NCBI RefSeq assembly: GCF_027594865.1
Contig: NZ_CP089391.1
Coordinates: 7,780,501-7,844,500, forward strand
DNA length: 64,000 bases
Source of the DNA: Bradyrhizobium xenonodulans
GTDB taxonomy: Bacteria > Pseudomonadota > Alphaproteobacteria > Rhizobiales > Xanthobacteraceae
Direction of reading: 5' to 3'
Within the stretch, counting starts at the first letter, position 1; each line of letters opens with the position of its first letter. Made by a program: the position numbers and the translations under genes. Below are positions 1-64,000 of this stretch, piece after piece. The notes beneath the pieces were generated by a model that saw nothing but the letters and a program-made list of their open reading frames with translations, ran no database searches and was not told where the DNA came from.

Positions 1-1202
1 TCGCGCTCCTGGCCAAGACGCTCGGCGGTTGCCGCGCTCTCGCGCAGGCTTTCGAGCGCCGCGGCCATGGTTCCGAACTCGTCGGGATGCCGGGATTGCG
101 GCACCGGCGTCGCATAGTCGCGGGCACCGATGCGTGCGATGGCGTCGAGAATGGCGCGGACCGGGCGCATCAGGCGATTGCGCACCACATACACGCCGGC
201 CATGGTCACGGCGAGCGCGAGCAGGAATGCGAGCGACTGCACGACGAGATTGGTGAGCGCCTTGGCCTGCACGGTCTCGGCCCGCGCGATCGACTGATCC
301 AGCGCCTTGTTTGCGACCCCGACAATGAGCGGGAACGGCGACTGGCACAGCGTGTTCCAGTCCGCGGCGGACATCGCGGGCTTGCCGCTGCCGTCGAAAT
401 TCTTCGTGAGGTCGCCGATCTGCTTCAGGACCCCGTCGGTCTTGGCCTTTGCGTCCGCTGCCGCCGTCACCAGCTCCGCCGTCACGTCGGGCGCAGCCAG
501 CAGCTCGGCCATGCCAGCCCAGCCGGAGGTGATGGTGCCATCCCATTGCGCCACGGATCGCTTCTGGGCGTCGTCGAGCGGCCTGCTGGCATTGACGTTC
601 GAGCGAAGCGACGAGCAATGGATGCCGTAGCGATCGCGCACCTGCCAGGCGAAGCGGCGGACCTGGATCATGCGGGCGATGTAGGGATCGTTCATCCAGG
701 CGCGGTTCGACACCGCGGTGGAGGCGAGGTTGGCGGTGTCGATGACCTTGGTGACGGCATCGTACCAGGAATTGGTCCGCTCGATCTTGCGCTCGGCGCG
801 GGGACGCTTGGCCTCGTCATAGAACAGCTGGAATTGCGGCGCGGCATCGCCCCAGCGCTGCTTCAGCGTGCTGGCGAGTTCGTCGCGGCGGGCGAAATCG
901 ACGGTTGCGAGCGCGACACCAATGGCGTCAAAGCCGGCCTGCTCGGCCTTCTCCGCCGCTTCGAGCTTGGCGCGCGGATCGTCCTCGCCAAGGATCGCGC
1001 TCTGGGCATCGCCGCGATTGTTGCGCAGCGACAGTACGCCGTGGAAGATGGCCTTGTCGGCGGCAGCAAGCCGTGCCGTTTCGAGACTGTCGCTGTAGCG
1101 GCCGAAGGCCCCGGCCATCTGGAACGCCGTAGAGGCCAATGCGCCGGCGGCCAGCAGGGCCATCAACGTCAGGAGAAGCGAGCTTACCGATTTCTTAAAC
1201 AT
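1..1202 (-). CDS. methyl-accepting chemotaxis protein, N-terminal part (C-terminus outside window)
   Basis: The minus frame opens with ATG at 1202 and stays open to the window edge, so the C-terminal signalling domain is missing here. The protein starts with a short cytoplasmic tail and a hydrophobic segment (LLLTLMALLAAGALA). A long helical periplasmic sensor region of about 290 residues follows, then a second hydrophobic segment (QSLAFLLALAVTMAGVYVV) and a HAMP-like stretch beginning RLMRPVRAILDAIARI. This is the transmembrane sensor / HAMP order of chemotaxis receptors. A histidine kinase or diguanylate cyclase with the same N-terminus cannot be excluded because the output domain is not visible. 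The ligand is unknown. On the opposite strand a long ORF at 87-1214 is a GC-driven shadow. Confidence 0.8.
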   Translation of the reverse strand, partial: MFKKSVSSLLLTLMALLAAGALASTAFQMAGAFGRYSDSLETARLAAADKAIFHGVLSLRNNRGDAQSAILGEDDPRAKLEAAEKAEQAGFDAIGVALATVDFARRDELASTLKQRWGDAAPQFQLFYDEAKRPRAERKIERTNSWYDAVTKVIDTANLASTAVSNRAWMNDPYIARMIQVRRFAWQVRDRYGIHCSSLRSNVNASRPLDDAQKRSVAQWDGTITSGWAGMAELLAAPDVTAELVTAAADAKAKTDGVLKQIGDLTKNFDGSGKPAMSAADWNTLCQSPFPLIVGVANKALDQSIARAETVQAKALTNLVVQSLAFLLALAVTMAGVYVVRNRLMRPVRAILDAIARIGARDYATPVPQSRHPDEFGTMAAALESLRESAATAERLGQER

Positions 1203-1343
1203 TGCCGTTCTTGAACATTGTCTGGGTCACAAGGGGCCTACTCTCACGAGGGGCCACCTTGCACCGCGAATGCCAATGTTTCGTTAAGGTTGTAGGCAAA
1301 TACCAGCTTTCCCGCCGGCCGCGCACCCGCCGGCCAAGCCTCC

Positions 1344-2114
1344 TTACGCCACCTTGGTGAAATCCGGCGGCCGCCGTTCCGCAAACGCCGTGAACGCTTC
1401 GCGCGCCTCGGCGGTACGCAGACGCTGCGCAAACTGCTCGCCTTCCGCATTCATCTGCGCGACCAGTGCCTCGCCGTTGCGCATCAGCTTCTTGGTGGCG
1501 GTGAGCGCGCCGGCCGGCTGGCGCGCCAGGCGCTGCGCCAGCGCAAGCGCCTCGGCATCGAGCTTGTCGAGCGGCACCACGCGGTTGGCGAGACCCCATT
1601 CCAGCGCGGATTTGGCCGGCACGGTCTCACCCAGCGCGAACATCTCGTAAGCGCGGGCATAGCCGATGCGCGCCGGCATCAAGAGGCTGGAGGCGGCTTC
1701 CGGCACCAGCGCGAGGCTGACGAAGGGCGTCGACAATTGCGCGTTGTCGGCGAGCACGACGAGGTCGCAATGCAGCAGCATCGTGGTGCCGACCCCGACG
1801 GCGCGGCCCTGCACGGCCGCGACCAGCGGCCGGGTGCAGCGCGCCAGCGACTGGATGAAGCGCACCACGTTGCGGCTGCCTTCCGACTTGCCGCTCGCCA
1901 CCGCCGCGAACTCGCCGACATCGTTGCCGGCGGTGAACATGTCGCCTTCGCCGCGGATCAGGATCACGCGGGCCGACGGATCGAGCTCGGCGGATTCGAT
2001 GGCATCGGCGAGCTTGCCATACATCGCATCCGTCAGCGCGTTCTTCTTGTCGGGACGTGCCAGAGTCAGCGTGAGAATTCCACCGTTGTTCTCGATCCGG
2101 ACGTGCTCGGTCAT
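1344..2114 (-). CDS. enoyl-CoA hydratase/isomerase family protein (crotonase)
   Basis: A 256-residue crotonase-superfamily protein of normal length. The oxyanion-hole segment FTAGNDVGEF and the later VPEAASS segment fit the fold. At the first catalytic glutamate position the usual GG-C/A-E block reads VGVGTTMLL, so only the second glutamate appears conserved. That favours isomerase- or other CoA-thioester chemistry over a classical hydratase. The start ATG at 2114 is preceded by AGGAGAG. The gene lies 12 bp downstream of the MarR gene on the same strand, so the two probably form one transcript controlled by the palindromic MarR site at 2567-2584. The substrate is not deducible; an acyl-CoA or aromatic-CoA intermediate is likely, since MarR-crotonase pairs often handle such compounds. 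Confidence 0.88.
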   Translation of the reverse strand: MTEHVRIENNGGILTLTLARPDKKNALTDAMYGKLADAIESAELDPSARVILIRGEGDMFTAGNDVGEFAAVASGKSEGSRNVVRFIQSLARCTRPLVAAVQGRAVGVGTTMLLHCDLVVLADNAQLSTPFVSLALVPEAASSLLMPARIGYARAYEMFALGETVPAKSALEWGLANRVVPLDKLDAEALALAQRLARQPAGALTATKKLMRNGEALVAQMNAEGEQFAQRLRTAEAREAFTAFAERRPPDFTKVA

Positions 2115-2126
2115 GGCTCTCTCCTT

Positions 2127-2576
2127 CTATTCATTTGGCTCTCTCGGAAACTTGTCCTGAATGCTGGTCAGCCAGCGCGCGACGATATCGATCTCCGCAG
2201 CAGTAAATCCTTCCGTCAGCGCCGCATTGACCTCCGCCGCCGACGCTTTCGCCTGCGCCAGCGCGGTGCGGCCCTTCGGCGTCAGCCACACGCGCCAGGC
2301 GCGCCCGTCTTCGCGATCGGCCCGCCGCTCGATCAGTTTAGCGGCCGTCGTGCGATCGACGAGGCCGGAAATCCCGGCGGGCCCCAGATCGAGCGCCGCG
2401 CCCGCCTCGCCCATCAGGACGCCGTCCTGCTTGCCGAGAATGAAGAGCAGCCCCGCCTGCGCCGGCGTCACCTCGCTCGAAGGCTGCGCCGCCATCCAGC
2501 GCTGCAAGCGCCGCTGCGCAACGCTCAACAGGTAGATCAGCCGATGATGCCTCGCGCCGGCCTCTTTATTTCGCAT
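2127..2576 (-). CDS. MarR family transcriptional regulator, probably leaderless and autoregulated
   Basis: 149 residues when started at the ATG at 2576. A winged-helix core runs through SEVTPAQAGLLFILGKQDG, a recognition-helix region around LGPAGISGLVDR, and a wing with RRADREDGRAWRVWLT ending in the MarR-typical LTPKGR. An in-frame start further upstream at 2684 would place translated sequence inside a dispersed repeat, so I prefer 2576. A near-consensus promoter (TTGACA, 17 bp, TATATA) ends 6 bp before this ATG, so transcription should start at or next to the start codon, and no Shine-Dalgarno is present. The 18-bp palindrome at 2567-2584 covers the start codon. The gene is first in a two-gene unit with the crotonase. 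Confidence 0.88.
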   Translation of the reverse strand: MRNKEAGARHHRLIYLLSVAQRRLQRWMAAQPSSEVTPAQAGLLFILGKQDGVLMGEAGAALDLGPAGISGLVDRTTAAKLIERRADREDGRAWRVWLTPKGRTALAQAKASAAEVNAALTEGFTAAEIDIVARWLTSIQDKFPREPNE

Positions 2577-2584
2577 GCGAAATA
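2567..2584. promoter_or_regulatory. 18-bp perfect palindrome, probable MarR operator on the start codon
   Basis: The sequence TATTTCGCATGCGAAATA is a perfect inverted repeat. Its centre CATG contains the start codon of the MarR gene (2574-2576), and its distal half overlaps the -10 hexamer at 2583-2588. Bound repressor would block both RNA polymerase and the ribosome. Assignment to this MarR protein is inferred from position. Confidence 0.75.
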
Positions 2585-2611
2585 TATAGCCGAGGCGGAC
2601 CGGATTGTCAA
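2577..2611 (-). promoter_or_regulatory. sigma-70-type promoter of the MarR-crotonase operon
   Basis: On the minus strand, TTGACA (2611-2606), a 17-bp spacer and TATATA (2588-2583) are followed by six bases and then the ATG at 2576. Predicted transcription starts at about the A of the ATG, which gives a leaderless mRNA. Confidence 0.7.
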
Positions 2612-2628
2612 AAATGGGGGCTGCTAGG

Positions 2629-2729
2629 GCATGATCCGGAAAAGTGCGAAGCGGTTTTCCGAAAAGATGATGCTCAAACAACAACCTAAAGCGCGATGAC
2701 GATTCATCGTAATCTCATCGTGCTTTAGG
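2629..2729 (-). repeat. dispersed two-hairpin repeat, copy 1 (long form)
   Basis: Unit A (about 2629-2675) has GCATGATC / GATGATGC-type inverted ends around an inner CGGAAAA...TTTTCCG stem. Unit B (2685-2729) is an imperfect palindrome bounded by CCTAAAGC and GCTTTAGG. The TetR gene stop codon TAA (2727-2725) lies inside the edge of unit B. The same element recurs at 12858-12962 (long form) and, as unit A only, at 22615-22670 and 54222-54280. Confidence 0.85.
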
Positions 2730-3384
2730 GCAATTTGGCGCGGCAGCCGTCCAGGAACAGGGCCGCGCAGGTCCTGACGCGGCGCTCGACCTGCTTGCGT
2801 GACGGCAGCGGCATGCCGCCATAGATCGCCGCGCGCTGCGGCGCCGATGCGACCATGCCGATCAGCATGCCGGCGACCTCCTCCGCATCGTCGATGGCGA
2901 TGCGCCTGCGCTTGACCTGGATGCGCAGCCAGCCGGCGAGCGCCCTGACCGTGCGGGAGATGCCATTGTTGTAGAAATTGGCGGCGAGCTCGGGAAACGC
3001 GGCGGATTCCTGGAGCACCATGCGCTGCAATGCCACGACCTCCGGATCGAGCGCGAGATCGGCGCAGGCCATCAGCGCGGCGCGCAGGCCGGTTTCGATG
3101 TCGACCTCGTCGCTTCCTTGCAGATCGACCGCGGAGAGCAGCCGCTCGAGCCTGTCCGCGCACATCGCCTCGAACAGCGCGGCCTTGCCCGGGAACAGCC
3201 GGTACAGCGTCTTGGTCGAGATGCCGGCGCGGCGCGCCAGCTCCTCGGTGCTGGTCGCGGCGTAGCCCTCGACGGCGAAGGTGTGCCGCGCAGCTTCGAG
3301 GACGATTCGCGTCGTCTCCTCGTCGCTGCGCACCGGCGGCCGCCCGCGGGGGCGTGCTTCGCTGTCCGATTTTGCCTGAGCCAT
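2725..3384 (-). CDS. TetR/AcrR family transcriptional regulator of the divergent efflux operon
   Basis: 219 residues. The N-terminal helix-turn-helix spans about residues 20-65, with the TetR-typical run AARHTFAVEGYAATSTEELARRAG followed after a few residues by TLYRLFPGKAALF. The C-terminal ligand domain is helical and resembles AcrR_C-type regulators. The ATG at 3384 has no evident Shine-Dalgarno. The gene is divergent from the HlyD-MFS efflux pair, with 91 bp between starts and two inverted repeats in the gap, which points to local drug-responsive repression. Its stop codon falls within the repeat element at 2629-2729. Confidence 0.9.
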   Translation of the reverse strand: MAQAKSDSEARPRGRPPVRSDEETTRIVLEAARHTFAVEGYAATSTEELARRAGISTKTLYRLFPGKAALFEAMCADRLERLLSAVDLQGSDEVDIETGLRAALMACADLALDPEVVALQRMVLQESAAFPELAANFYNNGISRTVRALAGWLRIQVKRRRIAIDDAEEVAGMLIGMVASAPQRAAIYGGMPLPSRKQVERRVRTCAALFLDGCRAKLP

Positions 3385-3391
3385 GCTTTTA

Positions 3392-3407
3392 AATGACGCC
3401 TGTCATT
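3392..3407. promoter_or_regulatory. inverted repeat AATGAC-N4-GTCATT, candidate TetR operator
   Basis: Perfect 6-bp arms lie just upstream of the TetR start. They sit in the spacer of a plausible minus-strand promoter (TTGTCA at 3417-3412, ATTTAA at 3394-3389). Position between divergent regulator and pump genes supports an operator role; this is inference. Confidence 0.55.
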
Positions 3408-3417
3408 CCATTGACAA

Positions 3418-3442
3418 TTCCAAAGCTAATCTCATTTTGGAA
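3418..3442. promoter_or_regulatory. inverted repeat TTCCAAA-N11-TTTGGAA in the divergent promoter region
   Basis: Perfect 7-bp arms directly downstream of a TTGACA hexamer (3411-3416) that could be the -35 of the efflux operon. It may be a second binding site for the TetR protein or for another regulator. Confidence 0.45.
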
Positions 3443-3475
3443 ATTATCAAGTTTCCTAATTCAGGGGAGCCGGCC

Positions 3476-4723
3476 ATGACCGTCCACACCACCCCAGCTG
3501 CAGCCGCCCAGACCGCCATTCCTGCGACCGCGCTGGAGGGCGCCCTGCCCGGCGCGCCAACCGGCGTCCGCCGGCAAAAGCTGAACCTTCGCAAACTGTT
3601 GCTGATGGGGGCGGCGATCGTCGCGCTGACCGGCGCGAGCTGGTACGGCAACGATTACTGGACCGTCGGCCAGTACCTCGTCTCCACCGATGACGCCTAT
3701 GTGAAGGCCGACAACACCACGATCGCGCCGAAGGTCAGCGGCTATCTCGACCGGGTCATGGTCGGCGATAACGAGCATGTGAAGGCCGGCCAGGTGCTGG
3801 CGCGGATCGATGACCGCGACTTCCGCGTCGCGCTCGACCAGGCCAAAGCCGACGTCGCCGCCGCGAATGCGACGGTGACGAGCAAGGAAGCGCAGCTCGA
3901 CGTGCAGGAGGCCGTGATCGCGGCGGCGCGCGCGACCATCGATGTCGACAACGCCGCAAAAGTCTTCGCCAGGCAGGAGAACAAGCGCTACACCGACCTT
4001 GCCGCCACCGGCTATGGCAGCCTGCAGAACGCGCAGCAGGCGCAGGCGCGCGACGCCGGCGCGGACGCAACGATCGCGCGCGACAACGCCAACCTGATCT
4101 CCGCCCAGAAGCAGGTCGATCTCCTCAAGGCCGAAATCGTGCAGGCCAGGGCCGCCGCCGCACGCGCGGCCGCGCTCCAGCGTCAGGCCGAGCTCAATCT
4201 CGGCTACACCACGATCGTCTCGCCGATTGACGGCGTCGTCGGCAACCGCTCCTTGCGCGTCGGTCAGTTCGTGCAGGCGGGCACGCAGCTGATGGCGATC
4301 GTGCCGACCGATGGCGCCTATGTCGTCGCCAATTTCAAGGAGACGCAGCTCACCCACGTTAAGCCGGGCCAGACCGTCGATATCGAGGTCGACACGTTCC
4401 CGGGCCAGGTGGTCCACGGCCGCGTCGATTCGATCGCGCCGGCCAGCGGCCAGGAGTTCGCCCTGCTGCCGCCCGACAACGCCACCGGCAATTTCACCAA
4501 GGTGGTGCAGCGCATCCCGGTCAGGATCGCACTCGATGCCGCGCATGGTCCCGCGATTGCGCTGCGTCCCGGCATGTCGGTGATCCCGACCATTGCAACA
4601 CGTTCGACCGCGCCGGCCGCGAATACGGCCGCCGCGTCAAGAACGAAGCTCGTCTCCGGAGGGTCGTGCCATGTCAAACAGCCTCTCACTTTCGACGCAA
4701 GCAACATCGGCCGCGACATCTGA
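3476..4723 (+). CDS. HlyD/EmrA family membrane-fusion (periplasmic adaptor) protein
   Basis: 415 residues from the ATG at 3476, chosen because AGGGGAG precedes it; an upstream in-frame start at 3383 would run through the operator region. One transmembrane anchor near residues 40-60 (KLLLMGAAIVALTGASWYG) is followed by a biotinyl-lipoyl half (TTIAPKVSGYLDRVMVGDNE), a long alpha-hairpin coiled coil, and the second lipoyl half (TTIVSPIDGVVGNRSLRVGQ). The C-terminal beta domain follows. This is the EmrA-type adaptor linking an inner-membrane MFS pump to an outer-membrane channel. Its end overlaps the MFS gene by 53 bp, so the two are translationally linked. No TolC-like gene is in the window. Confidence 0.93.
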   Translation: MTVHTTPAAAAQTAIPATALEGALPGAPTGVRRQKLNLRKLLLMGAAIVALTGASWYGNDYWTVGQYLVSTDDAYVKADNTTIAPKVSGYLDRVMVGDNEHVKAGQVLARIDDRDFRVALDQAKADVAAANATVTSKEAQLDVQEAVIAAARATIDVDNAAKVFARQENKRYTDLAATGYGSLQNAQQAQARDAGADATIARDNANLISAQKQVDLLKAEIVQARAAAARAAALQRQAELNLGYTTIVSPIDGVVGNRSLRVGQFVQAGTQLMAIVPTDGAYVVANFKETQLTHVKPGQTVDIEVDTFPGQVVHGRVDSIAPASGQEFALLPPDNATGNFTKVVQRIPVRIALDAAHGPAIALRPGMSVIPTIATRSTAPAANTAAASRTKLVSGGSCHVKQPLTFDASNIGRDI

Positions 4724-6284
4724 TCGGCCGCTCGCCGATCCCAACCGCGCGAGCCTGGCGACCTGGATCGCCGTGCTGGCCGCCATGATCGGCTCGTTCA
4801 TGGCGATCCTGAACATCCAGATCACCAACGCCTCGCTGGCCAACATCGAAGGCGGCATCGGCACCGGCGCCGACAATGGCTCCTGGATCTCGACGTCGTA
4901 TCTGATCGGCGAGATCATCGTGATCCCGCTGACCGATTATTTGAGCCGCGTGTTCACGTTCCGCCGCTACATGCTGGCAAGCGCGACGCTGTTCGCGGCG
5001 TTTTCGGTGGCCTGCGCCTTCACGCACGACCTGCCGTCGATGATCGCGATGCGCGGCCTGCAAGGCTTCGCCGGCGGCGTGCTGATCCCGATGGCGTTCA
5101 CGCTGGTGCTGACCAAGCTGCCGAAGCCGCAGCAGCCAGTGGGCCTTGCGATCTTCGCGCTGTCAGTTACGTTCGCGCCCGCGATCGGCCCCACCATCGG
5201 CGGCTATCTCACGGAGACCTATGGCTGGCGCACGATCTTCTTCGTCAACGTGATCCCGACCGCAATCATGGTGGCCGCGCTCTACCTGACGCTGGAACGG
5301 CAGAAGATGCAGCTCGGCCTCCTGAAGGAGGGCGACTGGGCCGGCATCGTCACCATGGCGATCGGGCTGTCGGCGCTGCAAGCGGTGCTCGAGGAGGGCA
5401 ACAAGGACGACTGGTTCTCCTCGCCCTTCATCGTCAAGCTCGCGATCATCGCGGCCGTCAGTCTGACGCTGTTCATCGCAATCGAGCTCACGATCGAGAA
5501 GCCGCTGATCCGGCTGCGCCTCCTGACGCAGCGCAATTTCGGCTTCGGCACCGTCGCGATGACGATGGTCGGCTTCGCGCTGTTCGGCTCGGTCTACATC
5601 CTGCCGGCCTATCTCGGCCAGGCGCAGGGCTACAATGCCGAGCAGATCGGCAACGTGCTGGCCTGGACCGGCCTGCCGCAGCTGGTGCTGATCCCGCTGA
5701 TCCCGATACTGATGAAGCGCTTCGACACCCGCTATATCGCGATCACCGGCCTGCTGATCTTCGCCTATAGCTGCTTCATGAACACGGCGATGTCGCCGGA
5801 CTATGCCGGCGATCAGCTCTGGATCCCGAACATCGTGCGCGCGGTGGGCCAGGCCATGGTGCTGACACCTCTCACCTCGGTTCTATCAGGCGGCATCGCG
5901 CCGCAGGACGCGGCCGCGGCTTCCGGCATCAGCAACATGTTCCGCAATCTCGGCGGCGCCATCGGCACGGCGACGCTCGCGACCATCATCACCAAGCGCG
6001 AGCAGTTTCACTCCAACATCATCGGCCAGTCGGTCACGCTCGGCCGCGAGGAAGTCCGCACCCGCATCGCGCAGATGACGGACTACTTCACGGCGCATGG
6101 CGTACCCGACCCCCATGTCGCGCGCGAGCAGGCGATCATCGCGCTCGGCAAGACGGTGAAGCGGCAGGCCTTGGTGATGGGCTATTCCGACACGTTTGCG
6201 GTGATCGGCATCGTGCTGGTGCTCGCCGCGATCGCGGTGCTGCTGACACGGCGGGTGAAGGCGGCGGGCGGACCCGCGCATTAG
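4671..6284 (+). CDS. DHA2 family MFS multidrug efflux transporter (EmrB/QacA type)
   Basis: 537 residues from the ATG at 4671, preceded by GGAGGG. It has about 14 hydrophobic segments, as expected of the DHA2 family. The first transmembrane helix is ATWIAVLAAMIGSFMAILNI with a following Q-I-T-N-A-S, and the motif-C-like region SVTFAPAIGPTIGGYL is clear. It pairs with the overlapping upstream HlyD adaptor as a tripartite pump for hydrophobic drugs or toxic metabolites. Expression is probably controlled by the divergent TetR regulator. The actual substrate cannot be read from the sequence. Confidence 0.93.
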   Translation: MSNSLSLSTQATSAATSDRPLADPNRASLATWIAVLAAMIGSFMAILNIQITNASLANIEGGIGTGADNGSWISTSYLIGEIIVIPLTDYLSRVFTFRRYMLASATLFAAFSVACAFTHDLPSMIAMRGLQGFAGGVLIPMAFTLVLTKLPKPQQPVGLAIFALSVTFAPAIGPTIGGYLTETYGWRTIFFVNVIPTAIMVAALYLTLERQKMQLGLLKEGDWAGIVTMAIGLSALQAVLEEGNKDDWFSSPFIVKLAIIAAVSLTLFIAIELTIEKPLIRLRLLTQRNFGFGTVAMTMVGFALFGSVYILPAYLGQAQGYNAEQIGNVLAWTGLPQLVLIPLIPILMKRFDTRYIAITGLLIFAYSCFMNTAMSPDYAGDQLWIPNIVRAVGQAMVLTPLTSVLSGGIAPQDAAAASGISNMFRNLGGAIGTATLATIITKREQFHSNIIGQSVTLGREEVRTRIAQMTDYFTAHGVPDPHVAREQAIIALGKTVKRQALVMGYSDTFAVIGIVLVLAAIAVLLTRRVKAAGGPAH

Positions 6285-6299
6285 GCCTTCACAGGACAT

Positions 6300-6387
6300 C
6301 GTCATGCCCGGGCTTGTCCGGGCATCCACGGCTTTATTTTTGTGGTCGCGAAGAATGTGGATGGCCGGGACAAGCCCGGCCATGACG
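6300..6387. repeat. palindromic intergenic repeat (CGTCATGCCCGGGC family)
   Basis: The outer arms CGTCATG and CATGACG enclose two inner self-complementary blocks (CCCGGGCTTGTCCGGG and GGCCGGGACAAGCCCGGCC). The whole forms a long hairpin between the MFS gene end and the convergent tannase gene. It is typical of abundant rhizobial intergenic repeats and could act as a bidirectional terminator. Confidence 0.75.
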
Positions 6388-6406
6388 GTGCGGCAACGTC
6401 AGTGCC

Positions 6407-8077
6407 CTATGGCGCGCAGGTGAAGCTCGACGCCTCCGTCACCGGGCCGCTCTTGTAGTGCGGCCAGGCCGGCCAGCGGCACAGCGGCAGCGAGCGGGCA
6501 ACCGCGAACGACGGCGCCTCGACTTTCTGCTCGCTGACTTCGAGATCGCCGGGCGCCTTGCCCTGCTCGACCCAGCCGACCAGCGCGCTCAGCATGTCGA
6601 CGTTGGCCGGCGCGCCGGACCCGACATGATCGACGCCGGGCGCGGTGTAGAGCCGCGCGAACTCCGCGGTCTCGGCCTTGCCGAGCTTGCGCTCGACACT
6701 CTCGAAATAGCGGATGCCGGCGTAGGGACTCTGCGCGTAGTCCGCCATGTGCTCGAGCACGATCAGCCGGCCGCCGCGGGCACGAAAACGGCTGAGATCG
6801 GGATCGGTCGAATCCATCAGCTTCGAGACCTCGAGCAGCCGCGCCTTGTGCTCCTCCACCTTGTAGGTGGTGACGTCGAGCTTCGGATCGCGCGCGAACA
6901 CATACTGAATGCCGCCGGCGCCGTAGATCCAGGCGATGCCGTTGTTGGGCGCAGGCGGCTGCGCCGGCGGCGCGGTGCCGAGCCACCAGGCGGTCCAGCC
7001 TCCGGTCGGGCCGATCGCCGGCGTGTCCTCGCCCGAGACGCCCCAGCCCGGATAGTCGTCGAGACCGTTGGCGAGCACGAAGGGGAATGTGTAGGTGGCG
7101 TGCAGCGTGTTCACGGCCTTGATCTGCGCCTCGGTGAGGCACTGATCGCCGCTCTGGCCCGCCGCACAGCGCAGCGTCTCGACCTTGAACGCCGCCTTGC
7201 AGGCGACGGGATCCTGCACCAGCGCATCGTCGGAGCCGTCGGCCTTGTCGCAAGCCGCCCGCACCGCCTCGCCCACGAGCTTGACCTGCGCCGGATTGAT
7301 CCAGCCCTCACCCATGGTCACCAGCCCCGAACGGGTACCGGCATGCTGCAGGCCGACCCAGTTGATCACGGGCACGCGGGCGAAGATGCCGTCGAAATCA
7401 TCGGGGTAGCGCTGCGCCATGGTCAGGCCTTCGCGGCCGCCCTCAGACGAGCCCATGAAGTACATTTTTTCCGGTTTCTTGCCGTAGGCGCGCTCCATCA
7501 GCGCGACGGCGGCGTCGCGCACCTTCTTGTAGGCGCGGTGGGCGAAATTCTCGAAGGCTTCGTCGTTCAGCGCGAAGACCTGTGGCGGCTCGCCTTGCTT
7601 GGTCTGGTGACCGGAATCGGTGCCGTAGGTGACGAAACCGCGCGCAAGCGGCGACGGCTTGTCGAAGGGATAGGCGGGAGGCAGCGCAAGTCCCGTGATC
7701 AGCACGCCGTTGAAGCCACCGCCGCCATATTGCAGCGAGCGGCCGTTCCATTCGACGGGCAGGTTGACCTGGAATTTGATCGGCGGTGCCTTGGGATCGA
7801 CAGGATCGATATGGCCGAGCACCTTGCAGAAGCCGGGATTGGCCGGCGTGATGCGCCCCGACGGCGTCGGGCCGCGTTCGGCGATCGCCAGTTGCGATGG
7901 CGCCAGCAAGGCTGCGGAATCGATCTTCACGGCGTCGGCCCCGCCAATGAGCCCCTTGCAGACCGTATCCGCGTCTTCCGCCAGCGTTGCCGCCGACGCG
8001 GCGCCTACGCCCGTCACGGCCGCGGCACCCACAAGCCACGCACACAGCTTCACGACCTTGCGCACCATCGTTTCCAT
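6407..8077 (-). CDS. tannase/feruloyl esterase family alpha/beta hydrolase, secreted
   Basis: 556 residues from the ATG at 8077; an ATG three codons later (8068) has a better-spaced GGGGA and is a real alternative. The N-terminus is a clear signal peptide (KLCAWLVGAAAVTGVGAASA). The nucleophile elbow G-S-S-E-G places the catalytic serine at residue 211. The C-terminal HVGSG context supplies the family's conserved histidine. Length and paired cysteines fit the tannase/feruloyl esterase family, which hydrolyses gallate or hydroxycinnamate esters of plant material outside the cytoplasm. It is a single gene, convergent with the efflux operon and divergent from telA. Confidence 0.9.
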   Translation of the reverse strand: METMVRKVVKLCAWLVGAAAVTGVGAASAATLAEDADTVCKGLIGGADAVKIDSAALLAPSQLAIAERGPTPSGRITPANPGFCKVLGHIDPVDPKAPPIKFQVNLPVEWNGRSLQYGGGGFNGVLITGLALPPAYPFDKPSPLARGFVTYGTDSGHQTKQGEPPQVFALNDEAFENFAHRAYKKVRDAAVALMERAYGKKPEKMYFMGSSEGGREGLTMAQRYPDDFDGIFARVPVINWVGLQHAGTRSGLVTMGEGWINPAQVKLVGEAVRAACDKADGSDDALVQDPVACKAAFKVETLRCAAGQSGDQCLTEAQIKAVNTLHATYTFPFVLANGLDDYPGWGVSGEDTPAIGPTGGWTAWWLGTAPPAQPPAPNNGIAWIYGAGGIQYVFARDPKLDVTTYKVEEHKARLLEVSKLMDSTDPDLSRFRARGGRLIVLEHMADYAQSPYAGIRYFESVERKLGKAETAEFARLYTAPGVDHVGSGAPANVDMLSALVGWVEQGKAPGDLEVSEQKVEAPSFAVARSLPLCRWPAWPHYKSGPVTEASSFTCAP

Positions 8078-8379
8078 CCCCACTGCTTTGTTATCGCTCA
8101 ACTGATAGGCCAACCAATTCAATGCAACTGACCGCCTGCCGTCAATCGTCGTGGCAGCACCAACCGCCACCACGAACCTGGCGGCTGGCTCACCGGATCC
8201 AGCAGGCCGCGCGCCCTGTAAAGAATTGAACTTAATGTGAAATTTTGTCCCACGGCCGAACGCGGACGGCCCGTCGGCCGACCAAGTCCACAGGCTGTCA
8301 TCAATCTGTCAGATGAGCCGGGCTTTCCTGCCTGAGCGGCGGGGCATGCTATCCTGCGCCGGCAAGAACCAAGGAGCGA

Positions 8380-9441
8380 ATGGTGAACGAAATCATCAAT
8401 GTCCCGGCCCTGCCGACCGACGCATCGGCGGTCGCGCGCATCAAGTCCGAGATCGACATTTCGGATCGCTCGCGCCTGGTCACGTTCGGCGAGCGGGCCC
8501 AGCGCTCGGTGGTCGAGTTCGCCGACCGCATTCTCGCCCAGACCCAGAACCGCGAGCTCGGCGCCACCGGCAAGCTCTTGACGGACATCCTCGGCAAGGC
8601 CCGCGGGCTCGATCCCGCCGACCTCAAGGACAAGGGTTTTCTCACCCGCCTGTTCTCGTCGGCGGAGGCGCGGCTGCGCCGCTTCACCGAGCAGTTCAAC
8701 GACGTCGCCTCGCAGGTCGACCGCGTCTGCGTCGAGCTCGACCGCAACAAGGAGGTCTTGCGCCGCGACATCGCCCTGCTCGACGACCTCTATGAACAGA
8801 CACGGGGCGCGCTCGGCCAGCTCGATATGCACATCGCCGCCGGCAAGGCGTTCACCGAGGAATTCCGCGGCGGCAAGCTCGTCGAGATGGAGCGGGCTGC
8901 GAAGGCGCAAGGCGCGGGCAGCGACGCGATGCTGGCCGCGCAGACCTATCAGGATGCGGTCCAGGCGCTCGACCGGCTGGAGAAGCGCGTCTTCTATCTT
9001 CAGCAGGCACGCCAGATCGGCATCCAGCAGCTGCCGCAGATCCGCATCGTCCAGTCCGGCGACGAGACCCTGATCGAGAATTTGCAGGCCACGACCGAGC
9101 TGACGATTCCCGTATGGAAGCAGAAGATGATCCTGCTGCTCGGCCTGAACCGGCAGAAGTCGGCGCTGGAGCTGCAGAAGACGGTCACCGACGCGACCAA
9201 CGAGATGATACGCCAGGCTTCCGAGATGATGAAGACCCAGGCGATCGAGATCGAGAAGCAGTCGCAGCGCGGCATCGTCGATATCCAGACGCTGGAGAAG
9301 ACCAACCGGGATCTGATCGACACCATCGCCGGCGTGCTCAATGTGCAGGAGCAGGGCCGCACCAAGCGCGCCGAGATCGAGCACCGGATGGCGGAGCTGA
9401 CGGACGAGTTGAAGACCGCGATATCCAAGGCTGCGCCTTGA
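8380..9441 (+). CDS. toxic anion resistance protein, TelA family
   Basis: 353 residues, ATG at 8380 with AAGGAG seven bases upstream. The sequence is strongly helical with long coiled-coil-like stretches. It carries the TelA hallmark region around QARQIGIQQLPQIRIVQSGD and ELTIPVWKQKMILLLGLNRQ. TelA proteins were named for tellurite resistance, but their molecular role is unsettled; they are cytoplasmic and often sit beside XpaC-type membrane proteins. Here it is the first gene of a four-gene operon with a VWA/solute-binding lipoprotein, an XpaC-like protein and a second solute-binding protein, which suggests a work-unit at the membrane rather than simple detoxification. Confidence 0.92.
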   Translation: MVNEIINVPALPTDASAVARIKSEIDISDRSRLVTFGERAQRSVVEFADRILAQTQNRELGATGKLLTDILGKARGLDPADLKDKGFLTRLFSSAEARLRRFTEQFNDVASQVDRVCVELDRNKEVLRRDIALLDDLYEQTRGALGQLDMHIAAGKAFTEEFRGGKLVEMERAAKAQGAGSDAMLAAQTYQDAVQALDRLEKRVFYLQQARQIGIQQLPQIRIVQSGDETLIENLQATTELTIPVWKQKMILLLGLNRQKSALELQKTVTDATNEMIRQASEMMKTQAIEIEKQSQRGIVDIQTLEKTNRDLIDTIAGVLNVQEQGRTKRAEIEHRMAELTDELKTAISKAAP

Positions 9442-9506
9442 TGCGTACTTTGTAACGGTTTCTCGATGAAGCTTCTGCATAAGGGCTGCCGCATGAAGGC
9501 TCGCGC

Positions 9507-11096
9507 ATGAGGACTTTCCGTTTCCTGCGGCGCCCGCTGGCGCTGCTCGCGGCAGTGCCGCTGATGGCCGCGCTGCTGTCGGGCTGCGGCGGGCCCGGGC
9601 CGCAATTCACCATTCTGTCGGGTTCGGAGAACGACATCCTCGAGCCGCTGGTGCAGGAGTTCTGCAAGTCGCGCAACGCGACCTGCACCATGCGCTATCA
9701 GGGCTCGCTCGACATCGCCCTGGCGCTGAAAGCCGGCGATCCCGGCGCCGACGCGGTGTGGCCGGCCGCCTCGATCTGGATCGACATGTTCGACACGACG
9801 CGGCGCGTGAAGATGGTCAAGTCGATCGTGCAGATGCCGGTCATTCTCGGCGTGCGCCGCTCCAAGGCGCAGGAGCTCGGCTGGATCGGCGCCAAGGTAA
9901 CCGCCAAGGACATCCTCGCGGCCGTCGAGGGCGGCAAGCTGAAATTCCTGATGACGTCGGCGACGCAGTCCAATTCGGGCGCGGCCGCCTATCTTGCGAT
10001 GCTGGCGGCCGGCATCGGCAAGCCCGACCTGATCGAGGCCGGCGATCTCGACAAGCCCGAGGTGCTGGCGACGGCGCGGGGATTGCTGAAAGGCGTCGAG
10101 CGCAGCGCGGGCTCCAGCGGCTGGCTCGCCGACCTCTACCGCGACGGCGAGCGCAGCGGCGCACATTACCAGGCGATCTGGAATTACGAAGCCGTCATCA
10201 AGGAAACCAACGACAAGCTGATCGCCGACAACCACGAGCCGCTCTATGCGATCTATCCCGCCGACGGCGTGGCGATTGCCGATTCGCCGCTCGGCTTCGT
10301 CGACCGCGGCCGCGGCAAGGACGTCGAAGGCTTCTTCACCGACCTGCAGGCCTTCCTGCTCAACGGCGATGCGCAAGGCAAGATCGCCAGGACCGGCCGG
10401 CGGGTCGAGATCGGCCGCGCCACGCCGCTGGCGGCCGATCCGAAGACCAATCTCGATCCATCGCGGCCGGTGACCGTGATCCGTCCGCCTGAACCGGCCG
10501 TGATCCAGAAGGCGCTCCTGATCTATCAGGAGGCGCTGCGCCGGCCGTCGCTGACTGCGCTCTGCCTCGACGTCTCCGGCAGCATGCAGGGCGCCGGCGA
10601 AACGCAATTGCTCGACGCCATGCGCTTCCTGCTCACGCCCGCCCGCACGCGCGAGGTGCTGGTGCAATGGACGAAGTCGGATGAGATCCTGGTGCTGCCG
10701 TTCAGCGACCACATTCTCTGGACGGCGCGGGCCAGCGGCGACGAGAACGAGCAGACCGGCCTGCTTGCACGTGCGCTCGAATTGCGGGCCAGCGGCGGCA
10801 CCGACTTCTACACCTGCGGCGCGCAGGCACTCGCCGCCATGAAGCCGCAGCTCGCCGACGGCAAGCATCTGCCGGCCATCGTCATCATGACGGATGGCAA
10901 GAGCCAGGGGGCGCTGTCGACATTCGAGAGCGCCTGGCGCGCGGATGGTCATCGCGTGCCGGTGTTCGGCGTGACGTTCGGCTCCGAGGTCGACCGGGCC
11001 CAGCTCGACAATCTGGCGAAGCTGACCGGAGGTCGCGTGTTCGACGGTAGCAAGAGTCTCACCGACGCGTTCCGCGCCGTACGAGGATACAATTGA
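9507..11096 (+). CDS. lipoprotein fusing a solute-binding domain to a VWA domain
   Basis: 529 residues. The N-terminal signal ends in the lipobox LLSGC (lipidated Cys27). Residues about 32-330 form a bacterial type II solute-binding fold, with TILSGSENDILEPLVQEF near the start and an NSGAAAYLAMLAAG segment typical of this class. Residues about 345-529 form a von Willebrand A domain with the MIDAS motif D355-x-S-x-S (CLDVSGSM), a threonine in ASGGTDFYT and an aspartate in MTDGK, so the metal site looks intact. The product should sit on the periplasmic face of the inner membrane. The following XpaC gene begins directly after its stop codon. A substrate-binding/VWA fusion beside TelA and XpaC has no assigned function that I know of. 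Confidence 0.9.
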   Translation: MRTFRFLRRPLALLAAVPLMAALLSGCGGPGPQFTILSGSENDILEPLVQEFCKSRNATCTMRYQGSLDIALALKAGDPGADAVWPAASIWIDMFDTTRRVKMVKSIVQMPVILGVRRSKAQELGWIGAKVTAKDILAAVEGGKLKFLMTSATQSNSGAAAYLAMLAAGIGKPDLIEAGDLDKPEVLATARGLLKGVERSAGSSGWLADLYRDGERSGAHYQAIWNYEAVIKETNDKLIADNHEPLYAIYPADGVAIADSPLGFVDRGRGKDVEGFFTDLQAFLLNGDAQGKIARTGRRVEIGRATPLAADPKTNLDPSRPVTVIRPPEPAVIQKALLIYQEALRRPSLTALCLDVSGSMQGAGETQLLDAMRFLLTPARTREVLVQWTKSDEILVLPFSDHILWTARASGDENEQTGLLARALELRASGGTDFYTCGAQALAAMKPQLADGKHLPAIVIMTDGKSQGALSTFESAWRADGHRVPVFGVTFGSEVDRAQLDNLAKLTGGRVFDGSKSLTDAFRAVRGYN

Positions 11097-11753
11097 ATGG
11101 CCGCAATGCCGTCCGGGCTTGGCTGGATCGCGGGTGGAGTGGCAGCCGCAGCACTGCTGCCGTCGCTCGCGATCGGGGTCGCGATGCCGTTCTGGATCGC
11201 GCTTGCGATCAGCGCGGTCGCCGGCGGCGGCATCGTCGTGGCGCTGGCGCCGAGGAACCGGTTCGCCGCGCTGGAAGCCAGCGGCGTCGCGCGGGGCAAG
11301 ATCGAGTTTGCCAACGAGCTCTTGGCCGAAGCCGAGCCGCTGGCGGAACGCATGGAAGACACGGCGTCGGCGATCCGGACCCGCGCGGTCGCCGATCGGA
11401 TCCGTCATCTGGTCAAAGTGGCCCGTGACATCTTCGCGGCCATCGAGCGCGATCCGCTGCGGCTCGACCGGGTGCGCCGGTTCCTGACCTATTATCTGCC
11501 GCGTGCCGCCGAGATCGCCGAGGCCTACCATGCGCTGGAGAAAAGCGCCGTGCCCGACACCGCGCGCCTTGCCGCCACCGGGGACATGATCGAGCGGCTC
11601 GACGGCGCCTTCACCCGCTATGCCGCCAATCTCAGGGATGCCGACCTCGACAAGCTGGACATCGAGCTGAAGCTGTTGAAAAGCTCGCTCGACGAGGACA
11701 TCGGCCCGCCGCCGCCGGCAGCCCCGGTCGAGACCAAGAGAGGAACGTCCTGA
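11097..11753 (+). CDS. XpaC-like membrane protein (5-bromo-4-chloroindolyl phosphate hydrolysis family)
   Basis: 218 residues. Two adjacent transmembrane segments (IAGGVAAAALLPSLAIGVAM and FWIALAISAVAGGGIVVAL) precede a long helical cytoplasmic domain. The central part (IRHLVKVARDIFAAIERDP, then RLDRVRRFLTYYLPRAAEIA) matches the XpaC family, whose members adjoin TelA in many bacteria. The family name reflects an old phenotype, not a proven enzyme. The ATG immediately follows the stop of the VWA lipoprotein gene, and its own TGA overlaps the next start (TGATG), so coupling is tight. It is probably the membrane partner of TelA. Confidence 0.88.
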   Translation: MAAMPSGLGWIAGGVAAAALLPSLAIGVAMPFWIALAISAVAGGGIVVALAPRNRFAALEASGVARGKIEFANELLAEAEPLAERMEDTASAIRTRAVADRIRHLVKVARDIFAAIERDPLRLDRVRRFLTYYLPRAAEIAEAYHALEKSAVPDTARLAATGDMIERLDGAFTRYAANLRDADLDKLDIELKLLKSSLDEDIGPPPPAAPVETKRGTS

Positions 11754-12862
11754 TGGCTATCTCGCGCCGCGCCTTCGGCATCGGCCTCGTCGCTGCGAGC
11801 GCGGCGGCGACCGGCGGCTATGTTTATCTGCGCGAGCATCCCGAAATCGCCGGCCGCTTCGGCGAGGCCAAGCGGCTGTTCGGCTTTGCCGGCGGCGAGA
11901 AGGAGGGTTTTCTCGCCAACGCCCGCGTCAAGAATACGCTGGAGCGCCGCTTCGGCCTGATCCTCGACGGCCGCCGCGCAGGCTCGGTCGAGATGGTCCG
12001 CGAGCGCGCGCTGCTCGACCAGAAGCCGCAATTCCTCTGGCCTTCCTCCTCCGTGCTGGTCGAAGTGGCGCGTTCGTCAGGCGTCAAGATCTCGCGCGAC
12101 CAGGTCATCTTCAACTCGCCGATCGTGCTCTACTCCTGGGACCGCATCGCCGACGGGCTCGTGAAGGGCGGCATCGCCCAGCCTGCCGGCGGGCCGCGCT
12201 ACACGGTGGATCTGTCGAAGCTGCTCAAGGCCATCATCGCCGGCGAGAACTGGTCTGCGATCGGCGTCGCCGACCTGTTCGGTCGTGCGCGCGTGGTCTC
12301 GACCGACCCGAACAAATCCAATTCAGGCTTCATGTTCGCAGGCCTTGCCGCGAGCCTCTTGTCGGGCGACGTGGTGATGCCGGAGACGCTGAGCAAGATC
12401 GACGGCGATGTCGCCACCGTTTTTCGCCGCATGGGTTTCAAGCCGCCGTCTTCAGGCAAACTGTTCGACGACTACGTCGCCGGCGGCGCGGGCGCACAGC
12501 CGCTGATCGTCGGCTACGAGAACCAGCTGGTCGAATGGGTGCTCCAGGACGCAGAGCGCTGGAAGCGGCTCGAGGCGAACGCGCCGGCCAAGCCTGTCAT
12601 TCTCTATCCGCAGCCCACGGTGTTCTCGGCCCATCCGCTCATCAGCATCAACCGGCAGGCCGACGATCTCATCGAGGCCCTGACGAGCGAGAGCCTGCTC
12701 GAAATGGCCTGGGAGGACCACGGCTTCCGCGGGCCGCTCGGCACCATCGGCAAGGCGCGCAACGCGTTGTTGCAGTCGCGCCTGCTGGAACGGATCGACG
12801 CCGTGCTGCCGATGCCCGATGCGCCGGTGATGCTGGCCCTGCTCGACCGGCTGGCGGCCTAA
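11753..12862 (+). CDS. membrane-anchored extracellular solute-binding protein of the TelA operon
   Basis: 369 residues. The start overlaps the XpaC stop by one base (TGATG). A hydrophobic N-terminus behind SRRAF (GIGLVAASAAATGGYVYL) may be a Tat-type signal or an uncleaved anchor. The rest is a type II solute-binding fold with the DPNKSNSGFMFAGLAASLL block, a counterpart of the binding half of the VWA lipoprotein but lacking a VWA domain. No ABC permease or ATPase gene is nearby, so this binding protein presumably serves the TelA/VWA/XpaC assembly rather than uptake. The stop codon TAA (12860-12862) lies within the edge of the repeat at 12858-12962. Confidence 0.85.
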   Translation: MAISRRAFGIGLVAASAAATGGYVYLREHPEIAGRFGEAKRLFGFAGGEKEGFLANARVKNTLERRFGLILDGRRAGSVEMVRERALLDQKPQFLWPSSSVLVEVARSSGVKISRDQVIFNSPIVLYSWDRIADGLVKGGIAQPAGGPRYTVDLSKLLKAIIAGENWSAIGVADLFGRARVVSTDPNKSNSGFMFAGLAASLLSGDVVMPETLSKIDGDVATVFRRMGFKPPSSGKLFDDYVAGGAGAQPLIVGYENQLVEWVLQDAERWKRLEANAPAKPVILYPQPTVFSAHPLISINRQADDLIEALTSESLLEMAWEDHGFRGPLGTIGKARNALLQSRLLERIDAVLPMPDAPVMLALLDRLAA

Positions 12863-12962
12863 AGCGCGATGAGATTACGATGAATCGTCATCGCGCTTTA
12901 GGTTGTTGTTTGAGCATGATCTTTTCGGAAAACCGCTTCGCACTTTTCCGGATCATGCTCTA
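12858..12962 (+). repeat. dispersed two-hairpin repeat, copy 2 (long form)
   Basis: Same two units as copy 1, in the opposite orientation: the CTAAAGCGCG palindrome, then GAGCATGATC...GATCATGCTC. It fills the entire gap between two convergent genes and contains both of their stop codons (TAA at 12860-12862 for the binding protein; TAG at 12962-12960 for serA). It probably doubles as a bidirectional terminator. Confidence 0.88.
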
Positions 12963-14204
12963 ATGCTCGAACACCAGCCGCGCGCCGATCGTGCCTTCCA
13001 GGCTGCGGATCTGCGCAAGCAATGCGCCTGAATCCTCGCCGCCGAGGTCGGCGTCGAGCACGACGTAGCCGAGGTCGCCGGCGGTCTCCAGATATTGCGC
13101 GGCGATGTTGATGTCGCGCTGGAGGAAAACCTCGTTCAGCCGCCGCAACATGCCCGGCACGTTGCGGTGGACATGGCTGAAGCGCGCCCCTGCGGGCCGC
13201 AGATGCAATTGCACCTCCGGGAAATTCACCGCGCCCATGGTCGATCCGGTGATGAAATAGTCGACCAGCTTGCGCGCGACCTCGCCGCCAATGCGCTCCT
13301 GCGCCTCCTCGGTCGAGCCGCCGATATGCGGGGTGAGGATGACATTGCCAAGGCCTTGCATCGGGCTCTTGAAGCGATCCGAATTCGAGGATGGCTCGAC
13401 CGGAAACACGTCGACGGCGGCACCGGCGATGTGACCGTCACGCAAGGCGCCCGCGAGCGCATCGAGATCGACCACGGTGCCGCGGCTGTTGTTGATGAAG
13501 AACGAGCCCGGCTTCATCGTCCGCAGCTCCTTCTCGCCGATCATGCCTGCGGTTTCCGGCGTCTCCGGCACGTGCAGGCTGACGACGTCGCTCTGCGCCA
13601 GCAGCTCTTCCAGCTTCTCGACCGGCTCGGTGTTGCCATGACGGAGCTTGTCGGTGCGGTCGTAATAGATCACCCGCATCCCCATCGCCTCGGCCAGCGT
13701 CGAGAGCTGCGAGCCGATATTGCCGTAGCCGACGATGCCGAGGGTGCGGCCGCGCACCTCGCGGCTGCCCGCCGCGGATTTGTCCCAGCCGCCCTCATGC
13801 GCCGACACCGAGCGCGGAAAGATCTGGCGCAGCAGCATCACGATCTCGCCGATCACGAGCTCGGCGACGCTGCGCGTGTTGGAGAACGGCGCGTTGAACA
13901 CGGGAATGCCGCGCTTGCGCGCTGCCAAGAGATCGACCTGATTGGTGCCGACGCTGAAGCAGCCGACCGCGAGAAGCTGGTCGGCGGCCGCGAGCACGTC
14001 ATCGGTGATCTGGGTGCGCGAGCGGATGCCGAGCAGAGACACGCCCTTGAGCGCGCGCCGCAGATCCTCGCCGTCCAGCGCCTTGGTCAGCCGCTCGACA
14101 TTGGTGAAGCCCGCGCTCTTGAACAGGTCGACCGCGCTGTCATTGACGCCTTCGAGCAACAGCGCCTTCGCGTTCCGCTCGAGGCTTTGGCCTGAGGCTG
14201 ACAT
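12960..14204 (-). CDS. serA: D-3-phosphoglycerate dehydrogenase
   Basis: 414 residues from the ATG at 14204; earlier in-frame starts lie in non-conserved sequence. It is a D-isomer-specific 2-hydroxyacid dehydrogenase with the nucleotide-binding GIVGYGNIGSQ motif and the catalytic block around HIGGSTEEAQE. A C-terminal ACT regulatory domain (about residues 340-414, RNVPGMLRRLNEVFLQRDIN) follows. The length and single ACT domain match the E. coli-type enzyme rather than the long mycobacterial form. It catalyses the first step of serine synthesis, and the ACT domain suggests serine feedback. It is convergent with the TelA operon across the repeat, and its stop codon is supplied by that repeat. 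Confidence 0.93.
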   Translation of the reverse strand: MSASGQSLERNAKALLLEGVNDSAVDLFKSAGFTNVERLTKALDGEDLRRALKGVSLLGIRSRTQITDDVLAAADQLLAVGCFSVGTNQVDLLAARKRGIPVFNAPFSNTRSVAELVIGEIVMLLRQIFPRSVSAHEGGWDKSAAGSREVRGRTLGIVGYGNIGSQLSTLAEAMGMRVIYYDRTDKLRHGNTEPVEKLEELLAQSDVVSLHVPETPETAGMIGEKELRTMKPGSFFINNSRGTVVDLDALAGALRDGHIAGAAVDVFPVEPSSNSDRFKSPMQGLGNVILTPHIGGSTEEAQERIGGEVARKLVDYFITGSTMGAVNFPEVQLHLRPAGARFSHVHRNVPGMLRRLNEVFLQRDINIAAQYLETAGDLGYVVLDADLGGEDSGALLAQIRSLEGTIGARLVFEH

Positions 14205-14321
14205 GGAATCTCCGTGAGTCACGATTTGCCGCAGCTCATAGACCGCGGAGGAGAGGCAGCACAATAGGGCTTGGATAGGGGGAGAAGATGGCGGAGTGGA
14301 TGGGCCTGGCATCCCACTAGC

Positions 14322-14391
14322 CCGTCATCCTGAGGCGTGAGCCCCGTGGTGCGAATGCACCGCGGGGCGAGCCTCGAAGGATGAACGGCCC
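14322..14391. repeat. palindromic intergenic repeat (CGTCATCCTGAGG family), copy 1
   Basis: CGTCATCCTGAGG at one end, an inner CCCCGTGGTGC...GCACCGCGGGG stem, and CCTCGAAGGATGA at the other end. It lies between serA and the rhodanese gene. Related copies are at 58611-58727 and 63584-63703. Confidence 0.7.
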
Positions 14392-14414
14392 CGAGGCAGC
14401 CGGGAGCCGGGCCG

Positions 14415-15647
14415 TCAGATCACATAAAACCCGTGCGTGCCGTCAAGGCGAAGCTGCTCGACGAGGCCATATTCCCAGTCGAGATAGGCCTGCATCGCGG
14501 CTTGCGCGACGTCGGTACCTTCATAGGGGCGGCGGTAGCGGTGGGCCGGGTCGGGCTTGGGCAAAGCGCGCGGCGGGCCGACCTCGAGGGCGCCGTCATA
14601 GCCGCCTTCGAGCACGTAGACCTCCCAGCCCATTTGCGCGAGCCAGGACGCCGTCATGTCGGCGCGGACGCCCTTGTCGTCGGTCAGGAGAATGCGTGCG
14701 CCACGCACCGGCGCGGCCATGTCGGTTTCTTGGACGAGCTGGCCGCCGGGATAATGGCGGAAGCCCGGGAGATGGCCGGCCGCATATTCCTCGGCATCGC
14801 GCACGTCGAAGCGATAGAGCGTGCGATCGGTCTGCGCGACGAGCGCGGCCATCTCGCTCGCGCCGATATGACGAACGCCGGCGCGATAGGCCACATCGCG
14901 CGCATTGGCCGGGCCGCCCTCGAACGATCCGATCGCGCCGCGCCTGTCGGCACCGTGGTCGAGCGTATGCCGCGCCAGCGTCCAGCCGATGGTGCCGTTG
15001 CGCAGCGCCCGCACCTTGTTGGGCACGCCGGCATTGATCAGCGACTGGGTGCCGATGATCGAGCGCGTGCGGCCGGCGCAATTGACGATGATGGTGGTCT
15101 CAGGGTCGGGCGCGGCCTGCCCCGCCCGCAGCACCAGCTCCGCACCAGGGACGCTGACCGAGCCCGGGATGTTCATGGTCGCGTATTCGTCGAAGCGGCG
15201 GACGTCGAGGATGGCGACGTTGGCCTTGTCCGCGATGAGCTTCGCCACCTCGTCGGCGCTGAACGAGGGCGTGTGCCGCCGCGCCTCGACCAGCTCGCCG
15301 AATGCTTTGGAATAGGAATTGACGTCCTCGAACACCTGATAACGCGCATCGCGCCAGGCCTTCAGACCGCCGTCGAGCGCGCTGATGTTGCTGTAGCCGA
15401 GCGCAGCAAGCCGTTCGGCGCCCGCAGCGACGAGGCCTTCGCCGTCATCATAGAGCACGATGGCCACGTCCTTGCGCGGCAGCCGCACCTCGGCTTCGAT
15501 CCCGATTCGATCCGCGGCCATGTTGCCGGCGAACAGCGGATGACCGGTCGCGAAGCCTGCCTCATGCCTGAGATCGAGCAGCGCGATCTCCTCGCGCAGC
15601 AGCAGCGCGCGGCGGATGTCGGCAGGGGTGACGGTCGGGAGCTTCAT
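14415..15647 (-). CDS. protein with three tandem rhodanese-like domains
   Basis: 410 residues, ATG at 15647. Domain 1 is about residues 5-110, domain 2 about 130-235 and domain 3 about 270-370. Only domain 2 has an active-site cysteine (Cys190 in IVNCAGRTRS). In domains 1 and 3 the equivalent loop carries aspartate (LYDDGEG and LTDDKGV), so these are probably inactive or regulatory. Such proteins transfer sulfane sulfur or act as persulfide carriers. The gene stands alone on the minus strand with no sulfur-metabolism gene adjacent, so the acceptor is unknown. Confidence 0.85.
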   Translation of the reverse strand: MKLPTVTPADIRRALLLREEIALLDLRHEAGFATGHPLFAGNMAADRIGIEAEVRLPRKDVAIVLYDDGEGLVAAGAERLAALGYSNISALDGGLKAWRDARYQVFEDVNSYSKAFGELVEARRHTPSFSADEVAKLIADKANVAILDVRRFDEYATMNIPGSVSVPGAELVLRAGQAAPDPETTIIVNCAGRTRSIIGTQSLINAGVPNKVRALRNGTIGWTLARHTLDHGADRRGAIGSFEGGPANARDVAYRAGVRHIGASEMAALVAQTDRTLYRFDVRDAEEYAAGHLPGFRHYPGGQLVQETDMAAPVRGARILLTDDKGVRADMTASWLAQMGWEVYVLEGGYDGALEVGPPRALPKPDPAHRYRRPYEGTDVAQAAMQAYLDWEYGLVEQLRLDGTHGFYVI

Positions 15648-15724
15648 GGCGTGGACCCTGGGGGAGGACAGGCCATGGCTTTTGAACGATTGTCGAAGTG
15701 TTGGCTAGCCTTTCCGGCAGCGGC

Positions 15725-16909
15725 TCACTCACCCGGAACCAGCCGCCCGAGCGGCAGCTGCGCCGGACGGCGCAGCTTGCGGCGCGACAGATAGAGCAGG
15801 ATTCCCGTGACCGAGAATAACGGCATCGAGATCGCGGCCAACATGAATGCGAGCTTGCCCGGCCACCCCAGGATCGCGCCGCGATGGATGTCGTAAATGG
15901 CGGCGATGATCTTCTCGCCGAACGTCTTGTCGGCATAGCGCTCCGCGGAAACCAGCTGACCGGTGACGGCATCGACGCGGAATTCGTCGCGCGTCGCCTC
16001 GAGCGTCATATCCTTCCCCCACGACCGGATCCGCATCACCGTGCCGGGGCTGGCCGGCAGCGTCAGCAGGGCCCTGGAGAAGCGGCCGCCTTCCTCGCGC
16101 TGGAACGCCGTCCAGGCCTGATCGAATCCGATTGGCACCGCCGGCTCGGCACGGCCGTCCGGGCGCGGCGGCTTTGCGGCCATCTTCGCTGCGGTGACGT
16201 GCGGTCGCGACAACAGCCAGGCGACTCCGTCCTTGTACCATTCGAAGGAGAACCACAGCCCGGTGAGCGTCATCGCCAGATAGACCGGAAGGACCCAGGT
16301 GCCGATCACGGTGTGCAGCGACCGGTGCAATCCGCGGCCGCTGAGCCCGAGATTCGGCTTCAGCCACATCTTCACGCTGCCCGCACGACGCGGCCAACGG
16401 AGCACGAGGCCTGACACCAGCATGACGATGAGGCCGAGCGCGATCGTGCCGGTGACCGGACGTCCCCAGCCCTTGGCATCGCCGGGAATGAGCAGCCAGC
16501 GATGCAGCCTGCGGACGGTCGCGAAAAACGCCTCGCCGCGCGGCGCACCCAGCACACGCGTGTCATAGGGATCGACATAGAGCGAGGCCGGCCGGCCGCC
16601 CTGCTCGTCGCGGCCGAAGCGGATGTGAACCGCCGAAGACGGGTCGCTCGACAGCGTGACGGCGACGACCTTGCCGAAATCCTGCGCCGCCTTCAGCCGC
16701 GCAACCAGCGCGTCCGGCATCAGCGCCGGCGTCGTCCGCGGCGCGACCTGCATGATGCCGGCGTTGAGATAGTCGACGATCTCGTCCTCAAAGCTCATGG
16801 TCGCGCCGGTCAACGCGATCAGGGACACCAGCAGCGCGAGGACCAGGCCGGCGATGGAATGGACCTGGAACAGGATCGCCTTGATCGTGTGTCCCCGCTG
16901 CACCGTCAT
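15725..16909 (-). CDS. PepSY-associated transmembrane helix protein, partner of the siderophore receptor
   Basis: 394 residues with about four membrane segments: the first at residues 15-38 (FQVHSIAGLVLALLVSLIAL), two in the middle, and one near the C-terminus (LAFMLAAISMPLFSVTGILLYLS). Periplasmic PepSY-type regions lie between. His/Trp-containing helices (HRWLL, HTVIGTW) fit the view that PepSY-TM proteins reduce ferric siderophores at the inner membrane. The ATG at 16909 is 2 bp from the stop of the TonB receptor gene, so the two form one operon for iron uptake. Confidence 0.9.
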   Translation of the reverse strand: MTVQRGHTIKAILFQVHSIAGLVLALLVSLIALTGATMSFEDEIVDYLNAGIMQVAPRTTPALMPDALVARLKAAQDFGKVVAVTLSSDPSSAVHIRFGRDEQGGRPASLYVDPYDTRVLGAPRGEAFFATVRRLHRWLLIPGDAKGWGRPVTGTIALGLIVMLVSGLVLRWPRRAGSVKMWLKPNLGLSGRGLHRSLHTVIGTWVLPVYLAMTLTGLWFSFEWYKDGVAWLLSRPHVTAAKMAAKPPRPDGRAEPAVPIGFDQAWTAFQREEGGRFSRALLTLPASPGTVMRIRSWGKDMTLEATRDEFRVDAVTGQLVSAERYADKTFGEKIIAAIYDIHRGAILGWPGKLAFMLAAISMPLFSVTGILLYLSRRKLRRPAQLPLGRLVPGE

Positions 16910-16911
16910 CG

Positions 16912-19248
16912 CTAGAACTTCACCGTGGCCGACAGCGATACGCGGCGCGCATCGCCGATGGCGACGTTCAGAGCGCTGCCGGTGGTGGAGGTGTAATAGA
17001 CCTTGTCGAACAGATTCTTGACATTGAACTGATAGGTTACCGGCAGCTTGTCGACCTTCGTGTCGTAAGTCGCAAAGATGTCCGCGACCGTGTAGGACGG
17101 CAGGAAGAACGTATTGGCGGTATCGCCCGGCCGGTCGCCGACATAGCGCGCGCCGCCGCCAAGGCGCAGGCGTCCGGGAAGCGCGTCGCCGAAATCGTAG
17201 ACGAGGTAGAGTGAGGCCGTGTTCATCGCGGCGTTCAGTAGCTTGGCGTTGCCGACGACGGGATCATTGATCAGGCGCGCGTCGGTATAGCCGTAGCTGC
17301 CGATCATGCTCCATTGATCGGTCAGCCTGCCGGTGACATCCAGCTCGACGCCACGCGACCGGGCAGCGCCTGAGGTACGCGCCGCCCGATCGCCGCCGCC
17401 GAGGTCATCTATCACCAGCACGTTCTTCTTCTGGATGTCGTAGACCGCCAAAGTGCCCGATAAACGTTTGTTGACGTCGAACTTCAAGCCAGTCTCCCAC
17501 TGCGTTCCCTCTTCGGGCGCAATGGTGGAGTCGACGACGAAGCCGGCAGGAGCACCGGAGAATGCGGCGATGGTCGAGGTCGGCTTCAGCGACTGCGTAT
17601 AGCTCACGTAATAGGAAAGCTGGTCGTTCAGCTTGAAGATGACGCCACCGAGCGGCAGCACCTTGTCGCCCGAAAGATTGGTGTTCGTGATGAAGTTCGG
17701 CCGAGCCTTCCCGGCGAGCTGTTCGTATTCCATCCAGCGCACGCCACCGACCACGGAGAGCCAATTGGTCAGATGGAACGTGTCCTGGGCGAAGAAGCCG
17801 CGGGTGCCGAGCTTGTCGGTCTGCTCGCTGTCGGTTGCCGAAACGGTCGTGCCCGGCACGACCAGCCCGTAGACCGGGTTATAGAAATTGAAGCTCGGAG
17901 TCGCCTGGCGGATCAGATCGTGGCGGTCGATCGTGCGGTACAGCGCCTCGCCGCCGAACAGGATCTCGTTGCGGAAGCCACCTACCCAGACGTCGCCCTG
18001 CAGATAGGAAGTGCCGTAGCTGGCATTGCTCAGCGAGTTGCGCGTGCCGTCATTGCTGCGGGTCTCGACGCCGGTCGCGGCGTTGACGCCGGTGATGCGA
18101 AGCTGATTGGCGCTGAAGGTCTCGGTGTTGTAGCTGTAGGCCGCCGTGACCTTCCAGTTGTCGTCGAGCTTCTGCTCGACCGAGGCCTGGATCAGATCGG
18201 AGGTCCCCCACATGTTGTTGAAGGGCTCGTCGAGCCGGCGCGTCGCCGGGATCGCAAGCGGCGCGCCGTTGACGAAAGCCGTGCCGCGATCGAACGGAGT
18301 GATGAACTCGCGGTGCTCGTAGGTGAGCTGAACCGTCGCGTTTTCGCCGTACCAGGCAAGCGACGGGTTCACCAGCATTTCCCGATGGCGGCCGAAATTG
18401 CGCCAGTAATCCTCGCTGACGCCGTAACCGATGAAACGATAGGCGAGACCGCCGTCACCGATCGGGCCGGTGACGTCGAGCGTGCCGTCGGCGCCGGTCT
18501 TGGACGCACTGAAGGCCGAGCCGAGGAGCGTGACCGAACCGTGCTGATAGAGCTCCGGGCGCTTGCTGATGGTGTTGACGATGCCGCCGGGATCCATGAT
18601 GCCGTAGAGCAGCGAGGCCGGCCCCTTCAGCACCTCGACGCTTTCGACGGCGGCGTTGAGGCTGCGGCCTTGCACCAGCGGCATGCCGTTGCGCATGATC
18701 GAGCCGTCGCGATTGTCGCCGAAGCCGCGGCGGATCACGGCGTCCTGGGTGCCGGCGAGCGTGTTGGTCTGGGTGATGCCGCTGATGTTGACCAAGGCAT
18801 CGTCGATGTTGCGCGGGAGCTGGTCCTTCAGCACCTGCTCGGGCACGACGTTGACGGATTGCGAGGTATCGAGAGGCGAGGCGCCGCTGCGCAGCGTGGT
18901 CGCGCTCGGCATCGCGCGGTAGCCGAGTTTTGCGGCCTGCTGCGCGGCAGCCGCAGTTGCGGCTCGTTCCGATAGTGTCGGCGCTGCCGGCGCGGCGGCA
19001 TTCCGGCTGCGCTGGCGTGCAGCAGCTTGTGTCCGGCGCTGGGGCGATTCAGATGCGCGCGCGGGCTTCGGCCGCTGCACCGGTGCATCCACCGTTACCG
19101 GCGGCAGCGCCGATTGCGCCTGCGCATTCGTCGAGGGGCATTCAGCGAGCAATACCGCTGCGCCAATGAGAAGACACGCACGGCTCTTGCCGGCGCGATG
19201 ATGATGGCTGCTGACAGGCAGGCCATCCGCGGAGGCACGCACTTTCAA
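16912..19248 (-). CDS. TonB-dependent siderophore receptor (TTG start)
   Basis: 778 residues. A signal peptide (LLIGAAVLLA...NAQA) and a TonB-box-like LPPVTVDAP precede an Ala/Arg-rich linker. The plug domain follows (about residues 120-235, with QDAVIRRGFGDNRDG and a segment running VEVLKGPASLLYGIMDPG), then a 22-strand-type barrel ending ARRVSLSATVKF with the canonical terminal phenylalanine. The first possible start is TTG at 19248, because an in-frame TGA lies just upstream (19255-19257). A hairpin directly upstream would mask its weak ribosome site. The product imports a ferric siderophore, and the downstream PepSY protein supports this. Iron control is likely from the repeat boxes at 19321-19350. 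Confidence 0.93.
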   Translation of the reverse strand: MKVRASADGLPVSSHHHRAGKSRACLLIGAAVLLAECPSTNAQAQSALPPVTVDAPVQRPKPARASESPQRRTQAAARQRSRNAAAPAAPTLSERAATAAAAQQAAKLGYRAMPSATTLRSGASPLDTSQSVNVVPEQVLKDQLPRNIDDALVNISGITQTNTLAGTQDAVIRRGFGDNRDGSIMRNGMPLVQGRSLNAAVESVEVLKGPASLLYGIMDPGGIVNTISKRPELYQHGSVTLLGSAFSASKTGADGTLDVTGPIGDGGLAYRFIGYGVSEDYWRNFGRHREMLVNPSLAWYGENATVQLTYEHREFITPFDRGTAFVNGAPLAIPATRRLDEPFNNMWGTSDLIQASVEQKLDDNWKVTAAYSYNTETFSANQLRITGVNAATGVETRSNDGTRNSLSNASYGTSYLQGDVWVGGFRNEILFGGEALYRTIDRHDLIRQATPSFNFYNPVYGLVVPGTTVSATDSEQTDKLGTRGFFAQDTFHLTNWLSVVGGVRWMEYEQLAGKARPNFITNTNLSGDKVLPLGGVIFKLNDQLSYYVSYTQSLKPTSTIAAFSGAPAGFVVDSTIAPEEGTQWETGLKFDVNKRLSGTLAVYDIQKKNVLVIDDLGGGDRAARTSGAARSRGVELDVTGRLTDQWSMIGSYGYTDARLINDPVVGNAKLLNAAMNTASLYLVYDFGDALPGRLRLGGGARYVGDRPGDTANTFFLPSYTVADIFATYDTKVDKLPVTYQFNVKNLFDKVYYTSTTGSALNVAIGDARRVSLSATVKF

Positions 19249-19250
19249 TC

Positions 19251-19275
19251 CACTTCAAGTCAGAACATTGAAGTG
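19251..19275 (-). promoter_or_regulatory. hairpin over the receptor ribosome-binding region
   Basis: Perfect inverted repeat CACTTCAA-N9-TTGAAGTG ending 2 bp before the TTG start of the TonB receptor. The 3' arm contains the only purine-rich ribosome-site candidate (GAAGTGGA). It could control translation or bind a regulator. Confidence 0.5.
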
Positions 19276-19320
19276 TGCGGCTGTAACAGCCGCGGACTAT
19301 GAAGAGAACCGTAGTCGGGA

Positions 19321-19350
19321 TTGAATCGCTCTAGTGTTGAATCGTTCTAA
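19321..19350. promoter_or_regulatory. two direct 14-bp repeats, candidate iron-response boxes
   Basis: TTGAATCGCTCTAG (19321-19334) and TTGAATCGTTCTAA (19337-19350) are spaced 16 bp start to start. Read on the minus strand the second box is TTAGAA-CGA-TTCAA, which resembles the Irr-type iron control element TTTAGAA-N3-TTCTAAA known from rhizobia. It lies about 75-100 bp upstream of the TonB receptor start. The match is imperfect and recalled from memory. Confidence 0.45.
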
Positions 19351-19449
19351 GCGCATAGCGGTGCTGAACGGCAATCACCGATTGATGGCGCAGCGATCGC
19401 AACACGCTGCACGCGAATTCGCGGCAACGTGTCACGGAATTTTGACATC

Positions 19450-20334
19450 TCACGCAATGGCGGGCGTCATCAACGCGTCGAGTTGCCGCTTGAGCGCGGC
19501 ACCGTCCGACAGGGCGCGGAACGGCGGGCGCACGCGCAGCCACGCGGTATCTCCGGTCTGCGCCGCCAGGACGGCCTTCAGGGTCGCGAGGAACGAGGGC
19601 GTGTTCAGCACGATGTCGATCGCGGCCTGCATGCGCGCCTCGACATCCTTGCCTTCGACCATGCCCTTGACCAGCTCGGGCACGACGTTGGCCATTCCAC
19701 AGATGGTGCCGGCGCCGCCGGCAGCAATCGCACGGGTGATGTCGGCTTCGTTGCCGACGGTGATGGCGAGCTCAGGCGCGGCGGCACGGAACGCCTGGAA
19801 CTGCTTGAAGTCGCCGCTGGAGTCTTTCAGGCCCGCGACCACCTTGCCGTAGCGCTTGCGCAGATTCGCAGCAACCGCCGTCGGGATCGCCACGCCGGAA
19901 ACCTGCGGGATGTGATAGAGCGAGGCGCGCAAGCGATCGTCGGCAACGCCATCGATGATGGCGGCGAACGCATCCTCGATGCCCTCGGGCGAGACGTTGC
20001 GATCGAAGTAAGGCGGCAGATACAGCACGTGACGCAGGCCGAGGCCGAGCATCGCGCGCGTCAGCGCGATGCTGTCAGTGATCGCGGGAAAGCCACCGCC
20101 GATCCCGATGCGTTCCGCAGCAATGCCGGCCTCGAGCATGGCCTCGACGGTCGCGATGCGTTCGGTGACATTGAACGAGGTGCCCTCACCGGTGGTGCCG
20201 AACAGCACCACGCCGTCGACGCCCTTGCCGAAGAGCTGCCTGGCATGGACGGCGAGCCTTGCGGAATCCACGCTGCCGTCCGTCGCCAGCGGCGTCACCG
20301 ATGCCACCCAGAATCCGTGAATTGCTTCCGTCAT
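19450..20334 (-). CDS. dihydrodipicolinate synthase family protein (DHDPS/NAL-type aldolase)
   Basis: 294 residues from the ATG at 20334, preceded by GGTGG; an in-frame ATG four codons upstream lacks a ribosome site. The TIM-barrel family signature FGTTGEGTSF, the catalytic tyrosine in YLPPYFD and the Schiff-base lysine in VAGLKDSSG are all present. The context (divergent from an FAD-linked 2-hydroxyacid oxidase and a GntR regulator, not with lysine genes) argues for a catabolic class I aldolase acting on a 2-keto acid, such as a keto-deoxy sugar acid or hydroxy-oxoglutarate. It does not look like dapA. The substrate is unproven. Confidence 0.9.
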   Translation of the reverse strand: MTEAIHGFWVASVTPLATDGSVDSARLAVHARQLFGKGVDGVVLFGTTGEGTSFNVTERIATVEAMLEAGIAAERIGIGGGFPAITDSIALTRAMLGLGLRHVLYLPPYFDRNVSPEGIEDAFAAIIDGVADDRLRASLYHIPQVSGVAIPTAVAANLRKRYGKVVAGLKDSSGDFKQFQAFRAAAPELAITVGNEADITRAIAAGGAGTICGMANVVPELVKGMVEGKDVEARMQAAIDIVLNTPSFLATLKAVLAAQTGDTAWLRVRPPFRALSDGAALKRQLDALMTPAIA

Positions 20335-20425
20335 GACACCACCCATTGCTGCGGCCTCGGACTCAGCCTCTGATCTCAAACGATCCCGGGAAGCCTTATC
20401 GAGCCTTGTTTTTGCTTTACTTTTA

Positions 20426-20448
20426 TTCTTGTACCTTACATACAAGAA
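20426..20448. promoter_or_regulatory. perfect palindrome TTCTTGTA-N7-TACAAGAA, probable GntR operator
   Basis: The 8-bp arms are perfect, and the core TTGTA...TACAA fits FadR-subfamily GntR sites. It lies between the divergent aldolase and oxidase genes, in an AT-rich promoter zone, so one repressor could control both directions. The GntR gene at 21935 is the likely source. Confidence 0.7.
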
Positions 20449-20513
20449 AGACGCAAATCCTTTTAACCGTCGCTGCGCGCATGAGACGCAGCCGAATCTG
20501 GAGGAGGTCTCGC

Positions 20514-21926
20514 ATGAACATGGTGACCCCCGTGAAGCGTCCGGACCAATTGCTCGGCGAGTTGCGCGACAAGCTTGGCGCGGCCGCCGTGCTGATCGGC
20601 ACCGACGTGCCCGCGCGCAATTGCAACGACTGGAGCGCGAGCCTGCCGCAGACGCCGCTGGCGGTGATCCGCCCGGTCGATGCGCAAGGCGTGGCCGATG
20701 CGATTGCGACCTGCCGACAGGCGCGCCTGCCATACGTGCCGCAGGGCGGATTGACAGGGCTGTGCCGCGGCGCCTCGCCTGAAGCGGGCTGGGTCGCGAT
20801 TTCGCTGGAGCGCATGACCGGCATCGAGGAGATCGATCGCGCCTCCGCAACGATGACGGTGAAAGCCGGCACGCCGCTGGAGGCGATCCAGAAGGCTGCG
20901 GACGAGGCCGGCTTCTTCTTTCCGCTCGACCTCGGTTCGCGCGGCTCCTGCGCCATCGGCGGCAATCTCTCGACCAATGCCGGCGGCAACCGCGTGATCC
21001 GCTACGGCATGACGCGCGAGCTGGTGCTCGGCCTGGAAGTGGTGCTGCCCGACGGCACCATCATCACCAGCCTCAACAAGCTGATGAAGAACAACGCGGG
21101 CTATGACCTCAAGCATCTCTTCATCGGCTCCGAAGGCACGCTCGGTATCATCACCCGCGTCGTGCTGAAGCTGTTTCCGAAGCCGCGCTCGACCATGGCC
21201 GCGCTGTGCGCGCTGAAGGATTATGCCGCGGTGATCGACCTGCTCGGTGCCGCACGCAGCGGGCTCGGCCCGCTGCTGTCGGCCTTCGAGGTGATGTGGC
21301 CGGATTATTGGGACGTGATCACGACACGCGCCGGCGTGAAGCCGCCGGTCGCCGCCGGCCACGGTCTCTATGTGCTGGTCGAAGCGCAGGGCACCGACGA
21401 AAGTCTGGATGCGCCGCGCTTCCAAAGCTGGCTCGAGGAGCTGATGGAGCGCGGGCTGCTGGCCGACGCCGCGGTGGCGCAATCGCTGGCGCAGACGCAG
21501 AGCTTCTGGCGCGTGCGCGACATCTGCGCCGAATTCGGCCAGGTGCTGGGGCCGCATATCTCCTACGACATCGGCCTTGCCGTGGCGCGCATGGACGAGT
21601 TCGCGACGCGCTGCAAGGCGGCCTTGGCCTCCGGCATCAAGGGCTGCGAGAGCGTCTATTACGGCCACATCGGCGACGGCAATCTGCATCTCGTGTCCTG
21701 GGTCACGGGCCTCACCGTCGAGCAGCAGCCGAAGGAAGAGATGGACGCGATCATCTACGGCCTCGTGCGCGAGCTGGGCGGCAGCGTCTCGGCCGAGCAC
21801 GGCATCGGCACGTTGAAGAAGAAGTGGCTGGGCCACGCCCGCAGCGAGGCCGAGATCGCGCTGATGCGGACGCTGAAGGCCGCGCTCGATCCCGATCATC
21901 TGCTCAATCCCGGCAAGGTGATCTGA
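20514..21926 (+). CDS. FAD-binding oxidoreductase of the GlcD / D-2-hydroxyacid dehydrogenase family
   Basis: 470 residues from the ATG at 20514, with a strong GGAGGAGG ahead. The N-terminal PCMH-type FAD domain contains YVPQGGLTGLCRGA and SRGSCAIGGNLSTNAGGNRV. The C-terminal cap carries the YYGHIGDGNLHL and SAEHGIGTLKKKWL motifs of D-lactate / D-2-hydroxyglutarate / glycolate dehydrogenases. It oxidises a 2-hydroxy acid to a 2-keto acid and passes electrons to a quinone or flavoprotein. With the divergent aldolase it could form a short route for a sugar-derived acid. The GntR gene follows 8 bp downstream. Confidence 0.92.
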   Translation: MNMVTPVKRPDQLLGELRDKLGAAAVLIGTDVPARNCNDWSASLPQTPLAVIRPVDAQGVADAIATCRQARLPYVPQGGLTGLCRGASPEAGWVAISLERMTGIEEIDRASATMTVKAGTPLEAIQKAADEAGFFFPLDLGSRGSCAIGGNLSTNAGGNRVIRYGMTRELVLGLEVVLPDGTIITSLNKLMKNNAGYDLKHLFIGSEGTLGIITRVVLKLFPKPRSTMAALCALKDYAAVIDLLGAARSGLGPLLSAFEVMWPDYWDVITTRAGVKPPVAAGHGLYVLVEAQGTDESLDAPRFQSWLEELMERGLLADAAVAQSLAQTQSFWRVRDICAEFGQVLGPHISYDIGLAVARMDEFATRCKAALASGIKGCESVYYGHIGDGNLHLVSWVTGLTVEQQPKEEMDAIIYGLVRELGGSVSAEHGIGTLKKKWLGHARSEAEIALMRTLKAALDPDHLLNPGKVI

Positions 21927-21934
21927 GAGCGCGC

Positions 21935-22600
21935 ATGCGGTCGCTCAAGCTCGATACGCCGAAATCGCTGTCGCAGCGCGTGATGCAGCGATTGCGGCAG
22001 GCGATCATCGACGGCGAGTTTGCGCTCGGCGCCGCCATCTCCGAGGAGATGGTGGCGAACTCCTTCGGCGTCAGCCGCACGCCGGTGCGCGAGGCGATGG
22101 GCCAGTTGCAGGCGCAGGGCCTCGTCGTGATCCGGCCGCAAGTCGGCAGCTTTGTGTTCACGCCTAGCGCGGAGGACATCACCGCGCTCTGCACTTTCCG
22201 GATCGCGCTGGAGCCGAAGGCCGCCGAGCTCGCCTATCGCCACGACCGCGACGGCACGGTCGCAACCATGAGTGAGGCAATCGCGGCGATGGAGCCGGCG
22301 GTCGCGGCGAAAGACAACATCGCCTATGGCCGCGCCGATGCCGCCTTTCACGAGGGCCTGTTCGCGCATTGCGGCAACCGCTACCTGGTCGAAGCCTATC
22401 AGCTCGTCTCCGGCCGCGTCGCCGCGCTGCGCACCAATCTGACCTCGCCGATCGACGTGCGCACCCGCTCGTCTTTCGACGAGCATCGCAGGCTGCTCGA
22501 TCTGTTTGCTCGCGGCGAGTTCGCGGCGTTCGAAGCGTTGATGACCACGCACATCACGAATTCGAGCGTGGTTTATGCCAAGGCACTGAAGATGAATTGA
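21935..22600 (+). CDS. GntR family regulator, FCD (FadR) subfamily
   Basis: 221 residues. An N-terminal winged helix (residues about 10-75, EEMVANSFGVSRTPVREAMGQ) is followed by an all-helical FCD ligand domain with the metal-type pattern (DAAFHEGLFAHCGN, FDEHRRLLDLFARGEF). It is the second gene behind the FAD oxidoreductase and probably represses the divergent cluster through the palindrome at 20426-20448, with a hydroxy- or keto-acid as inducer. The ribosome site is weak (GAGAG). Confidence 0.92.
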   Translation: MRSLKLDTPKSLSQRVMQRLRQAIIDGEFALGAAISEEMVANSFGVSRTPVREAMGQLQAQGLVVIRPQVGSFVFTPSAEDITALCTFRIALEPKAAELAYRHDRDGTVATMSEAIAAMEPAVAAKDNIAYGRADAAFHEGLFAHCGNRYLVEAYQLVSGRVAALRTNLTSPIDVRTRSSFDEHRRLLDLFARGEFAAFEALMTTHITNSSVVYAKALKMN

Positions 22601-22614
22601 GAGCGACAGATTAT

Positions 22615-22670
22615 TGTTTGAGCATGATCTTTCCGGAAAACCGCTTCACACTTTTCGGGATCATGCTCTA
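22615..22670 (+). repeat. dispersed repeat, copy 3 (short form, unit A only)
   Basis: TTGTTTGAGCATGATC...GGATCATGCTCTA with the inner GGAAAA...TTTTC stem, lying between convergent genes. The final CTA (22668-22670) is the stop codon TAG of the small minus-strand gene. Confidence 0.85.
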
Positions 22671-22832
22671 CCGCGTATCCTTCGATCCCGGCCTGTCGAG
22701 AAAATCCAGCGCGGTGTTGATCTGTTCGAGCTGGTGCTCGATCTTGTCGCGGTCGTCGACCGACGAGGCCTTTTCGAGCTGTTCCACGAGCTTCTGCTTC
22801 CGCAACAGCAGGTTCTCTATGACTGTACTCAC
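22668..22832 (-). CDS. small coiled-coil protein, hypothetical
   Basis: 54 residues if started at the GTG at 22832 (VSTVIENLLLRKQKLVEQLE...); an upstream GTG at 22880 would add 16 non-helical residues. The product is almost entirely one amphipathic, charged helix pair (LLLRKQKLVEQLEKA, DKIEHQLEQINTALDFL), suggesting a dimerising coiled coil. The ribosome site is poor for both starts. I do not recognise a named family. Its stop codon is contributed by the repeat at 22615-22670. Confidence 0.6.
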   Translation of the reverse strand: MSTVIENLLLRKQKLVEQLEKASSVDDRDKIEHQLEQINTALDFLDRPGSKDTR

Positions 22833-22986
22833 CGCTCCCCCATCGCCCCGAGGCGAATATCGAGGCAAATAACCAGACACTGGCGCCGGATTAGCGGACG
22901 CGCGCGCAAACGTGGCTCGCGCGGGTGCCTGAATCAGAATGTTCGCAGGGGCGGTTGGTTCCCAGGTGCACGAGACGAATTGGAAC

Positions 22987-25041
22987 TCAACGGGAAAGAT
23001 CCGCGATCAGGCGATCCATCTCCCGCTTGTTCACGCCGTCCTTGATCACGCCGTCGCCGAGCAGAAGACCATCGATTTCCGTGCGCGCATATCTCGAGAG
23101 CGCCCATCCCAGCGGGGCATCAAGCGCACCGGCAAGCGAGAAGTGATAGAAGCGGCTGTCGGGATCGGCCTCGACCCGTCGCTTCAATTGCCTGGCGACG
23201 CCGATGCCGCTGACCGTGCTCGCCTGCATAGCGACGCCGAATACGCCCGGCACCTGCTCCTCGGGCAACGGGTAGAGGAAGCGCCTGATGTGGATACGCG
23301 AGTTGTGCGACGTCGCCTTTCGCGCCTCCTCGCTGAAGAGTCCGACATTCGGCCTGACGAACTCGAATTCCTGCTCCCGCGCCTGCCGGATCTTCCGGCA
23401 TTCGAGAATCCGATCAGGGCGCTCGTCCAATAGATGCGCCGTCCCGCAAACCGGATCGCTGGAGATTTGGACAACGAAAATCTTCGGCTTCACGCCCGAC
23501 GCTGCGGCGAGCTGCTTGACCGCATTGTATGCCTCCAATGCCGTGGTGGCGCCGAAATTGTCGAAGAAGCCGCCGTCCGCGATGCCCTCCCTGTCCTTGC
23601 AACCGGTCTCGATCTCCTTTCTGCCTTTGAGCGCCGGATCAGTGACGGGAAACCAGCCCCATTCCTCGAGGCCCGGGAACCTGGCACTGCTATTTGCCGC
23701 CGTGCTCAGCGGCAGATCGACCTGCTCGGCGATATTGACCTTGCAAGGCCCAACCTCATGCATCCAATCCGTGCGCAGATCGCTGACCGGCATGCGGTCG
23801 CCGCCATAGATCGAGGTGGTGTTGAGGACCAGAGATAGCCTGGGGCTGGTGTCGGACCAACGGCTCCTCATGGGAGTGCTGAAGAGGTCGGAGGAGCGCG
23901 TGTCGAAGGGTGTGACGAGCGAACGCCACCTCGCCTCCCATGTCCGCTCGAGCGCAACACTGCGGGCCGCAAAGATCGGAAGGACGATATTGATCGGTTC
24001 GCTAGTCACCGTGGCTCCAAGGATGCCGGCCAGAAAATCCTGCTCATGAAACTTGTCCGAGCACGATTCCAGCGGGCCTATCCGCTCGGTGGGGCTGCAG
24101 CTCGCATTTGGAACGGCCAGCAGCGATCGGAACAGCGCGAGGCCGACCGATCCGCCCGAGACGCCGCTGGCAATGAAGAACTTTGGCCGTGAGCTCGGGA
24201 CGCGATCGACGATGTGGGTCAGTATCTTGGATGTCCAATAGCTCGCCCGAATACCGCCGCCAGCAGCCGCAACGATAATAAGGGTCGGAGTTGCCGTGCC
24301 CTGTGCCCTGACCGACCGGCGTATCGCCTCGTCGAGTGGGGTCGCAGCCCTGAAGACCGCATCGCCCCGGATCGTATCCGTTCGAGGCGATGCAAGAAAA
24401 TACAGCAGCACCTGTTCGGCGATCACCACTAGCACGACGGCCACCACAACCGCCCGGACGGTGCGCGAATCTCTCATCTCCAAAGAAAGCCCGACCAGCA
24501 GAAGCTGCCATCCGGCCAAGCCGACCGCCAGCGTGAGGGCTGACCCGAGCCACTCGCCAATCTGCGCCGGCACGGTCGCAATGGCGAGGACGCAACCGAG
24601 CCCGACCGCGCCGAGGAGCCAAGGAACTCGGGCCAGCAAGCACACCACGAGCGTCTGCCCGGCGACCAGCACCCCTATCAGGAAGTAGACGAGACAGAAG
24701 AGGAGATATTCCAGAGAGTAGACGCTCTCGGCGACCGCCGCCAGCAACAGCCCCGTTGGCAAGCTCACGACTCCGGCAATTCCGGCAGCTGCCAACTCAT
24801 GCTCGCGAAATCCAAAACGGGTGGCCTCGTCCTCCCCGACCGTCCTGCCGGCAAACAAGGCTGGAACACATCCGAAGATACTCGCGAACAGAAACCCAAT
24901 CGCAGCATAAAAGCAGAAGCCGGACCAGGCGTCATCCTGAGTAGATCGCAGGAGATCACGACCTTGATCCGGATAGACGATCGCAAGCCCGAAAACGGCG
25001 ATGATCAGGCAGCCGGCCACGATGAACGGTATGTTCTTCAA
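22987..25041 (-). CDS. membrane protein with C-terminal patatin-like phospholipase domain
   Basis: 684 residues. The N-terminal ~235 residues hold six or seven hydrophobic segments. From about residue 255 a patatin-type hydrolase follows: the glycine-rich oxyanion loop AAGGGIRASYW, the nucleophile elbow G-V-S-G-G (Ser295), and the D-G-G motif with Asp489 (IADGGFFDNFG), so the Ser-Asp dyad is complete. The expected activity is acyl hydrolysis of membrane lipids from the cytoplasmic face. The gene stands alone on the minus strand between the small coiled-coil gene and a small membrane protein. A role in envelope lipid turnover or in defence (patatins are known effectors) cannot be decided here. 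Confidence 0.82.
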   Translation of the reverse strand: MKNIPFIVAGCLIIAVFGLAIVYPDQGRDLLRSTQDDAWSGFCFYAAIGFLFASIFGCVPALFAGRTVGEDEATRFGFREHELAAAGIAGVVSLPTGLLLAAVAESVYSLEYLLFCLVYFLIGVLVAGQTLVVCLLARVPWLLGAVGLGCVLAIATVPAQIGEWLGSALTLAVGLAGWQLLLVGLSLEMRDSRTVRAVVVAVVLVVIAEQVLLYFLASPRTDTIRGDAVFRAATPLDEAIRRSVRAQGTATPTLIIVAAAGGGIRASYWTSKILTHIVDRVPSSRPKFFIASGVSGGSVGLALFRSLLAVPNASCSPTERIGPLESCSDKFHEQDFLAGILGATVTSEPINIVLPIFAARSVALERTWEARWRSLVTPFDTRSSDLFSTPMRSRWSDTSPRLSLVLNTTSIYGGDRMPVSDLRTDWMHEVGPCKVNIAEQVDLPLSTAANSSARFPGLEEWGWFPVTDPALKGRKEIETGCKDREGIADGGFFDNFGATTALEAYNAVKQLAAASGVKPKIFVVQISSDPVCGTAHLLDERPDRILECRKIRQAREQEFEFVRPNVGLFSEEARKATSHNSRIHIRRFLYPLPEEQVPGVFGVAMQASTVSGIGVARQLKRRVEADPDSRFYHFSLAGALDAPLGWALSRYARTEIDGLLLGDGVIKDGVNKREMDRLIADLSR

Positions 25042-25283
25042 TGCGACCTCCCCGCGACCCCGGCCAAGGAATCAGTCGCCAGTCGGCCTGAACTCGCTTG
25101 GACGGGCGGACGCTGTGCGGGCAGCTTAAGACAAACACTAGCAGAAATTGTAGTCGGATCGAAACACGTCGGCATCACCCGGTCGGGTGATCGCCGCCAT
25201 CCGGCGGCATCGACTACGTTCGCAAGCGCGCCCGGACGTCCCGAGGATCGGTAATCCGCCGAACAGATGGAAGATCGCAACGC

Positions 25284-25469
25284 CTAAGGTATCGAGGCGA
25301 TGCCCGCAAGCTGCACGGACGCGACATGGGTGCGGGTGACCGAGACCGAGAACACGGCCAAGAGCGCGCAGAGCATGCAGAGCCTCATCCGCACCGTCCT
25401 GCGATCGGTGATCGGCAGGAACAGGAAAAACAGCATTGCCAGGATCAGCAGCGTATCGACCAGAAACAT
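25284..25469 (-). CDS. small two-segment membrane protein, hypothetical
   Basis: 61 residues from the ATG at 25469, preceded by GGGAGAG at good spacing. Two hydrophobic stretches (TLLILAMLFFLFLPI and LCMLCALLAVFSVSV) flank a short basic loop (TDRRTVRMR). I do not recognise a family. The Shine-Dalgarno and the membrane pattern support it being a gene; a longer reading from 25589 has no such support. Confidence 0.6.
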   Translation of the reverse strand: MFLVDTLLILAMLFFLFLPITDRRTVRMRLCMLCALLAVFSVSVTRTHVASVQLAGIASIP

Positions 25470-25624
25470 GGATCTCTCCCTTGATACGGGGAGAGGATGA
25501 TGCGGCGTGGCCCGCTGGTCTGTGGACGGCATCACACACCTCGCGGCACTGACCTCGCGCGGCAGGCGTGATACGGTCATGCAAAACAAACGCCGTGCGT
25601 TCGGACGGATGAGGGAGGCGTGCC

Positions 25625-26491
25625 ATGCACAAGGTCTGGATCGAGGCGGCGTTGAACGGACCCTGGAGCCGCGCGCTTCAGCCCGGCATTCCCGACACGA
25701 TCGAAACGATCATCGCCGAGGGCATCGCCTGCGCGAAGGCCGGCGCGGCCATCATTCACACCCATGCCTATGACGGCAGCGGGCCGCAGAGCTTCGACTG
25801 GCAGGTCTATGCGCGCATCATCGAAGGCATTCGTGCCAGGGTCGACGTTCCCGTCTATCCGTCCATCCCCGGCCTCGACGCACGCGGCAATATTGCGGAC
25901 CCCAAGACGCGCTTCGTCCATATCGAGGCGCTGGCCGAACGCGGCCTGCTCGAATTCGCGGTGATCGATCCCGGCAGCGTCAACTTCACGCTGACAGCGA
26001 CCACGGCAGAGGCAAAACCGGCGGAGACCTATCTCAATCCGGAGACCCACATCCGGCACGGGCTTGGCGTTGCCAAGCGGCACGGCATCCATCCTGCCTT
26101 CGCCATCTACGAGCCCGGCTTCATCCGCGCCGGCGCGGCGCTGGCGCGCGCGAGCGGCGTGAAGACGCCGATCTATCGCTTCATGTTCTCGCAGCAATTC
26201 GCGTTCTGCTTTCCGCCAAAGCCTTACGGCCTCGCCGCGCTGGTCACGCTGGCGCAGGAGGAGGCGGCCGGCGCACCCTGGATGGTCTCCGGCCTCGGCG
26301 TCGACATCACGCCGCTGGTCGGCGAGACCGTGGCGCGCGGCGGCCATATCCGCGTCGGGCTCGAGGATGCGCTACTGGGCTCAACGGCAACCAATCTCCG
26401 CCTTGTCGAGGATGCCGTGAAGATGGTGCGCGCGCACGGCGGCGAGCCGGCGACGGTCGCCGAGGTCCGGCAGGCGCTCGCGAACGGTTAA
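25625..26491 (+). CDS. 3-keto-5-aminohexanoate cleavage enzyme family protein (BKACE)
   Basis: 288 residues, ATG at 25625 with GGGAGG ahead. It is a TIM barrel of the DUF849/BKACE family with the zinc-binding H-x-H in IIHTHAYD and further conserved blocks ([12 protein letters not shown]-like [18 protein letters not shown]). BKACE enzymes condense a beta-keto acid with acetyl-CoA to give acetoacetate and an acyl-CoA. Substrates vary (lysine, carnitine and other beta-keto acids) and depend on pocket residues I cannot assign. No pathway partner is adjacent. Confidence 0.9.
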
Positions 26492-26573
26492 CGCGCCCCC
26501 TCACCCGGATTACGCCCGGCGGAACCGCAATCTTTCACGCGTCCGTCGGTTGTATTCGCAGGCCCGGAGTCTT

Positions 26574-28607
<2,034 letters not shown>

Positions 28608-28622
28608 CAGGCCGCTCGCCTG

Positions 28623-28916
28623 CTAGAGATCGAGCACCACCTCGCCTGACACGGCATCGGTCACGCCGCGTCCGTTGCCCTGGTCCTCGAGCACGGACCT
28701 GAAACTGTCGAGCGTCTTGATCATCGCCGAACGCGCCGCGACCAGCGCGTCCTGACTGGACCATAGGCCGATCAGGCAGAAGGTCTGCTCGCCGGTCTTG
28801 ATGATGACGCCCTGCTTCAGGCCCGGCCATTTGGCCTTGCCGTCCCGATGCGCGTCGAGGAAGGCGGCTTCCTCACCCGGCTTCACCCTGAACCTGACGA
28901 CGTTATAAACCTGCAT
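28623..28916 (-). CDS. antibiotic biosynthesis monooxygenase (ABM) domain protein
   Basis: 97 residues from the ATG at 28916, with GGAGG 7-8 bases ahead. The ferredoxin-like ABM fold is suggested by the opening VYNVVRFRVKPGEEAAFLDA, the central GLKQGVIIKTGEQTFCLIGLW and the helix that follows. Members are small dimeric enzymes or stress-related oxygenases; many have no proven substrate. It is convergent with ygiQ with 15 bp between stops. Confidence 0.8.
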   Translation of the reverse strand: MQVYNVVRFRVKPGEEAAFLDAHRDGKAKWPGLKQGVIIKTGEQTFCLIGLWSSQDALVAARSAMIKTLDSFRSVLEDQGNGRGVTDAVSGEVVLDL

Positions 28917-29397
28917 GATGCGCCTCCTGAAAATGGATTGATAAAAGCGGGCGCCGTTCGAGGGTCTCGACGAAATGTCCGGACGGCAACCCGGCCGATT
29001 GTTGCCCTCGCACGCAGCGCCGTCACCGTGACAAATCATCATGGCGAAGCGAAAGGCGCGAGCCGGATCAGGTCCCGGTTCGGCCGGCCGTTGATCATGC
29101 TCCCAGAACCAAAATGTCGAAAACAACCCCATGCACAGTAGACGGCATGAGCGGGATCAATGGGTTAGACACTCTGCGCAGCGGTTGATCGGAAGGGCAA
29201 AAAGTCGTTGCTCCGTCGGGCAAAACAGGAGCAGGATGGCATCATCGGGCGTTGCATGAAATACGACCGCGAGGCAGCGGCGCTTTCCTTGTTTCCGGCG
29301 TTAGTCGGCCGCGCCGATATCGAGATCCGAAAAATCCAATTTCCCTGTCGTTGCTTCGCGCTCTGTTGATGCGCGATCGATCGTGCGCGGAAATCTC
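28917..29397. other. intergenic stretch without a convincing gene
   Basis: About 480 bp between the ABM gene and the Rrf2 promoter. A minus-strand ORF of 87 codons (29165-29428) has no ribosome site, an unnatural composition and overlaps the Rrf2 promoter, so I do not call it. No tRNA or clear terminator was seen. Confidence 0.6.
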
Positions 29398-29436
29398 TTG
29401 ACCGCTTCGCAATCATGTAACATATCAAGTTACATG
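29398..29436 (+). promoter_or_regulatory. Rrf2 promoter with perfect operator over the start codon
   Basis: TTGACC (29398-29403), a 17-bp spacer and a weak -10 (CATATC, 29421-29426) point to transcription starting at the ATG at 29434. The perfect inverted repeat CATGTAAC-N7-GTTACATG (29414-29436) overlaps the -10 and includes the ATG. This predicts a leaderless, self-repressed gene. Confidence 0.7.
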
Positions 29437-29892
29437 AAACGCGACAGCCGATTGTCCGGCGTGCTCCACGTCCTGCTGCACATGGCGCAGCAGCCGGGCC
29501 CCTTCACGTCCGAGACGCTGGCGAAAGCCATGGACACCAACCCGGTGGTGATCCGCCGCATCATGGCGGGCCTGCGCGACCTCGGGTACGTCCGCTCGGA
29601 AAAAGGGCATGGCGGCGGCTGGACGCTTGCCTGCGACCTCTCGAAGGTGACGCTGCGCGACGTCTACGCCGCGCTCGGCAGTCCCTCGTTGCTCGCCATG
29701 GGCAACCGCACGGAGGCGCCCGGCTGCCTCGTCGAGCAGGCCGTCAATGCCGCGCTCGATCAGGCCTTTCACGATGCGGAGGCGCTGCTGCTGTCGCGCC
29801 TCGGCGAGGTGACGCTGGCGATGCTCAGCGACGACCTTCGCAAGCGGCTCGGCTCCCGCAAGCATCAGGGCATGAACGCGCATCGCGCGTGA
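29434..29892 (+). CDS. Rrf2 family transcriptional regulator, probably leaderless
   Basis: 152 residues. It opens with [19 protein letters not shown], then a winged helix ([20 protein letters not shown]) and the family wing block [20 protein letters not shown]. The three closely spaced cysteines that hold the Fe-S cluster in IscR/NsrR-type members are absent; only scattered cysteines remain. It therefore resembles the cluster-free YwnA/Rrf2 group. It is followed 25 bp later by a methyltransferase gene, likely its regulatory target together with itself. Confidence 0.9.
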
Positions 29893-29917
29893 TCGCTCCA
29901 TTTATCAAGGCAACATC

Positions 29918-30601
29918 ATGACCGACGTTCAAGCCATGTTCTCCGATCCGCAAGCCGTGGCGCGATACACCGAAGGCCCGCCGCGCTTCGTTCCCGGCTA
30001 CAATGCCATGCTGTCCATGGCAGCGATCCTGCTGGCCGAACGCGTTCCGGAAGCTGGGAAGGTGCTCGTGCTCGGTGCCGGCGGTGGCCTGGAGCTGAAG
30101 GCCTTTGCGCAGGCGCATCCCACCTGGAGTTTTGACGGCGTTGATCCCTCCGCGGCGATGCTGGCGCTCGCCGGGCAAACGCTGGGACCGCTCGCGCCGC
30201 GCGCGCGGCTTCATCACGGCTATGTCGACGACGCTCCGCGAGGACCGTTCGACGGTGCCAGCTGCCTCTTGACGCTGCACTTCGTCGACGTCGCGGAACG
30301 GCGCCGCATCGCCTCGGAGATCCGCCGCCGCCTCAAGCCGCGTGCGCCGTTCGTGGTCGCGCATTTGAGCGCGCCGAACGGCGAAGACGAGCGCCCACTG
30401 TGGCTATCGCGGTACTCCGCATTCCTGGCTGCCTCCGGCGTCGAGCCCGACAAGGCTGCGGCGGCGCGGAACGCCGTCACCAACCATCTGGAAATCCTCG
30501 CGCCCGCGCAGGATGAGGCGATCTTGCGCGAGGCCGGCTTTTTGGATCCCACCCTGTTCTATACCGGGTTCGCCTTCCGCGGCTGGGTCGCCTACGCGTG
30601 A
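29918..30601 (+). CDS. class I SAM-dependent methyltransferase
   Basis: 227 residues. SAM-binding motif I reads VLVLGAGGGLELKAFA, motif II is FDGVDPSAAML, and a later LTLHFVDVAERRRIA block fits the fold used by small-molecule methyltransferases. It is cotranscribed with the Rrf2 regulator, so expression is probably induced by the compound the regulator senses. The acceptor is unknown. Confidence 0.85.
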   Translation: MTDVQAMFSDPQAVARYTEGPPRFVPGYNAMLSMAAILLAERVPEAGKVLVLGAGGGLELKAFAQAHPTWSFDGVDPSAAMLALAGQTLGPLAPRARLHHGYVDDAPRGPFDGASCLLTLHFVDVAERRRIASEIRRRLKPRAPFVVAHLSAPNGEDERPLWLSRYSAFLAASGVEPDKAAAARNAVTNHLEILAPAQDEAILREAGFLDPTLFYTGFAFRGWVAYA

Positions 30602-30953
30602 GGCGTCACCACGGCCGGGCATTCATGCCAGAGCCGGATGCGCCGGGGTGTGTGGACATGATTCCTTATTCCGCGAAATCGGCGATGTCCGTTCTGCCAT
30701 CAAATCCGGACATGGCCAGTTCGCCCCTGCGAGTCGGCAAAGGGCCATTTCCGGAAGTCAGTAGCCTCGCATCATGTCGATGTTCGCGATCAGCATGAGC
30801 CTGCTACTTCCTCAGGTAATAAGTGTTGGCAGAAGTGTTACATCAGCGTATACAACCTCACGATGCTCTCGGTGACGCGTAGCTTAGTTGGAGGATGAAA
30901 GGGTTGGCACCCAGACCCTTCGCTTAGCGCTCACCCCAACAGGGGGCGATAAC
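30602..30953. other. intergenic region with degenerate repeat remnants
   Basis: About 350 bp with no convincing ORF. An imperfect repeat with TGTCCG...CGGACA arms (about 30688-30714) resembles the TCCGCTTAGGGTCAAAAGC-type remnants seen at 33.9-35.1 kb. A GTTGGCACC-type sequence near 30903-30911 does not have sigma-54 spacing. The end holds AGGGGG, a good ribosome site for the ATG at 30954. Confidence 0.5.
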
Positions 30954-30994
30954 ATGCACCCTTTTCAGCTAAAGTCGTCCTGGCGATTGCGGGG

Positions 30995-31639
30995 ATGATC
31001 GCTGGGTTTGGGCCCATCAATGCGGGTCCGTTGGACAAGTCGATGGAACCTCAATCGGCAATTCGGCACGTCCGGTTCGAGACGCCGACGCTGCCGCCGA
31101 TGGCCTACACGATGTTTTGCCTGCGCTACGAGGATGAGTGTCGCGTACAGCCACAATTTCGCGGAGGGCTGGTTCGCCTAACCGGAGAACGCTGGGCTCT
31201 TCTCAGACAGATCAATCAGATCGTCAACCGCAGCATCATTCCTGACACCACCGAAGCAGGCTCGGGCGTCGAAGCCTGGTTGATCAATCCGGGTCGTGGC
31301 GATTGCAATGATTACGCAGTGACTAAGCGCCACGAACTGCTCAATCGCGGCTGGCCTTCAGGTGCACTGCTGCTGAGTGAGGTCGTGACGGACTGGGGAA
31401 AGCATCACCTCATTCTCGTCGTGCGTACCAGAAGCGGCGATCTGGTTCTCGACAATCTGACGCCAGTGATCAAGCCGTGGGCGCGTGTGCCCTACCGCTG
31501 GGTTCGAATTCAGTCGCCGAACCATGCTCGCCTGTGGACCACTATCGCCGACCGTGGGGAGTGCGCATCCGAGTTCTGCCACCGGCAAATCTTGCCTGCG
31601 TCAGCCTTGGGTCACAAGCGGCGCTCGAGCAGGTCCTAG
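30995..31639 (+). CDS. transglutaminase-like cysteine peptidase (BTLCP), N-terminus apparently frameshifted
   Basis: 214 residues in the main frame from the ATG at 30995. The BTLCP signature is clear: an ERWALLRQINQIVNR helix, the active-site cysteine in GRGDCNDYAVTKRHEL, the histidine in GKHHLILVVRT and the aspartate in GDLVLDNLTP. These are periplasmic papain-like peptidases, and the relative LapG controls adhesin release. The main-frame start leaves only half a signal peptide. An ATG at 30954 with AGGGGG ahead is one frame off. Joining it at the run CCCTTTT (30959-30965) gives a complete signal peptide (MHPF-SAKVVLAIAGMIAGFG). So either a one-base indel or a -1 slip precedes this ORF. Confidence 0.82.
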   Translation: MIAGFGPINAGPLDKSMEPQSAIRHVRFETPTLPPMAYTMFCLRYEDECRVQPQFRGGLVRLTGERWALLRQINQIVNRSIIPDTTEAGSGVEAWLINPGRGDCNDYAVTKRHELLNRGWPSGALLLSEVVTDWGKHHLILVVRTRSGDLVLDNLTPVIKPWARVPYRWVRIQSPNHARLWTTIADRGECASEFCHRQILPASALGHKRRSSRS

Positions 31640-31747
31640 CCCCGCGTCCGCTCTGCGTCCCATAGCCGACATTGCAAATGCCTAAGCCCAGTTCGGCTGA
31701 GGGCCAAAAGCGGGCCTGAGCTGGCCAAGCCGCTTCCTTGCGGAGAC

Positions 31748-33757
31748 TTAGATGGCAAACGAGGCCGGCGCTTCGCCAGCGCAATGCCAGCGCCACATTT
31801 CATTGAAGGCCGTTTCGATGTGTCGAGCCATGCCGACCGTGTCGAACAGCGGCCAGGTGGACCGCTGCGCCGCCAGCTTGCTCCTGAGGGCGGTCTGCAG
31901 TTCGGGATCGTGTGCGATCCGAAGCGCCAAACCTTCATAGTCGTCCAGCGATGTTGTCACCAGCTCGGGAAGGCCGACAGCCTTCAAGAGACTGGCTGCA
32001 ACACGCCCCACAAAGGCGGTGCCAAGGCAGGTCAGGACTGGCAGGCCAGCCCAAAGGGCGTCGCTGGCCGCGGTATGACCGTTGTAGGGCAGCGTGTCCA
32101 AATACAGATCGGCGAGCCGGTGGCGTGCCAAATGTTCGTTGGCCGGGACCTGTGGGGCGAACACGATTCTCTCGGCGGCGATGCCGCGCGCAACGGCTTC
32201 ATGCCTCAGATTCCCGTTGGCGATCGGGTCCCCATCTAGCAGCCAAAGGACGCTGCCGGCGGTTTTGGCAAGCAGCCTCATCCAGACATCGAACAGCACG
32301 GGCGTGATTTTGATCGTTCTGTTGAACGCGCAGTAGACAAATGCATCGTCCCGCAGCCCGACCGCGCTGCGGGTCGGACCATCGGGCAGCAGCGGTCGCC
32401 TCGCGTCGGTCGGCAGATAGCTGTCGGGAAGATAAATCACCTTCTCGGCGTAATATTCCCGCTCGGCTTCCGGGATGACGATCCGGTCGGCCATGATGTA
32501 GTCGATATAGGACGCGCCCATCGTACCGGGAAAGCCGAGATAGTTGACCTGGATGGGAGCCGGCCGGCGCGCCAGGATTTTCGGCCGCGCACCGGCGGTG
32601 AAGCCTCCGAGATCGACGAGAACCTCGATGCCCAGCCGGCGTATCAGCTCGACCACGTCCTCGTCGGTCAGATCGCTGACATCTTCGAAGCGTTCGAAGG
32701 CCGTCTTCAGGCGGTCGCGCATCTGGCTGCGATCATCGGGTCCGTAAGAGATGGCGCTGACCTCGAAGCGCTCGCGGTCGTGCGCCTCGAAAACGCCGGC
32801 CATCAAATGCGCCATGGCATGATTGCGAAAATCGGCAGACAGGTACGCGACGCGCAGCCGGGAAGCCGGTGACGGCGTCGGGGAGATCGCGGCACCTCGT
32901 TCCGGGGCAATGTTGGCGACATAGGTCTTCGCACAGGTCAATTGGCGTGCAGGAGACGACGAGGCATGAAAGAAGATGAAGGGATCGACCGGCACGCCGG
33001 TATCGACGGCCTCGTCGAGAGCGGCCTGGTCACGTTCGAAATTGCGCCAGTCGGCGCGCGTCCGCCTCGAGGCAACGAGCTTGCTCAGCGCGAACGGGAA
33101 GGCCTTGGTCAGTGCGACCGTTCGTTCGAGCGCTCCGATCGCTTCGTCCTCTCGGCCCATCTGGGTGAGGAGCTCGGACAAGGCGAAATGGTACTGGGGA
33201 TCCGACGGTCCAAGCTCGACGGCACGTTGGTAGCAGCCGCGCGCTTCATCGAGCTGGCCGAGCTGCCGGAGTGCACTGCCTCGGTTTGCGAACGCCCCGC
33301 TTGATGGCGCGATCGCGATGGCGCGATCAAACTCCGCGATGGCGCCATGAAACTCCTGCCGCGCCATCAGGATCGCGCCGCGATTGAGATGCGCATCGGC
33401 GAAGTTCGGCGACAGGGCAATCGTTTTCGCAAGCCAGGCGAGCGCGTCGTCCGTCTTGTCCAGTGCACGCAGCACGTTGGCATAGTTGAAAAGAACGTTG
33501 GGATTGCCGGGATCGACGCGGGCGGCCTTCTTGAGCAACGGCTCGGCGTCCGCAAACTGGCCGCGCTGGGCGTGCAACAGCCCGAGCATATGAAGCGCGA
33601 CCGGATGCGTTCTGCTTCCCTTCAGAATGACCGCGTAGGCCCGTTCCGCGTCCGACAGATTGCCCGCGCGGTGCGCCACAATTGCCTGATCCAGACCAGC
33701 CGACGGATGGAGCGAGGAGGCGGCCGTCCCACCCTTGCTACGGCCTTGCTGCGACAT
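31748..33757 (-). CDS. TPR repeat protein with O-GlcNAc-transferase-like catalytic domain (SPINDLY type)
   Basis: 669 residues from the ATG at 33757; the longer reading to 33823 would use a TTG without a ribosome site. Residues about 15-230 are tandem TPRs (AERAYAVILKGSRTHPVALHMLG and repeats at 34-residue spacing). The C-terminal ~380 residues are a GT41-type domain with LRVAYLSADFRNHAMAHLM, the PIQVNYLGFPGTMG block, CAFNRTIKITP and the UDP-binding DTLPYNGHTAASDALWAGLP. It probably adds a sugar to protein substrates, in the manner of flagellin or adhesin glycosylation. No target gene is adjacent. Confidence 0.92.
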   Translation of the reverse strand: MSQQGRSKGGTAASSLHPSAGLDQAIVAHRAGNLSDAERAYAVILKGSRTHPVALHMLGLLHAQRGQFADAEPLLKKAARVDPGNPNVLFNYANVLRALDKTDDALAWLAKTIALSPNFADAHLNRGAILMARQEFHGAIAEFDRAIAIAPSSGAFANRGSALRQLGQLDEARGCYQRAVELGPSDPQYHFALSELLTQMGREDEAIGALERTVALTKAFPFALSKLVASRRTRADWRNFERDQAALDEAVDTGVPVDPFIFFHASSSPARQLTCAKTYVANIAPERGAAISPTPSPASRLRVAYLSADFRNHAMAHLMAGVFEAHDRERFEVSAISYGPDDRSQMRDRLKTAFERFEDVSDLTDEDVVELIRRLGIEVLVDLGGFTAGARPKILARRPAPIQVNYLGFPGTMGASYIDYIMADRIVIPEAEREYYAEKVIYLPDSYLPTDARRPLLPDGPTRSAVGLRDDAFVYCAFNRTIKITPVLFDVWMRLLAKTAGSVLWLLDGDPIANGNLRHEAVARGIAAERIVFAPQVPANEHLARHRLADLYLDTLPYNGHTAASDALWAGLPVLTCLGTAFVGRVAASLLKAVGLPELVTTSLDDYEGLALRIAHDPELQTALRSKLAAQRSTWPLFDTVGMARHIETAFNEMWRWHCAGEAPASFAI

Positions 33758-33880
33758 GTGATGAAGTTCTTGGCTCCGCTGACGAAGTCGCGCTTTTAGA
33801 AAGCGGGCGTAATCTCGCGTCAAAGTTGGTGGCAGTCAACCCAAAATAGAAACACTGCAAGCAAACTCAGCACTCATATG

Positions 33881-33953
33881 GCCGCTTAGGGTCAAAAGCA
33901 GATGGTTTGCGGGCTGGGCTACAAGGTCCGCTAAGGGCCAGAAGGCGACATTC
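33881..33953. repeat. degenerate dispersed repeat (TCCGCTTAGGGTCAAAAGC type)
   Basis: GCCGCTTAGGGTCAAAAGCA (33881-33900) and GTCCGCTAAGGGCCAGAAGG (about 33926-33945) are two related units. Similar remnants lie near 34326-34345 and 34977-34996. They recur only in the 30-35 kb stretch of this window. Confidence 0.6.
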
Positions 33954-34013
33954 TTAACTATTGCGGCCTGTCATGATAACCTCCGACTAACATCTCGATC
34001 GTTCGGAGGAACA

Positions 34014-34310
34014 GTGGTCCACGATCTAGTGTCGTTAGCTGATGCCGTTTCTGACGAGCAGAGTTTCATTCGACTTCTGCAAAGAATGGCATTCGATCGG
34101 AAGGACGAGCAGCAGAAGGGATTGGCCGCCCCAAGCTCGCCATACGAACCCGGAGCTAACGGCTGGGAAAATGGTTCGATAGAAGCCTTTTTGGAAGCGG
34201 CGGCAGCCTGGGCCGAAGCGACACAGGACACTTCCAGTCTGGAGGCAAAGGCGGCCAACATCTGGCGTCGCGCGGCGCAGATCATTGTCGCGGGAGCATT
34301 CTATGAATGA
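34014..34310 (+). CDS. small soluble protein resembling DUF7660, hypothetical
   Basis: 98 residues, GTG start with GGAGG at good spacing. The acidic protein has the distinctive block SSPYEPGANGWENGSIEAFL followed by an EAAAAWAEAT helix and a C-terminal WRRAAQIIVAGAFYE. From memory this is the pattern of DUF7660. Such small proteins are frequent in variable gene pools next to immunity-like genes, but no toxin gene is evident here. It lies between two repeat remnants. Confidence 0.75.
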   Translation: MVHDLVSLADAVSDEQSFIRLLQRMAFDRKDEQQKGLAAPSSPYEPGANGWENGSIEAFLEAAAAWAEATQDTSSLEAKAANIWRRAAQIIVAGAFYE

Positions 34311-34488
34311 TCTCGCCGGAAGCGCGATGTCCGCAATGGGTCAATCGCGACGGTTTGGCCCCTGACAGCCGACATATCCCCGGCCATGGGATGCGGCAGC
34401 GATGGGCCAAAAGACGACAATCCACGCCCGACTTGATACAAGGACGCCGTCACGACGGGGCGCTAGGGCACGACCGCGAAAGCCGCAC

Positions 34489-34974
34489 ATGAGCGAAGGC
34501 CAAGACAGCAGCCGACTTCCCCCTATCCAGGCGATTGATGCAATTCGTGGAGCGCCAAGCATGTACGTTGGAGAGCATCCGACGGGAGCGCTGCTTGCGG
34601 GACGCATGGCGGAGACTCTGATCTTGCTGGACGCAACTCCCCTGAAGGTTGTGAATGCCGGGGCATGGTATTCAGTTTATGCAGAGAAAGACTGGCTGGC
34701 GAGGGAAAATGGCACCCCTTCCTTCGATGCATTTTATCGCTTAGTTCCTTTGCAAGGTGGCGGGCGCTTTTGTGACAGAGCCGAGGTCTTACTCACCGCG
34801 TTGGCCCATGCTGTCGCAACGGTCGGCGTGGATGGCACGAACTGGATCAGGGGCGAACCAGCGGAAGGCCATTTACCTGACGGGATTACCTTGTCGTTGC
34901 CTCAAAATAGAGGGCGATTGGTTGTTTTTTGCTATGCGCAACCCGTTGCAGCGGGGTCCAAGGCGTCCAGCTAG
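34489..34974 (+). CDS. hypothetical protein with a GyrB-N-terminus-like segment
   Basis: 161 residues from the ATG at 34489. Residues about 11-45 (IQAIDAIRGAPSMYVGE...) resemble the start of type II topoisomerase ATPase subunits (xxxVRKRPGMYIGD) and the helix after it. The ATP-binding motifs DDGRG and GxxGxG of the GHKL fold are missing, and the remainder (FCDRAEVLLTALAHAVATVG) is unassigned. It is far too short for GyrB/ParE. It could be a derived single-domain family or a remnant. A weak ribosome site and repeat-rich surroundings leave expression uncertain. Confidence 0.6.
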   Translation: MSEGQDSSRLPPIQAIDAIRGAPSMYVGEHPTGALLAGRMAETLILLDATPLKVVNAGAWYSVYAEKDWLARENGTPSFDAFYRLVPLQGGGRFCDRAEVLLTALAHAVATVGVDGTNWIRGEPAEGHLPDGITLSLPQNRGRLVVFCYAQPVAAGSKASS

Positions 34975-34976
34975 GT

Positions 34977-35110
34977 GGTCCGCTTAGGGGCAAAATGCGA
35001 AGAACTCAGGTTGAGCAGATCTGGCCCGCTCTGACTCAATGAGCGGACCTGCGGCAGGCGAGGCGCAACTTCGCAGATGGGCCACGTCCAGACATCGCCG
35101 ATGGGTATAT
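34977..35110. repeat. degenerate dispersed repeats between the GyrB-like and six-hairpin genes
   Basis: GTCCGCTTAGGGGCAAAATG opens the gap. A partly self-complementary CTCAATGAGCGGACC unit near 35034-35048 follows, and then GATGGGCCACGTCCAGACAT. These are further copies of the remnant family at 33.9 kb. Confidence 0.5.
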
Positions 35111-35141
35111 AGAATCATCGTCCACCCTGGAGAACAGCCAA

Positions 35142-36362
35142 GTGGCCCGAATAGAATCCTTCGTATGGATCGTAACGACTTTCATAATCATTTTGGCCGC
35201 CACTCAACTACGGGCTTTAGCAACACCAGAAGCGTCTGCATGCGGCTACCTCACTGGTCTAATTGATAAGGCACCGTCATCAGGGCCGTTGTTCCTGCCC
35301 AGCTATCCGACCGTCGAACCGGGGCCTCTGCATGGCGCCGCCTACCTCTATGACAATGCGGTAGCCGCCATCGCATTGGTCGGTTGCGGTGAGCAAGACA
35401 AAGCGTATCGGATTGGCTCGGCGATTCTCTGGGCCATCGACAACGACCGCACCTGGCATGATGGACGGCTCAGGAACGCTTACGCCGCGGGTGTGGTGAC
35501 GAATGGCCCCGTAAAACTTCCAGGTTGGTGGGACAATACTCAGAACAAATGGTTAGAGGATCGATATCAGGTGGGCAGCGATGTTGGTAACATGGCATGG
35601 GCCATGTTGGCGTTGCTGTCGATTGACGTGAACGCCGGCTCTCGGTTCCGCGATGGTGCCGCACGGCTTGGCGCCTGGGTCGCGCAATGGGCCGATACGC
35701 GCGGTACTGGCGGTTTCACGGGCGGTACGTTTGGGCACGAGCCGACGCCGGAAGTGCGGACATGGAAATCGACTGAACATAATACTGACCTCGCCGCCGC
35801 GTTTGGCCTTCTTGCGATCCGTACGGGCGATTCGCGCTGGCGCGATAAGGCAACCGTTGCTGAGTACTTCGTAAATACGATGTGGGATCCGGGGTGCGCC
35901 TGTTTCGCCGCAGGGACCGCTGAAGACGGTGTCACGCATAATCCGATTTTGGCTCTGGATGCCCAGATCTGGCCCTTAACAGCGCTTCACGGAGCGGCCG
36001 GGAAATTTGCATCGGCAATGACGACCGCCGAACAGCGAATGAGTGTCGGCGGAGGCTTTTCTTACGGTGAAGACCGGCACGGTGTGTGGACCGAAGGGAC
36101 GGGCCAAATGGCTCTCTTGATGAAATTGCTCGGCAAGACTGAGAGGGCAGAATCGTTGATCGCTGTCATCGAATCCCAGAGGTCGCCCGATGGTGGGTTC
36201 TATGCCACGACTGTCCGCGCGTTACCGACGGGGTTCGTGTTGGACACCGACCCGACCAAGCCGCGAAACTATTTCCGATTGTCACATCTTGGCGCAGCTT
36301 CGTGGGCTGCCCTCGCGGAACGTGGGTTCAATCCCTTTACGATGACAAAAGGACTTCCCTAG
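35142..36362 (+). CDS. secreted protein with alpha/alpha six-hairpin (glycosidase-like) fold, hypothetical
   Basis: 406 residues, GTG start at 35142 with GGAG 11 bp upstream. A signal peptide or anchor (FVWIVTTFIIILAATQLRALA) is followed by repeated helical hairpins with aromatic and Gly-rich turns (YLYDNAVAAIALVGCGEQDKA, TDLAAAFGLLAIRTGDSRW, WTEGTGQMALLMKLLGKTE). This pattern is typical of (alpha/alpha)6 barrel glycoside hydrolases and lyases. I cannot place it in a numbered family, and catalytic acids are not assigned. Codon use is less GC-biased than its neighbours, consistent with the accessory character of this stretch. Confidence 0.7.
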   Translation: MARIESFVWIVTTFIIILAATQLRALATPEASACGYLTGLIDKAPSSGPLFLPSYPTVEPGPLHGAAYLYDNAVAAIALVGCGEQDKAYRIGSAILWAIDNDRTWHDGRLRNAYAAGVVTNGPVKLPGWWDNTQNKWLEDRYQVGSDVGNMAWAMLALLSIDVNAGSRFRDGAARLGAWVAQWADTRGTGGFTGGTFGHEPTPEVRTWKSTEHNTDLAAAFGLLAIRTGDSRWRDKATVAEYFVNTMWDPGCACFAAGTAEDGVTHNPILALDAQIWPLTALHGAAGKFASAMTTAEQRMSVGGGFSYGEDRHGVWTEGTGQMALLMKLLGKTERAESLIAVIESQRSPDGGFYATTVRALPTGFVLDTDPTKPRNYFRLSHLGAASWAALAERGFNPFTMTKGLP

Positions 36363-36601
36363 CTGAGCCGCAGTTGACCGTGGCTCTCTCAGTGCTCAGT
36401 TCGCATCCGCCGACACACCATCTTCCGACGACGAAGTACGGTCTCCCACCGACGTGAGCGGCGGCATTCTCAGCGGCTGCAGAAGCAACGCCGCCGTTAA
36501 CCCTGTCGGCAAATGATTCGCCGCAGGTCGGCAATCGCCGACAAGTTGCCTCATTGCAGCGGAGAATTTCCAGCGGCACTAAGCTAGGTTAGAGGCGCTG
36601 T

Positions 36602-37066
36602 ATGCTGAAAATGGCGTTGTTGGGCTTCCTCATCCTGTTGAGTGTAGGGGTGCTGTCGGCAATGGAGCTGAACGCTCCACCGCGCCGCGCCCTCGCGATC
36701 GCCCAGCCGCTTGCCGAGCAGAGCGCAAGCGTCTCCGATTCACATGACGCGTTGCCGAAGGCCGATCGCCTCGAGGTTGCCGCTGTGAGCAGCGCGATGC
36801 CGACACAAATTGCTCCGGTCGATAACCACGTTGCTCCGCAAGACATCCAGGTCGGTTCGTCCGCGCCGGAACCGATTGTCCGTCATCGGCGCGACGCAAA
36901 GACGATCGCGACCGCCGAACGCCCCAAGCCGAAGCCAAAGGCAATTGTTGCCAAGCGAACTGCGAATGCTCAACGTGCAAAGGCCGCCGGCGAGACCGAG
37001 CCCTGTCGGCTCAAGGCGTTCGGCGGCCTGCTCAAGGCATTGAATTTGACAGGTTGCGAAATCTGA
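36602..37066 (+). CDS. exported hypothetical protein with Pro/Lys-rich linker
   Basis: 154 residues. An N-terminal signal anchor (LKMALLGFLILLSVGVLSAM) is followed by a low-complexity Ala/Pro/Lys region (RPKPKPKAIVAKRT). A short C-terminal motif with two cysteines (EPCRLKAFGGLLKALNLTGC) may form a disulfide. The layout resembles small envelope proteins common in Bradyrhizobium. The function is unknown. Confidence 0.65.
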   Translation: MLKMALLGFLILLSVGVLSAMELNAPPRRALAIAQPLAEQSASVSDSHDALPKADRLEVAAVSSAMPTQIAPVDNHVAPQDIQVGSSAPEPIVRHRRDAKTIATAERPKPKPKAIVAKRTANAQRAKAAGETEPCRLKAFGGLLKALNLTGCEI

Positions 37067-37211
37067 GGCCGCTTCCGAACACGGCCAGAGCAAGGTCGAA
37101 CGACCTGACGTCGTGGTGCGAACCCGGGCCTGCTTACGGGCACACCCCTTGCAGCCATTTTCCCTCGGCCGACGTCTCGCAAACTCTCCCGATCATCCAT
37201 ATGTTGCCCCC

Positions 37212-38234
37212 ATGAAAAAGATCGGCTTTCTCTCCTTCGGCCACTGGACGCCCTCGCCGCAGTCGCAGACCCGCTCGGCGGCGGATACGCTGCTGCAATC
37301 GATCGAGCTTGCGGTTGCGGCCGAGCAGCTCGGCGCGGACGGCGCCTATTTTCGCGTGCACCATTTCGCGCGACAGCTCGCCTCGCCCTTCCCGCTGCTC
37401 GCCGCCGTCGGTGCCAGGACCAGCAGGATCGAGATCGGCACGGCCGTGATCGACATGCGCTACGAGAACCCGCTCTACATGGTCGAGGACGCCGGCAGTG
37501 CCGATCTCATCGCCGGCGGACGGCTGCAGCTCGGCATCAGCCGCGGCTCGCCCGAGCAGGTGATCGACGGCTGGCGCTACTTTGGTTATCGCCCGGCTGA
37601 CGGCCAGAGCGATGCCGACATGGGCCGGCGTCATGCCGAGGTCTTCCTCGACCTGCTGCGCGGCGAAAGTTTTGCCGAGCCCAATCCGCAGCCGATGTTT
37701 CCGAATCCGCCGGGGCTGCTACGCCTCGAGCCGCATGCCGCGGGCTTGCGCGAACGGATCTGGTGGGGCGCCGGCTCGAACGCGACCGCGGTGTGGGCGG
37801 CGCAGCTCGGCATGAATCTGCAGAGCTCGACGCTGAAGAACGACGAGACCGGCGAAGCCTTTCACGTGCAGCAGGCCGCGCAGATCCGGGCCTATCGCGC
37901 AGCGTGGAAAGAGGCCGGCCACAGCCGCGAGCCCCGCGTGTCGGTCAGCCGCAGCATTTTCGCGCTGATGAACGATCGCGACCGCGCCTATTTTGGCGGC
38001 GAGCGCGGCGGCGAAGACCAGATCGGCTTCATCGATCCGCGCACCCGCGCGATCTTCGGCAGGTCCTATGCCGCCGAGCCCGATGCGCTGATCGAGCAGT
38101 TGCGGCAGGACGAGGCGATCGCCGAGGCCGATACGTTGCTGCTGACGATTCCGAACCAGCTCGGCGTCGACTATTGCGCGCATGCGATCGAGGCGATTCT
38201 GAAGCATGTCGCGCCGGCGCTCGGGTGGCGGTAG
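37212..38234 (+). CDS. LLM class flavin-dependent oxidoreductase (luciferase-like)
   Basis: 340 residues from the ATG at 37212; the ORF extends upstream but without conserved sequence. It is a TIM barrel of the bacterial luciferase family: LGADGAYFRVHHF near the substrate/FMN pocket, the RIEIGTAVIDMRYENPLYMVED strand-helix and the GRLQLGISRGSPEQ block. These use FMNH2 or F420 to oxidise diverse small molecules. It is a single gene, so its substrate is unknown. Confidence 0.88.
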   Translation: MKKIGFLSFGHWTPSPQSQTRSAADTLLQSIELAVAAEQLGADGAYFRVHHFARQLASPFPLLAAVGARTSRIEIGTAVIDMRYENPLYMVEDAGSADLIAGGRLQLGISRGSPEQVIDGWRYFGYRPADGQSDADMGRRHAEVFLDLLRGESFAEPNPQPMFPNPPGLLRLEPHAAGLRERIWWGAGSNATAVWAAQLGMNLQSSTLKNDETGEAFHVQQAAQIRAYRAAWKEAGHSREPRVSVSRSIFALMNDRDRAYFGGERGGEDQIGFIDPRTRAIFGRSYAAEPDALIEQLRQDEAIAEADTLLLTIPNQLGVDYCAHAIEAILKHVAPALGWR

Positions 38235-38371
38235 TCCGCCGGCTTGATCAGGATGAGGCGCTCCATGAGCGCGTTACGTTCGACAGGTCGATCCGCAAGG
38301 GCGGATGCTGCCGAGTTCGAGGTTGCTTCGCGCCGGATGCTGGGCCGGTTTCCGGGGTCTTGTGACCCGGT

Positions 38372-38833
38372 TCAGCCGCCGCTCAGGCTGTGGCTGATGC
38401 GCGTCACGACCTCGTCCCATTGCCGCTTCTCGGCCGCGGGATAGTTGATCAGCACGCAATGAACGTAGCGGCTCGAGAAGTTGCAGCGGTCATACCAGAT
38501 CTTGTCACGCTTGATGCTGGAAACGACGAAGAAGCCGGGCGTGATCCGCTTGTAGACGATCGCCGATGGCGGTTGCTTCGCCGCGAGGAACGCGGCGGGC
38601 GAAATACCCTGTTCGCGGCGAACGGCCTGCACGGTGAGATCGGCGCCGCCGTCGGGCGTACGAAATTGTTGGCCATATCCGTCTGGTTTTCCGGCCTGTT
38701 CCGTGAAGACCGAGGTGGGAATGTCGACCGATGTTCCAGTCTCGGGAATGCGATAGGTGGTCCAGCTGTCGGCCCGGGCAAGAACCGGGGACATGGCAGA
38801 GAGTGCAATGACAATAGCGGCTATCGTCTTCAT
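38372..38833 (-). CDS. secreted hypothetical protein
   Basis: 153 residues from the ATG at 38833. A clear signal peptide (MKTIAAIVIALSAMSPVLARA) precedes a small mixed domain with two cysteines (YDRCNFSSRYVHCVL). I recognise no named domain. It is followed in the same direction, 10 bp upstream on the chromosome, by the 72-residue gene at 38844-39062, so the two may be cotranscribed. Confidence 0.78.
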   Translation of the reverse strand: MKTIAAIVIALSAMSPVLARADSWTTYRIPETGTSVDIPTSVFTEQAGKPDGYGQQFRTPDGGADLTVQAVRREQGISPAAFLAAKQPPSAIVYKRITPGFFVVSSIKRDKIWYDRCNFSSRYVHCVLINYPAAEKRQWDEVVTRISHSLSGG

Positions 38834-38843
38834 GTCGGCCTCA

Positions 38844-39062
38844 TCAGTTGCGCGGCGCCAATTGCAGCTCCAGCAAGGCGATCCGCTGCAAATTCGCCAC
38901 GTCACGCTCTCCCGCACCAGCCGTACGCAGGATGGACTCGGCGAGCGCATTGACGTGCGAGGAATGCACGGGCTCCGGCAGGGTCGCGACCGCAGCTTCC
39001 AGGGCGGTGGTCATGAGCTCGATCACCTCGGGGGAAAATTCTGTGTTGGAAAAGTTCTTCAT
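38844..39062 (-). CDS. small helical protein, hypothetical
   Basis: 72 residues, ATG at 39062. It is mostly helical and acidic (SPEVIELMTTALEAAVATLPEP, then ALAESILRTAGAGERDVANL). No membrane segment and no recognised family. The position directly upstream of the secreted protein gene on the same strand suggests one transcript. Confidence 0.65.
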   Translation of the reverse strand: MKNFSNTEFSPEVIELMTTALEAAVATLPEPVHSSHVNALAESILRTAGAGERDVANLQRIALLELQLAPRN

Positions 39063-39225
39063 CTCGCGAGCCGGCCGCTTGTGCGAGCCATCGGCCTAAC
39101 GCCGGGAAAAAGTGGAAGTTCCTGCAATGGGCCTGCGCAACCTCTGGCGATCGCGCAGCCAGATCGATGCCATACTATCCTTGTCTTCCTGACGGCGCGT
39201 TCGCCGCCATTCGCCGGATTGCGCG

Positions 39226-39624
39226 ATGAACCAGCATCTGTCCCTCGTCAGTCTCGTGGTCGCCGACTATGACGAAGCGATCGCCTTCTTCACGCGCGCG
39301 CTGAATTTCGAGCTTTGCGAGGACTCGCCGCTCGGCGGCGGCAAGCGCTGGGTGGTCGTGCGGCCACGGGGCAATTCCGGCACTGGCCTGCTGCTGGCGC
39401 GCGCGGACGGTCCGGCGCAGACGGCGCGCATCGGCGACCAGACCGGCGGGCGCGTCTTCCTGTTCCTGGAAACGGATGATTTCAAGCGCGATCACGCGCG
39501 CATGACCGCCGCTGGCGTACGCTTCGTCGCGGCGCCACGGCATGAAGCCTATGGCGTCGTGGCGGTGTTCGAGGATCTCTGTGGCAACCGCTGGGACCTG
39601 ATCCAATCAGTCAAGCGCAGTTGA
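39226..39624 (+). CDS. VOC family protein (glyoxalase/bleomycin resistance-like)
   Basis: 132 residues containing two beta-alpha-beta-beta-beta modules (SLVSLVVADYDEAIAFFTRAL and GGRVFLFLETDDFKRDHARM). Candidate metal ligands are His4 and the acidic residue in AVFEDLCGNRWDL. The family includes lyases, dioxygenases and drug-sequestering proteins. The substrate is not deducible; the gene stands alone. Confidence 0.88.
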   Translation: MNQHLSLVSLVVADYDEAIAFFTRALNFELCEDSPLGGGKRWVVVRPRGNSGTGLLLARADGPAQTARIGDQTGGRVFLFLETDDFKRDHARMTAAGVRFVAAPRHEAYGVVAVFEDLCGNRWDLIQSVKRS

Positions 39625-39647
39625 CGCAGGCGCCGCCTCGCGCAGCC

Positions 39648-40967
39648 TCACCCCGTCTTCGTGCCGGTGACGACGGCGAGCGCCTCGACGAGGCGGTCGA
39701 GATCGGCCTCGTCGGTAAAGAGCGCCGGGGTGACACGGATGCATTGGCCCTTGGCGACGCCGGCACGGCGCACCGTCATGACCTTGTGGCTGTCCCGGAG
39801 CTTCGCCACGATGGCGTCGTTGTCTACCTTGCTGGTCTTGCCGGCGAGGCGGAACGACGTGATCGCGCCGTATGAGCCGACTTCATCCGGCGTCAGGATC
39901 TCGATGTCCTTGAATCCACGGGCGCGGCTCACCCAATAGTCGCGCAGATGGCGCAGGCGGGCCTGTTTCGCCGCCGCGCCGATCTGCTGATGCAGCGCCA
40001 CGGCCGTCGGCACCGTCAGCACCGTGGCGAAATTGACCGTGCCGGTATGAACCCGCGAGCGGATATCGGTCTCCGCAAAATCCTCGTCACCCATGTCACG
40101 GTCGATGTCGGCGAGGCGGTCCTTTCTGATGTAGAGGAAGCCCACGCCGAGCGGCGCGCCGATCCATTTGTGCAGGTTGAAGCCGACGAAATCGGCCTCG
40201 AGCTCGCTGACCCGGAAGTCGATCTGTCCCCAGGAATGCGCGGCGTCGACGATGGTGTCGATGCCCTTGGCCCTGGCCATGCGGGCGATCTCGGCGATCG
40301 GCATCACGAAGCCGGTGCGATGGCTGACATGGGTGAGGAGGAGAAGTCTTGCCTTCGGGTTCGCCTCGAGGATTCGGGCATAGGCGTCGAGCACCGCTTG
40401 GCGGGTGGCGGGCTCCGGCACATCGAACTTGACCACGTCGACACCGCGGCGGCCCTTCAGTGCGTTCATCGCATATTGCATCGAATCATAGTCGAGGTCG
40501 GCGTAGAGCACGCTGTCGCCGGGCTTCAGCCTGTTGTAGCCGCCGATCAGGAGCTGCAGCGCTTCGGTCGCACCGCGGGTAAGCGCGATCTCCTCCGGCG
40601 CCGCGCCGACCGCCTCCGCCACCTTGACGCGCACGGCCTCGAAATCCGCTCCCGCGCGTTGCCGCGCGTAGTAGGTGTTCTGAAAGTTGATCATGTCGGA
40701 CTGGCGGATGAACTCGCGCCGCACCGGCTCGGTCATGATGCCCCAATAGCCGTTCTCGAAATTGACGACATCGGGCGTCACGGCATAGAGCCCCTTCACG
40801 GCCGACCAATAGGCCTTGTCGGTGGCGATGGCCGCGGCAGATCCCGTCGGCTGCGCCGGAAGGCTCTCGGCCGCCACGGCCGGTGCCGCCAGCGACGCGA
40901 CGGCTGCAGCCGCAAGGCCCTTCAGGATCGACCGGCGGTCGGACGACATTGTCTCAGTCGGATGCAT
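39648..40967 (-). CDS. Tat-exported class V aminotransferase-like protein
   Basis: 439 residues from the ATG at 40967, chosen because GGAG sits six bases ahead. The N-terminus SSDRRSILKGLAAAAVASLA is a Tat-like signal, unusual for a PLP enzyme and consistent with folded export with its cofactor. The PLP-lysine lies in FVGFNLHKWIGAPLG, and TRGATEALQLLIGGY and DAAHSWGQIDF carry the cofactor-binding residues. It resembles isopenicillin N epimerase-like and ergothioneine/desulfurase-like members. The reaction is unknown. Confidence 0.88.
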   Translation of the reverse strand: MHPTETMSSDRRSILKGLAAAAVASLAAPAVAAESLPAQPTGSAAAIATDKAYWSAVKGLYAVTPDVVNFENGYWGIMTEPVRREFIRQSDMINFQNTYYARQRAGADFEAVRVKVAEAVGAAPEEIALTRGATEALQLLIGGYNRLKPGDSVLYADLDYDSMQYAMNALKGRRGVDVVKFDVPEPATRQAVLDAYARILEANPKARLLLLTHVSHRTGFVMPIAEIARMARAKGIDTIVDAAHSWGQIDFRVSELEADFVGFNLHKWIGAPLGVGFLYIRKDRLADIDRDMGDEDFAETDIRSRVHTGTVNFATVLTVPTAVALHQQIGAAAKQARLRHLRDYWVSRARGFKDIEILTPDEVGSYGAITSFRLAGKTSKVDNDAIVAKLRDSHKVMTVRRAGVAKGQCIRVTPALFTDEADLDRLVEALAVVTGTKTG

Positions 40968-41163
40968 ATCAGTCTCCACGATGCGCGGGATAAGGAGCAG
41001 CGATCGATAGAGCGTGAATGACGGAGCGATGACAATTCGATGATGCCGAGGTGAGTTCGATCAAACTCCGCGAGCCGATTCCGGCGAGGCAAACCGCGTC
41101 AGCCAATACCGGCGGGCCGAATGAGATCGACAAGATCGCGATTAGAAACGGACGACGGCGTCG

Positions 41164-43344
41164 TCAAACCGCCGCGCTGAAGGCGCCGCCGTCGGGATGA
41201 GGCGCCACCGAGCCCGCGGGGGCATGATTGACGACGAGGCCGGTCGGCACGGAGTTGTAGCGCGACAGCGCTGCGGTGACCCGCCGCATCGCCGCCGAAC
41301 CGAGCTCGCCGGCGCGCACCACCGGGATGATCAGATCCGCATGCGCGGCCAGCGCGATGGCGTCGGGCTGAAGCGCGAGATTGCTGGCATGGACGACGAT
41401 CAGGTCGAACTCCGAGCGAATGTCGTCCTCGGGCCGTGCGTCGGCTTTACGGCCGGCACTCAGCAGCTCGACGATCGACTGAAGTCCGGCCGTGGTCGAG
41501 CCGTCCTGCCATTCGGTCACCGGCGGCTGGGCACCGGCGAATTCCGGCTGCAGCCGGATCAGCACGCTCATCATGCCGCGATTGACTGCTGCGCGATTGA
41601 GCGAGCGCGCCACGGTATTGCCGCCGGCGCTCTTGCCGACCGACAGCACGAGGGCGACCTTGCAGCCGCGCACCGGCGTGCGATCGATCCGTTCGAGCAG
41701 CGGACGCAAGTAGGCGCCGAGATCGATCTCGGCTGTGGCGGCAACCGGCTTTTGCCAGACCGTGTTGAGAACCGCTCCGGATGCCAGATCGGGAATGCGC
41801 GCCCAGACAGGCAAGTTTGGCATCGGCTCGGGCGGGGGCGCGGCAGGCGCTGGAGGCTGGACTTGCCGATGGGGCGTGCCCTCCGCTTTCGCACGTACAG
41901 GCGCTTGAGCGGGAGCCTCTGCCGGATCGCTCTTGTCGGACACGCTTCCCATCGCCGCGACAGCGGCGGTCGAGGTCAGCAGCGAGCCGATGGCGAGCGC
42001 GGCAAGCAGCAGAGCGAGCGGCGGGCGCGTCGAGCGTCGCGGCGGAATGGCGGGCGATGCGATCTTGGTCTGGGAGCTCTGAAGCTGGCGCTGCTCGTTG
42101 GTCGTCTTGAACCGCGACAGAAACTGCTCGTAGATGTTCCTGTTGGCATCGGCGTCGCGCTGTAGCTCCTGGAGCTTCACCAGCGCCTGGCCGTCGACCA
42201 GCATCTGCGTCTCGAGCGCCTTGAGCTGCTTTTCCAGCGCGTTCTGCTGTTCGAGCTGGGCCTCGTACTCCGACTTCGCGGTGTCGATGTTCTTCTTGCG
42301 CTCGACCTCGATCTGCCGGTTGAGATCGGCGAGCTGGCTGTAGGAGATCGCCAGATCGGGATGGCGGTCGCCGTAGACCGCCTTCTTCTGTGCGATCTGG
42401 TCATTCAGGGTCGAGCGTTGCGCGCGCAGCATGCTCAGGAGGTCCTGCTTCACGGGACCTTCGACATTGGCCTTGAGATCGCGCTGCACCTGCTCGTAAC
42501 GCGCCTTGGCTTCCTCGGTGCGCAGGCGCGCGGCGGAGACCTGCTGGTTGAGATCGGTCACCCGCAATTGCTGGGTGGTGGAATCCTTGCCGGCATTGAG
42601 GATCTTGTGCTCGAGCCGGAAGGCCGCGACGGCATCTTCCGATGCGCGCAGGCGCTCGTTCAGTGTCTTGAGGCGGTCCTTGAGCCAGTCGGCCGCCTCG
42701 TCCGTCGCGTCGGTGCGGACGCGGCCCTGGCTCGCAACGAAGGCATCGGCGATGGCATTGGCGTAGTACGCCGCACGCTCAGCACTGTTCGAGGTGAACG
42801 AGATGGCGATGACATAGGTCAGGCCGCGGCGCGAGATATCGAGACGGTTGCGGAATTTTTCGAGCAGGCGCGTCATGTCGGTGTAGCCGCCCGCGATATC
42901 CTCGTCCTCGGCGATCTGGAGCTTCTCGATCAGCGGGCGGAGAAAGCCGTCCGATTTGGCGATCTCGATCTGGCTCTGGAGCGCAGCGGCGTCCTGGCCG
43001 ATGCCGGGCAGCACGTCCTGGTCCGGGGTCACGCGCAGTTCGCGGGGATCGACGACGACCAGCGCCGTCGCAGCATAGCGCACCGGCAGAACCATCAGCA
43101 CGACGACGCCGAGAGCAAACAGCGCTGCTGCCAGCGTCAGAATGCGGCGGCCGTTCTCGCGCAGGAAAGCGAGTGCGCCCGAGACGGTCAGCGATCCCTC
43201 GATCCGCGCAGGCGCAGCGCCGTCAGGCTTTGCCGCAGCAGCCCGCGGCGCTTCCCACGAAGCCGCAGGCTCCGTCGGGGCGATGCTTCGCGGAGATGCG
43301 CTTCGACCGAACGCCATAGGATTGGACTCGAAATCAACTGACAA
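41164..43344 (-). CDS. Wzz/GumC-type polysaccharide co-polymerase with degenerate BY-kinase-like C-terminus
   Basis: 726 residues; the first start is TTG at 43344 and an ATG at 43317 is an equal candidate. It has one transmembrane helix near residue 75, a Wzz domain (AATALVVVDPRELRVTPDQ), a long periplasmic coiled coil, and the GNVR-type RDADANRNIYEQFLSRFKTT before a second helix (ALLLAALAIGSLLTSTAAV). The cytoplasmic tail has a P-loop-like SVGKSAGGNTVA but lacks a proper Walker A GxxxxGKT/S and a tyrosine cluster. It is therefore probably a non-catalytic relative of BY-kinases. It likely sets exopolysaccharide chain length, though no other polysaccharide gene is in the window. Confidence 0.85.
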   Translation of the reverse strand: MSVDFESNPMAFGRSASPRSIAPTEPAASWEAPRAAAAKPDGAAPARIEGSLTVSGALAFLRENGRRILTLAAALFALGVVVLMVLPVRYAATALVVVDPRELRVTPDQDVLPGIGQDAAALQSQIEIAKSDGFLRPLIEKLQIAEDEDIAGGYTDMTRLLEKFRNRLDISRRGLTYVIAISFTSNSAERAAYYANAIADAFVASQGRVRTDATDEAADWLKDRLKTLNERLRASEDAVAAFRLEHKILNAGKDSTTQQLRVTDLNQQVSAARLRTEEAKARYEQVQRDLKANVEGPVKQDLLSMLRAQRSTLNDQIAQKKAVYGDRHPDLAISYSQLADLNRQIEVERKKNIDTAKSEYEAQLEQQNALEKQLKALETQMLVDGQALVKLQELQRDADANRNIYEQFLSRFKTTNEQRQLQSSQTKIASPAIPPRRSTRPPLALLLAALAIGSLLTSTAAVAAMGSVSDKSDPAEAPAQAPVRAKAEGTPHRQVQPPAPAAPPPEPMPNLPVWARIPDLASGAVLNTVWQKPVAATAEIDLGAYLRPLLERIDRTPVRGCKVALVLSVGKSAGGNTVARSLNRAAVNRGMMSVLIRLQPEFAGAQPPVTEWQDGSTTAGLQSIVELLSAGRKADARPEDDIRSEFDLIVVHASNLALQPDAIALAAHADLIIPVVRAGELGSAAMRRVTAALSRYNSVPTGLVVNHAPAGSVAPHPDGGAFSAAV

Positions 43345-43766
43345 CCACGGCTCAGAGGCTTGCTACACCGTAAATATCCATGGTTAACCGGCGGTTACGG
43401 CTGGGAGCGCGGGGCGGTCATAGCTCGCGGCTTTGCTCAGCCGGAAACGCCGGTTCTTCGCTTCGAACATTCGCCTGCTGGCCTGCTCTCGGCCTTGCGC
43501 AGGAGTGGCGGGCCGTTCGGAACAGCTCATGCTCAAACCATTGAAATCGCTATTAGATAAATGCGGCGGGTTGCGCTGATCCCGACAATTTCCAAAACGG
43601 GTCAGAAGCGGCACGTGCTGCCCAGCCGGAAGGATGGCCAAGACGCGACCAATGCGTGGAGCCCCCGATGACAATTGTACTTGCCGACGCTTTGGCGATT
43701 AGATCAGCTCATTCACTCCGCGTTGCCGGGTACTGTGCCTGACCGTCGAGATCACTGGAGCCCGGC
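43345..43766. other. intergenic region between the Wzz-like and CobT-VWA genes
   Basis: About 420 bp holding two divergent promoter regions. Short ORFs here lack ribosome sites. I see no strong palindrome, tRNA or repeat copy. Confidence 0.5.
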
Positions 43767-44726
43767 TTGCTTTGGCGTAACGCTTTCCTGACCGTGCTCG
43801 TTGCGCTCATTGCGGTGAGCTTTTTGCCATTGCTTCGGAGGCCGTGGCGCAATCCGGTTCGGTTCGATTCCAATCGGCCTTATCGGGCCTATACCCGAGA
43901 CTACGACCTGGAGATCAAGGCCGACGATCTGGACGCCGTCCTGACGATGCTCCCTGACCGCCACTGGGCCGAGCGCTTTCCGGAGGTCGACGCGGAACCG
44001 CTGTACGACTTAGAAGCGGACCTTGCCGCTCGACGTGCGGGCATGGCGGCTTCCCAACCGCAAGACAGCTCCGCTCTTGGTGCCGCTGATGCGGTCGTGT
44101 CGCTGCTGATCGATCATTCCGGATCGATGCGGGGACAACCGATGCTGTTCGCGGCCAGGGCTGCGCTGGCCGCCTCCGACCTGCTCGACAGCCTCGGCGC
44201 AAGGCAGGAAGTGCTCGGCTTCACGACGACGCGCTGGAAGGGCGGCCGGAGCCGGGAAAAATGGCTGAGCGACAGCCAACCTTCCTATCCCGGGCGATTG
44301 AACGACCTGCTGCATATCGTCTATTGCAGCACCGACGAGAAGCTGAGCGCGCGACGCTGTGCCACCATGCTGCGGCGAGATCTCGTCAAGGAGAATATCG
44401 ACGGCGAAGCCATCGAGTGGGCAGCGTCGCGTTTGCGCCGGCGCGAAGAGAGGCGAAAATATCTGATCGTGCTGTCCGACGGTGCGCCGGTCGACGATTC
44501 CACTTTGCTCACGAATGGCGACGGGTATCTGATCCACCATTTGCGCCAAATCATCGGCGAGATCGAGCAGGCCGGCGACGTCCAGATTGCGGCGATAGGC
44601 ATCGGCCATCCGGTCGAGCAATATTACAAGGACGGCGTCACCATCGGCTCTCCGGAAGAGCTGGAGAGCACGCTGCTTCAGCTCATCAACCGGCTCATTG
44701 TTGCACCTCGATGTTCGCGTCCTTGA
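43767..44726 (+). CDS. membrane-anchored VWA protein, CobT C-terminal-domain type
   Basis: 319 residues, TTG start with GGAG seven bases ahead. One N-terminal transmembrane helix (AFLTVLVALIAVSFLPLL) is followed by a VWA domain like the end of the aerobic cobaltochelatase subunit CobT: MIDAS D116-x-S-x-S (IDHSGSMRGQP), the NIDGEAIEWAASRLRRR segment and VLSDGAPVDDSTL. The acidic N-terminal two-thirds of CobT is replaced by the anchor, and no CobN or CobS gene is near. It is therefore not simply cobT; a membrane-tethered metal-dependent scaffold is a reasonable inference. The 3' end overlaps the convergent Bug receptor gene by 32 bp. Confidence 0.82.
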   Translation: MLWRNAFLTVLVALIAVSFLPLLRRPWRNPVRFDSNRPYRAYTRDYDLEIKADDLDAVLTMLPDRHWAERFPEVDAEPLYDLEADLAARRAGMAASQPQDSSALGAADAVVSLLIDHSGSMRGQPMLFAARAALAASDLLDSLGARQEVLGFTTTRWKGGRSREKWLSDSQPSYPGRLNDLLHIVYCSTDEKLSARRCATMLRRDLVKENIDGEAIEWAASRLRRREERRKYLIVLSDGAPVDDSTLLTNGDGYLIHHLRQIIGEIEQAGDVQIAAIGIGHPVEQYYKDGVTIGSPEELESTLLQLINRLIVAPRCSRP

Positions 44727-45762
44727 CCAGCTTGCGCCAGCGGTCCTCCTCCTGCCCCACATAGCGATCGAGCGCTTCCGGAGAGCCGCCAACCATGATG
44801 AGGCCTTCGTTGGCCTCGAGTTGCTTGAAGCCACCGGACTGAACGGCCTTTGCGACCGCCTGATTCAGGCGGGCAATCACGGGCGCGGGCGTCTTGGCCG
44901 GGGCGTACAATCCGTACCAGGACTCGGCGGCATAGCCGGGCACGCCTGCCTCGGCGACGGTCGGCAGTTGCGGAAACGCCGCCGAACGCTCGGCGGATGT
45001 GACCGCCAGCGCCCGGAGCTGGCCCGCAGCCACCAGCGAGGCCGCGCTTGCCACGGTGGTGAACATCACATCGATCTGCCCGCCCAGGAGATCGCTGATC
45101 GCGGGCGCCGCGCCCTTGTAGGGCACCGCCGTCATCTTGACCTTCGCCATCGCGTTGAACAGCTCGCCCGCGAGATGGGCCGAGGTGCCGGTGCCGAACG
45201 TCCCGAAATTGAGCTTGCCCGGATTGGCCTTGGCTTCAGCGATCAGATCGGCGATCGAGTTGATCTTGGATGCAGGGTTGACGACGACGATATTGAAGGA
45301 CCGCGCGATCAGCGAGACCGCCGCGAAATCCTTGTGCGGATCGAACGGCAGCTTGTTGTACAGGCTCGGGTTGACTGCGTGGGCGAAGGTCGCCATCAGC
45401 AGCGAGTAGCCGTCGGGCTCGCTGGTGGCGACCGTCTGGGTTCCGATGATGGTCCCGGCGCCCGGCTTGTTCTCGATGATGACGGATTTGCCGAGGTCCG
45501 TCTGGATGTCCTGCGCCGTCGTACGCGCGATGATGTCGGTCCCGCCGCCGGCTGCGAAGGGCACCACGATCTTGATGATCTTTTCTGGATATTCCGCGCG
45601 CGCCGGCGCAACGCCCAGTCCTGCGACCATCGGCATGACGGCAAAGGCGAGGATGGCGAGGTCCAGCCAGCGCCGTACGGCGAAACCCTTCTTGCGAGCG
45701 CCGTCGTGATTGATGATGTCGCCAATGGCCATCTGGAGCTCCATGCGATCTTGTTCAGACAT
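44695..45762 (-). CDS. tripartite tricarboxylate transporter substrate-binding protein (Bug family)
   Basis: 355 residues from the ATG at 45762, overlapping the end of the acyl-CoA ligase gene by 8 bp; internal ATGs at 45744 and 45732 are possible starts. The signal peptide is internal (LAILAFAVMPMVAGLGVAPARA). The mature part starts YPEKIIKIVVPFAAGGGTDI, the standard Bug opening, and has the family's GTGTSAHLAGELF and VPYKGAAPAISDLLGGQID blocks. It should bind a carboxylate in the periplasm. No TctA/TctB membrane genes are adjacent, which is common for Bug proteins. It is coupled to CoA-ester catabolic genes. Confidence 0.92.
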   Translation of the reverse strand: MSEQDRMELQMAIGDIINHDGARKKGFAVRRWLDLAILAFAVMPMVAGLGVAPARAEYPEKIIKIVVPFAAGGGTDIIARTTAQDIQTDLGKSVIIENKPGAGTIIGTQTVATSEPDGYSLLMATFAHAVNPSLYNKLPFDPHKDFAAVSLIARSFNIVVVNPASKINSIADLIAEAKANPGKLNFGTFGTGTSAHLAGELFNAMAKVKMTAVPYKGAAPAISDLLGGQIDVMFTTVASAASLVAAGQLRALAVTSAERSAAFPQLPTVAEAGVPGYAAESWYGLYAPAKTPAPVIARLNQAVAKAVQSGGFKQLEANEGLIMVGGSPEALDRYVGQEEDRWRKLVKDANIEVQQ

Positions 45763-47842
45763 TGAGAACGACCAATCCGTCGGCTGCCTTCACGCCCTGG
45801 CCCGCCGGCAATACGAAAACCGGATTGATCTCGGCTTCAGTGAGGTGGTCGCCGAGTTGCGCAACCATGCGCGAGAAAGCGACGATCGTTGCGGCGAGCG
45901 CTTCGACATCGCATTTCGGCCGGCCCCGAAAGCCGTCCAGCAAGGGCCACGTGACGAGATCGCGCGCCATCGCGCGAGCCTCGGCCATGCCGAGGCCGCC
46001 CTCCGGTGGGAGCAGGCGCATCGTCGTATCCTTGAGCAGTTCGGCGGTGACGCCGCCCATTCCGAGCAGGATCGCTGTCCCTAAGGGATCGCGATGCATC
46101 CCGAGAATGATCTCGACGCCACCTGAAATCATCTCCTGAACCAGGAATTGGTCGGGTCGCTTCCCGGCTCTCGCCTCGACCTCCTCCGCCATCACGGTCA
46201 GGCGGCCGCCGATCGTTTCGGTGGTCAGGCCAACCGCGACGCCGCCGACGTCGCTCTTGTGCGCAATCTCGCGCGAGAGAATCTTGAGCACGACCCGGCC
46301 ACCGAAGTCGCGCGCCGCCTGCTCCGCTTCGCCCGATGTTGCGACCACCTTCTCCGCCACGACCGGAACGTCGAAGCGCGCGAACAGGGTCTTGGCCTGT
46401 GCTTCATCAAGCGATCCCGCCGGAAAGTCGCCGAGATCGACCGCCGGCGCGATCGAACCGGATGTCTGGACCTGTTCCGGCATGCTGGCCCGCAAGAGCC
46501 CGTCGAGCGCGGCGGCACAGCTCTCGGCGGACGTATAAGCCGGGACGCCGCGCCGGGTGAGGACGGAGACCACGTCGGGCGCGTGGGGACTCACATAGGC
46601 GATGACGGGCTTGTCGCTCATCGGCAGGCAATCGTGGATGGCATCGGCCATCAGGGCCGGCGATCCCACGGCCGACGAGCCGACAATGATGGTCAGCGCA
46701 TCGTAGGATGGACTTGCAAGCAGGATGCGGATCGCGGCGCGAAGCAGATCCGGCTGCAGACCGGCCAAGGTCACGTCGATCGGATTGCGATCGAGCGCGG
46801 CCTGCGATCCCGACTGAAGGCTGCGCAATTGCGCGGCCGTCTCAGTGTCGGGCGCGGGCGTTGCAAAGCCGGCGACGCCGAGACTGTCGGAGACGATCGT
46901 GCCGGCGCCGCCGGTCGAGGTCAGGATCGCCACACGCCTGCCGGACAACTTCCGTCCCACGCTAAGGGCTGCGGGAATGTCGAGCAGGTCTTCGAACGTC
47001 CTGGCGCGGATCACGCCGAGCTGACTGAACAAAGCGTCGTACATGCGATCAGAACCCGCAAGCGCCCCCGTGTGCGAGACGGCGGCCTTCGCACCCGCTT
47101 CCGATCGCCCGATCTTGAAGGCGACAACGGGCTTGCCGGCGCGGCGCGCCTTGAGGACCGCCTCGCGAAAGCGGGCGGGATTGCGAATCGCCTCGATATA
47201 GAGCGCGATGACCCTGGTCGCGCTGTCGTCAGCGAGAAAGTCGATGAAATCAGCAAGCTCGAGATCGGCTTCATTGCTGGTCGACACCAGCTTGGACAGC
47301 CCGACCCCGCGCGCTGCGGCGCGCGACAACAGGGCGCCGAGAATGCCCCCGCTCTGCGAGACCAGCCCGATCGCGCCTAGCGGGAAGTGATCCATCGCCA
47401 GCGCGCCGGAGGCCGACAGCACGATATTGTCGGTGAGATTGACCAGGCCGATCGTGTTCGGCCCGAGAAGGCGCATGGATCCGGCGGCTGCCATGAGCTG
47501 CTTCTGACGCGCGGCGCCCTCTGCTCCGGTTTCGGTGAAGCCGCTGGCGAGAACGATCGCCGCGACGGCGCCGCGCTCGGACAATTCGCGCACCGCGACG
47601 TGCGCGCGTTCCGCACCGAGCAGGACGATGCCGACATCAGGCACATCAGGCAGCGAAGCAACGTCGGCATAGCAGGTCAGGCCGCCGATCTCTGCGACCT
47701 TCGGATTGACGGGATAGATCTCACCCGCAAAGCCGTGCTTCTGGAGATAGGAGACCGGTCGCCCCGACGTCTTGCCGGGGTCCGCCGATGCACCGATCAC
47801 CGCGACGCTGCGCGGCCGGATCAGGCGTTCGATCGCATTCAT
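45755..47842 (-). CDS. acetate--CoA ligase family protein (NDP-forming acyl-CoA synthetase)
   Basis: 695 residues in one chain. The N-terminal CoA-binding Rossmann domain (IRPRSVAVIGASADPGKTSG) is followed by a succinyl-CoA-ligase-like domain with the phospho-histidine in AAVSHTGALAG. The C-terminal ATP-grasp domain (about residues 480-695) carries GGRVVLKILSREIAHKSDVG and QEMISGGVEIILGMHRDP. It converts a carboxylate to its CoA ester with ATP or GTP. It sits 3 bp downstream of the crotonase gene and overlaps the Bug gene, so uptake, activation and further conversion of one organic acid are plausibly combined in this operon. Confidence 0.92.
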   Translation of the reverse strand: MNAIERLIRPRSVAVIGASADPGKTSGRPVSYLQKHGFAGEIYPVNPKVAEIGGLTCYADVASLPDVPDVGIVLLGAERAHVAVRELSERGAVAAIVLASGFTETGAEGAARQKQLMAAAGSMRLLGPNTIGLVNLTDNIVLSASGALAMDHFPLGAIGLVSQSGGILGALLSRAAARGVGLSKLVSTSNEADLELADFIDFLADDSATRVIALYIEAIRNPARFREAVLKARRAGKPVVAFKIGRSEAGAKAAVSHTGALAGSDRMYDALFSQLGVIRARTFEDLLDIPAALSVGRKLSGRRVAILTSTGGAGTIVSDSLGVAGFATPAPDTETAAQLRSLQSGSQAALDRNPIDVTLAGLQPDLLRAAIRILLASPSYDALTIIVGSSAVGSPALMADAIHDCLPMSDKPVIAYVSPHAPDVVSVLTRRGVPAYTSAESCAAALDGLLRASMPEQVQTSGSIAPAVDLGDFPAGSLDEAQAKTLFARFDVPVVAEKVVATSGEAEQAARDFGGRVVLKILSREIAHKSDVGGVAVGLTTETIGGRLTVMAEEVEARAGKRPDQFLVQEMISGGVEIILGMHRDPLGTAILLGMGGVTAELLKDTTMRLLPPEGGLGMAEARAMARDLVTWPLLDGFRGRPKCDVEALAATIVAFSRMVAQLGDHLTEAEINPVFVLPAGQGVKAADGLVVLNV

Positions 47843-47845
47843 GGC

Positions 47846-48637
47846 TCACCCCTTCGACGGGGATTGCGCGAGGAACGCCGCCACGGCGTCGCGATGCTCC
47901 GCGCTGGTGTAGCAGATGGCCTGGGCCTGGCTGCCGAGATTGAAGATATCGTGCGCGGAATGCTCGAAGGTTTCATTCAGGATCTTCTTGCCCAGCGCCA
48001 GCGCAGTGGGAGACCCGTCAGCCAGTTCGGCCGCCCAGGCCTGCGCGGCCGGCAGAAGCTCGATCGAGGCCACCTTGCGATCGACGATGCCGAGCGAGAG
48101 CGCTTCGTCGGCCTCGACCATGCGCCCGGTGAAGATCAACTCCTTTGCCTTGGGAAGCCCAACCCGGCGCGGCAGGAAATACAGGCCGCCGCCATCTGGT
48201 ATCAGCCCTCGCTTGATGTAGGACCAGGTGAATTTCGATCGTTCCGTTCCCATCACGAAGTCGCAGGCCAGCGCCGTGTCTGCACCGAGGCCCGCCGCAG
48301 CGCCGTTGACGGCGGCAATCGTGGGTTTCGGCAGGCCGAGCAGGAACGACTGCACGTGATGCACGCCCTGCTGGCGGCTCCATCCGTTGAATGCAATTTC
48401 GCCCTGCGGCGCCTCGAGCCGACGCTTCATTCCGCTGATGTCGCCGCCGGCACAGAAGGCGTTGCCGCGCCCGGTCAGCACCAGGGCCTTGATCGCCTTG
48501 TCGCGGGAGACAGCTTCAAGCGCATTGACGAACTCGGTGCGCATCTCGTCGCTCATGGCGTTGCGCCGCTCCGGCCGGTTGAATGCGATCGTCGCGACAC
48601 CGGCTTCGACGGAAAATTCGATGAGCTGATAGGACAT
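47846..48637 (-). CDS. enoyl-CoA hydratase/isomerase family protein (crotonase)
   Basis: 263 residues, ATG at 48637 with AGGGAG ahead. Oxyanion-hole segments FCAGGDISGM and VNGAAAGLGADTALACDFV are present. At the catalytic position the second acid is aspartate (GLIPDGGG), not the usual glutamate, which is typical of isomerase or specialised crotonases. It is the first gene of the operon with the acyl-CoA ligase and Bug receptor, divergent from an IclR regulator with a palindromic site between them. Confidence 0.9.
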   Translation of the reverse strand: MSYQLIEFSVEAGVATIAFNRPERRNAMSDEMRTEFVNALEAVSRDKAIKALVLTGRGNAFCAGGDISGMKRRLEAPQGEIAFNGWSRQQGVHHVQSFLLGLPKPTIAAVNGAAAGLGADTALACDFVMGTERSKFTWSYIKRGLIPDGGGLYFLPRRVGLPKAKELIFTGRMVEADEALSLGIVDRKVASIELLPAAQAWAAELADGSPTALALGKKILNETFEHSAHDIFNLGSQAQAICYTSAEHRDAVAAFLAQSPSKG

Positions 48638-48734
48638 GGCAAGCTCCCTGGCTGGAGTCGTTAAGCCCTGCGCTGGCAGGCATTTTTCTTTCCTGTGCCT
48701 ATAGCGGCTTGCATCCGCCGGGACATCCCCTTAA

Positions 48735-48749
48735 TTCCACTTAGTGGAA
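48735..48749. promoter_or_regulatory. palindrome TTCCACT-T-AGTGGAA, probable IclR operator
   Basis: The 7-bp arms are perfect around one central base, midway between the divergent crotonase operon and the IclR gene start (20 bp from the latter). TTCC...GGAA half-sites are common among IclR-family operators. Assignment is by position. Confidence 0.65.
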
Positions 48750-48768
48750 ATGTCCAAAGAGGCTGGAT

Positions 48769-49545
48769 GTGGCGCAGGCGCGCAGATATGCAGGCGGAGT
48801 TGACGGCAACCGGTCGCTCGAAAGGGGTGTCGAGATCCTCCGGGCCTTCCGGCCCGGCGTCGACACGCTGGGCAACGGCGAGATTGCGGAGCGAACAGGA
48901 TTGCCGCGATCGACGGTCAGCCGGCTGACGCGAACGCTGGTCAATTCCGGGATGCTCGACGAAGTGCGCAGCGAGCGGAACTATCGCCTTGCCGCGTCCG
49001 TCATCAGCATCGGGCATGCGATGCGGACGGGATCGCCCGTGCTCAACGCGATCGGAGCGATGATGCGGGCCGAGTCGGCGAAGCGCCGGCTCAACGTGGG
49101 GTTAGCGACCGCGGATAGAACCATGATGGTCTATCTCGAATCGATCCGCTACAGCCCCCGCGCGGCGCTGCGCAACGTGGTCGCCGGTCAGCAGGTGCCG
49201 ATGGAGCTGACGTCGCTCGGCCGCGCTTATCTCGCCGGCATTGAAGCGGCCGAGCGCGAGCGATTGCTGAGACTGTTCAGACGGCGCAGCGCTGCGGCCA
49301 CGAAGGCGCTGCTTGCGGACGTCAGGAGATCGATCAGCGCCGTCGAACGCGACGGCTATTGCGCGGTGTCGTGGCAGCCCGCCGTGCTTGCCGTCGCAAC
49401 GCCCATCGTGCTGGAGGGGCTTCCGGTCTACGCACTCAACATGAGCCTGCAGAATGTCGATCGGTCCGACGCGCTGACGAGCGAGATGGGCGCGTACCTC
49501 AACGCCTTTGCGGCGAAGTGCAAGGAGGTGCTGGCGGGCCGGTGA
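48769..49545 (+). CDS. IclR family transcriptional regulator
   Basis: 258 residues, GTG start with AGAGG six bases ahead. An N-terminal winged helix (NRSLERGVEILRAFRPG, then AERTGLPRSTVSRLTRTLV) is followed by a GAF-like ligand domain with QQVPMELTSLGRAYLAG and ERDGYCAVSWQP. It is divergent from the crotonase / ligase / Bug operon and very likely controls it in response to the imported acid or its CoA ester. Confidence 0.92.
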   Translation: MAQARRYAGGVDGNRSLERGVEILRAFRPGVDTLGNGEIAERTGLPRSTVSRLTRTLVNSGMLDEVRSERNYRLAASVISIGHAMRTGSPVLNAIGAMMRAESAKRRLNVGLATADRTMMVYLESIRYSPRAALRNVVAGQQVPMELTSLGRAYLAGIEAAERERLLRLFRRRSAAATKALLADVRRSISAVERDGYCAVSWQPAVLAVATPIVLEGLPVYALNMSLQNVDRSDALTSEMGAYLNAFAAKCKEVLAGR

Positions 49546-49555
49546 AGACCGTTCT

Positions 49556-49579
49556 TTCGCCGTGGCGCTGTGATGCAGC
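49556..49579 (+). repeat. short repeat TTTCGCCGTGGCGCTGTGATGC, copy 1
   Basis: Nearly identical to 51997-52019 (TTTCGCCGTGGCGCTATGATGC), one base different, with weaker similarity continuing downstream. In one frame both read as a conserved SPWRxDAA-like peptide, which looks like a dispersed repeat remnant rather than a gene. Confidence 0.6.
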
Positions 49580-49612
49580 AACCCATTGGGCGCACCCATC
49601 GGCAGGCTCGAC

Positions 49613-50905
49613 TCAATGGCCCTCAATTTCGGCGCGAGCGCGATCGAACCGCCCCGCTGCGGCGTCCGGCGCCGAAATCCAGAACGTCAGATTGCCCCCA
49701 TCCCACCAGCTTAGACGTGGCCCCCATTCATCCGAGTCCAGTTGCAACAACAGGATTGGCTCCTCCCCACTCATCGTGTCGCCCTGGACATCGTATGGCG
49801 GACCGAGCATGCGGTGGGAAATAGCTCGCCGTCTCTGTTGTCCGGGATGAGCGGCCGCTACCTCGTCGCCGTGTTTCCGTGCAATTTCCGGGTGCTGCAA
49901 CAGGAGCGTGGCCAGCGCCATCCTCGATGCCATTGGACCACGACTGTCAAGATACAGTCCATAGCGGCTCACCTGTCGTGCCAGACGGTCGCCAGCTTCG
50001 ACCACGCCGTGTACCGCTTCGCGCTGGTCGTCGAGAAGAAGCGTGTCCCGGCCCAAGGCAAGAAGCTGTGCCTTCAAAGAGACCGCCTCATCCCGCCAAT
50101 GCGAATAGTCCGTTCTGAACGTGGCCCAGAAAGCCTCGGACAGGCAGTTGTCGACGTAAATCGGTCGCGGCTGTTGTGGAGGCACCCATCCACCCGGAAG
50201 TGGTTTCCCCTCGAAGTTCACATACTCCCGCGCTTGCCTCGTGAAGTGGTCTCGCATGCCATCAAATGGAATGATATTTTCACGCCAGTGATTTCGCGCA
50301 AAGTTGATATAGAGCGTCGCGTCTTCCACGCGGCGCGGGAGCGACGCCCTGTAGAAGTCGAAGGACGTCTCGATCCTATCGATCGCCGCGTCCGCGATCC
50401 CATCGCTTCCGATCTGCGCACCTCGCGCGACCACGGGACAGCGAGGGTGCAACTCGCCACGTGGCGCGTCGGTGTCACGGTATTCGGCCGCAACAGTTCG
50501 GCCGTGATTCAGCTCGTCCTGATTCCACCCCGCGTTTGGTGGTGGACGTCGGGGCTGCACGCCCCGCGCGCTGACAGGAGAATAGAGCACGCGCGCCGCC
50601 CCGGGGCCGAACTCCTCCAGCGGCACGTGGCTCTGTGACAATGCGAAGAAATAGAGTGTTCCTGCCGCTGGAAGCAGAGCACGTTGCGTCACATTCGGCA
50701 GCTCTGCCAAATCGATCTGCGCCAGAAAATCGAGAGCGACCCGACCGCCATCTGCGAGCACGATTTCTGGCCAGTCCATTTCTGCCGGCAAGTTCGGCCA
50801 GCCGCCGATCTGGCTGACGTGGCCTGGATCGGGAATTGCCGGCGGCCACACTCGCTCCAGCAGAACAACGTCGGCGGACATAACGGTAATGCTCCATGCC
50901 TGCAT
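49613..50905 (-). CDS. DUF1963 (YwqG-like) domain protein
   Basis: 430 residues from the ATG at 50905; the ATG at 50881 has a GGAG about 10 bases ahead and may be the true start. DUF1963 hallmarks are present: SQIGGWPNLP, LDFLAQIDLAELP, AAGTLYFFAL near the N-terminus, and the C-terminal ILLLQLDSDEWGPRLSWWDG then LTFWISAPDAAAGRFDRAR. About 200 residues between these blocks are longer than in minimal YwqG proteins. The function of the family is unknown; relatives often occur beside polymorphic-toxin immunity genes. Confidence 0.85.
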   Translation of the reverse strand: MQAWSITVMSADVVLLERVWPPAIPDPGHVSQIGGWPNLPAEMDWPEIVLADGGRVALDFLAQIDLAELPNVTQRALLPAAGTLYFFALSQSHVPLEEFGPGAARVLYSPVSARGVQPRRPPPNAGWNQDELNHGRTVAAEYRDTDAPRGELHPRCPVVARGAQIGSDGIADAAIDRIETSFDFYRASLPRRVEDATLYINFARNHWRENIIPFDGMRDHFTRQAREYVNFEGKPLPGGWVPPQQPRPIYVDNCLSEAFWATFRTDYSHWRDEAVSLKAQLLALGRDTLLLDDQREAVHGVVEAGDRLARQVSRYGLYLDSRGPMASRMALATLLLQHPEIARKHGDEVAAAHPGQQRRRAISHRMLGPPYDVQGDTMSGEEPILLLQLDSDEWGPRLSWWDGGNLTFWISAPDAAAGRFDRARAEIEGH

Positions 50906-51040
50906 CGTGCACGAGACGCGCGATCAAACCTTAGGCGTGCGGAAGGCCATCGGATTTAATCCTTACCATCGACCAAATTCATACGCAACCTAAGCGGGCT
51001 CTCGCCTCACTCGTCTCCTGGATACGCCCACACAGCGCCG

Positions 51041-51943
51041 TTACAATTTTCCATAGACGCGTCCGGCGACCGCCTTCAGGCGCTCGACCGAGCCGGACTC
51101 GGGATGCGGCTTGACGGGCGCGAACAGGATCGAGGCCTGCCTGCCGTTCTTCCAGACATAGATGGTGACGGCGTTGCCGTTGCCCTTGGTGCAGGAATGC
51201 TCGCCGAACGCTTCGCTGCCGAGCTCGGGTATCGCCACGTGCTTGCAGGGACCTGCGCGTTTCATCATGCCGATGGCCGTATCGCGCGAGGTCGCGATCA
51301 CCGCGACGGTCATGGCGTTGGCCTCGCGATCGAACATCATGCAGCTGCCCGCGCCGGTGCGCTGGACCTCGAGCGTGCTCTTGTCGAGAAAGCCATCGGC
51401 ATCCGTGGCCGTGAGCCACTCGCAATTGCCGAACCGCTCGCTGCTCTTGCTCACGTTGGCGATGGCAACGCGCGCCGCATCTATGAGCGGCCTGAGCAGC
51501 GCCTCATCGGCACGCCGGCCGGTCGGATAGACGGTGACCTGCAGAATGTCATCGCCGGACAAAGCGACGACCGAGGCCTCCTGGCGCTCCGCGCCGGCGG
51601 CGGTCGTTCCGCCCTGGCCTTCGTCGCCGATGCCCGCGACCGCGTTGAGCGGCATGCGCTCGCCAAGCGTCTTGACGAAGGTCGCGTACAATTCCCTGGC
51701 GCGATCCTTGTCGGGATTGCGGAACACGGTCAGCATCATCGTGTCGCCGCGCCCGCCCCGGTAGATGCAGCCGCGCCCGTCCTGATTTGAAATCAGTGAC
51801 CATTTGAGCGCCGGCATCGCGGCGGCGAGCTCCTTGGCACTGATGAACGGGCAGGTCTCGGCCGCGCGCGTCGGATGCACCGGGACGGCTGCGAATGCAA
51901 GGAACAGAGCGAGGCAGGAGAAGAGGCGATCGATCGTACGCAT
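51041..51943 (-). CDS. secreted hypothetical protein with two similar halves
   Basis: 300 residues. A signal peptide (LFSCLALFLAFAAVPVHPTRA) is followed by two cysteine-containing halves of similar layout. Each has an opening cysteine near a discrete helix and a second cysteine followed by aromatic or basic residues (TCPFISAKELAAAM...GRGCIYRGGRGD and NCEWLTATDADGFL...GSCMMFDREAN), suggesting an internal duplication. It resembles DUF3558-like envelope proteins in general shape only. No neighbour hints at its role. Confidence 0.75.
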   Translation of the reverse strand: MRTIDRLFSCLALFLAFAAVPVHPTRAAETCPFISAKELAAAMPALKWSLISNQDGRGCIYRGGRGDTMMLTVFRNPDKDRARELYATFVKTLGERMPLNAVAGIGDEGQGGTTAAGAERQEASVVALSGDDILQVTVYPTGRRADEALLRPLIDAARVAIANVSKSSERFGNCEWLTATDADGFLDKSTLEVQRTGAGSCMMFDREANAMTVAVIATSRDTAIGMMKRAGPCKHVAIPELGSEAFGEHSCTKGNGNAVTIYVWKNGRQASILFAPVKPHPESGSVERLKAVAGRVYGKL

Positions 51944-52363
51944 GGGACTACTTACTACCGCAAATGGCGCCAGGGCCGATGAAGATGGGCACTATAGTTT
52001 CGCCGTGGCGCTATGATGCCGCGGCCCGCCGCACGCTCCAATCGGCAAATGTGCGACTACCTGATTTTGCACACTGCCTCGTGTGCGGCTGTCTTCCCGA
52101 TTTCCAGGGTGGTCCGGTTACCCCCGATAGCGGCCCACACGGTCGATTCCGAGATCGACGTGATGCGCCATCAACCGACTGGCGCTGCGCAGCAATGCCG
52201 GCGTTCCTCAGCGGCCCAGGCCCGCACCCGACGCCCACGCCAGCCTGCCGAAGCTGCCACCCCCTCAAATTATTTTTTGGGCCGCGACCCCGGCGCCGGG
52301 TTTGCGCCCTCTTGTCTGGATGAATGCGCCATAGCGGCGCGTCACGAACCGGAGCACAGAACC
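51944..52363. other. intergenic region upstream of the sigma-factor operon, with repeat remnant
   Basis: About 420 bp. It contains copy 2 of the TTTCGCCGTGGCGC repeat (51997-52019). ORFs across it contain the SPWRYDAA remnant and no ribosome site. The last 60 bp lead to a GGAG before the ATG at 52364. No ECF-type GGAAC/CGTT pair with correct spacing was found. Confidence 0.5.
51997..52019 (+). repeat. short repeat TTTCGCCGTGGCGCTATGATGC, copy 2
   Basis: Pairs with the copy at 49556-49579 and differs at one base. Both lie just downstream or upstream of single accessory genes on the plus strand. Confidence 0.6.
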
Positions 52364-52570
52364 ATGTGGTATAGGAAGAACGTTGGCGGGTGGGAGCGCG
52401 CGGCCAGGCTGATCGGCGGGGGCTTGATGCTCATCTGCGGCGTGGTTGCGCTGCACGCTTCGCCGCTCGGGCTACTGCTCAGCGGCGCGGGTGTGGTGAC
52501 GCTGGTCACCGGCGTGTTCGGCTATTGCCCTGCCTGCGCCGTCGCCGGGCGCGAGCCACTGAAGGGATGA
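52364..52570 (+). CDS. small YgaP-like (DUF2892) membrane protein with CPAC motif
   Basis: 68 residues, ATG with GGAG nine bases ahead. KNVGGWERAARLIGGGLMLI and a second hydrophobic segment ending FGYCPACAVAG match the two-helix DUF2892/YgaP membrane module, whose C-terminal region keeps a CPxC pair. It is the first gene of a four-gene operon and overlaps the sigma factor start (ATGA). A thiol-based membrane sensor or sulfur-handling role is possible but unproven. Confidence 0.82.
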   Translation: MWYRKNVGGWERAARLIGGGLMLICGVVALHASPLGLLLSGAGVVTLVTGVFGYCPACAVAGREPLKG

Positions 52571-53121
52571 CCGCCTTGGCGCGCGTATCAGACGATCTCT
52601 TTCTCGCGGCACAGTCGGGCGATCGGCACGCGCTCACACAGCTCTTGGTGGCGCTGCAGCCGGACATTCGGCGCTATGCCCGGCGCCTTTGCTACCGCGC
52701 CTCGGTCCTCGAAGATGTGGTGCAGGAAGCACTCATCGTCGTGTACCGGCGCGTGGGCACGATCCGCAGTCCAGCCGCACTCGCCGGCTGGCTGCTGACC
52801 GTCATCGCGCGCCTTTGCATGCTGCCGGCGCTGATGCTGATGCGCGGAGTCGAGGAGATCGCCAGCCTGGAAGAGTCACGCGAGCTCGCAAAGGTCCCGC
52901 CGGACGAGTTACGCATAGACTTGGTCAATGCGATCGAGTCGCTTTCGCCGTCGCATCGCGAAGTGCTGCTGCTGCGAGATCTCGAAGATCTGACGATTGG
53001 AGAAATCGCCGGGCGGCTCGACGTGACGCGCGAAGCGGCCAAAAGCCGCCTGCGCCGCGCCCGCACATTGGTGCGCGAATACCTGCTCGGCACGAAGGAC
53101 AGCGGACGAGAGGGCACATGA
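52567..53121 (+). CDS. ECF-type RNA polymerase sigma factor
   Basis: 184 residues. Region 2 covers about residues 25-95 (LQPDIRRYARRLCYRASVLE, then DVVQEALIVVYRRV). Region 4 covers about 118-170 (LSPSHREVLLLRDLEDLTIG, then EIAGRLDVTREAAKSRLRRA). Start and stop both overlap neighbours by 4 bp (ATGA), so its synthesis is coupled to two small CPxC membrane proteins. No classical anti-sigma gene (zinc-finger or FecR type) is adjacent. One of the small membrane proteins may take that place; this is inference. Confidence 0.92.
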   Translation: MTALARVSDDLFLAAQSGDRHALTQLLVALQPDIRRYARRLCYRASVLEDVVQEALIVVYRRVGTIRSPAALAGWLLTVIARLCMLPALMLMRGVEEIASLEESRELAKVPPDELRIDLVNAIESLSPSHREVLLLRDLEDLTIGEIAGRLDVTREAAKSRLRRARTLVREYLLGTKDSGREGT

Positions 53122-53381
53122 ATTACTTTCGTGGAGCCGGCATGTTCGGGAGCGCTTTCCTGGGCGCACACCTGATGCGCGGCGCAGCTGCGGCGGCGCT
53201 ACTCGCTTGGGCCATCGTCCACCAGACCGCGCACCCCTGGCTATCCTTGGGCGCGGGCGTTGCCGCCCTCGTCGCGCTACGCGGATGCCCGATGTGCTGG
53301 ACAGTGGGGCTGGTCGAGACGCTTTCGCAAGGCCGTCGCGATTCAACCGCTGAACGCGCTGACCGGACATCGCTGCACTAA
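53118..53381 (+). CDS. small membrane protein with CPMC motif, candidate partner of the sigma factor
   Basis: 87 residues, ATG overlapping the sigma factor stop (ATGA). Two hydrophobic segments (AAAAALLAWAIVHQTAHPWLS region and LGAGVAALVALRGCPMCWTV) end in a CPMC pair placed like the CPAC of the first gene, so it looks like a diverged second DUF2892-type module. Coupled translation with the sigma factor makes it a candidate thiol-sensing anti-sigma or helper. It has no recognised name. Confidence 0.75.
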   Translation: MNYFRGAGMFGSAFLGAHLMRGAAAAALLAWAIVHQTAHPWLSLGAGVAALVALRGCPMCWTVGLVETLSQGRRDSTAERADRTSLH

Positions 53382-53409
53382 CAATGCGACAGGACCGGAA
53401 GGAGGTGCC

Positions 53410-53931
53410 ATGCCGAAAACGATCGCGGTCTTGGGCTCTGCTCTGTTCTTCGTCGTCGCGCCCTTGGTGCTGGCGGGATTCATCCCATGGTGGACCACAC
53501 ATTGGGAGTTCCGGCCGGCTTTTTTCGGCTTTGAACTGACCCGCGCCATCGGACTTATGTTGATCATTGCCGGAGTGCCCGGAGTCGTGGATTCGTTCGC
53601 GCGGTTCGCACTGCAGGGGCTGGGAACGCCAGCCCCGATCGCGCCGACACAGAAGCTGGTGGTCACGGGTCTCTATCGCTACGTGCGAAATCCGATTTAC
53701 GTCGGGGTCGCCGCTGTCATTCTTGGCCAAGCACTTTTATTCGGCGACCAGCGCCTCCTCTGGTATGCCGCGCTGCTGTGGCTCTTTTTCCACGTCTGGG
53801 TCCTGGTGGTCGAAGAACCAACCCTCAAGGAGACATTTGGCGCGCAGTACGAGGATTTCCGGGCCAATGTCCCGCGCTGGATTCCGCGGCTCACGCCCTG
53901 GCGAGCCGTAGGACGCCGGAATCATTCGTGA
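53410..53931 (+). CDS. isoprenylcysteine carboxyl methyltransferase family (ICMT/NnrU-like) membrane protein
   Basis: 173 residues, ATG with GGAGG ahead. Four hydrophobic segments and the C-terminal family signature: GLYRYVRNPIYVGVAAVILG, then VVEEPTLKETFGAQYEDFRANVPRW, holding the SAM-binding Arg, His-like and Glu positions of the ICMT / phospholipid methyltransferase fold. It could methylate a lipid or small thiol. As last gene of the sigma-factor operon it may act on the envelope as part of the response. Confidence 0.88.
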   Translation: MPKTIAVLGSALFFVVAPLVLAGFIPWWTTHWEFRPAFFGFELTRAIGLMLIIAGVPGVVDSFARFALQGLGTPAPIAPTQKLVVTGLYRYVRNPIYVGVAAVILGQALLFGDQRLLWYAALLWLFFHVWVLVVEEPTLKETFGAQYEDFRANVPRWIPRLTPWRAVGRRNHS

Positions 53932-53979
53932 CGCGGGCGCCACCACGGGAAGGGCGTGGTAGCGTGCCCTGTCGTAAGA

Positions 53980-54056
53980 TGGCGCGCCCGGAACGATTCG
54001 AACGTCCGACCCTCAGATTCGTAGTCTGATGCTCTATCCAGCTGAGCTACGGGCGC
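53980..54056 (-). tRNA. tRNA-Arg (anticodon ACG)
   Basis: The minus strand folds as a full cloverleaf: acceptor GCGCCCG / CGGGCGC, D arm AGCTCAGCTGGATAGAGC, anticodon stem-loop CAGACTACGAATCTG with ACG, and T arm with GTTCGAATC. Discriminator G is followed by an encoded CCA. Length is 77 nt including CCA. Confidence 0.95.
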
Positions 54057-54221
54057 GTTTTTCGCGAACAGTGCGAGCCTAGGCCCGCAGGCAGCCTCCG
54101 GACAGCGCCGGAGGGGTGCGAAAGAGCGCTCTGACTAACCGCTCTTGTCTCGATTGGCAAGGTCCGGGAGGGGGAGATTTTTCAGGGAAATGACAGTTTC
54201 CGGTGTCGGCCGCTGGCCGAC

Positions 54222-54280
54222 TATTGTTTGAGCGTGATCTTTTCGGAAAACCGCTTCGCACTTTTCCGGATCATGCTCTA
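54222..54280 (+). repeat. dispersed repeat, copy 4 (short form, unit A only)
   Basis: TTGTTTGAGCGTGATC...GGATCATGCTCTA with the inner CGGAAAA...TTTTCCG stem. It lies between tRNA-Arg and the histidine kinase gene. Its final CTA (54278-54280) is the TAG stop codon of the kinase. Confidence 0.85.
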
Positions 54281-55780
54281 TGCCCTCTGCCGCTCGTTGC
54301 GGATGGTGAGGAGTTCCACGGGGCGGTCGGGGATGACGATCCGGAAGGTGGCGCCGAGGGTGCCTTCGACCAGATGGATCTCGCCGCCATGGGCGCGGAC
54401 CAGCTCGGCGGCGATGGCAAGGCCAAGCCCGCTGCCGCCGGGACGGCCGGAGGTCTGGAACGCCTCGAACAGATGCTCCCGGGTCTTCGGCGGCACGCCC
54501 GGGCCGGTGTCGGAGACCTCCACGATGGCGACGGCGCCTTCGCGCTTTCCGGTGATCCGGATCTGCTGCACGCCACTGTCGCCGGATGCGGCATGGCTTT
54601 CCAGCGCCTGGGCGGCGTTGCGGACGAGGTTGAGCAGCACGCGGAAGAGCTGGTCGGGATCGGCATCGACGGCGAGCCCGCGCTCGATCGCGGCGACCCA
54701 GGCGATCGAGGCGTCGCTGGCGAGGCCCGCGGTCTCGCGCACCTCCAGCACCACCGGCTCGATCAGGATCATGCGGCGGTCGGGTGCGGCCTCCTGGGCG
54801 CGGCCGTAGGACAGCGTCGACTGGCAGAAGGCGATGGCGCGCTCGAGCGAGCGCACCAACTTCGGCGCGAAGCGCTGCACCCGCGGATCCGGCACGCTGG
54901 CGAGCTGATCCGACAAAAGCTGGGCCGAGGCGAGCAGGTTGCGCAGATCGTGGTTGATCTTGGACACCGCAAGGCCAAGGGCGGCGAGCCGGCTCTTCTG
55001 ATGCAGCATCGACATCAGATCGCGCTGCATGTCCGACAATTCGCGCTCGGCAACGCCGATTTCGTCGCTACGCTGGCTCGGCACGATGATCCCGGCCGAG
55101 CTCTCGGGGTTCTCGTGGAAGCCGACCAGGCTGGCGGTGAGCCGCCGCATCGGCCGCACGAACAGATAATGGAGCGCGAGATAGACGAGGCCCGCGGTCA
55201 AAACCGCGATGATCAGCGCGACGACCACGACGTTGCGGGAGAAGCGGTACATCGACTGGCGCAACGGCAGCTCGTCGGTCACGATCTCGATGAACTGGGC
55301 GTTGCCGACGCCGGGCCCGACGATACGGATGGCCTGGTTGCCGGTCTCCAGCATCATCCGGAACGAGCCGGTGATCGCTTCCCACACCGTCATGTCGCGC
55401 AGGTCGATGTCATGCTCGATGGCGGTGGGCAGGTTGTCGCTGGCGAGCAGCCGGCGCTGCTGCCCCATCTTGATGGCGACGGCGCGGGCGTTGATGCTCT
55501 TCAGGATTTCCCGCGACAGCGAATCCGGAACCATGCCGAGCGGGGCGGCGTCGAGCACCAGCGCGGCCGTGTTGGCCGCCGCGACGCGGTCGTTGAGCCG
55601 GTTGACCCAGAAGTTGGCGATGGCGGGCACATAGAGCAGGATTGCGGCAATCATCACCAGGGGCACGGTGAGCAGCAACAGCTTGCCAGACAGCCCAAGC
55701 CGGCGCGGACCACCGGGCCGCATCGCCGGCTGGCCCGGCTGATCCGGATCCTGGATCGGCTGGAGGTCTGTCGCTGCCAC
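54278..55780 (-). CDS. orphan sensor histidine kinase
   Basis: 500 residues from a GTG at 55780, preceded by AGGGG at 7-8 bases; longer readings up to 55915 have no ribosome site. Transmembrane helices near residues 33-52 and 195-215 flank a ~140-residue periplasmic sensor, followed by HAMP (VRPMRRLTASLVGFHENPES). The phospho-accepting histidine lies in SKINHDLRNLLASAQ, and the ATPase domain has NLVRNAAQAL (N box), DTGPGVPP (G1) and GSGLGLAIAAELV (G2). No response regulator is adjacent. The stop codon is inside the repeat at 54222-54280. Confidence 0.9.
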   Translation of the reverse strand: MAATDLQPIQDPDQPGQPAMRPGGPRRLGLSGKLLLLTVPLVMIAAILLYVPAIANFWVNRLNDRVAAANTAALVLDAAPLGMVPDSLSREILKSINARAVAIKMGQQRRLLASDNLPTAIEHDIDLRDMTVWEAITGSFRMMLETGNQAIRIVGPGVGNAQFIEIVTDELPLRQSMYRFSRNVVVVALIIAVLTAGLVYLALHYLFVRPMRRLTASLVGFHENPESSAGIIVPSQRSDEIGVAERELSDMQRDLMSMLHQKSRLAALGLAVSKINHDLRNLLASAQLLSDQLASVPDPRVQRFAPKLVRSLERAIAFCQSTLSYGRAQEAAPDRRMILIEPVVLEVRETAGLASDASIAWVAAIERGLAVDADPDQLFRVLLNLVRNAAQALESHAASGDSGVQQIRITGKREGAVAIVEVSDTGPGVPPKTREHLFEAFQTSGRPGGSGLGLAIAAELVRAHGGEIHLVEGTLGATFRIVIPDRPVELLTIRNERQRA

Positions 55781-55972
55781 GAAATTCGCCCCTATCGGCT
55801 TTGTAATAGAGCCTAGCTGATGGAGGATGCGACCCGCCCGGGGACGGGTCAAATTACGGATCGCTAATCTCCCAAAGTGGGATGTAAGCGCAGATATCGC
55901 GAGTCGCCACCACAAGGGTTAAAAACCCCGCACAAACAGCGATATTCACCGGAATCGTGCCCTTGTGCGGCG

Positions 55973-56001
55973 TTGACGAAAAGAAGGCACTCCCTTATAA
56001 G
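55973..56001 (+). promoter_or_regulatory. sigma-70 promoter of the rpmH-rnpA-yidC operon
   Basis: TTGACG (55973-55978), exactly 17 bp, then TATAAG (55996-56001), a near-consensus promoter. The leader to rpmH is about 135 nt and contains GGGCC/GGCC-rich hairpin potential around 56050-56085. Confidence 0.75.
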
Positions 56002-56141
56002 CCGCGCAAATTGTCCGCGATGACCCGGTGTGACGCGCCGGGAGCGGCTCTCTTAGGGCCGAAAAAGCCCGTTTGGGCCGCATCTTCCGGACTTTATCAT
56101 CAATTCTACAGGCAAATTGCCCGGTCAGCGGAGAAAAACCC

Positions 56142-56276
56142 GTGAAGCGGACTTATCAACCCAGCAAACTGGTGCGCAAGCGCCGTCACGGCTTCCGTGC
56201 CCGTCTCGCCACTGCCGGCGGCCGCAAGGTTCTCGCCGCCCGCCGCGCCCGCGGCCGCAAGCGTCTGAGCGCCTGA
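56142..56276 (+). CDS. rpmH: 50S ribosomal protein L34
   Basis: 44 residues, GTG start (GTG AAG CGG ACT). [20 protein letters not shown] and the Arg/Lys-rich C-terminus [16 protein letters not shown] are the standard L34 sequence. It is the first gene of the conserved rpmH-rnpA-yidC block, behind a near-consensus promoter. Confidence 0.97.
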
Positions 56277-56303
56277 GCCGGACCCCCTTTTTGGGATTTC
56301 ATC

Positions 56304-56750
56304 ATGGATCGGCTGAGGCAGCGAGCGGATTTCCTCGCCGTTGCCAATGGCGCGCGGGTGAATAGTCCCGCGTTCGTCCTGCAAAGCCTTGACCGCCGAA
56401 GCCTTGGCCGCCAAAACCTTGGCCGCGACGACAGCGGCCCGATCCGGATCGGCTTCACCGTCACCAAAAAGAACGGCAACGCCCCCGAGCGCAATCGCAT
56501 CCGGCGCCGGCTTCGCGAACTGGTGAAGCGGCTCGATCCGGTGTCGATGCAGCCCCATCATGATTACGTGCTGGTCGGCCGACGGGACGCGCTCTCGCGC
56601 GACTTCACGACCATGCTCGACGATCTGCGCATAGCGTTCACGAAGCCCGCGCGGCATACGCACAAGGGACGCGGCCCAAGAATCGATAGCCAAAGAATCG
56701 ACGGCTCAAGGCCCGGCCCCGCTCCTGCGACCAGCCGCAAACCGGATTGA
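56304..56750 (+). CDS. rnpA: ribonuclease P protein component
   Basis: 148 residues, somewhat longer than the usual ~120. The opening MDRLRQRADFLAVANGARV, the VTKKNGNAPERNRIRRRLRE signature with the RNR motif, and DYVLVGRRDALSRDF identify it. It binds RNase P RNA and aids tRNA 5' processing. There is an insertion rich in LGR-type repeats near residues 28-45 and a basic, low-complexity C-terminal tail. The membrane-insertion helper yidD, often found between rnpA and yidC, is absent: yidC starts 10 bp downstream. Confidence 0.95.
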   Translation: MDRLRQRADFLAVANGARVNSPAFVLQSLDRRSLGRQNLGRDDSGPIRIGFTVTKKNGNAPERNRIRRRLRELVKRLDPVSMQPHHDYVLVGRRDALSRDFTTMLDDLRIAFTKPARHTHKGRGPRIDSQRIDGSRPGPAPATSRKPD

Positions 56751-56760
56751 TGACGAGAGA

Positions 56761-58605
56761 ATGATGACCGACAATCGTAACACCATCCTCGCCGTCATTC
56801 TGTCCGGCCTGGTGCTGATCGCCTGGCAGTATTTCTACAACGTGCCGGCGATGGAGAAGCAGCGCGCCCAGCAGCAGGCGCAGGCCGAGCTCCAGAAGAC
56901 CACGCCGCAGCCGACCGCGTCCGCGACGCCGGGCTCGACGCCGCAAGCCGGCGGCGCCGCTCAGCCGTCGACGCCGGCCACGAACCAGGCCCAGCCGGTC
57001 GTCGCCCGCGATACCGCCATTGCGGCCAGCCCGCGCGTCAAGATCGACACGCCGCGGCTGACCGGCAGCGTCTCGCTGAAGGGCGGCCGCATCGACGACC
57101 TCGCGCTGGTGCAGTACCGCGAGACGGTCGACCCGAAATCGCCCGCGATCGTGCTCTATTCGCCCTCGGGCACGGCTGAGCCTTATTACGCCGAGTTCGG
57201 CTGGGTGCCGGCAACCGGCGTGACGGCGAAGCTGCCGGACGCGCAGACCGTCTGGCAGCAGGACGGCAGCGGCAGCCTGACGCCGACGACGCCCGCGGTG
57301 CTGAAATGGGACAATGGCGAGGGCCTCACCTTCCGCCGCACCATTGCGGTCGACGACCACTACCTCTTCACCGTCAAGGACGAGGTGAGCAATGTCGGCA
57401 ACACGCCGGTCACGCTCTATCCGTTCGCGCTGATCTCGCGTCACGGCACGCCGCAGGTCTCGGGCTACTACATCCTGCACGAAGGCCTGATCGGCTATCT
57501 CGATGGCTTGCAGGAATACGCCTACAAGAAGATCGACGAAACCAAGGCGGTCAACTTCAAGGCCACCAACGGCTGGCTCGGCATGACCGACAAGTACTGG
57601 GCCTCGGCGCTGCTGCCGGACACCAGTGCCACGCTTCAGGCGCGCTTCTCGTCGAACCCGGTCGGCAACGTCCACACCTACCAGACCGACTATCTGCTCG
57701 ACCCCGTCACCGTCGCGATCGGCGGCAGTGCGACCACCAATGCGCGGCTGTTCGCCGGCGCCAAGGAAGCCGGTGTGGTCGGCGTGTTCCCGTTCGCCGG
57801 CCTCGGCGGCTACAACAAGGAGCTTGGCCTCAACCATTTCGATCTGTTGATCGACTGGGGCTGGTTCTACTTCATCACCAAGCCGATGTTCCTCGGCCTC
57901 GATTTCTTCTATCGCTTCTTCGGCAATTTCGGCATCTCGATCCTGCTCGTGACCGTCATCGTGAAGCTGCTGTTCTTCCCGCTGGCGAACAAGTCCTACG
58001 CCTCGATGGCGAAGATGAAGTCGGTCCAGCCGCAGCTTCAGGCGCTCAAGGAGCGCTATCCCGACGACAAGGTGAAGCAGCAGCAGGAGATGATGGAGAT
58101 CTACCGCAAGGAGAAGATCAACCCGGTCGCCGGCTGTCTTCCCGTGGTGATCCAGATCCCGGTGTTCTTCTCGCTCTACAAGGTGCTGTTCGTCACCATC
58201 GAGATGCGGCACGCGCCGTTCTACGGCTGGATCAAGGACCTCTCGGCACCGGATCCGACCAATCTGTTCAACCTGTTCGGGCTGATCCCGTTCGATCCGA
58301 CCACGATTCCCGTGTTCGGCCATTACCTCGCGCTCGGCATCTGGCCGATCATCATGGGCATCACGATGTGGTTCCAGATGAAGCTGAACCCGACGCCGCC
58401 GGATCCGACCCAGCAGCTCATCTTCAACTGGATGCCGCTGATCTTCACCTTCATGCTGGCGGGCTTCCCGGCGGGTCTCGTGATCTACTGGGCCTGGAAC
58501 AACACGCTCTCGGTGCTCCAGCAGAGCTTCATCATGCGCCGCAACGGCGTGAAGGTGGAATTATTCGACAATCTCAAGGCGACGTTCGCGAAGAAGGCGA
58601 CGTAG
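56761..58605 (+). CDS. yidC: membrane protein insertase YidC
   Basis: 614 residues. One N-terminal transmembrane helix (ILAVILSGLVLIAWQYFYNV) is followed by an Ala/Pro/Gln-rich linker and the large periplasmic P1 domain (about residues 85-360). The five-helix conserved core has LLVTVIVKLLFFPLANKSYASM and NPVAGCLPVVIQIPVFFSLY. It inserts and folds inner-membrane proteins with SecYEG or alone. Two ATGs in a row (56761, 56764) are both possible starts. Confidence 0.97.
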   Translation: MMTDNRNTILAVILSGLVLIAWQYFYNVPAMEKQRAQQQAQAELQKTTPQPTASATPGSTPQAGGAAQPSTPATNQAQPVVARDTAIAASPRVKIDTPRLTGSVSLKGGRIDDLALVQYRETVDPKSPAIVLYSPSGTAEPYYAEFGWVPATGVTAKLPDAQTVWQQDGSGSLTPTTPAVLKWDNGEGLTFRRTIAVDDHYLFTVKDEVSNVGNTPVTLYPFALISRHGTPQVSGYYILHEGLIGYLDGLQEYAYKKIDETKAVNFKATNGWLGMTDKYWASALLPDTSATLQARFSSNPVGNVHTYQTDYLLDPVTVAIGGSATTNARLFAGAKEAGVVGVFPFAGLGGYNKELGLNHFDLLIDWGWFYFITKPMFLGLDFFYRFFGNFGISILLVTVIVKLLFFPLANKSYASMAKMKSVQPQLQALKERYPDDKVKQQQEMMEIYRKEKINPVAGCLPVVIQIPVFFSLYKVLFVTIEMRHAPFYGWIKDLSAPDPTNLFNLFGLIPFDPTTIPVFGHYLALGIWPIIMGITMWFQMKLNPTPPDPTQQLIFNWMPLIFTFMLAGFPAGLVIYWAWNNTLSVLQQSFIMRRNGVKVELFDNLKATFAKKAT

Positions 58606-58610
58606 CGATA

Positions 58611-58727
58611 CTTCGAGCTCATCCTGAGGAGCGGCCGCAAGGCTGCGTCTCGAAGATGGCCACGAGCACCGGGGCCTGCATGGTCCGAGACGGCGCTTAC
58701 GCGCCTCCTCACCATGAGGGACTAACA
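58611..58727. repeat. palindromic intergenic repeat (CGTCATCCTGAGG family), copy 2
   Basis: CTCATCCTGAGGAGC at one end and CTCCTCACCATGAGGG at the other, with inner CGAAGATGGCC and GGTCCGAGACGG blocks. It lies between yidC and engB, so it may partly terminate or process the transcript. Confidence 0.65.
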
Positions 58728-58738
58728 AAGAGCTTCGC

Positions 58739-59392
58739 ATGACCGACGACAAAGATGCGAAGCTGATCGAGGCCGGGCGAAAGCTGTTCGCGCGCGACTG
58801 GCAGTTCATCTGGGCCTCGCCCTCGATCCAGACGCTGCCGCCGATGGCGGGGCTGGAGATCGCCTTTGCCGGCCGCTCCAATGTCGGCAAGTCGAGCCTG
58901 ATCAACGCGCTCACGGGCCGCAACGCGCTGGCGCGCACCTCGCACACGCCGGGCCGCACCCAGGAGCTGATCTTCTTCGAGGTCCCCGGGAAAGGCGACC
59001 TGCGCCTCGTCGACATGCCCGGCTATGGCTATGCCAAGGCGCCGAAAAGCCAGGTCGCGTCCTGGACCGAGCTGATCCACACATTCCTGCTGGGACGCGC
59101 CAGCCTCGCGCGCGTCTACGTGCTGGTCGACGCGCGGCATGGCCTCAAGGATGTCGACCTCGAGGTCCTCAAGACGCTCGACCGCTCCGCCGTCAGCTAC
59201 CAGATCGTGCTGACCAAGGCCGACCAGGTGAAGGCGACCGAGCTGCAATCGCGCATCGCCGAGACCGAGGCCGCGCTGGCCAAGCACCCGGCCGCGTTCC
59301 CGAACGTGCTCGCGACCTCGTCGCGCAGCGCGACCGGTATGGAGAGCTTGCGCGCCGCGATGGCGAAGCTTTTGGAAGAGCGGAGCAAGTAA
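58739..59392 (+). CDS. engB: ribosome biogenesis GTP-binding protein
   Basis: 217 residues (also named ysxC/yihA). GTPase motifs: G1 GRSNVGKSS, G2 region HTPGRTQ, G3 DMPGYGYAKA, G4 LTKADQVK, G5 TSS. It is needed for 50S assembly. It shares one base with the following DUF423 gene (TAATG), so the two are coupled. Confidence 0.96.
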   Translation: MTDDKDAKLIEAGRKLFARDWQFIWASPSIQTLPPMAGLEIAFAGRSNVGKSSLINALTGRNALARTSHTPGRTQELIFFEVPGKGDLRLVDMPGYGYAKAPKSQVASWTELIHTFLLGRASLARVYVLVDARHGLKDVDLEVLKTLDRSAVSYQIVLTKADQVKATELQSRIAETEAALAKHPAAFPNVLATSSRSATGMESLRAAMAKLLEERSK

Positions 59393-59763
59393 TGGTGGCG
59401 TTCCGCCTATTGATCGGGCTTGCCGGTTTGATGGGCGCCGCCGGGGTCGCGCTGGCCGCCGCCTCCGCCCACGGCGCTGACGCGAGCCGGCTTGCCTCCG
59501 CGAGCGCCATGCTGCTGTTTCATGCAACTGCCATACTCGCACTTGCAGCGGTCGCCTTGCACGCGCGCGGCCTTCTGCATGGCGGAATTGGCCTCATCGC
59601 GGCGTTCGGCTTCGTGATCGGTGCCGCGCTGTTCGCGGGCGACCTCACCTTGCGGCAATATGCCGGACACTCGCTGTTTCCGTTCGCGGCGCCGACGGGT
59701 GGAACGGTGATGATCTTGGGCTGGCTGGCGGTGACGCTGGCGGCGATGGTGGCGCGGAAGTGA
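59392..59763 (+). CDS. DUF423 family small membrane protein
   Basis: 123 residues with four hydrophobic helices. The typical N-terminus LIGLAGLMGAAGVALAAASA, the central LLFHATAILALAAVALHARG and the C-terminal FAAPTGGTVMILGWLAV are characteristic of DUF423 (YgdD-like). The function is unknown. The start overlaps the engB stop. Confidence 0.9.
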   Translation: MVAFRLLIGLAGLMGAAGVALAAASAHGADASRLASASAMLLFHATAILALAAVALHARGLLHGGIGLIAAFGFVIGAALFAGDLTLRQYAGHSLFPFAAPTGGTVMILGWLAVTLAAMVARK

Positions 59764-59769
59764 CGCTTT

Positions 59770-59802
59770 CTCTTACCCTCCCCTGGAGGGGGAGAGTAAG
59801 AG
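59770..59802. terminator. hairpin between the DUF423 gene and argB
   Basis: CTCTTACCCTCCCC, loop TGGA, GGGGGAGAGTAAGAG: a near-perfect stem without a long T tract. It may be a terminator or another repeat unit. Confidence 0.45.
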
Positions 59803-59877
59803 CGAACACCACACTTTGCGCCCCGCGCGCCAATCGGATAGAACGCGCACCGACCGACCCGCCAGCGAGACCGTGAC

Positions 59878-60765
59878 ATGACCGACATCTCCCCGCTCGA
59901 CCAGGCCCGCATCCTGTCCGAAGCGCTGCCGCACATGCAGCAGTATGACGAGGAAACCATCGTCATCAAATATGGCGGCCATGCCATGGGCGACGAGGAG
60001 ACCGCGAAGAACTTTGCCCGCGACATCGTGCTGCTGGAGCAGACCGCGATCAATCCGGTCGTGGTGCATGGCGGCGGGCCGCAGATCGCGACCATGCTCA
60101 AGCGCCTCGGCATCGTCTCGGAGTTCGCAGCGGGCCTGCGCATCACCGACGCTGCGACCATCGAGATCGTCGAGATGGTGCTCGCCGGCTCCGTCAACAA
60201 GCAGATCGTCGGCTACATCAACGAGGCCGGCGGCAAGGCCGTGGGACTGTCGGGCAAGGACGGCAACATGGTGAAGGCGTCGAAGACGACGCGCACCATC
60301 ATCGATCCGGACTCGCATATCGAAAAGGCGGTCGATCTCGGCTTCGTAGGCGACCCCGAGAAGGTCGATCTCACGCTGCTCAACCAGTTGATCGGCTATG
60401 AGCTGATCCCGGTGCTGGCGCCGCTCGCGACCTCCAAGGAAGGCCTGACGCTGAACGTCAACGCCGACACCTTTGCCGGTGCCGTCGCCGGCGCGCTGAA
60501 GGCAAAACGCCTGCTGCTGCTCACCGACGTGCCGGGCGTGCTGGACAAGTCCAAGAAGCTGATCCCGCAGCTCTCGGTGAAGGACGCGCGCAAACTGATC
60601 GCCGACGGAACCATCTCCGGCGGCATGATCCCGAAGGTCGAGACCTGCATCTACGCGCTCGAGCAGGGCGTGGAGGGTGTCGTCATCATCGACGGCAAGA
60701 TGCAGCACGCGGTGCTGCTCGAGCTCTTCACCAACCAGGGCACGGGAACGCTGATCCACAAGTGA
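59878..60765 (+). CDS. argB: acetylglutamate kinase
   Basis: 295 residues. Amino-acid-kinase motifs include [10 protein letters not shown] near the N-terminus, [14 protein letters not shown] for phosphate binding, and [20 protein letters not shown] and [14 protein letters not shown] in the ATP half. It carries out the second step of arginine synthesis, N-acetylglutamate phosphorylation. The length fits the arginine-inhibitable group. Its stop overlaps the next gene start. Confidence 0.96.
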
Positions 60766-61820
60766 TGAGCGCGCGGCCAGGAACAGAGCTGGGAGAGCGG
60801 CGGCCTCGCCGCTCGCCCCTCACGCGTTTCCTGATGACGCTGCCGGCCGCGGCCGTCTCATTTGTCTTCTCCTCCGCGCCCGCCTTCGCCGACCTCAAGA
60901 TCTGCAACCGCATGTCCTATGTGGTCGAGGCCGCGATCGGCATCGACGACAAGGCGGCGACCGCGACGCGGGGCTGGTTCAGGATCGATCCCGCCACCTG
61001 CCGCGTGGTGGTGCAGGGCACGTTGATCGCCGACCGCATCCTGCTCAATGCCCGCGCGCTCGGCGTCTACGGCGCCTCGCCGATCCCGCAGAACGGCAGC
61101 GACATGCTGTGCGTGGCGCAGGACAATTTCGTCATCGCGGCCGCACGGCAGTGCCGCAGCGGCCAGACGCAAGTCGCCTTTACGCAAGTGACACCGACGC
61201 AAGGAGCGGACGGCAATTTGGTCTCCTATCTCGCCGAGGATTCGGAATATGACGATGAGCAGGCGCGCCTTGCCGGCATCCAGCGGCTACTGGTGATCGC
61301 GGGCTATGACGCCGCCCCAATCGACGGCGTCGACGGGCCGAAGACGCAGGCTGCGCTGGCCGCCTTCCTGAAGAGCCGCGGATTGCCGGCGGACATCGTG
61401 TCGTCGCCCAACTTCTTCAAGACCATGATCGACGCGGTGCAGACGCCGTCTGCGACCGGCCTGACCTGGTGCAACGACACACCGCACAAGGTGATGGCGG
61501 CGATCGCGACCGACGACGGCAAGTCCGTGACGAGCCGCGGCTGGTATCGCATCGATCCCAGGACCTGCCTGCATCCAGATGTGACCGGCCAGCCGAAACA
61601 GATCTTCAGCTTCGCGGAAGCCATCGACGCCGACAACCGCGTGATCAAGCTGAAGGACAGGCCGCTGAACTGGGGCGGCGACAAGCAGCTCTGCACACGC
61701 GAGACAAAATTCGAGACCGTTGAGCAGACCGATTGCGGCGCGCGCGGTTTCGGCGCGACGGGCTTTGGCGCGGTGGATATGAGCAGCGGCGGCAAGACGC
61801 TGCGGTTTGCGATGCCGTGA
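60765..61820 (+). CDS. secreted protein with two DUF1036 domains flanking a peptidoglycan-binding-like segment
   Basis: 351 residues from the ATG at 60765, which overlaps the argB stop (TGATG); the GTG at 60762 is also possible. A signal peptide (LPAAAVSFVFSSAPAFA) is followed by a first DUF1036 unit (LKICNRMSYVVEAAIGI...GWFRIDPATCRVV). A central helical PG-binding-1-like piece follows (IQRLLVIAGYDAAPIDGVDG), and then a second DUF1036 unit (LTWCNDTPHKVMAAIAT...GWYRIDPRTCL). Paired cysteines recur at matching places. The role is unknown; periplasmic wall binding is suggested by the middle segment. Confidence 0.88.
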   Translation: MSARPGTELGERRPRRSPLTRFLMTLPAAAVSFVFSSAPAFADLKICNRMSYVVEAAIGIDDKAATATRGWFRIDPATCRVVVQGTLIADRILLNARALGVYGASPIPQNGSDMLCVAQDNFVIAAARQCRSGQTQVAFTQVTPTQGADGNLVSYLAEDSEYDDEQARLAGIQRLLVIAGYDAAPIDGVDGPKTQAALAAFLKSRGLPADIVSSPNFFKTMIDAVQTPSATGLTWCNDTPHKVMAAIATDDGKSVTSRGWYRIDPRTCLHPDVTGQPKQIFSFAEAIDADNRVIKLKDRPLNWGGDKQLCTRETKFETVEQTDCGARGFGATGFGAVDMSSGGKTLRFAMP

Positions 61821-61834
61821 TTGAGAGAGTGTTG

Positions 61835-62530
61835 ATGAAATCTCCCCGCACCTTCGCCCATGTCGACACCTGGGTGTTCGACCTCGACAACACGCTTTAT
61901 CCGCATCACGTCAATCTGTGGCAGCAGGTCGATGCGCGGATCGGGGAGTTCGTCTGCAACTGGCTGAACGTCAGCCCAGCGGAAGCGCGCAACATCCAGA
62001 AGGACTATTATCGGCGCTTCGGCACCACCATGCGCGGCATGATGACCCTGCATGGCGTCTCCGCCGACGACTACCTCGCCTATGTCCACAAGATCGACCA
62101 TTCGCCGCTGGAGCCGAACCCGGCACTCGGTGCAGCGATCGCAAAACTGCCCGGGCGCAAGCTGATCCTGACCAACGGCTCGGTCGACCATGTCGACGCG
62201 GTGCTGGCGCGGCTCGGCTTTGCTGCGCATTTCGACGGCGTGTTCGACATCATCGCGGCCGGCTTCGAGCCGAAACCGGCGGAGCAGACCTACCGGAAAT
62301 TCCTCGGCGACCATGCGGTCGATCCGGCCCGCGCCGCGATGTTCGAGGACCTCGCCCGCAACCTCACCGTCCCGCATGCGCTCGGCATGACCACCGTGCT
62401 GGTGGTGCCTGACGGCACCAAGGAGGTCGTGCGCGAGGACTGGGAACTGGAAGGTCGGGACGCCGCCCATGTCGACCACGTCACGGACGATCTGGCGGGG
62501 TTTTTGGCGGGATTGTCTCACCCCAAATAG
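61835..62530 (+). CDS. HAD-family pyrimidine 5'-nucleotidase-like phosphatase
   Basis: 231 residues. Motif I is VFDLDNTLYP with the nucleophile and acid aspartates, motif II LILTNGSVDH, and motif III/IV lies around FEPKPAEQTYRKFL and AAMFEDLARNL. The cap arrangement fits the SDT1/pyrimidine 5'-nucleotidase subgroup. It would dephosphorylate pyrimidine nucleotides or related phosphates in the cytoplasm. The start 14 bp after the DUF1036 gene suggests cotranscription with argB. Confidence 0.9.
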   Translation: MKSPRTFAHVDTWVFDLDNTLYPHHVNLWQQVDARIGEFVCNWLNVSPAEARNIQKDYYRRFGTTMRGMMTLHGVSADDYLAYVHKIDHSPLEPNPALGAAIAKLPGRKLILTNGSVDHVDAVLARLGFAAHFDGVFDIIAAGFEPKPAEQTYRKFLGDHAVDPARAAMFEDLARNLTVPHALGMTTVLVVPDGTKEVVREDWELEGRDAAHVDHVTDDLAGFLAGLSHPK

Positions 62531-62630
62531 CCGTCATACCCCGCGAAGGCGGGTATCCAGTAATCACCGCTATCGCGTTTCATCACCACCGCCGCGGCGT
62601 ACTGGATCACCCGCTTTCGCGGGTGATGAC
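62531..62630. repeat. palindromic intergenic repeat (CCGTCATACCCCGCGAAGG type)
   Basis: Outer arms CGTCATACCC and GGGTGATGAC-like, with inner CCGCGAAGGCGGG and CCCGCTTTCGCGGG stems and TCCAGTA...TACTGGA between them. It lies between the HAD gene and dapD and is a typical abundant rhizobial repeat. Confidence 0.7.
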
Positions 62631-62716
62631 AGCTGAGTATGCCTTGACTCCGTCCCGCCAAATCCCGAAAAAGCGCTCCAATCCATCAAAATTCCCGTCC
62701 TGAAGAGGAAATCCCG

Positions 62717-63562
<846 letters not shown>

Positions 63563-63583
63563 GATCAGTCTGCAGGATGTAAT

Positions 63584-63703
63584 CCGTCACCCTGAGGTGG
63601 CCGCCCCTTCAGCGGCCCTCGAAGGGCGACGGCCCGGCTGGTAGCTGCATCCCGGCCGTTCATCCTTCGAGGCTCGCTACGCGAGCACCTCAGGATGACG
63701 GGT
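63584..63703. repeat. palindromic intergenic repeat (CGTCATCCTGAGG family), copy 3
   Basis: CCGTCACCCTGAGGTG and CACCTCAGGATGACGGG form the outer stem; inner stems include CTCGAAGGGCGACGG and ATCCTTCGAGG. It lies between dapD and the DUF805 gene. Confidence 0.75.
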
Positions 63704-63780
63704 CCCATAGCCTTATCGAACCCACCCTCCCTCCATCGCGACCAATTTCCGGGCGGCCTGCACCGCCCGGAGCCTCGCGC

Positions 63781-64000
63781 ATGGACTGGACCTGGTACCT
63801 CTTCCGCTTCGACGGCCGCATCAACCGCGCCTTGCTGTGGCAGGCGCTGCTGATCGTCATGCTGCTGGCCTGCATGCTCGGGATGATCGATCAGGCCATC
63901 AAGGTCTTGAACGGGGCCTCGACCTTCGCATTCAACCTCAAGCTCGACTTCGATTTCGGCATCGACGACATCTTCAACGCGGTCGATCCCCGGGCCTATC
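63781..64000 (+). CDS. DUF805 family membrane protein, 5' part (runs off the window)
   Basis: 73 codons are visible from the ATG at 63781, with CGGAG upstream. The start MDWTWYLFRFDGRINRALLW and the following hydrophobic helix (QALLIVMLLACMLGMIDQ) are the standard opening of DUF805 proteins. The remainder lies beyond the window. Confidence 0.82.
   Translation, partial: MDWTWYLFRFDGRINRALLWQALLIVMLLACMLGMIDQAIKVLNGASTFAFNLKLDFDFGIDDIFNAVDPRAY

Follow-up and report, generated by a model that had tools for sequence, protein, structure and literature searches.

The soil bacterium Bradyrhizobium xenonodulans carries a four-gene operon encoding a TelA-family protein, a lipoprotein in which a solute-binding protein (SBP) is fused to a VWA domain, an XpaC-like protein and a second SBP, here called P4. 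The four genes form a real module that is scattered over bacteria of several phyla, and we found no description of it in the literature searched. Our preferred reading, held tentatively and at somewhat below even probability, is that the operon encodes a membrane-tethered receptor with two SBPs, not an importer, which signals via XpaC and usually to TelA. The operon lies within the 64,000-nucleotide stretch of DNA that we analysed (the window), with its features at the following positions.

8380..9441, plus strand: telA, TelA-family protein of 353 aa, all-helical and presumably cytoplasmic (ORF; PF05816)
9507..11096, plus strand: SBP-VWA lipoprotein gene, 529 aa (ORF; SBP_bac_11 and VWA_3 over cut-off)
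9576..9587, plus strand: lipobox LSGC of the lipoprotein, with Cys27
9597..10541, plus strand: solute-binding domain, residues 31–345
10551..11090, plus strand: VWA domain (VWA_3 over cut-off)
10569-10583, 10800-10802 and 10893-10895, plus strand: MIDAS residues D355, S357 and S359, then T432, then D463 (alignment)
11097..11753, plus strand: xpaC-like gene, 218 aa (PF10112)
11753..12862, plus strand: P4 gene, second SBP, 369 aa (profile comparison; no Pfam family)
12858..12902, no strand assigned: 15-bp perfect inverted repeat overlapping the P4 stop

The four plus-strand ORFs of an initial annotation were all recovered, and its gene geometry is exact to the base. telA and the lipoprotein gene are separated by 65 bp (9442-9506), the lipoprotein gene meets the xpaC-like gene at a direct stop-start junction (TGA 11094-11096, ATG 11097), and the xpaC-like and P4 genes overlap by one base (TGATG). 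The inverted repeat is possibly a transcription end or a dispersed palindrome; a second copy is located at 2686-2728 of the window.

TelA belongs to the PF05816 family (319.1 bits, Pfam cut-off 30), and its structural model (pLDDT 72.2) contains long helices at residues 95–164, 181–281 and 302–350. The XpaC-like protein is a member of PF10112, named 'Halogen_Hydrol' (128.9 bits, cut-off 29.8), and as judged by eye it has two N-terminal hydrophobic segments, at about residues 10–30 and 33–51, followed by a longer polar part. The hydrolysis of 5-bromo-4-chloroindolyl phosphate associated with PF10112 applies to this protein as a family name only. The pairing of TelA with XpaC outside the module, which the initial annotation had pointed out, is borne out in Firmicutes, where they form an envelope-stress pair. 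In the portions of the reports drawn on here, XpaC-TelA is part of the core sigma-W regulon of B. subtilis (PMC3498285), is raised in L. lactis in a study of CesSR (PMC3139573) and in Listeria is modestly induced by garvicin KS (log2 0.6), with a Listeria telA insertion mutant reportedly 4-fold more sensitive to nisin and 2-fold more sensitive to tellurite (PMC12791056). As in the module, the XpaC and TelA (YaaN) families are adjacent in B. subtilis xpaC-yaaN, L. monocytogenes lmo1966-1967 and L. lactis llmg_1115-1116. The Firmicute units, as those portions describe them, consist of XpaC and TelA alone, whereas the Bradyrhizobium module adds a predicted periplasmic ligand-binding arm. Many bacteria have TelA and XpaC, which in Firmicutes respond to envelope stress and tellurite; the same portions state no biochemical role for them.

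A TelA-family protein, KlaB, is also encoded in the kla (kil-tel) tellurite operon of RK2/RP4 and pWW53. KlaA is a TelA relative, with a PF05816 score of 41 bits in RP4 and, in pWW53, of 28.7 bits, slightly short of the cut-off of 30. The VWA, P4 and XpaC profiles all failed to match the KlaC protein of pWW53, and the module does not have the KlaA-KlaB-KlaC composition of RK2. An analysis of the Ter-dependent stress response by Anantharaman, Iyer and Aravind (2012) is said to place TelA within membrane-linked chemical stress systems, and it may mention some of the module neighbours.

The lipoprotein exceeds the Pfam cut-offs for both SBP_bac_11 (42.2, cut-off 25) and VWA_3 (30.4, cut-off 27), and its model has a pLDDT of 90.9 and a pTM of 0.85. 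Its lipobox and intact MIDAS, both called from the outset, are present: Cys27 is found in 37/38 aligned homologues, that of the window included, and all five residues of the DxSxS...T...D motif are each kept in 38/38 aligned sequences. The solute-binding domain harbors the motifs GSE (39–41), GSLD (66–69), SNSG (155–158), GSSG (202–205) and NYE (226–228), in which residues S40, E41, G66, D69, S155, N156, S203, S204, N226, Y227 and E228 are kept in 38/38. A Variovorax relative of this second gene product (WP_162570944, about 29% identity over 95%) bears the RefSeq product name 'Substrate-binding and VWA domain-containing protein', a phrase that we did not find in the literature searched and that is known as an annotation name only.

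P4 has no Pfam family in a Pfam search, and its proposed identity as an SBP is supported instead by profile comparison. On alignment to the SBP half of the lipoprotein (hhalign, 99.6%, E 5.6e-24, 295 columns), P4 is a paralogue of that domain. The GSE/GGEK, GS, SNSG, SSG and YE motifs of the two are in register, and G77, S78, S189, Y255 and E256 of P4 are kept in 33/33 homologues; judging from the alignments, the conserved motif residues probably line the SBP pocket. The two-lobed fold of class II solute-binding proteins is present; sulphate-binding proteins, hexose-phosphate binders and HptA are among the folds closest to it, and in alignments the GSE and GS motifs correspond to the beginning of ferric- and molybdate-binding proteins. 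A hydrophobic N-terminal segment of P4 (about residues 7–25, by eye) looks like an uncleaved membrane anchor when the N-termini of the 33 homologues are compared. With the lipobox, both SBPs look tethered to the membrane, and they would face the periplasm, as had been suggested. Of 8000 candidates scored, 1246 protein clusters fall in the P4 family at E <= 1e-3, and 117/120 clusters among the matches listed have no precomputed Pfam domain.

The initial annotation had made its reading depend on the four genes co-occurring beyond chance, and they do so by a wide margin. All four lie on one strand in 77/134 labelled loci, always as rotations of one order (39 TelA-VWA-XpaC-P4, 33 VWA-XpaC-P4-TelA and 5 P4-TelA-VWA-XpaC). 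Among 98 congeners, nine have all four genes and 85 have none, the remainder having TelA and XpaC only (1), a P4 fragment only (1) or TelA only (2). The grouping exceeds chance because the one-strand order is conserved across phyla and presence within the genus is nearly all-or-none. The two SBPs are the most closely coupled members: P4 and VWA co-diverge with a rho of 0.924, the highest of six pairs (27 loci; 0/999 permutations as high), and of the Desulfamplus phylum's 247 genomes, four have P4, the same four that have a full-length SBP-VWA protein. TelA, by contrast, is an optional member. The contig scan revealed eight loci with VWA and P4 but without an adjacent TelA, seven of which also have XpaC, and 7/8 of their genomes lack any TelA match, although several are metagenome assemblies that may be incomplete. 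The idea that TelA is the obligate end of a signal chain is not supported by this result.

The absence of an ABC transporter from the locus, noted earlier, holds for ABC ATPases in the regions scanned. There is no ABC ATPase within 5 kb of the module in the window, so the linked ATPase of an ABC-importer SBP is lacking there, and a scan for ABC ATPases within 5 kb of the other loci found no conserved ABC partner. ABC ATPase-like ORFs do occur within 5 kb of 20/89 module loci (3/45 at non-module loci), in varying places, and seven of the 20 represent one Bradyrhizobium neighbourhood. Three module loci have alkaline phosphatase genes at a distance of 3.0-4.4 kb, and in Sphaerotilus PhoX lies immediately upstream of the module. 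Among the window's neighbouring ORFs, inspected by eye, we saw no histidine kinase or response regulator; signalling-type genes near five loci form one loose single-linkage cluster.

These neighbourhoods bear on a rather unlikely alternative, that the SBPs are capture proteins that, outside the membrane, sequester a toxic oxyanion or scavenge a solute, or that feed an ABC importer encoded elsewhere, with TelA-XpaC as the operon's separate resistance arm. The annotation of TelA as toxic anion resistance, the closeness of the SBP fold to sulphate-binding proteins, the alignment with ferric- and molybdate-binding proteins, the phosphatase genes and the occasional ABC ORFs would all fit it. Sbp, ModA and AfuA, which bind sulphate, molybdate and hexose phosphate and serve ABC importers, have their fold and several motif positions in common with the module SBPs. 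In contrast to them, one module SBP is predicted to be a lipid-anchored VWA fusion and the other to be held by a membrane anchor, an unusual arrangement for proteins that deliver a solute, and neither has a conserved ABC neighbour. Moreover, intact P4 and lipoprotein occur together, a pairing that simple scavenging does not need, and a Bradyrhizobium-like genome (G101, L167) has kept TelA and XpaC while both SBP genes are absent.

VWA domains commonly provide metal-dependent protein contacts, and the SBP folds could be scaffolds that, with the VWA domain, assemble or tether an XpaC-centred membrane complex without sensing a ligand. The apparent anchor of P4 and the envelope-stress character of TelA and XpaC are compatible with this; nevertheless, we regard it as unlikely, as few positions of either SBP are better conserved than the putative ligand-pocket motifs (38/38 in the lipoprotein, 33/33 in P4), which is unlike a decayed pocket. 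The persistence of the VWA-XpaC-P4 trio without TelA would also suit a ligand-gated channel or permease made of XpaC, lipoprotein and P4, with TelA plugging or regulating it from inside. The lipoprotein would then resemble alpha2-delta, the VWA-containing auxiliary subunit of calcium channels, and its VWA profile matches include calcium-activated chloride channel regulators. Such similarity runs through the VWA superfamily as a whole, and XpaC, with just two hydrophobic stretches, both short, lacks a recognised pore, making a channel quite improbable. Finally, the module could be a relative of ter/TelA resistance that defends against phages or colicins: resistance to both has been connected with TelA and ter genes, the module is patchily distributed and moves as a block, and one TelA family, phrog_5890, is a phage family. 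We nonetheless consider such a defence role highly improbable: PADLOC matched 0/4 proteins at E <= 0.01, the gene clusters examined contain no conserved defence-like neighbour, and a P4 relative in IMG/VR was not confirmed with the patterns used.

We return to the receptor, for which the ligand binding, protein contacts, direction of signalling and protective output below are what we infer. Two SBPs that look membrane-tied and travel with the stress protein XpaC, and usually TelA, point to sensing more than to nutrient import. P4 and the lipoprotein would be paralogous clamshell binders outside the inner membrane that form a ligand-responsive pair, and the VWA MIDAS would bind P4, or else some other partner, in a way that depends on a divalent cation. 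The anchored pair might then alter the state of XpaC, a protein with two membrane segments, and XpaC would act on the helical TelA where present, which would shield the membrane during envelope or toxic-anion stress. Our best guess for the ligand is a phosphate- or sulphate-bearing solute. The sensing role first proposed thus keeps its co-occurrence, its lack of a conserved ABC partner, its tethering and its link to a stress pair, and loses TelA as an obligate component.

A signalling SBP has a parallel in HptA, which, in the portion of the source cited, signals to a membrane kinase (PMC8774646). In HptASR of S. aureus that kinase is the histidine kinase HptS, whereas we saw no conserved kinase beside the module, which has two paralogous SBPs, one of them VWA-fused. 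It is possible, though doubtful, that the module represents a class of its own among bacterial transmembrane receptors, in which anchored P4 and the lipoprotein with its MIDAS-bearing VWA domain form an SBP heteromer, XpaC is the membrane transducer, and the cytoplasmic output is replaceable, being TelA or a different coiled-coil protein. If true, this SBP receptor would stand apart from ABC, TRAP and TTT transport and from kinases and chemoreceptors, and the stimulus of TelA-XpaC would be accounted for. Knowing what P4 and the lipoprotein bind would show what TelA-XpaC listens to. The module would widen the known roles of solute-binding proteins, and it brings a function for the P4 family within reach.

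The four-gene module is real. In the window, whose genome is a single contig of 8.28 Mb, the ORF coordinates bear out the initial annotation: four ORFs, the first two 65 bp apart, the next two joined stop to start and the last two overlapping by one base. The nearest named matches at this locus are from Bradyrhizobium, with P4, the second solute-binding protein (SBP), 97-99% identical. The operon and the features 3' of it are:

8380-9441, plus strand, TelA
9507-11096, plus strand, SBP-VWA lipoprotein (gene two)
11097-11753, plus strand, XpaC (gene three)
11753-12862, plus strand, P4 (gene four)
12858-12902, inverted repeat of 15 bp, perfect, at the 3' end of P4
12909-12963, another palindrome, this one imperfect (13-nt arms, 92%), separating P4 from the next ORF
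12960-14312, convergent ORF, by eye looking like a phosphoglycerate dehydrogenase

A near-identical 39-bp copy of the first repeat lies at 2686-2728, and the repeat resembles a dispersed palindrome more than a terminator of this operon's own. TelA (319 bits), the SBP_bac_11 and VWA parts of gene two and the XpaC domain (PF10112) of gene three all score over their Pfam cut-offs, and P4 matches no Pfam family. The predicted TelA structure is elongated and all-helical, at moderate confidence. In the gene-two alignment the lipobox cysteine is kept in 37 of 38 sequences and each of the five MIDAS residues in all 38. In 33 P4 homologues the N-terminus has a short hydrophobic segment and no lipobox visible by eye, and 30 of them share a conserved glycine. 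From these sequence features, both binding proteins look tethered to the membrane. Gly directly follows Cys27 of the window lipoprotein; in E. coli, a glycine after the lipoprotein cysteine directs the protein to the outer membrane.

When genome contigs were searched with a P4 profile built from four sequences, 80 of 114 confirmed matches were kept, giving 79 loci. Many of these are from metagenome assemblies; the record titles name Bradyrhizobium, Caulobacter, Methylobacterium, Desulfobacterota, Clostridia, Bacteroidota, Spirochaetes, Chloroflexi and Acidobacteriota, among others. Plasmid records add Sphaerotilus, Variovorax, Deinococcus and Nonomuraea. Profiles were used to label 136 fetched loci (L002-L005, L007-L089, L124-L171 and the window; L090-L123 lie outside this count), and 134 passed the score limits. 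All four genes are present in 77, TelA and XpaC in 27, VWA, XpaC and P4 in 12 (four of these, L002-L005, only through the 4-kb length of the fetched pieces), TelA alone in 10 and other combinations, mostly contig-end cuts, in eight. The 77 four-gene loci, which include many close relatives and a few genomes fetched twice, all carry the genes on a single strand and in one cyclic order, which is read from any of three starting points: T-V-X-S in 39, V-X-S-T in 33 and S-T-V-X in five (T, TelA; V, SBP-VWA; X, XpaC; S, P4). In seven Bradyrhizobium loci (L018-L023 and L027) similarity to the window spans just these genes, from 8374/8384 to 12852/12865, and thus the four genes have moved together as one unit. 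One full module, L071, contains two XpaC-like genes.

Co-occurrence of the four genes beyond chance is upheld by genome counts, by a coincidence in the Desulfamplus phylum and by distance permutations. Among 98 genomes of the genus, TelA was found in 12, XpaC in 10, full SBP-VWA in nine and P4 in 10; all four occur in nine and none in 85. One of the four-gene genomes, G089, has the set split between two contigs and another, G049, has one stop codon within the TelA match. Of the partial genomes, G101 has TelA and XpaC only, G061 and G079 TelA only, and G053 only the final 144 residues of P4. In a Bradyrhizobium genome that has no other part of the module, an isolated 3' P4 remnant (residues 226-367; L169 8015-8485 and L044 8001-8426) is the footprint of a loss. 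Across the window's phylum, 50 of 299 genomes have a TelA match. From 42 of them 43 TelA loci were fetched, with seven weak matches and the window left out: the full module is present at six, TelA and an XpaC-like gene (called with our own profiles at 35-90 bits) at 26 and TelA with no clear XpaC-like gene at 11, and at every one of the 43 P4 and full SBP-VWA are either both present or both absent. When two XpaC-like calls were put to Pfam, L138 was over the cut-off and L125 was not. In the Desulfamplus phylum, that of L073, P4 occurs in four of 247 genomes and full-length SBP-VWA in the same four, two of which gave rows to the search profiles; the random-draw chance of this, kinship ignored, is 6.6e-9. 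In a further 59 genomes the match covers only the VWA region or a short fragment. For 27 loci (mostly thinned at 75% P4 identity, with four unthinned additions), Spearman correlations of pairwise distances were 0.924 for P4-VWA, 0.829 for VWA-TelA, 0.827 for P4-TelA, 0.76 for VWA-XpaC, 0.736 for P4-XpaC and 0.69 for TelA-XpaC, and for each pair none of 999 permutations was as high.

TelA is an optional member, its absence perhaps overstated because several of the genomes concerned are metagenome assemblies. Eight contig-scan loci, some near a contig end, have VWA and P4 without adjacent TelA, seven of them with XpaC; whole-genome search found no TelA match in seven of the eight genomes and a distant one (99 bits) in the eighth. 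At one TelA-less module, L045, a YfbK-type second VWA protein and an ion channel-HD fusion lie directly upstream (2113-5538). In L074, P4 is followed by a gene for a coiled-coil protein whose PspA/IM30 match falls below threshold (23.9 bits versus a cut-off of 33.9). On the TelA tree the module label needs nine changes, at least seven forced by starred branches and at least one (L060) a contig-edge artefact. The SBP pair is the same at the S-T-V-X loci L007, L009, L010 and L151 despite a deeply different TelA; at three of them (L007, L010 and L151) the XpaC-like protein also escapes Pfam recognition. The TelA of G101 falls within the Bradyrhizobium module clade as sister to L021 (support 83, in a quick tree with many long branches); neither SBP gene was found in this genome or at the locus, and both, though mutually non-adjacent, seem to have been lost. 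At L155 (8037-9458), two XpaC-like genes in tandem come after TelA, and SBP genes are absent.

No ABC transporter had been noted beside the window operon, and homology scanning likewise finds no ABC-like ORF within 5 kb. Across 89 module loci a strict motif scan placed an ABC ATPase within 5 kb in five, and homology scanning gave 20 loci with ABC-like ORFs, versus three of 45 other labelled loci; three of the ORFs were confirmed as PF00005. Seven of the 20 (L018-L021, L023, L025 and L027) share one Bradyrhizobium neighbourhood with the ORF 1.4-1.7 kb upstream of TelA, and the others lie at differing places, those of L037 and L051 less than 50 bp downstream of the module. Since positions vary and the window has none, the module has no conserved ABC partner, an absence less clean than the strict scan implied. 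Single-linkage clustering of flanking ORFs at thinned module loci gave only loose recurring groups: signalling-domain ORFs (five loci), alkaline phosphatase and YibE/F (three loci each, with one antisense ORF group overlapping them) and ABC ATPases (three loci). Alkaline phosphatase and a YibE/F gene lie 3.0-4.4 kb from the modules of L067, L073 and L080, from different lineages, and at none of the remaining loci of the 136 scanned; L073 also carries PPK2, and in Sphaerotilus (L007) PhoX precedes P4 by 4 bp. These phosphatase neighbours, in four lineages altogether, were noticed post hoc and may be hints to a ligand. Flotillin/SPFH-type genes occur in five TelA or module loci (L010, L084, L088, L157 and L168), overlapping the TelA ORF in L168; the L084 gene has an NfeD-like partner and that of L010 a YqiJ-like one.

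KlaA of RP4 (klaA, L090 3117-3890) and of pWW53 (L091 4124-4897) are diverged TelA relatives, so that the kla operon holds a pair of TelA-like proteins. Two adjacent TelA-like genes are also seen in G276 (L160). A literature search on XpaC and toxic anion resistance returned L. lactis work; one for TelA-XpaC with solute-binding or substrate-binding/VWA proteins found no description in the library searched, and an earlier mention is possible. In B. subtilis, xpaC-yaaN appears in a core sigma-W regulon list (PMC3498285), and a table in a CesSR-related study gives 10.3- and 3.4-fold increases for the L. lactis XpaC-TelA pair (PMC3139573). PMC12791056 describes modest induction of the Listeria pair by garvicin KS (log2 0.61 and 0.63) and, citing Collins 2010, a telA insertion mutant with 4-fold higher nisin and 2-fold higher tellurite sensitivity. 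As described in PMC8774646, HptA, an SBP of this fold, is able to signal via an altered contact with a membrane protein.

The co-inherited set comprises two tethered-looking paralogous SBPs and a two-segment membrane protein, usually with TelA. Ligand-dependent closure of P4, the lipoprotein or both may change a VWA-MIDAS contact; the anchored SBP pair would relay this change to XpaC, which could tune a cytoplasmic partner, TelA or another, at the membrane. We file the module as a variant TelA-XpaC pair with a dedicated arm of two SBPs, proposed to act as a receptor.
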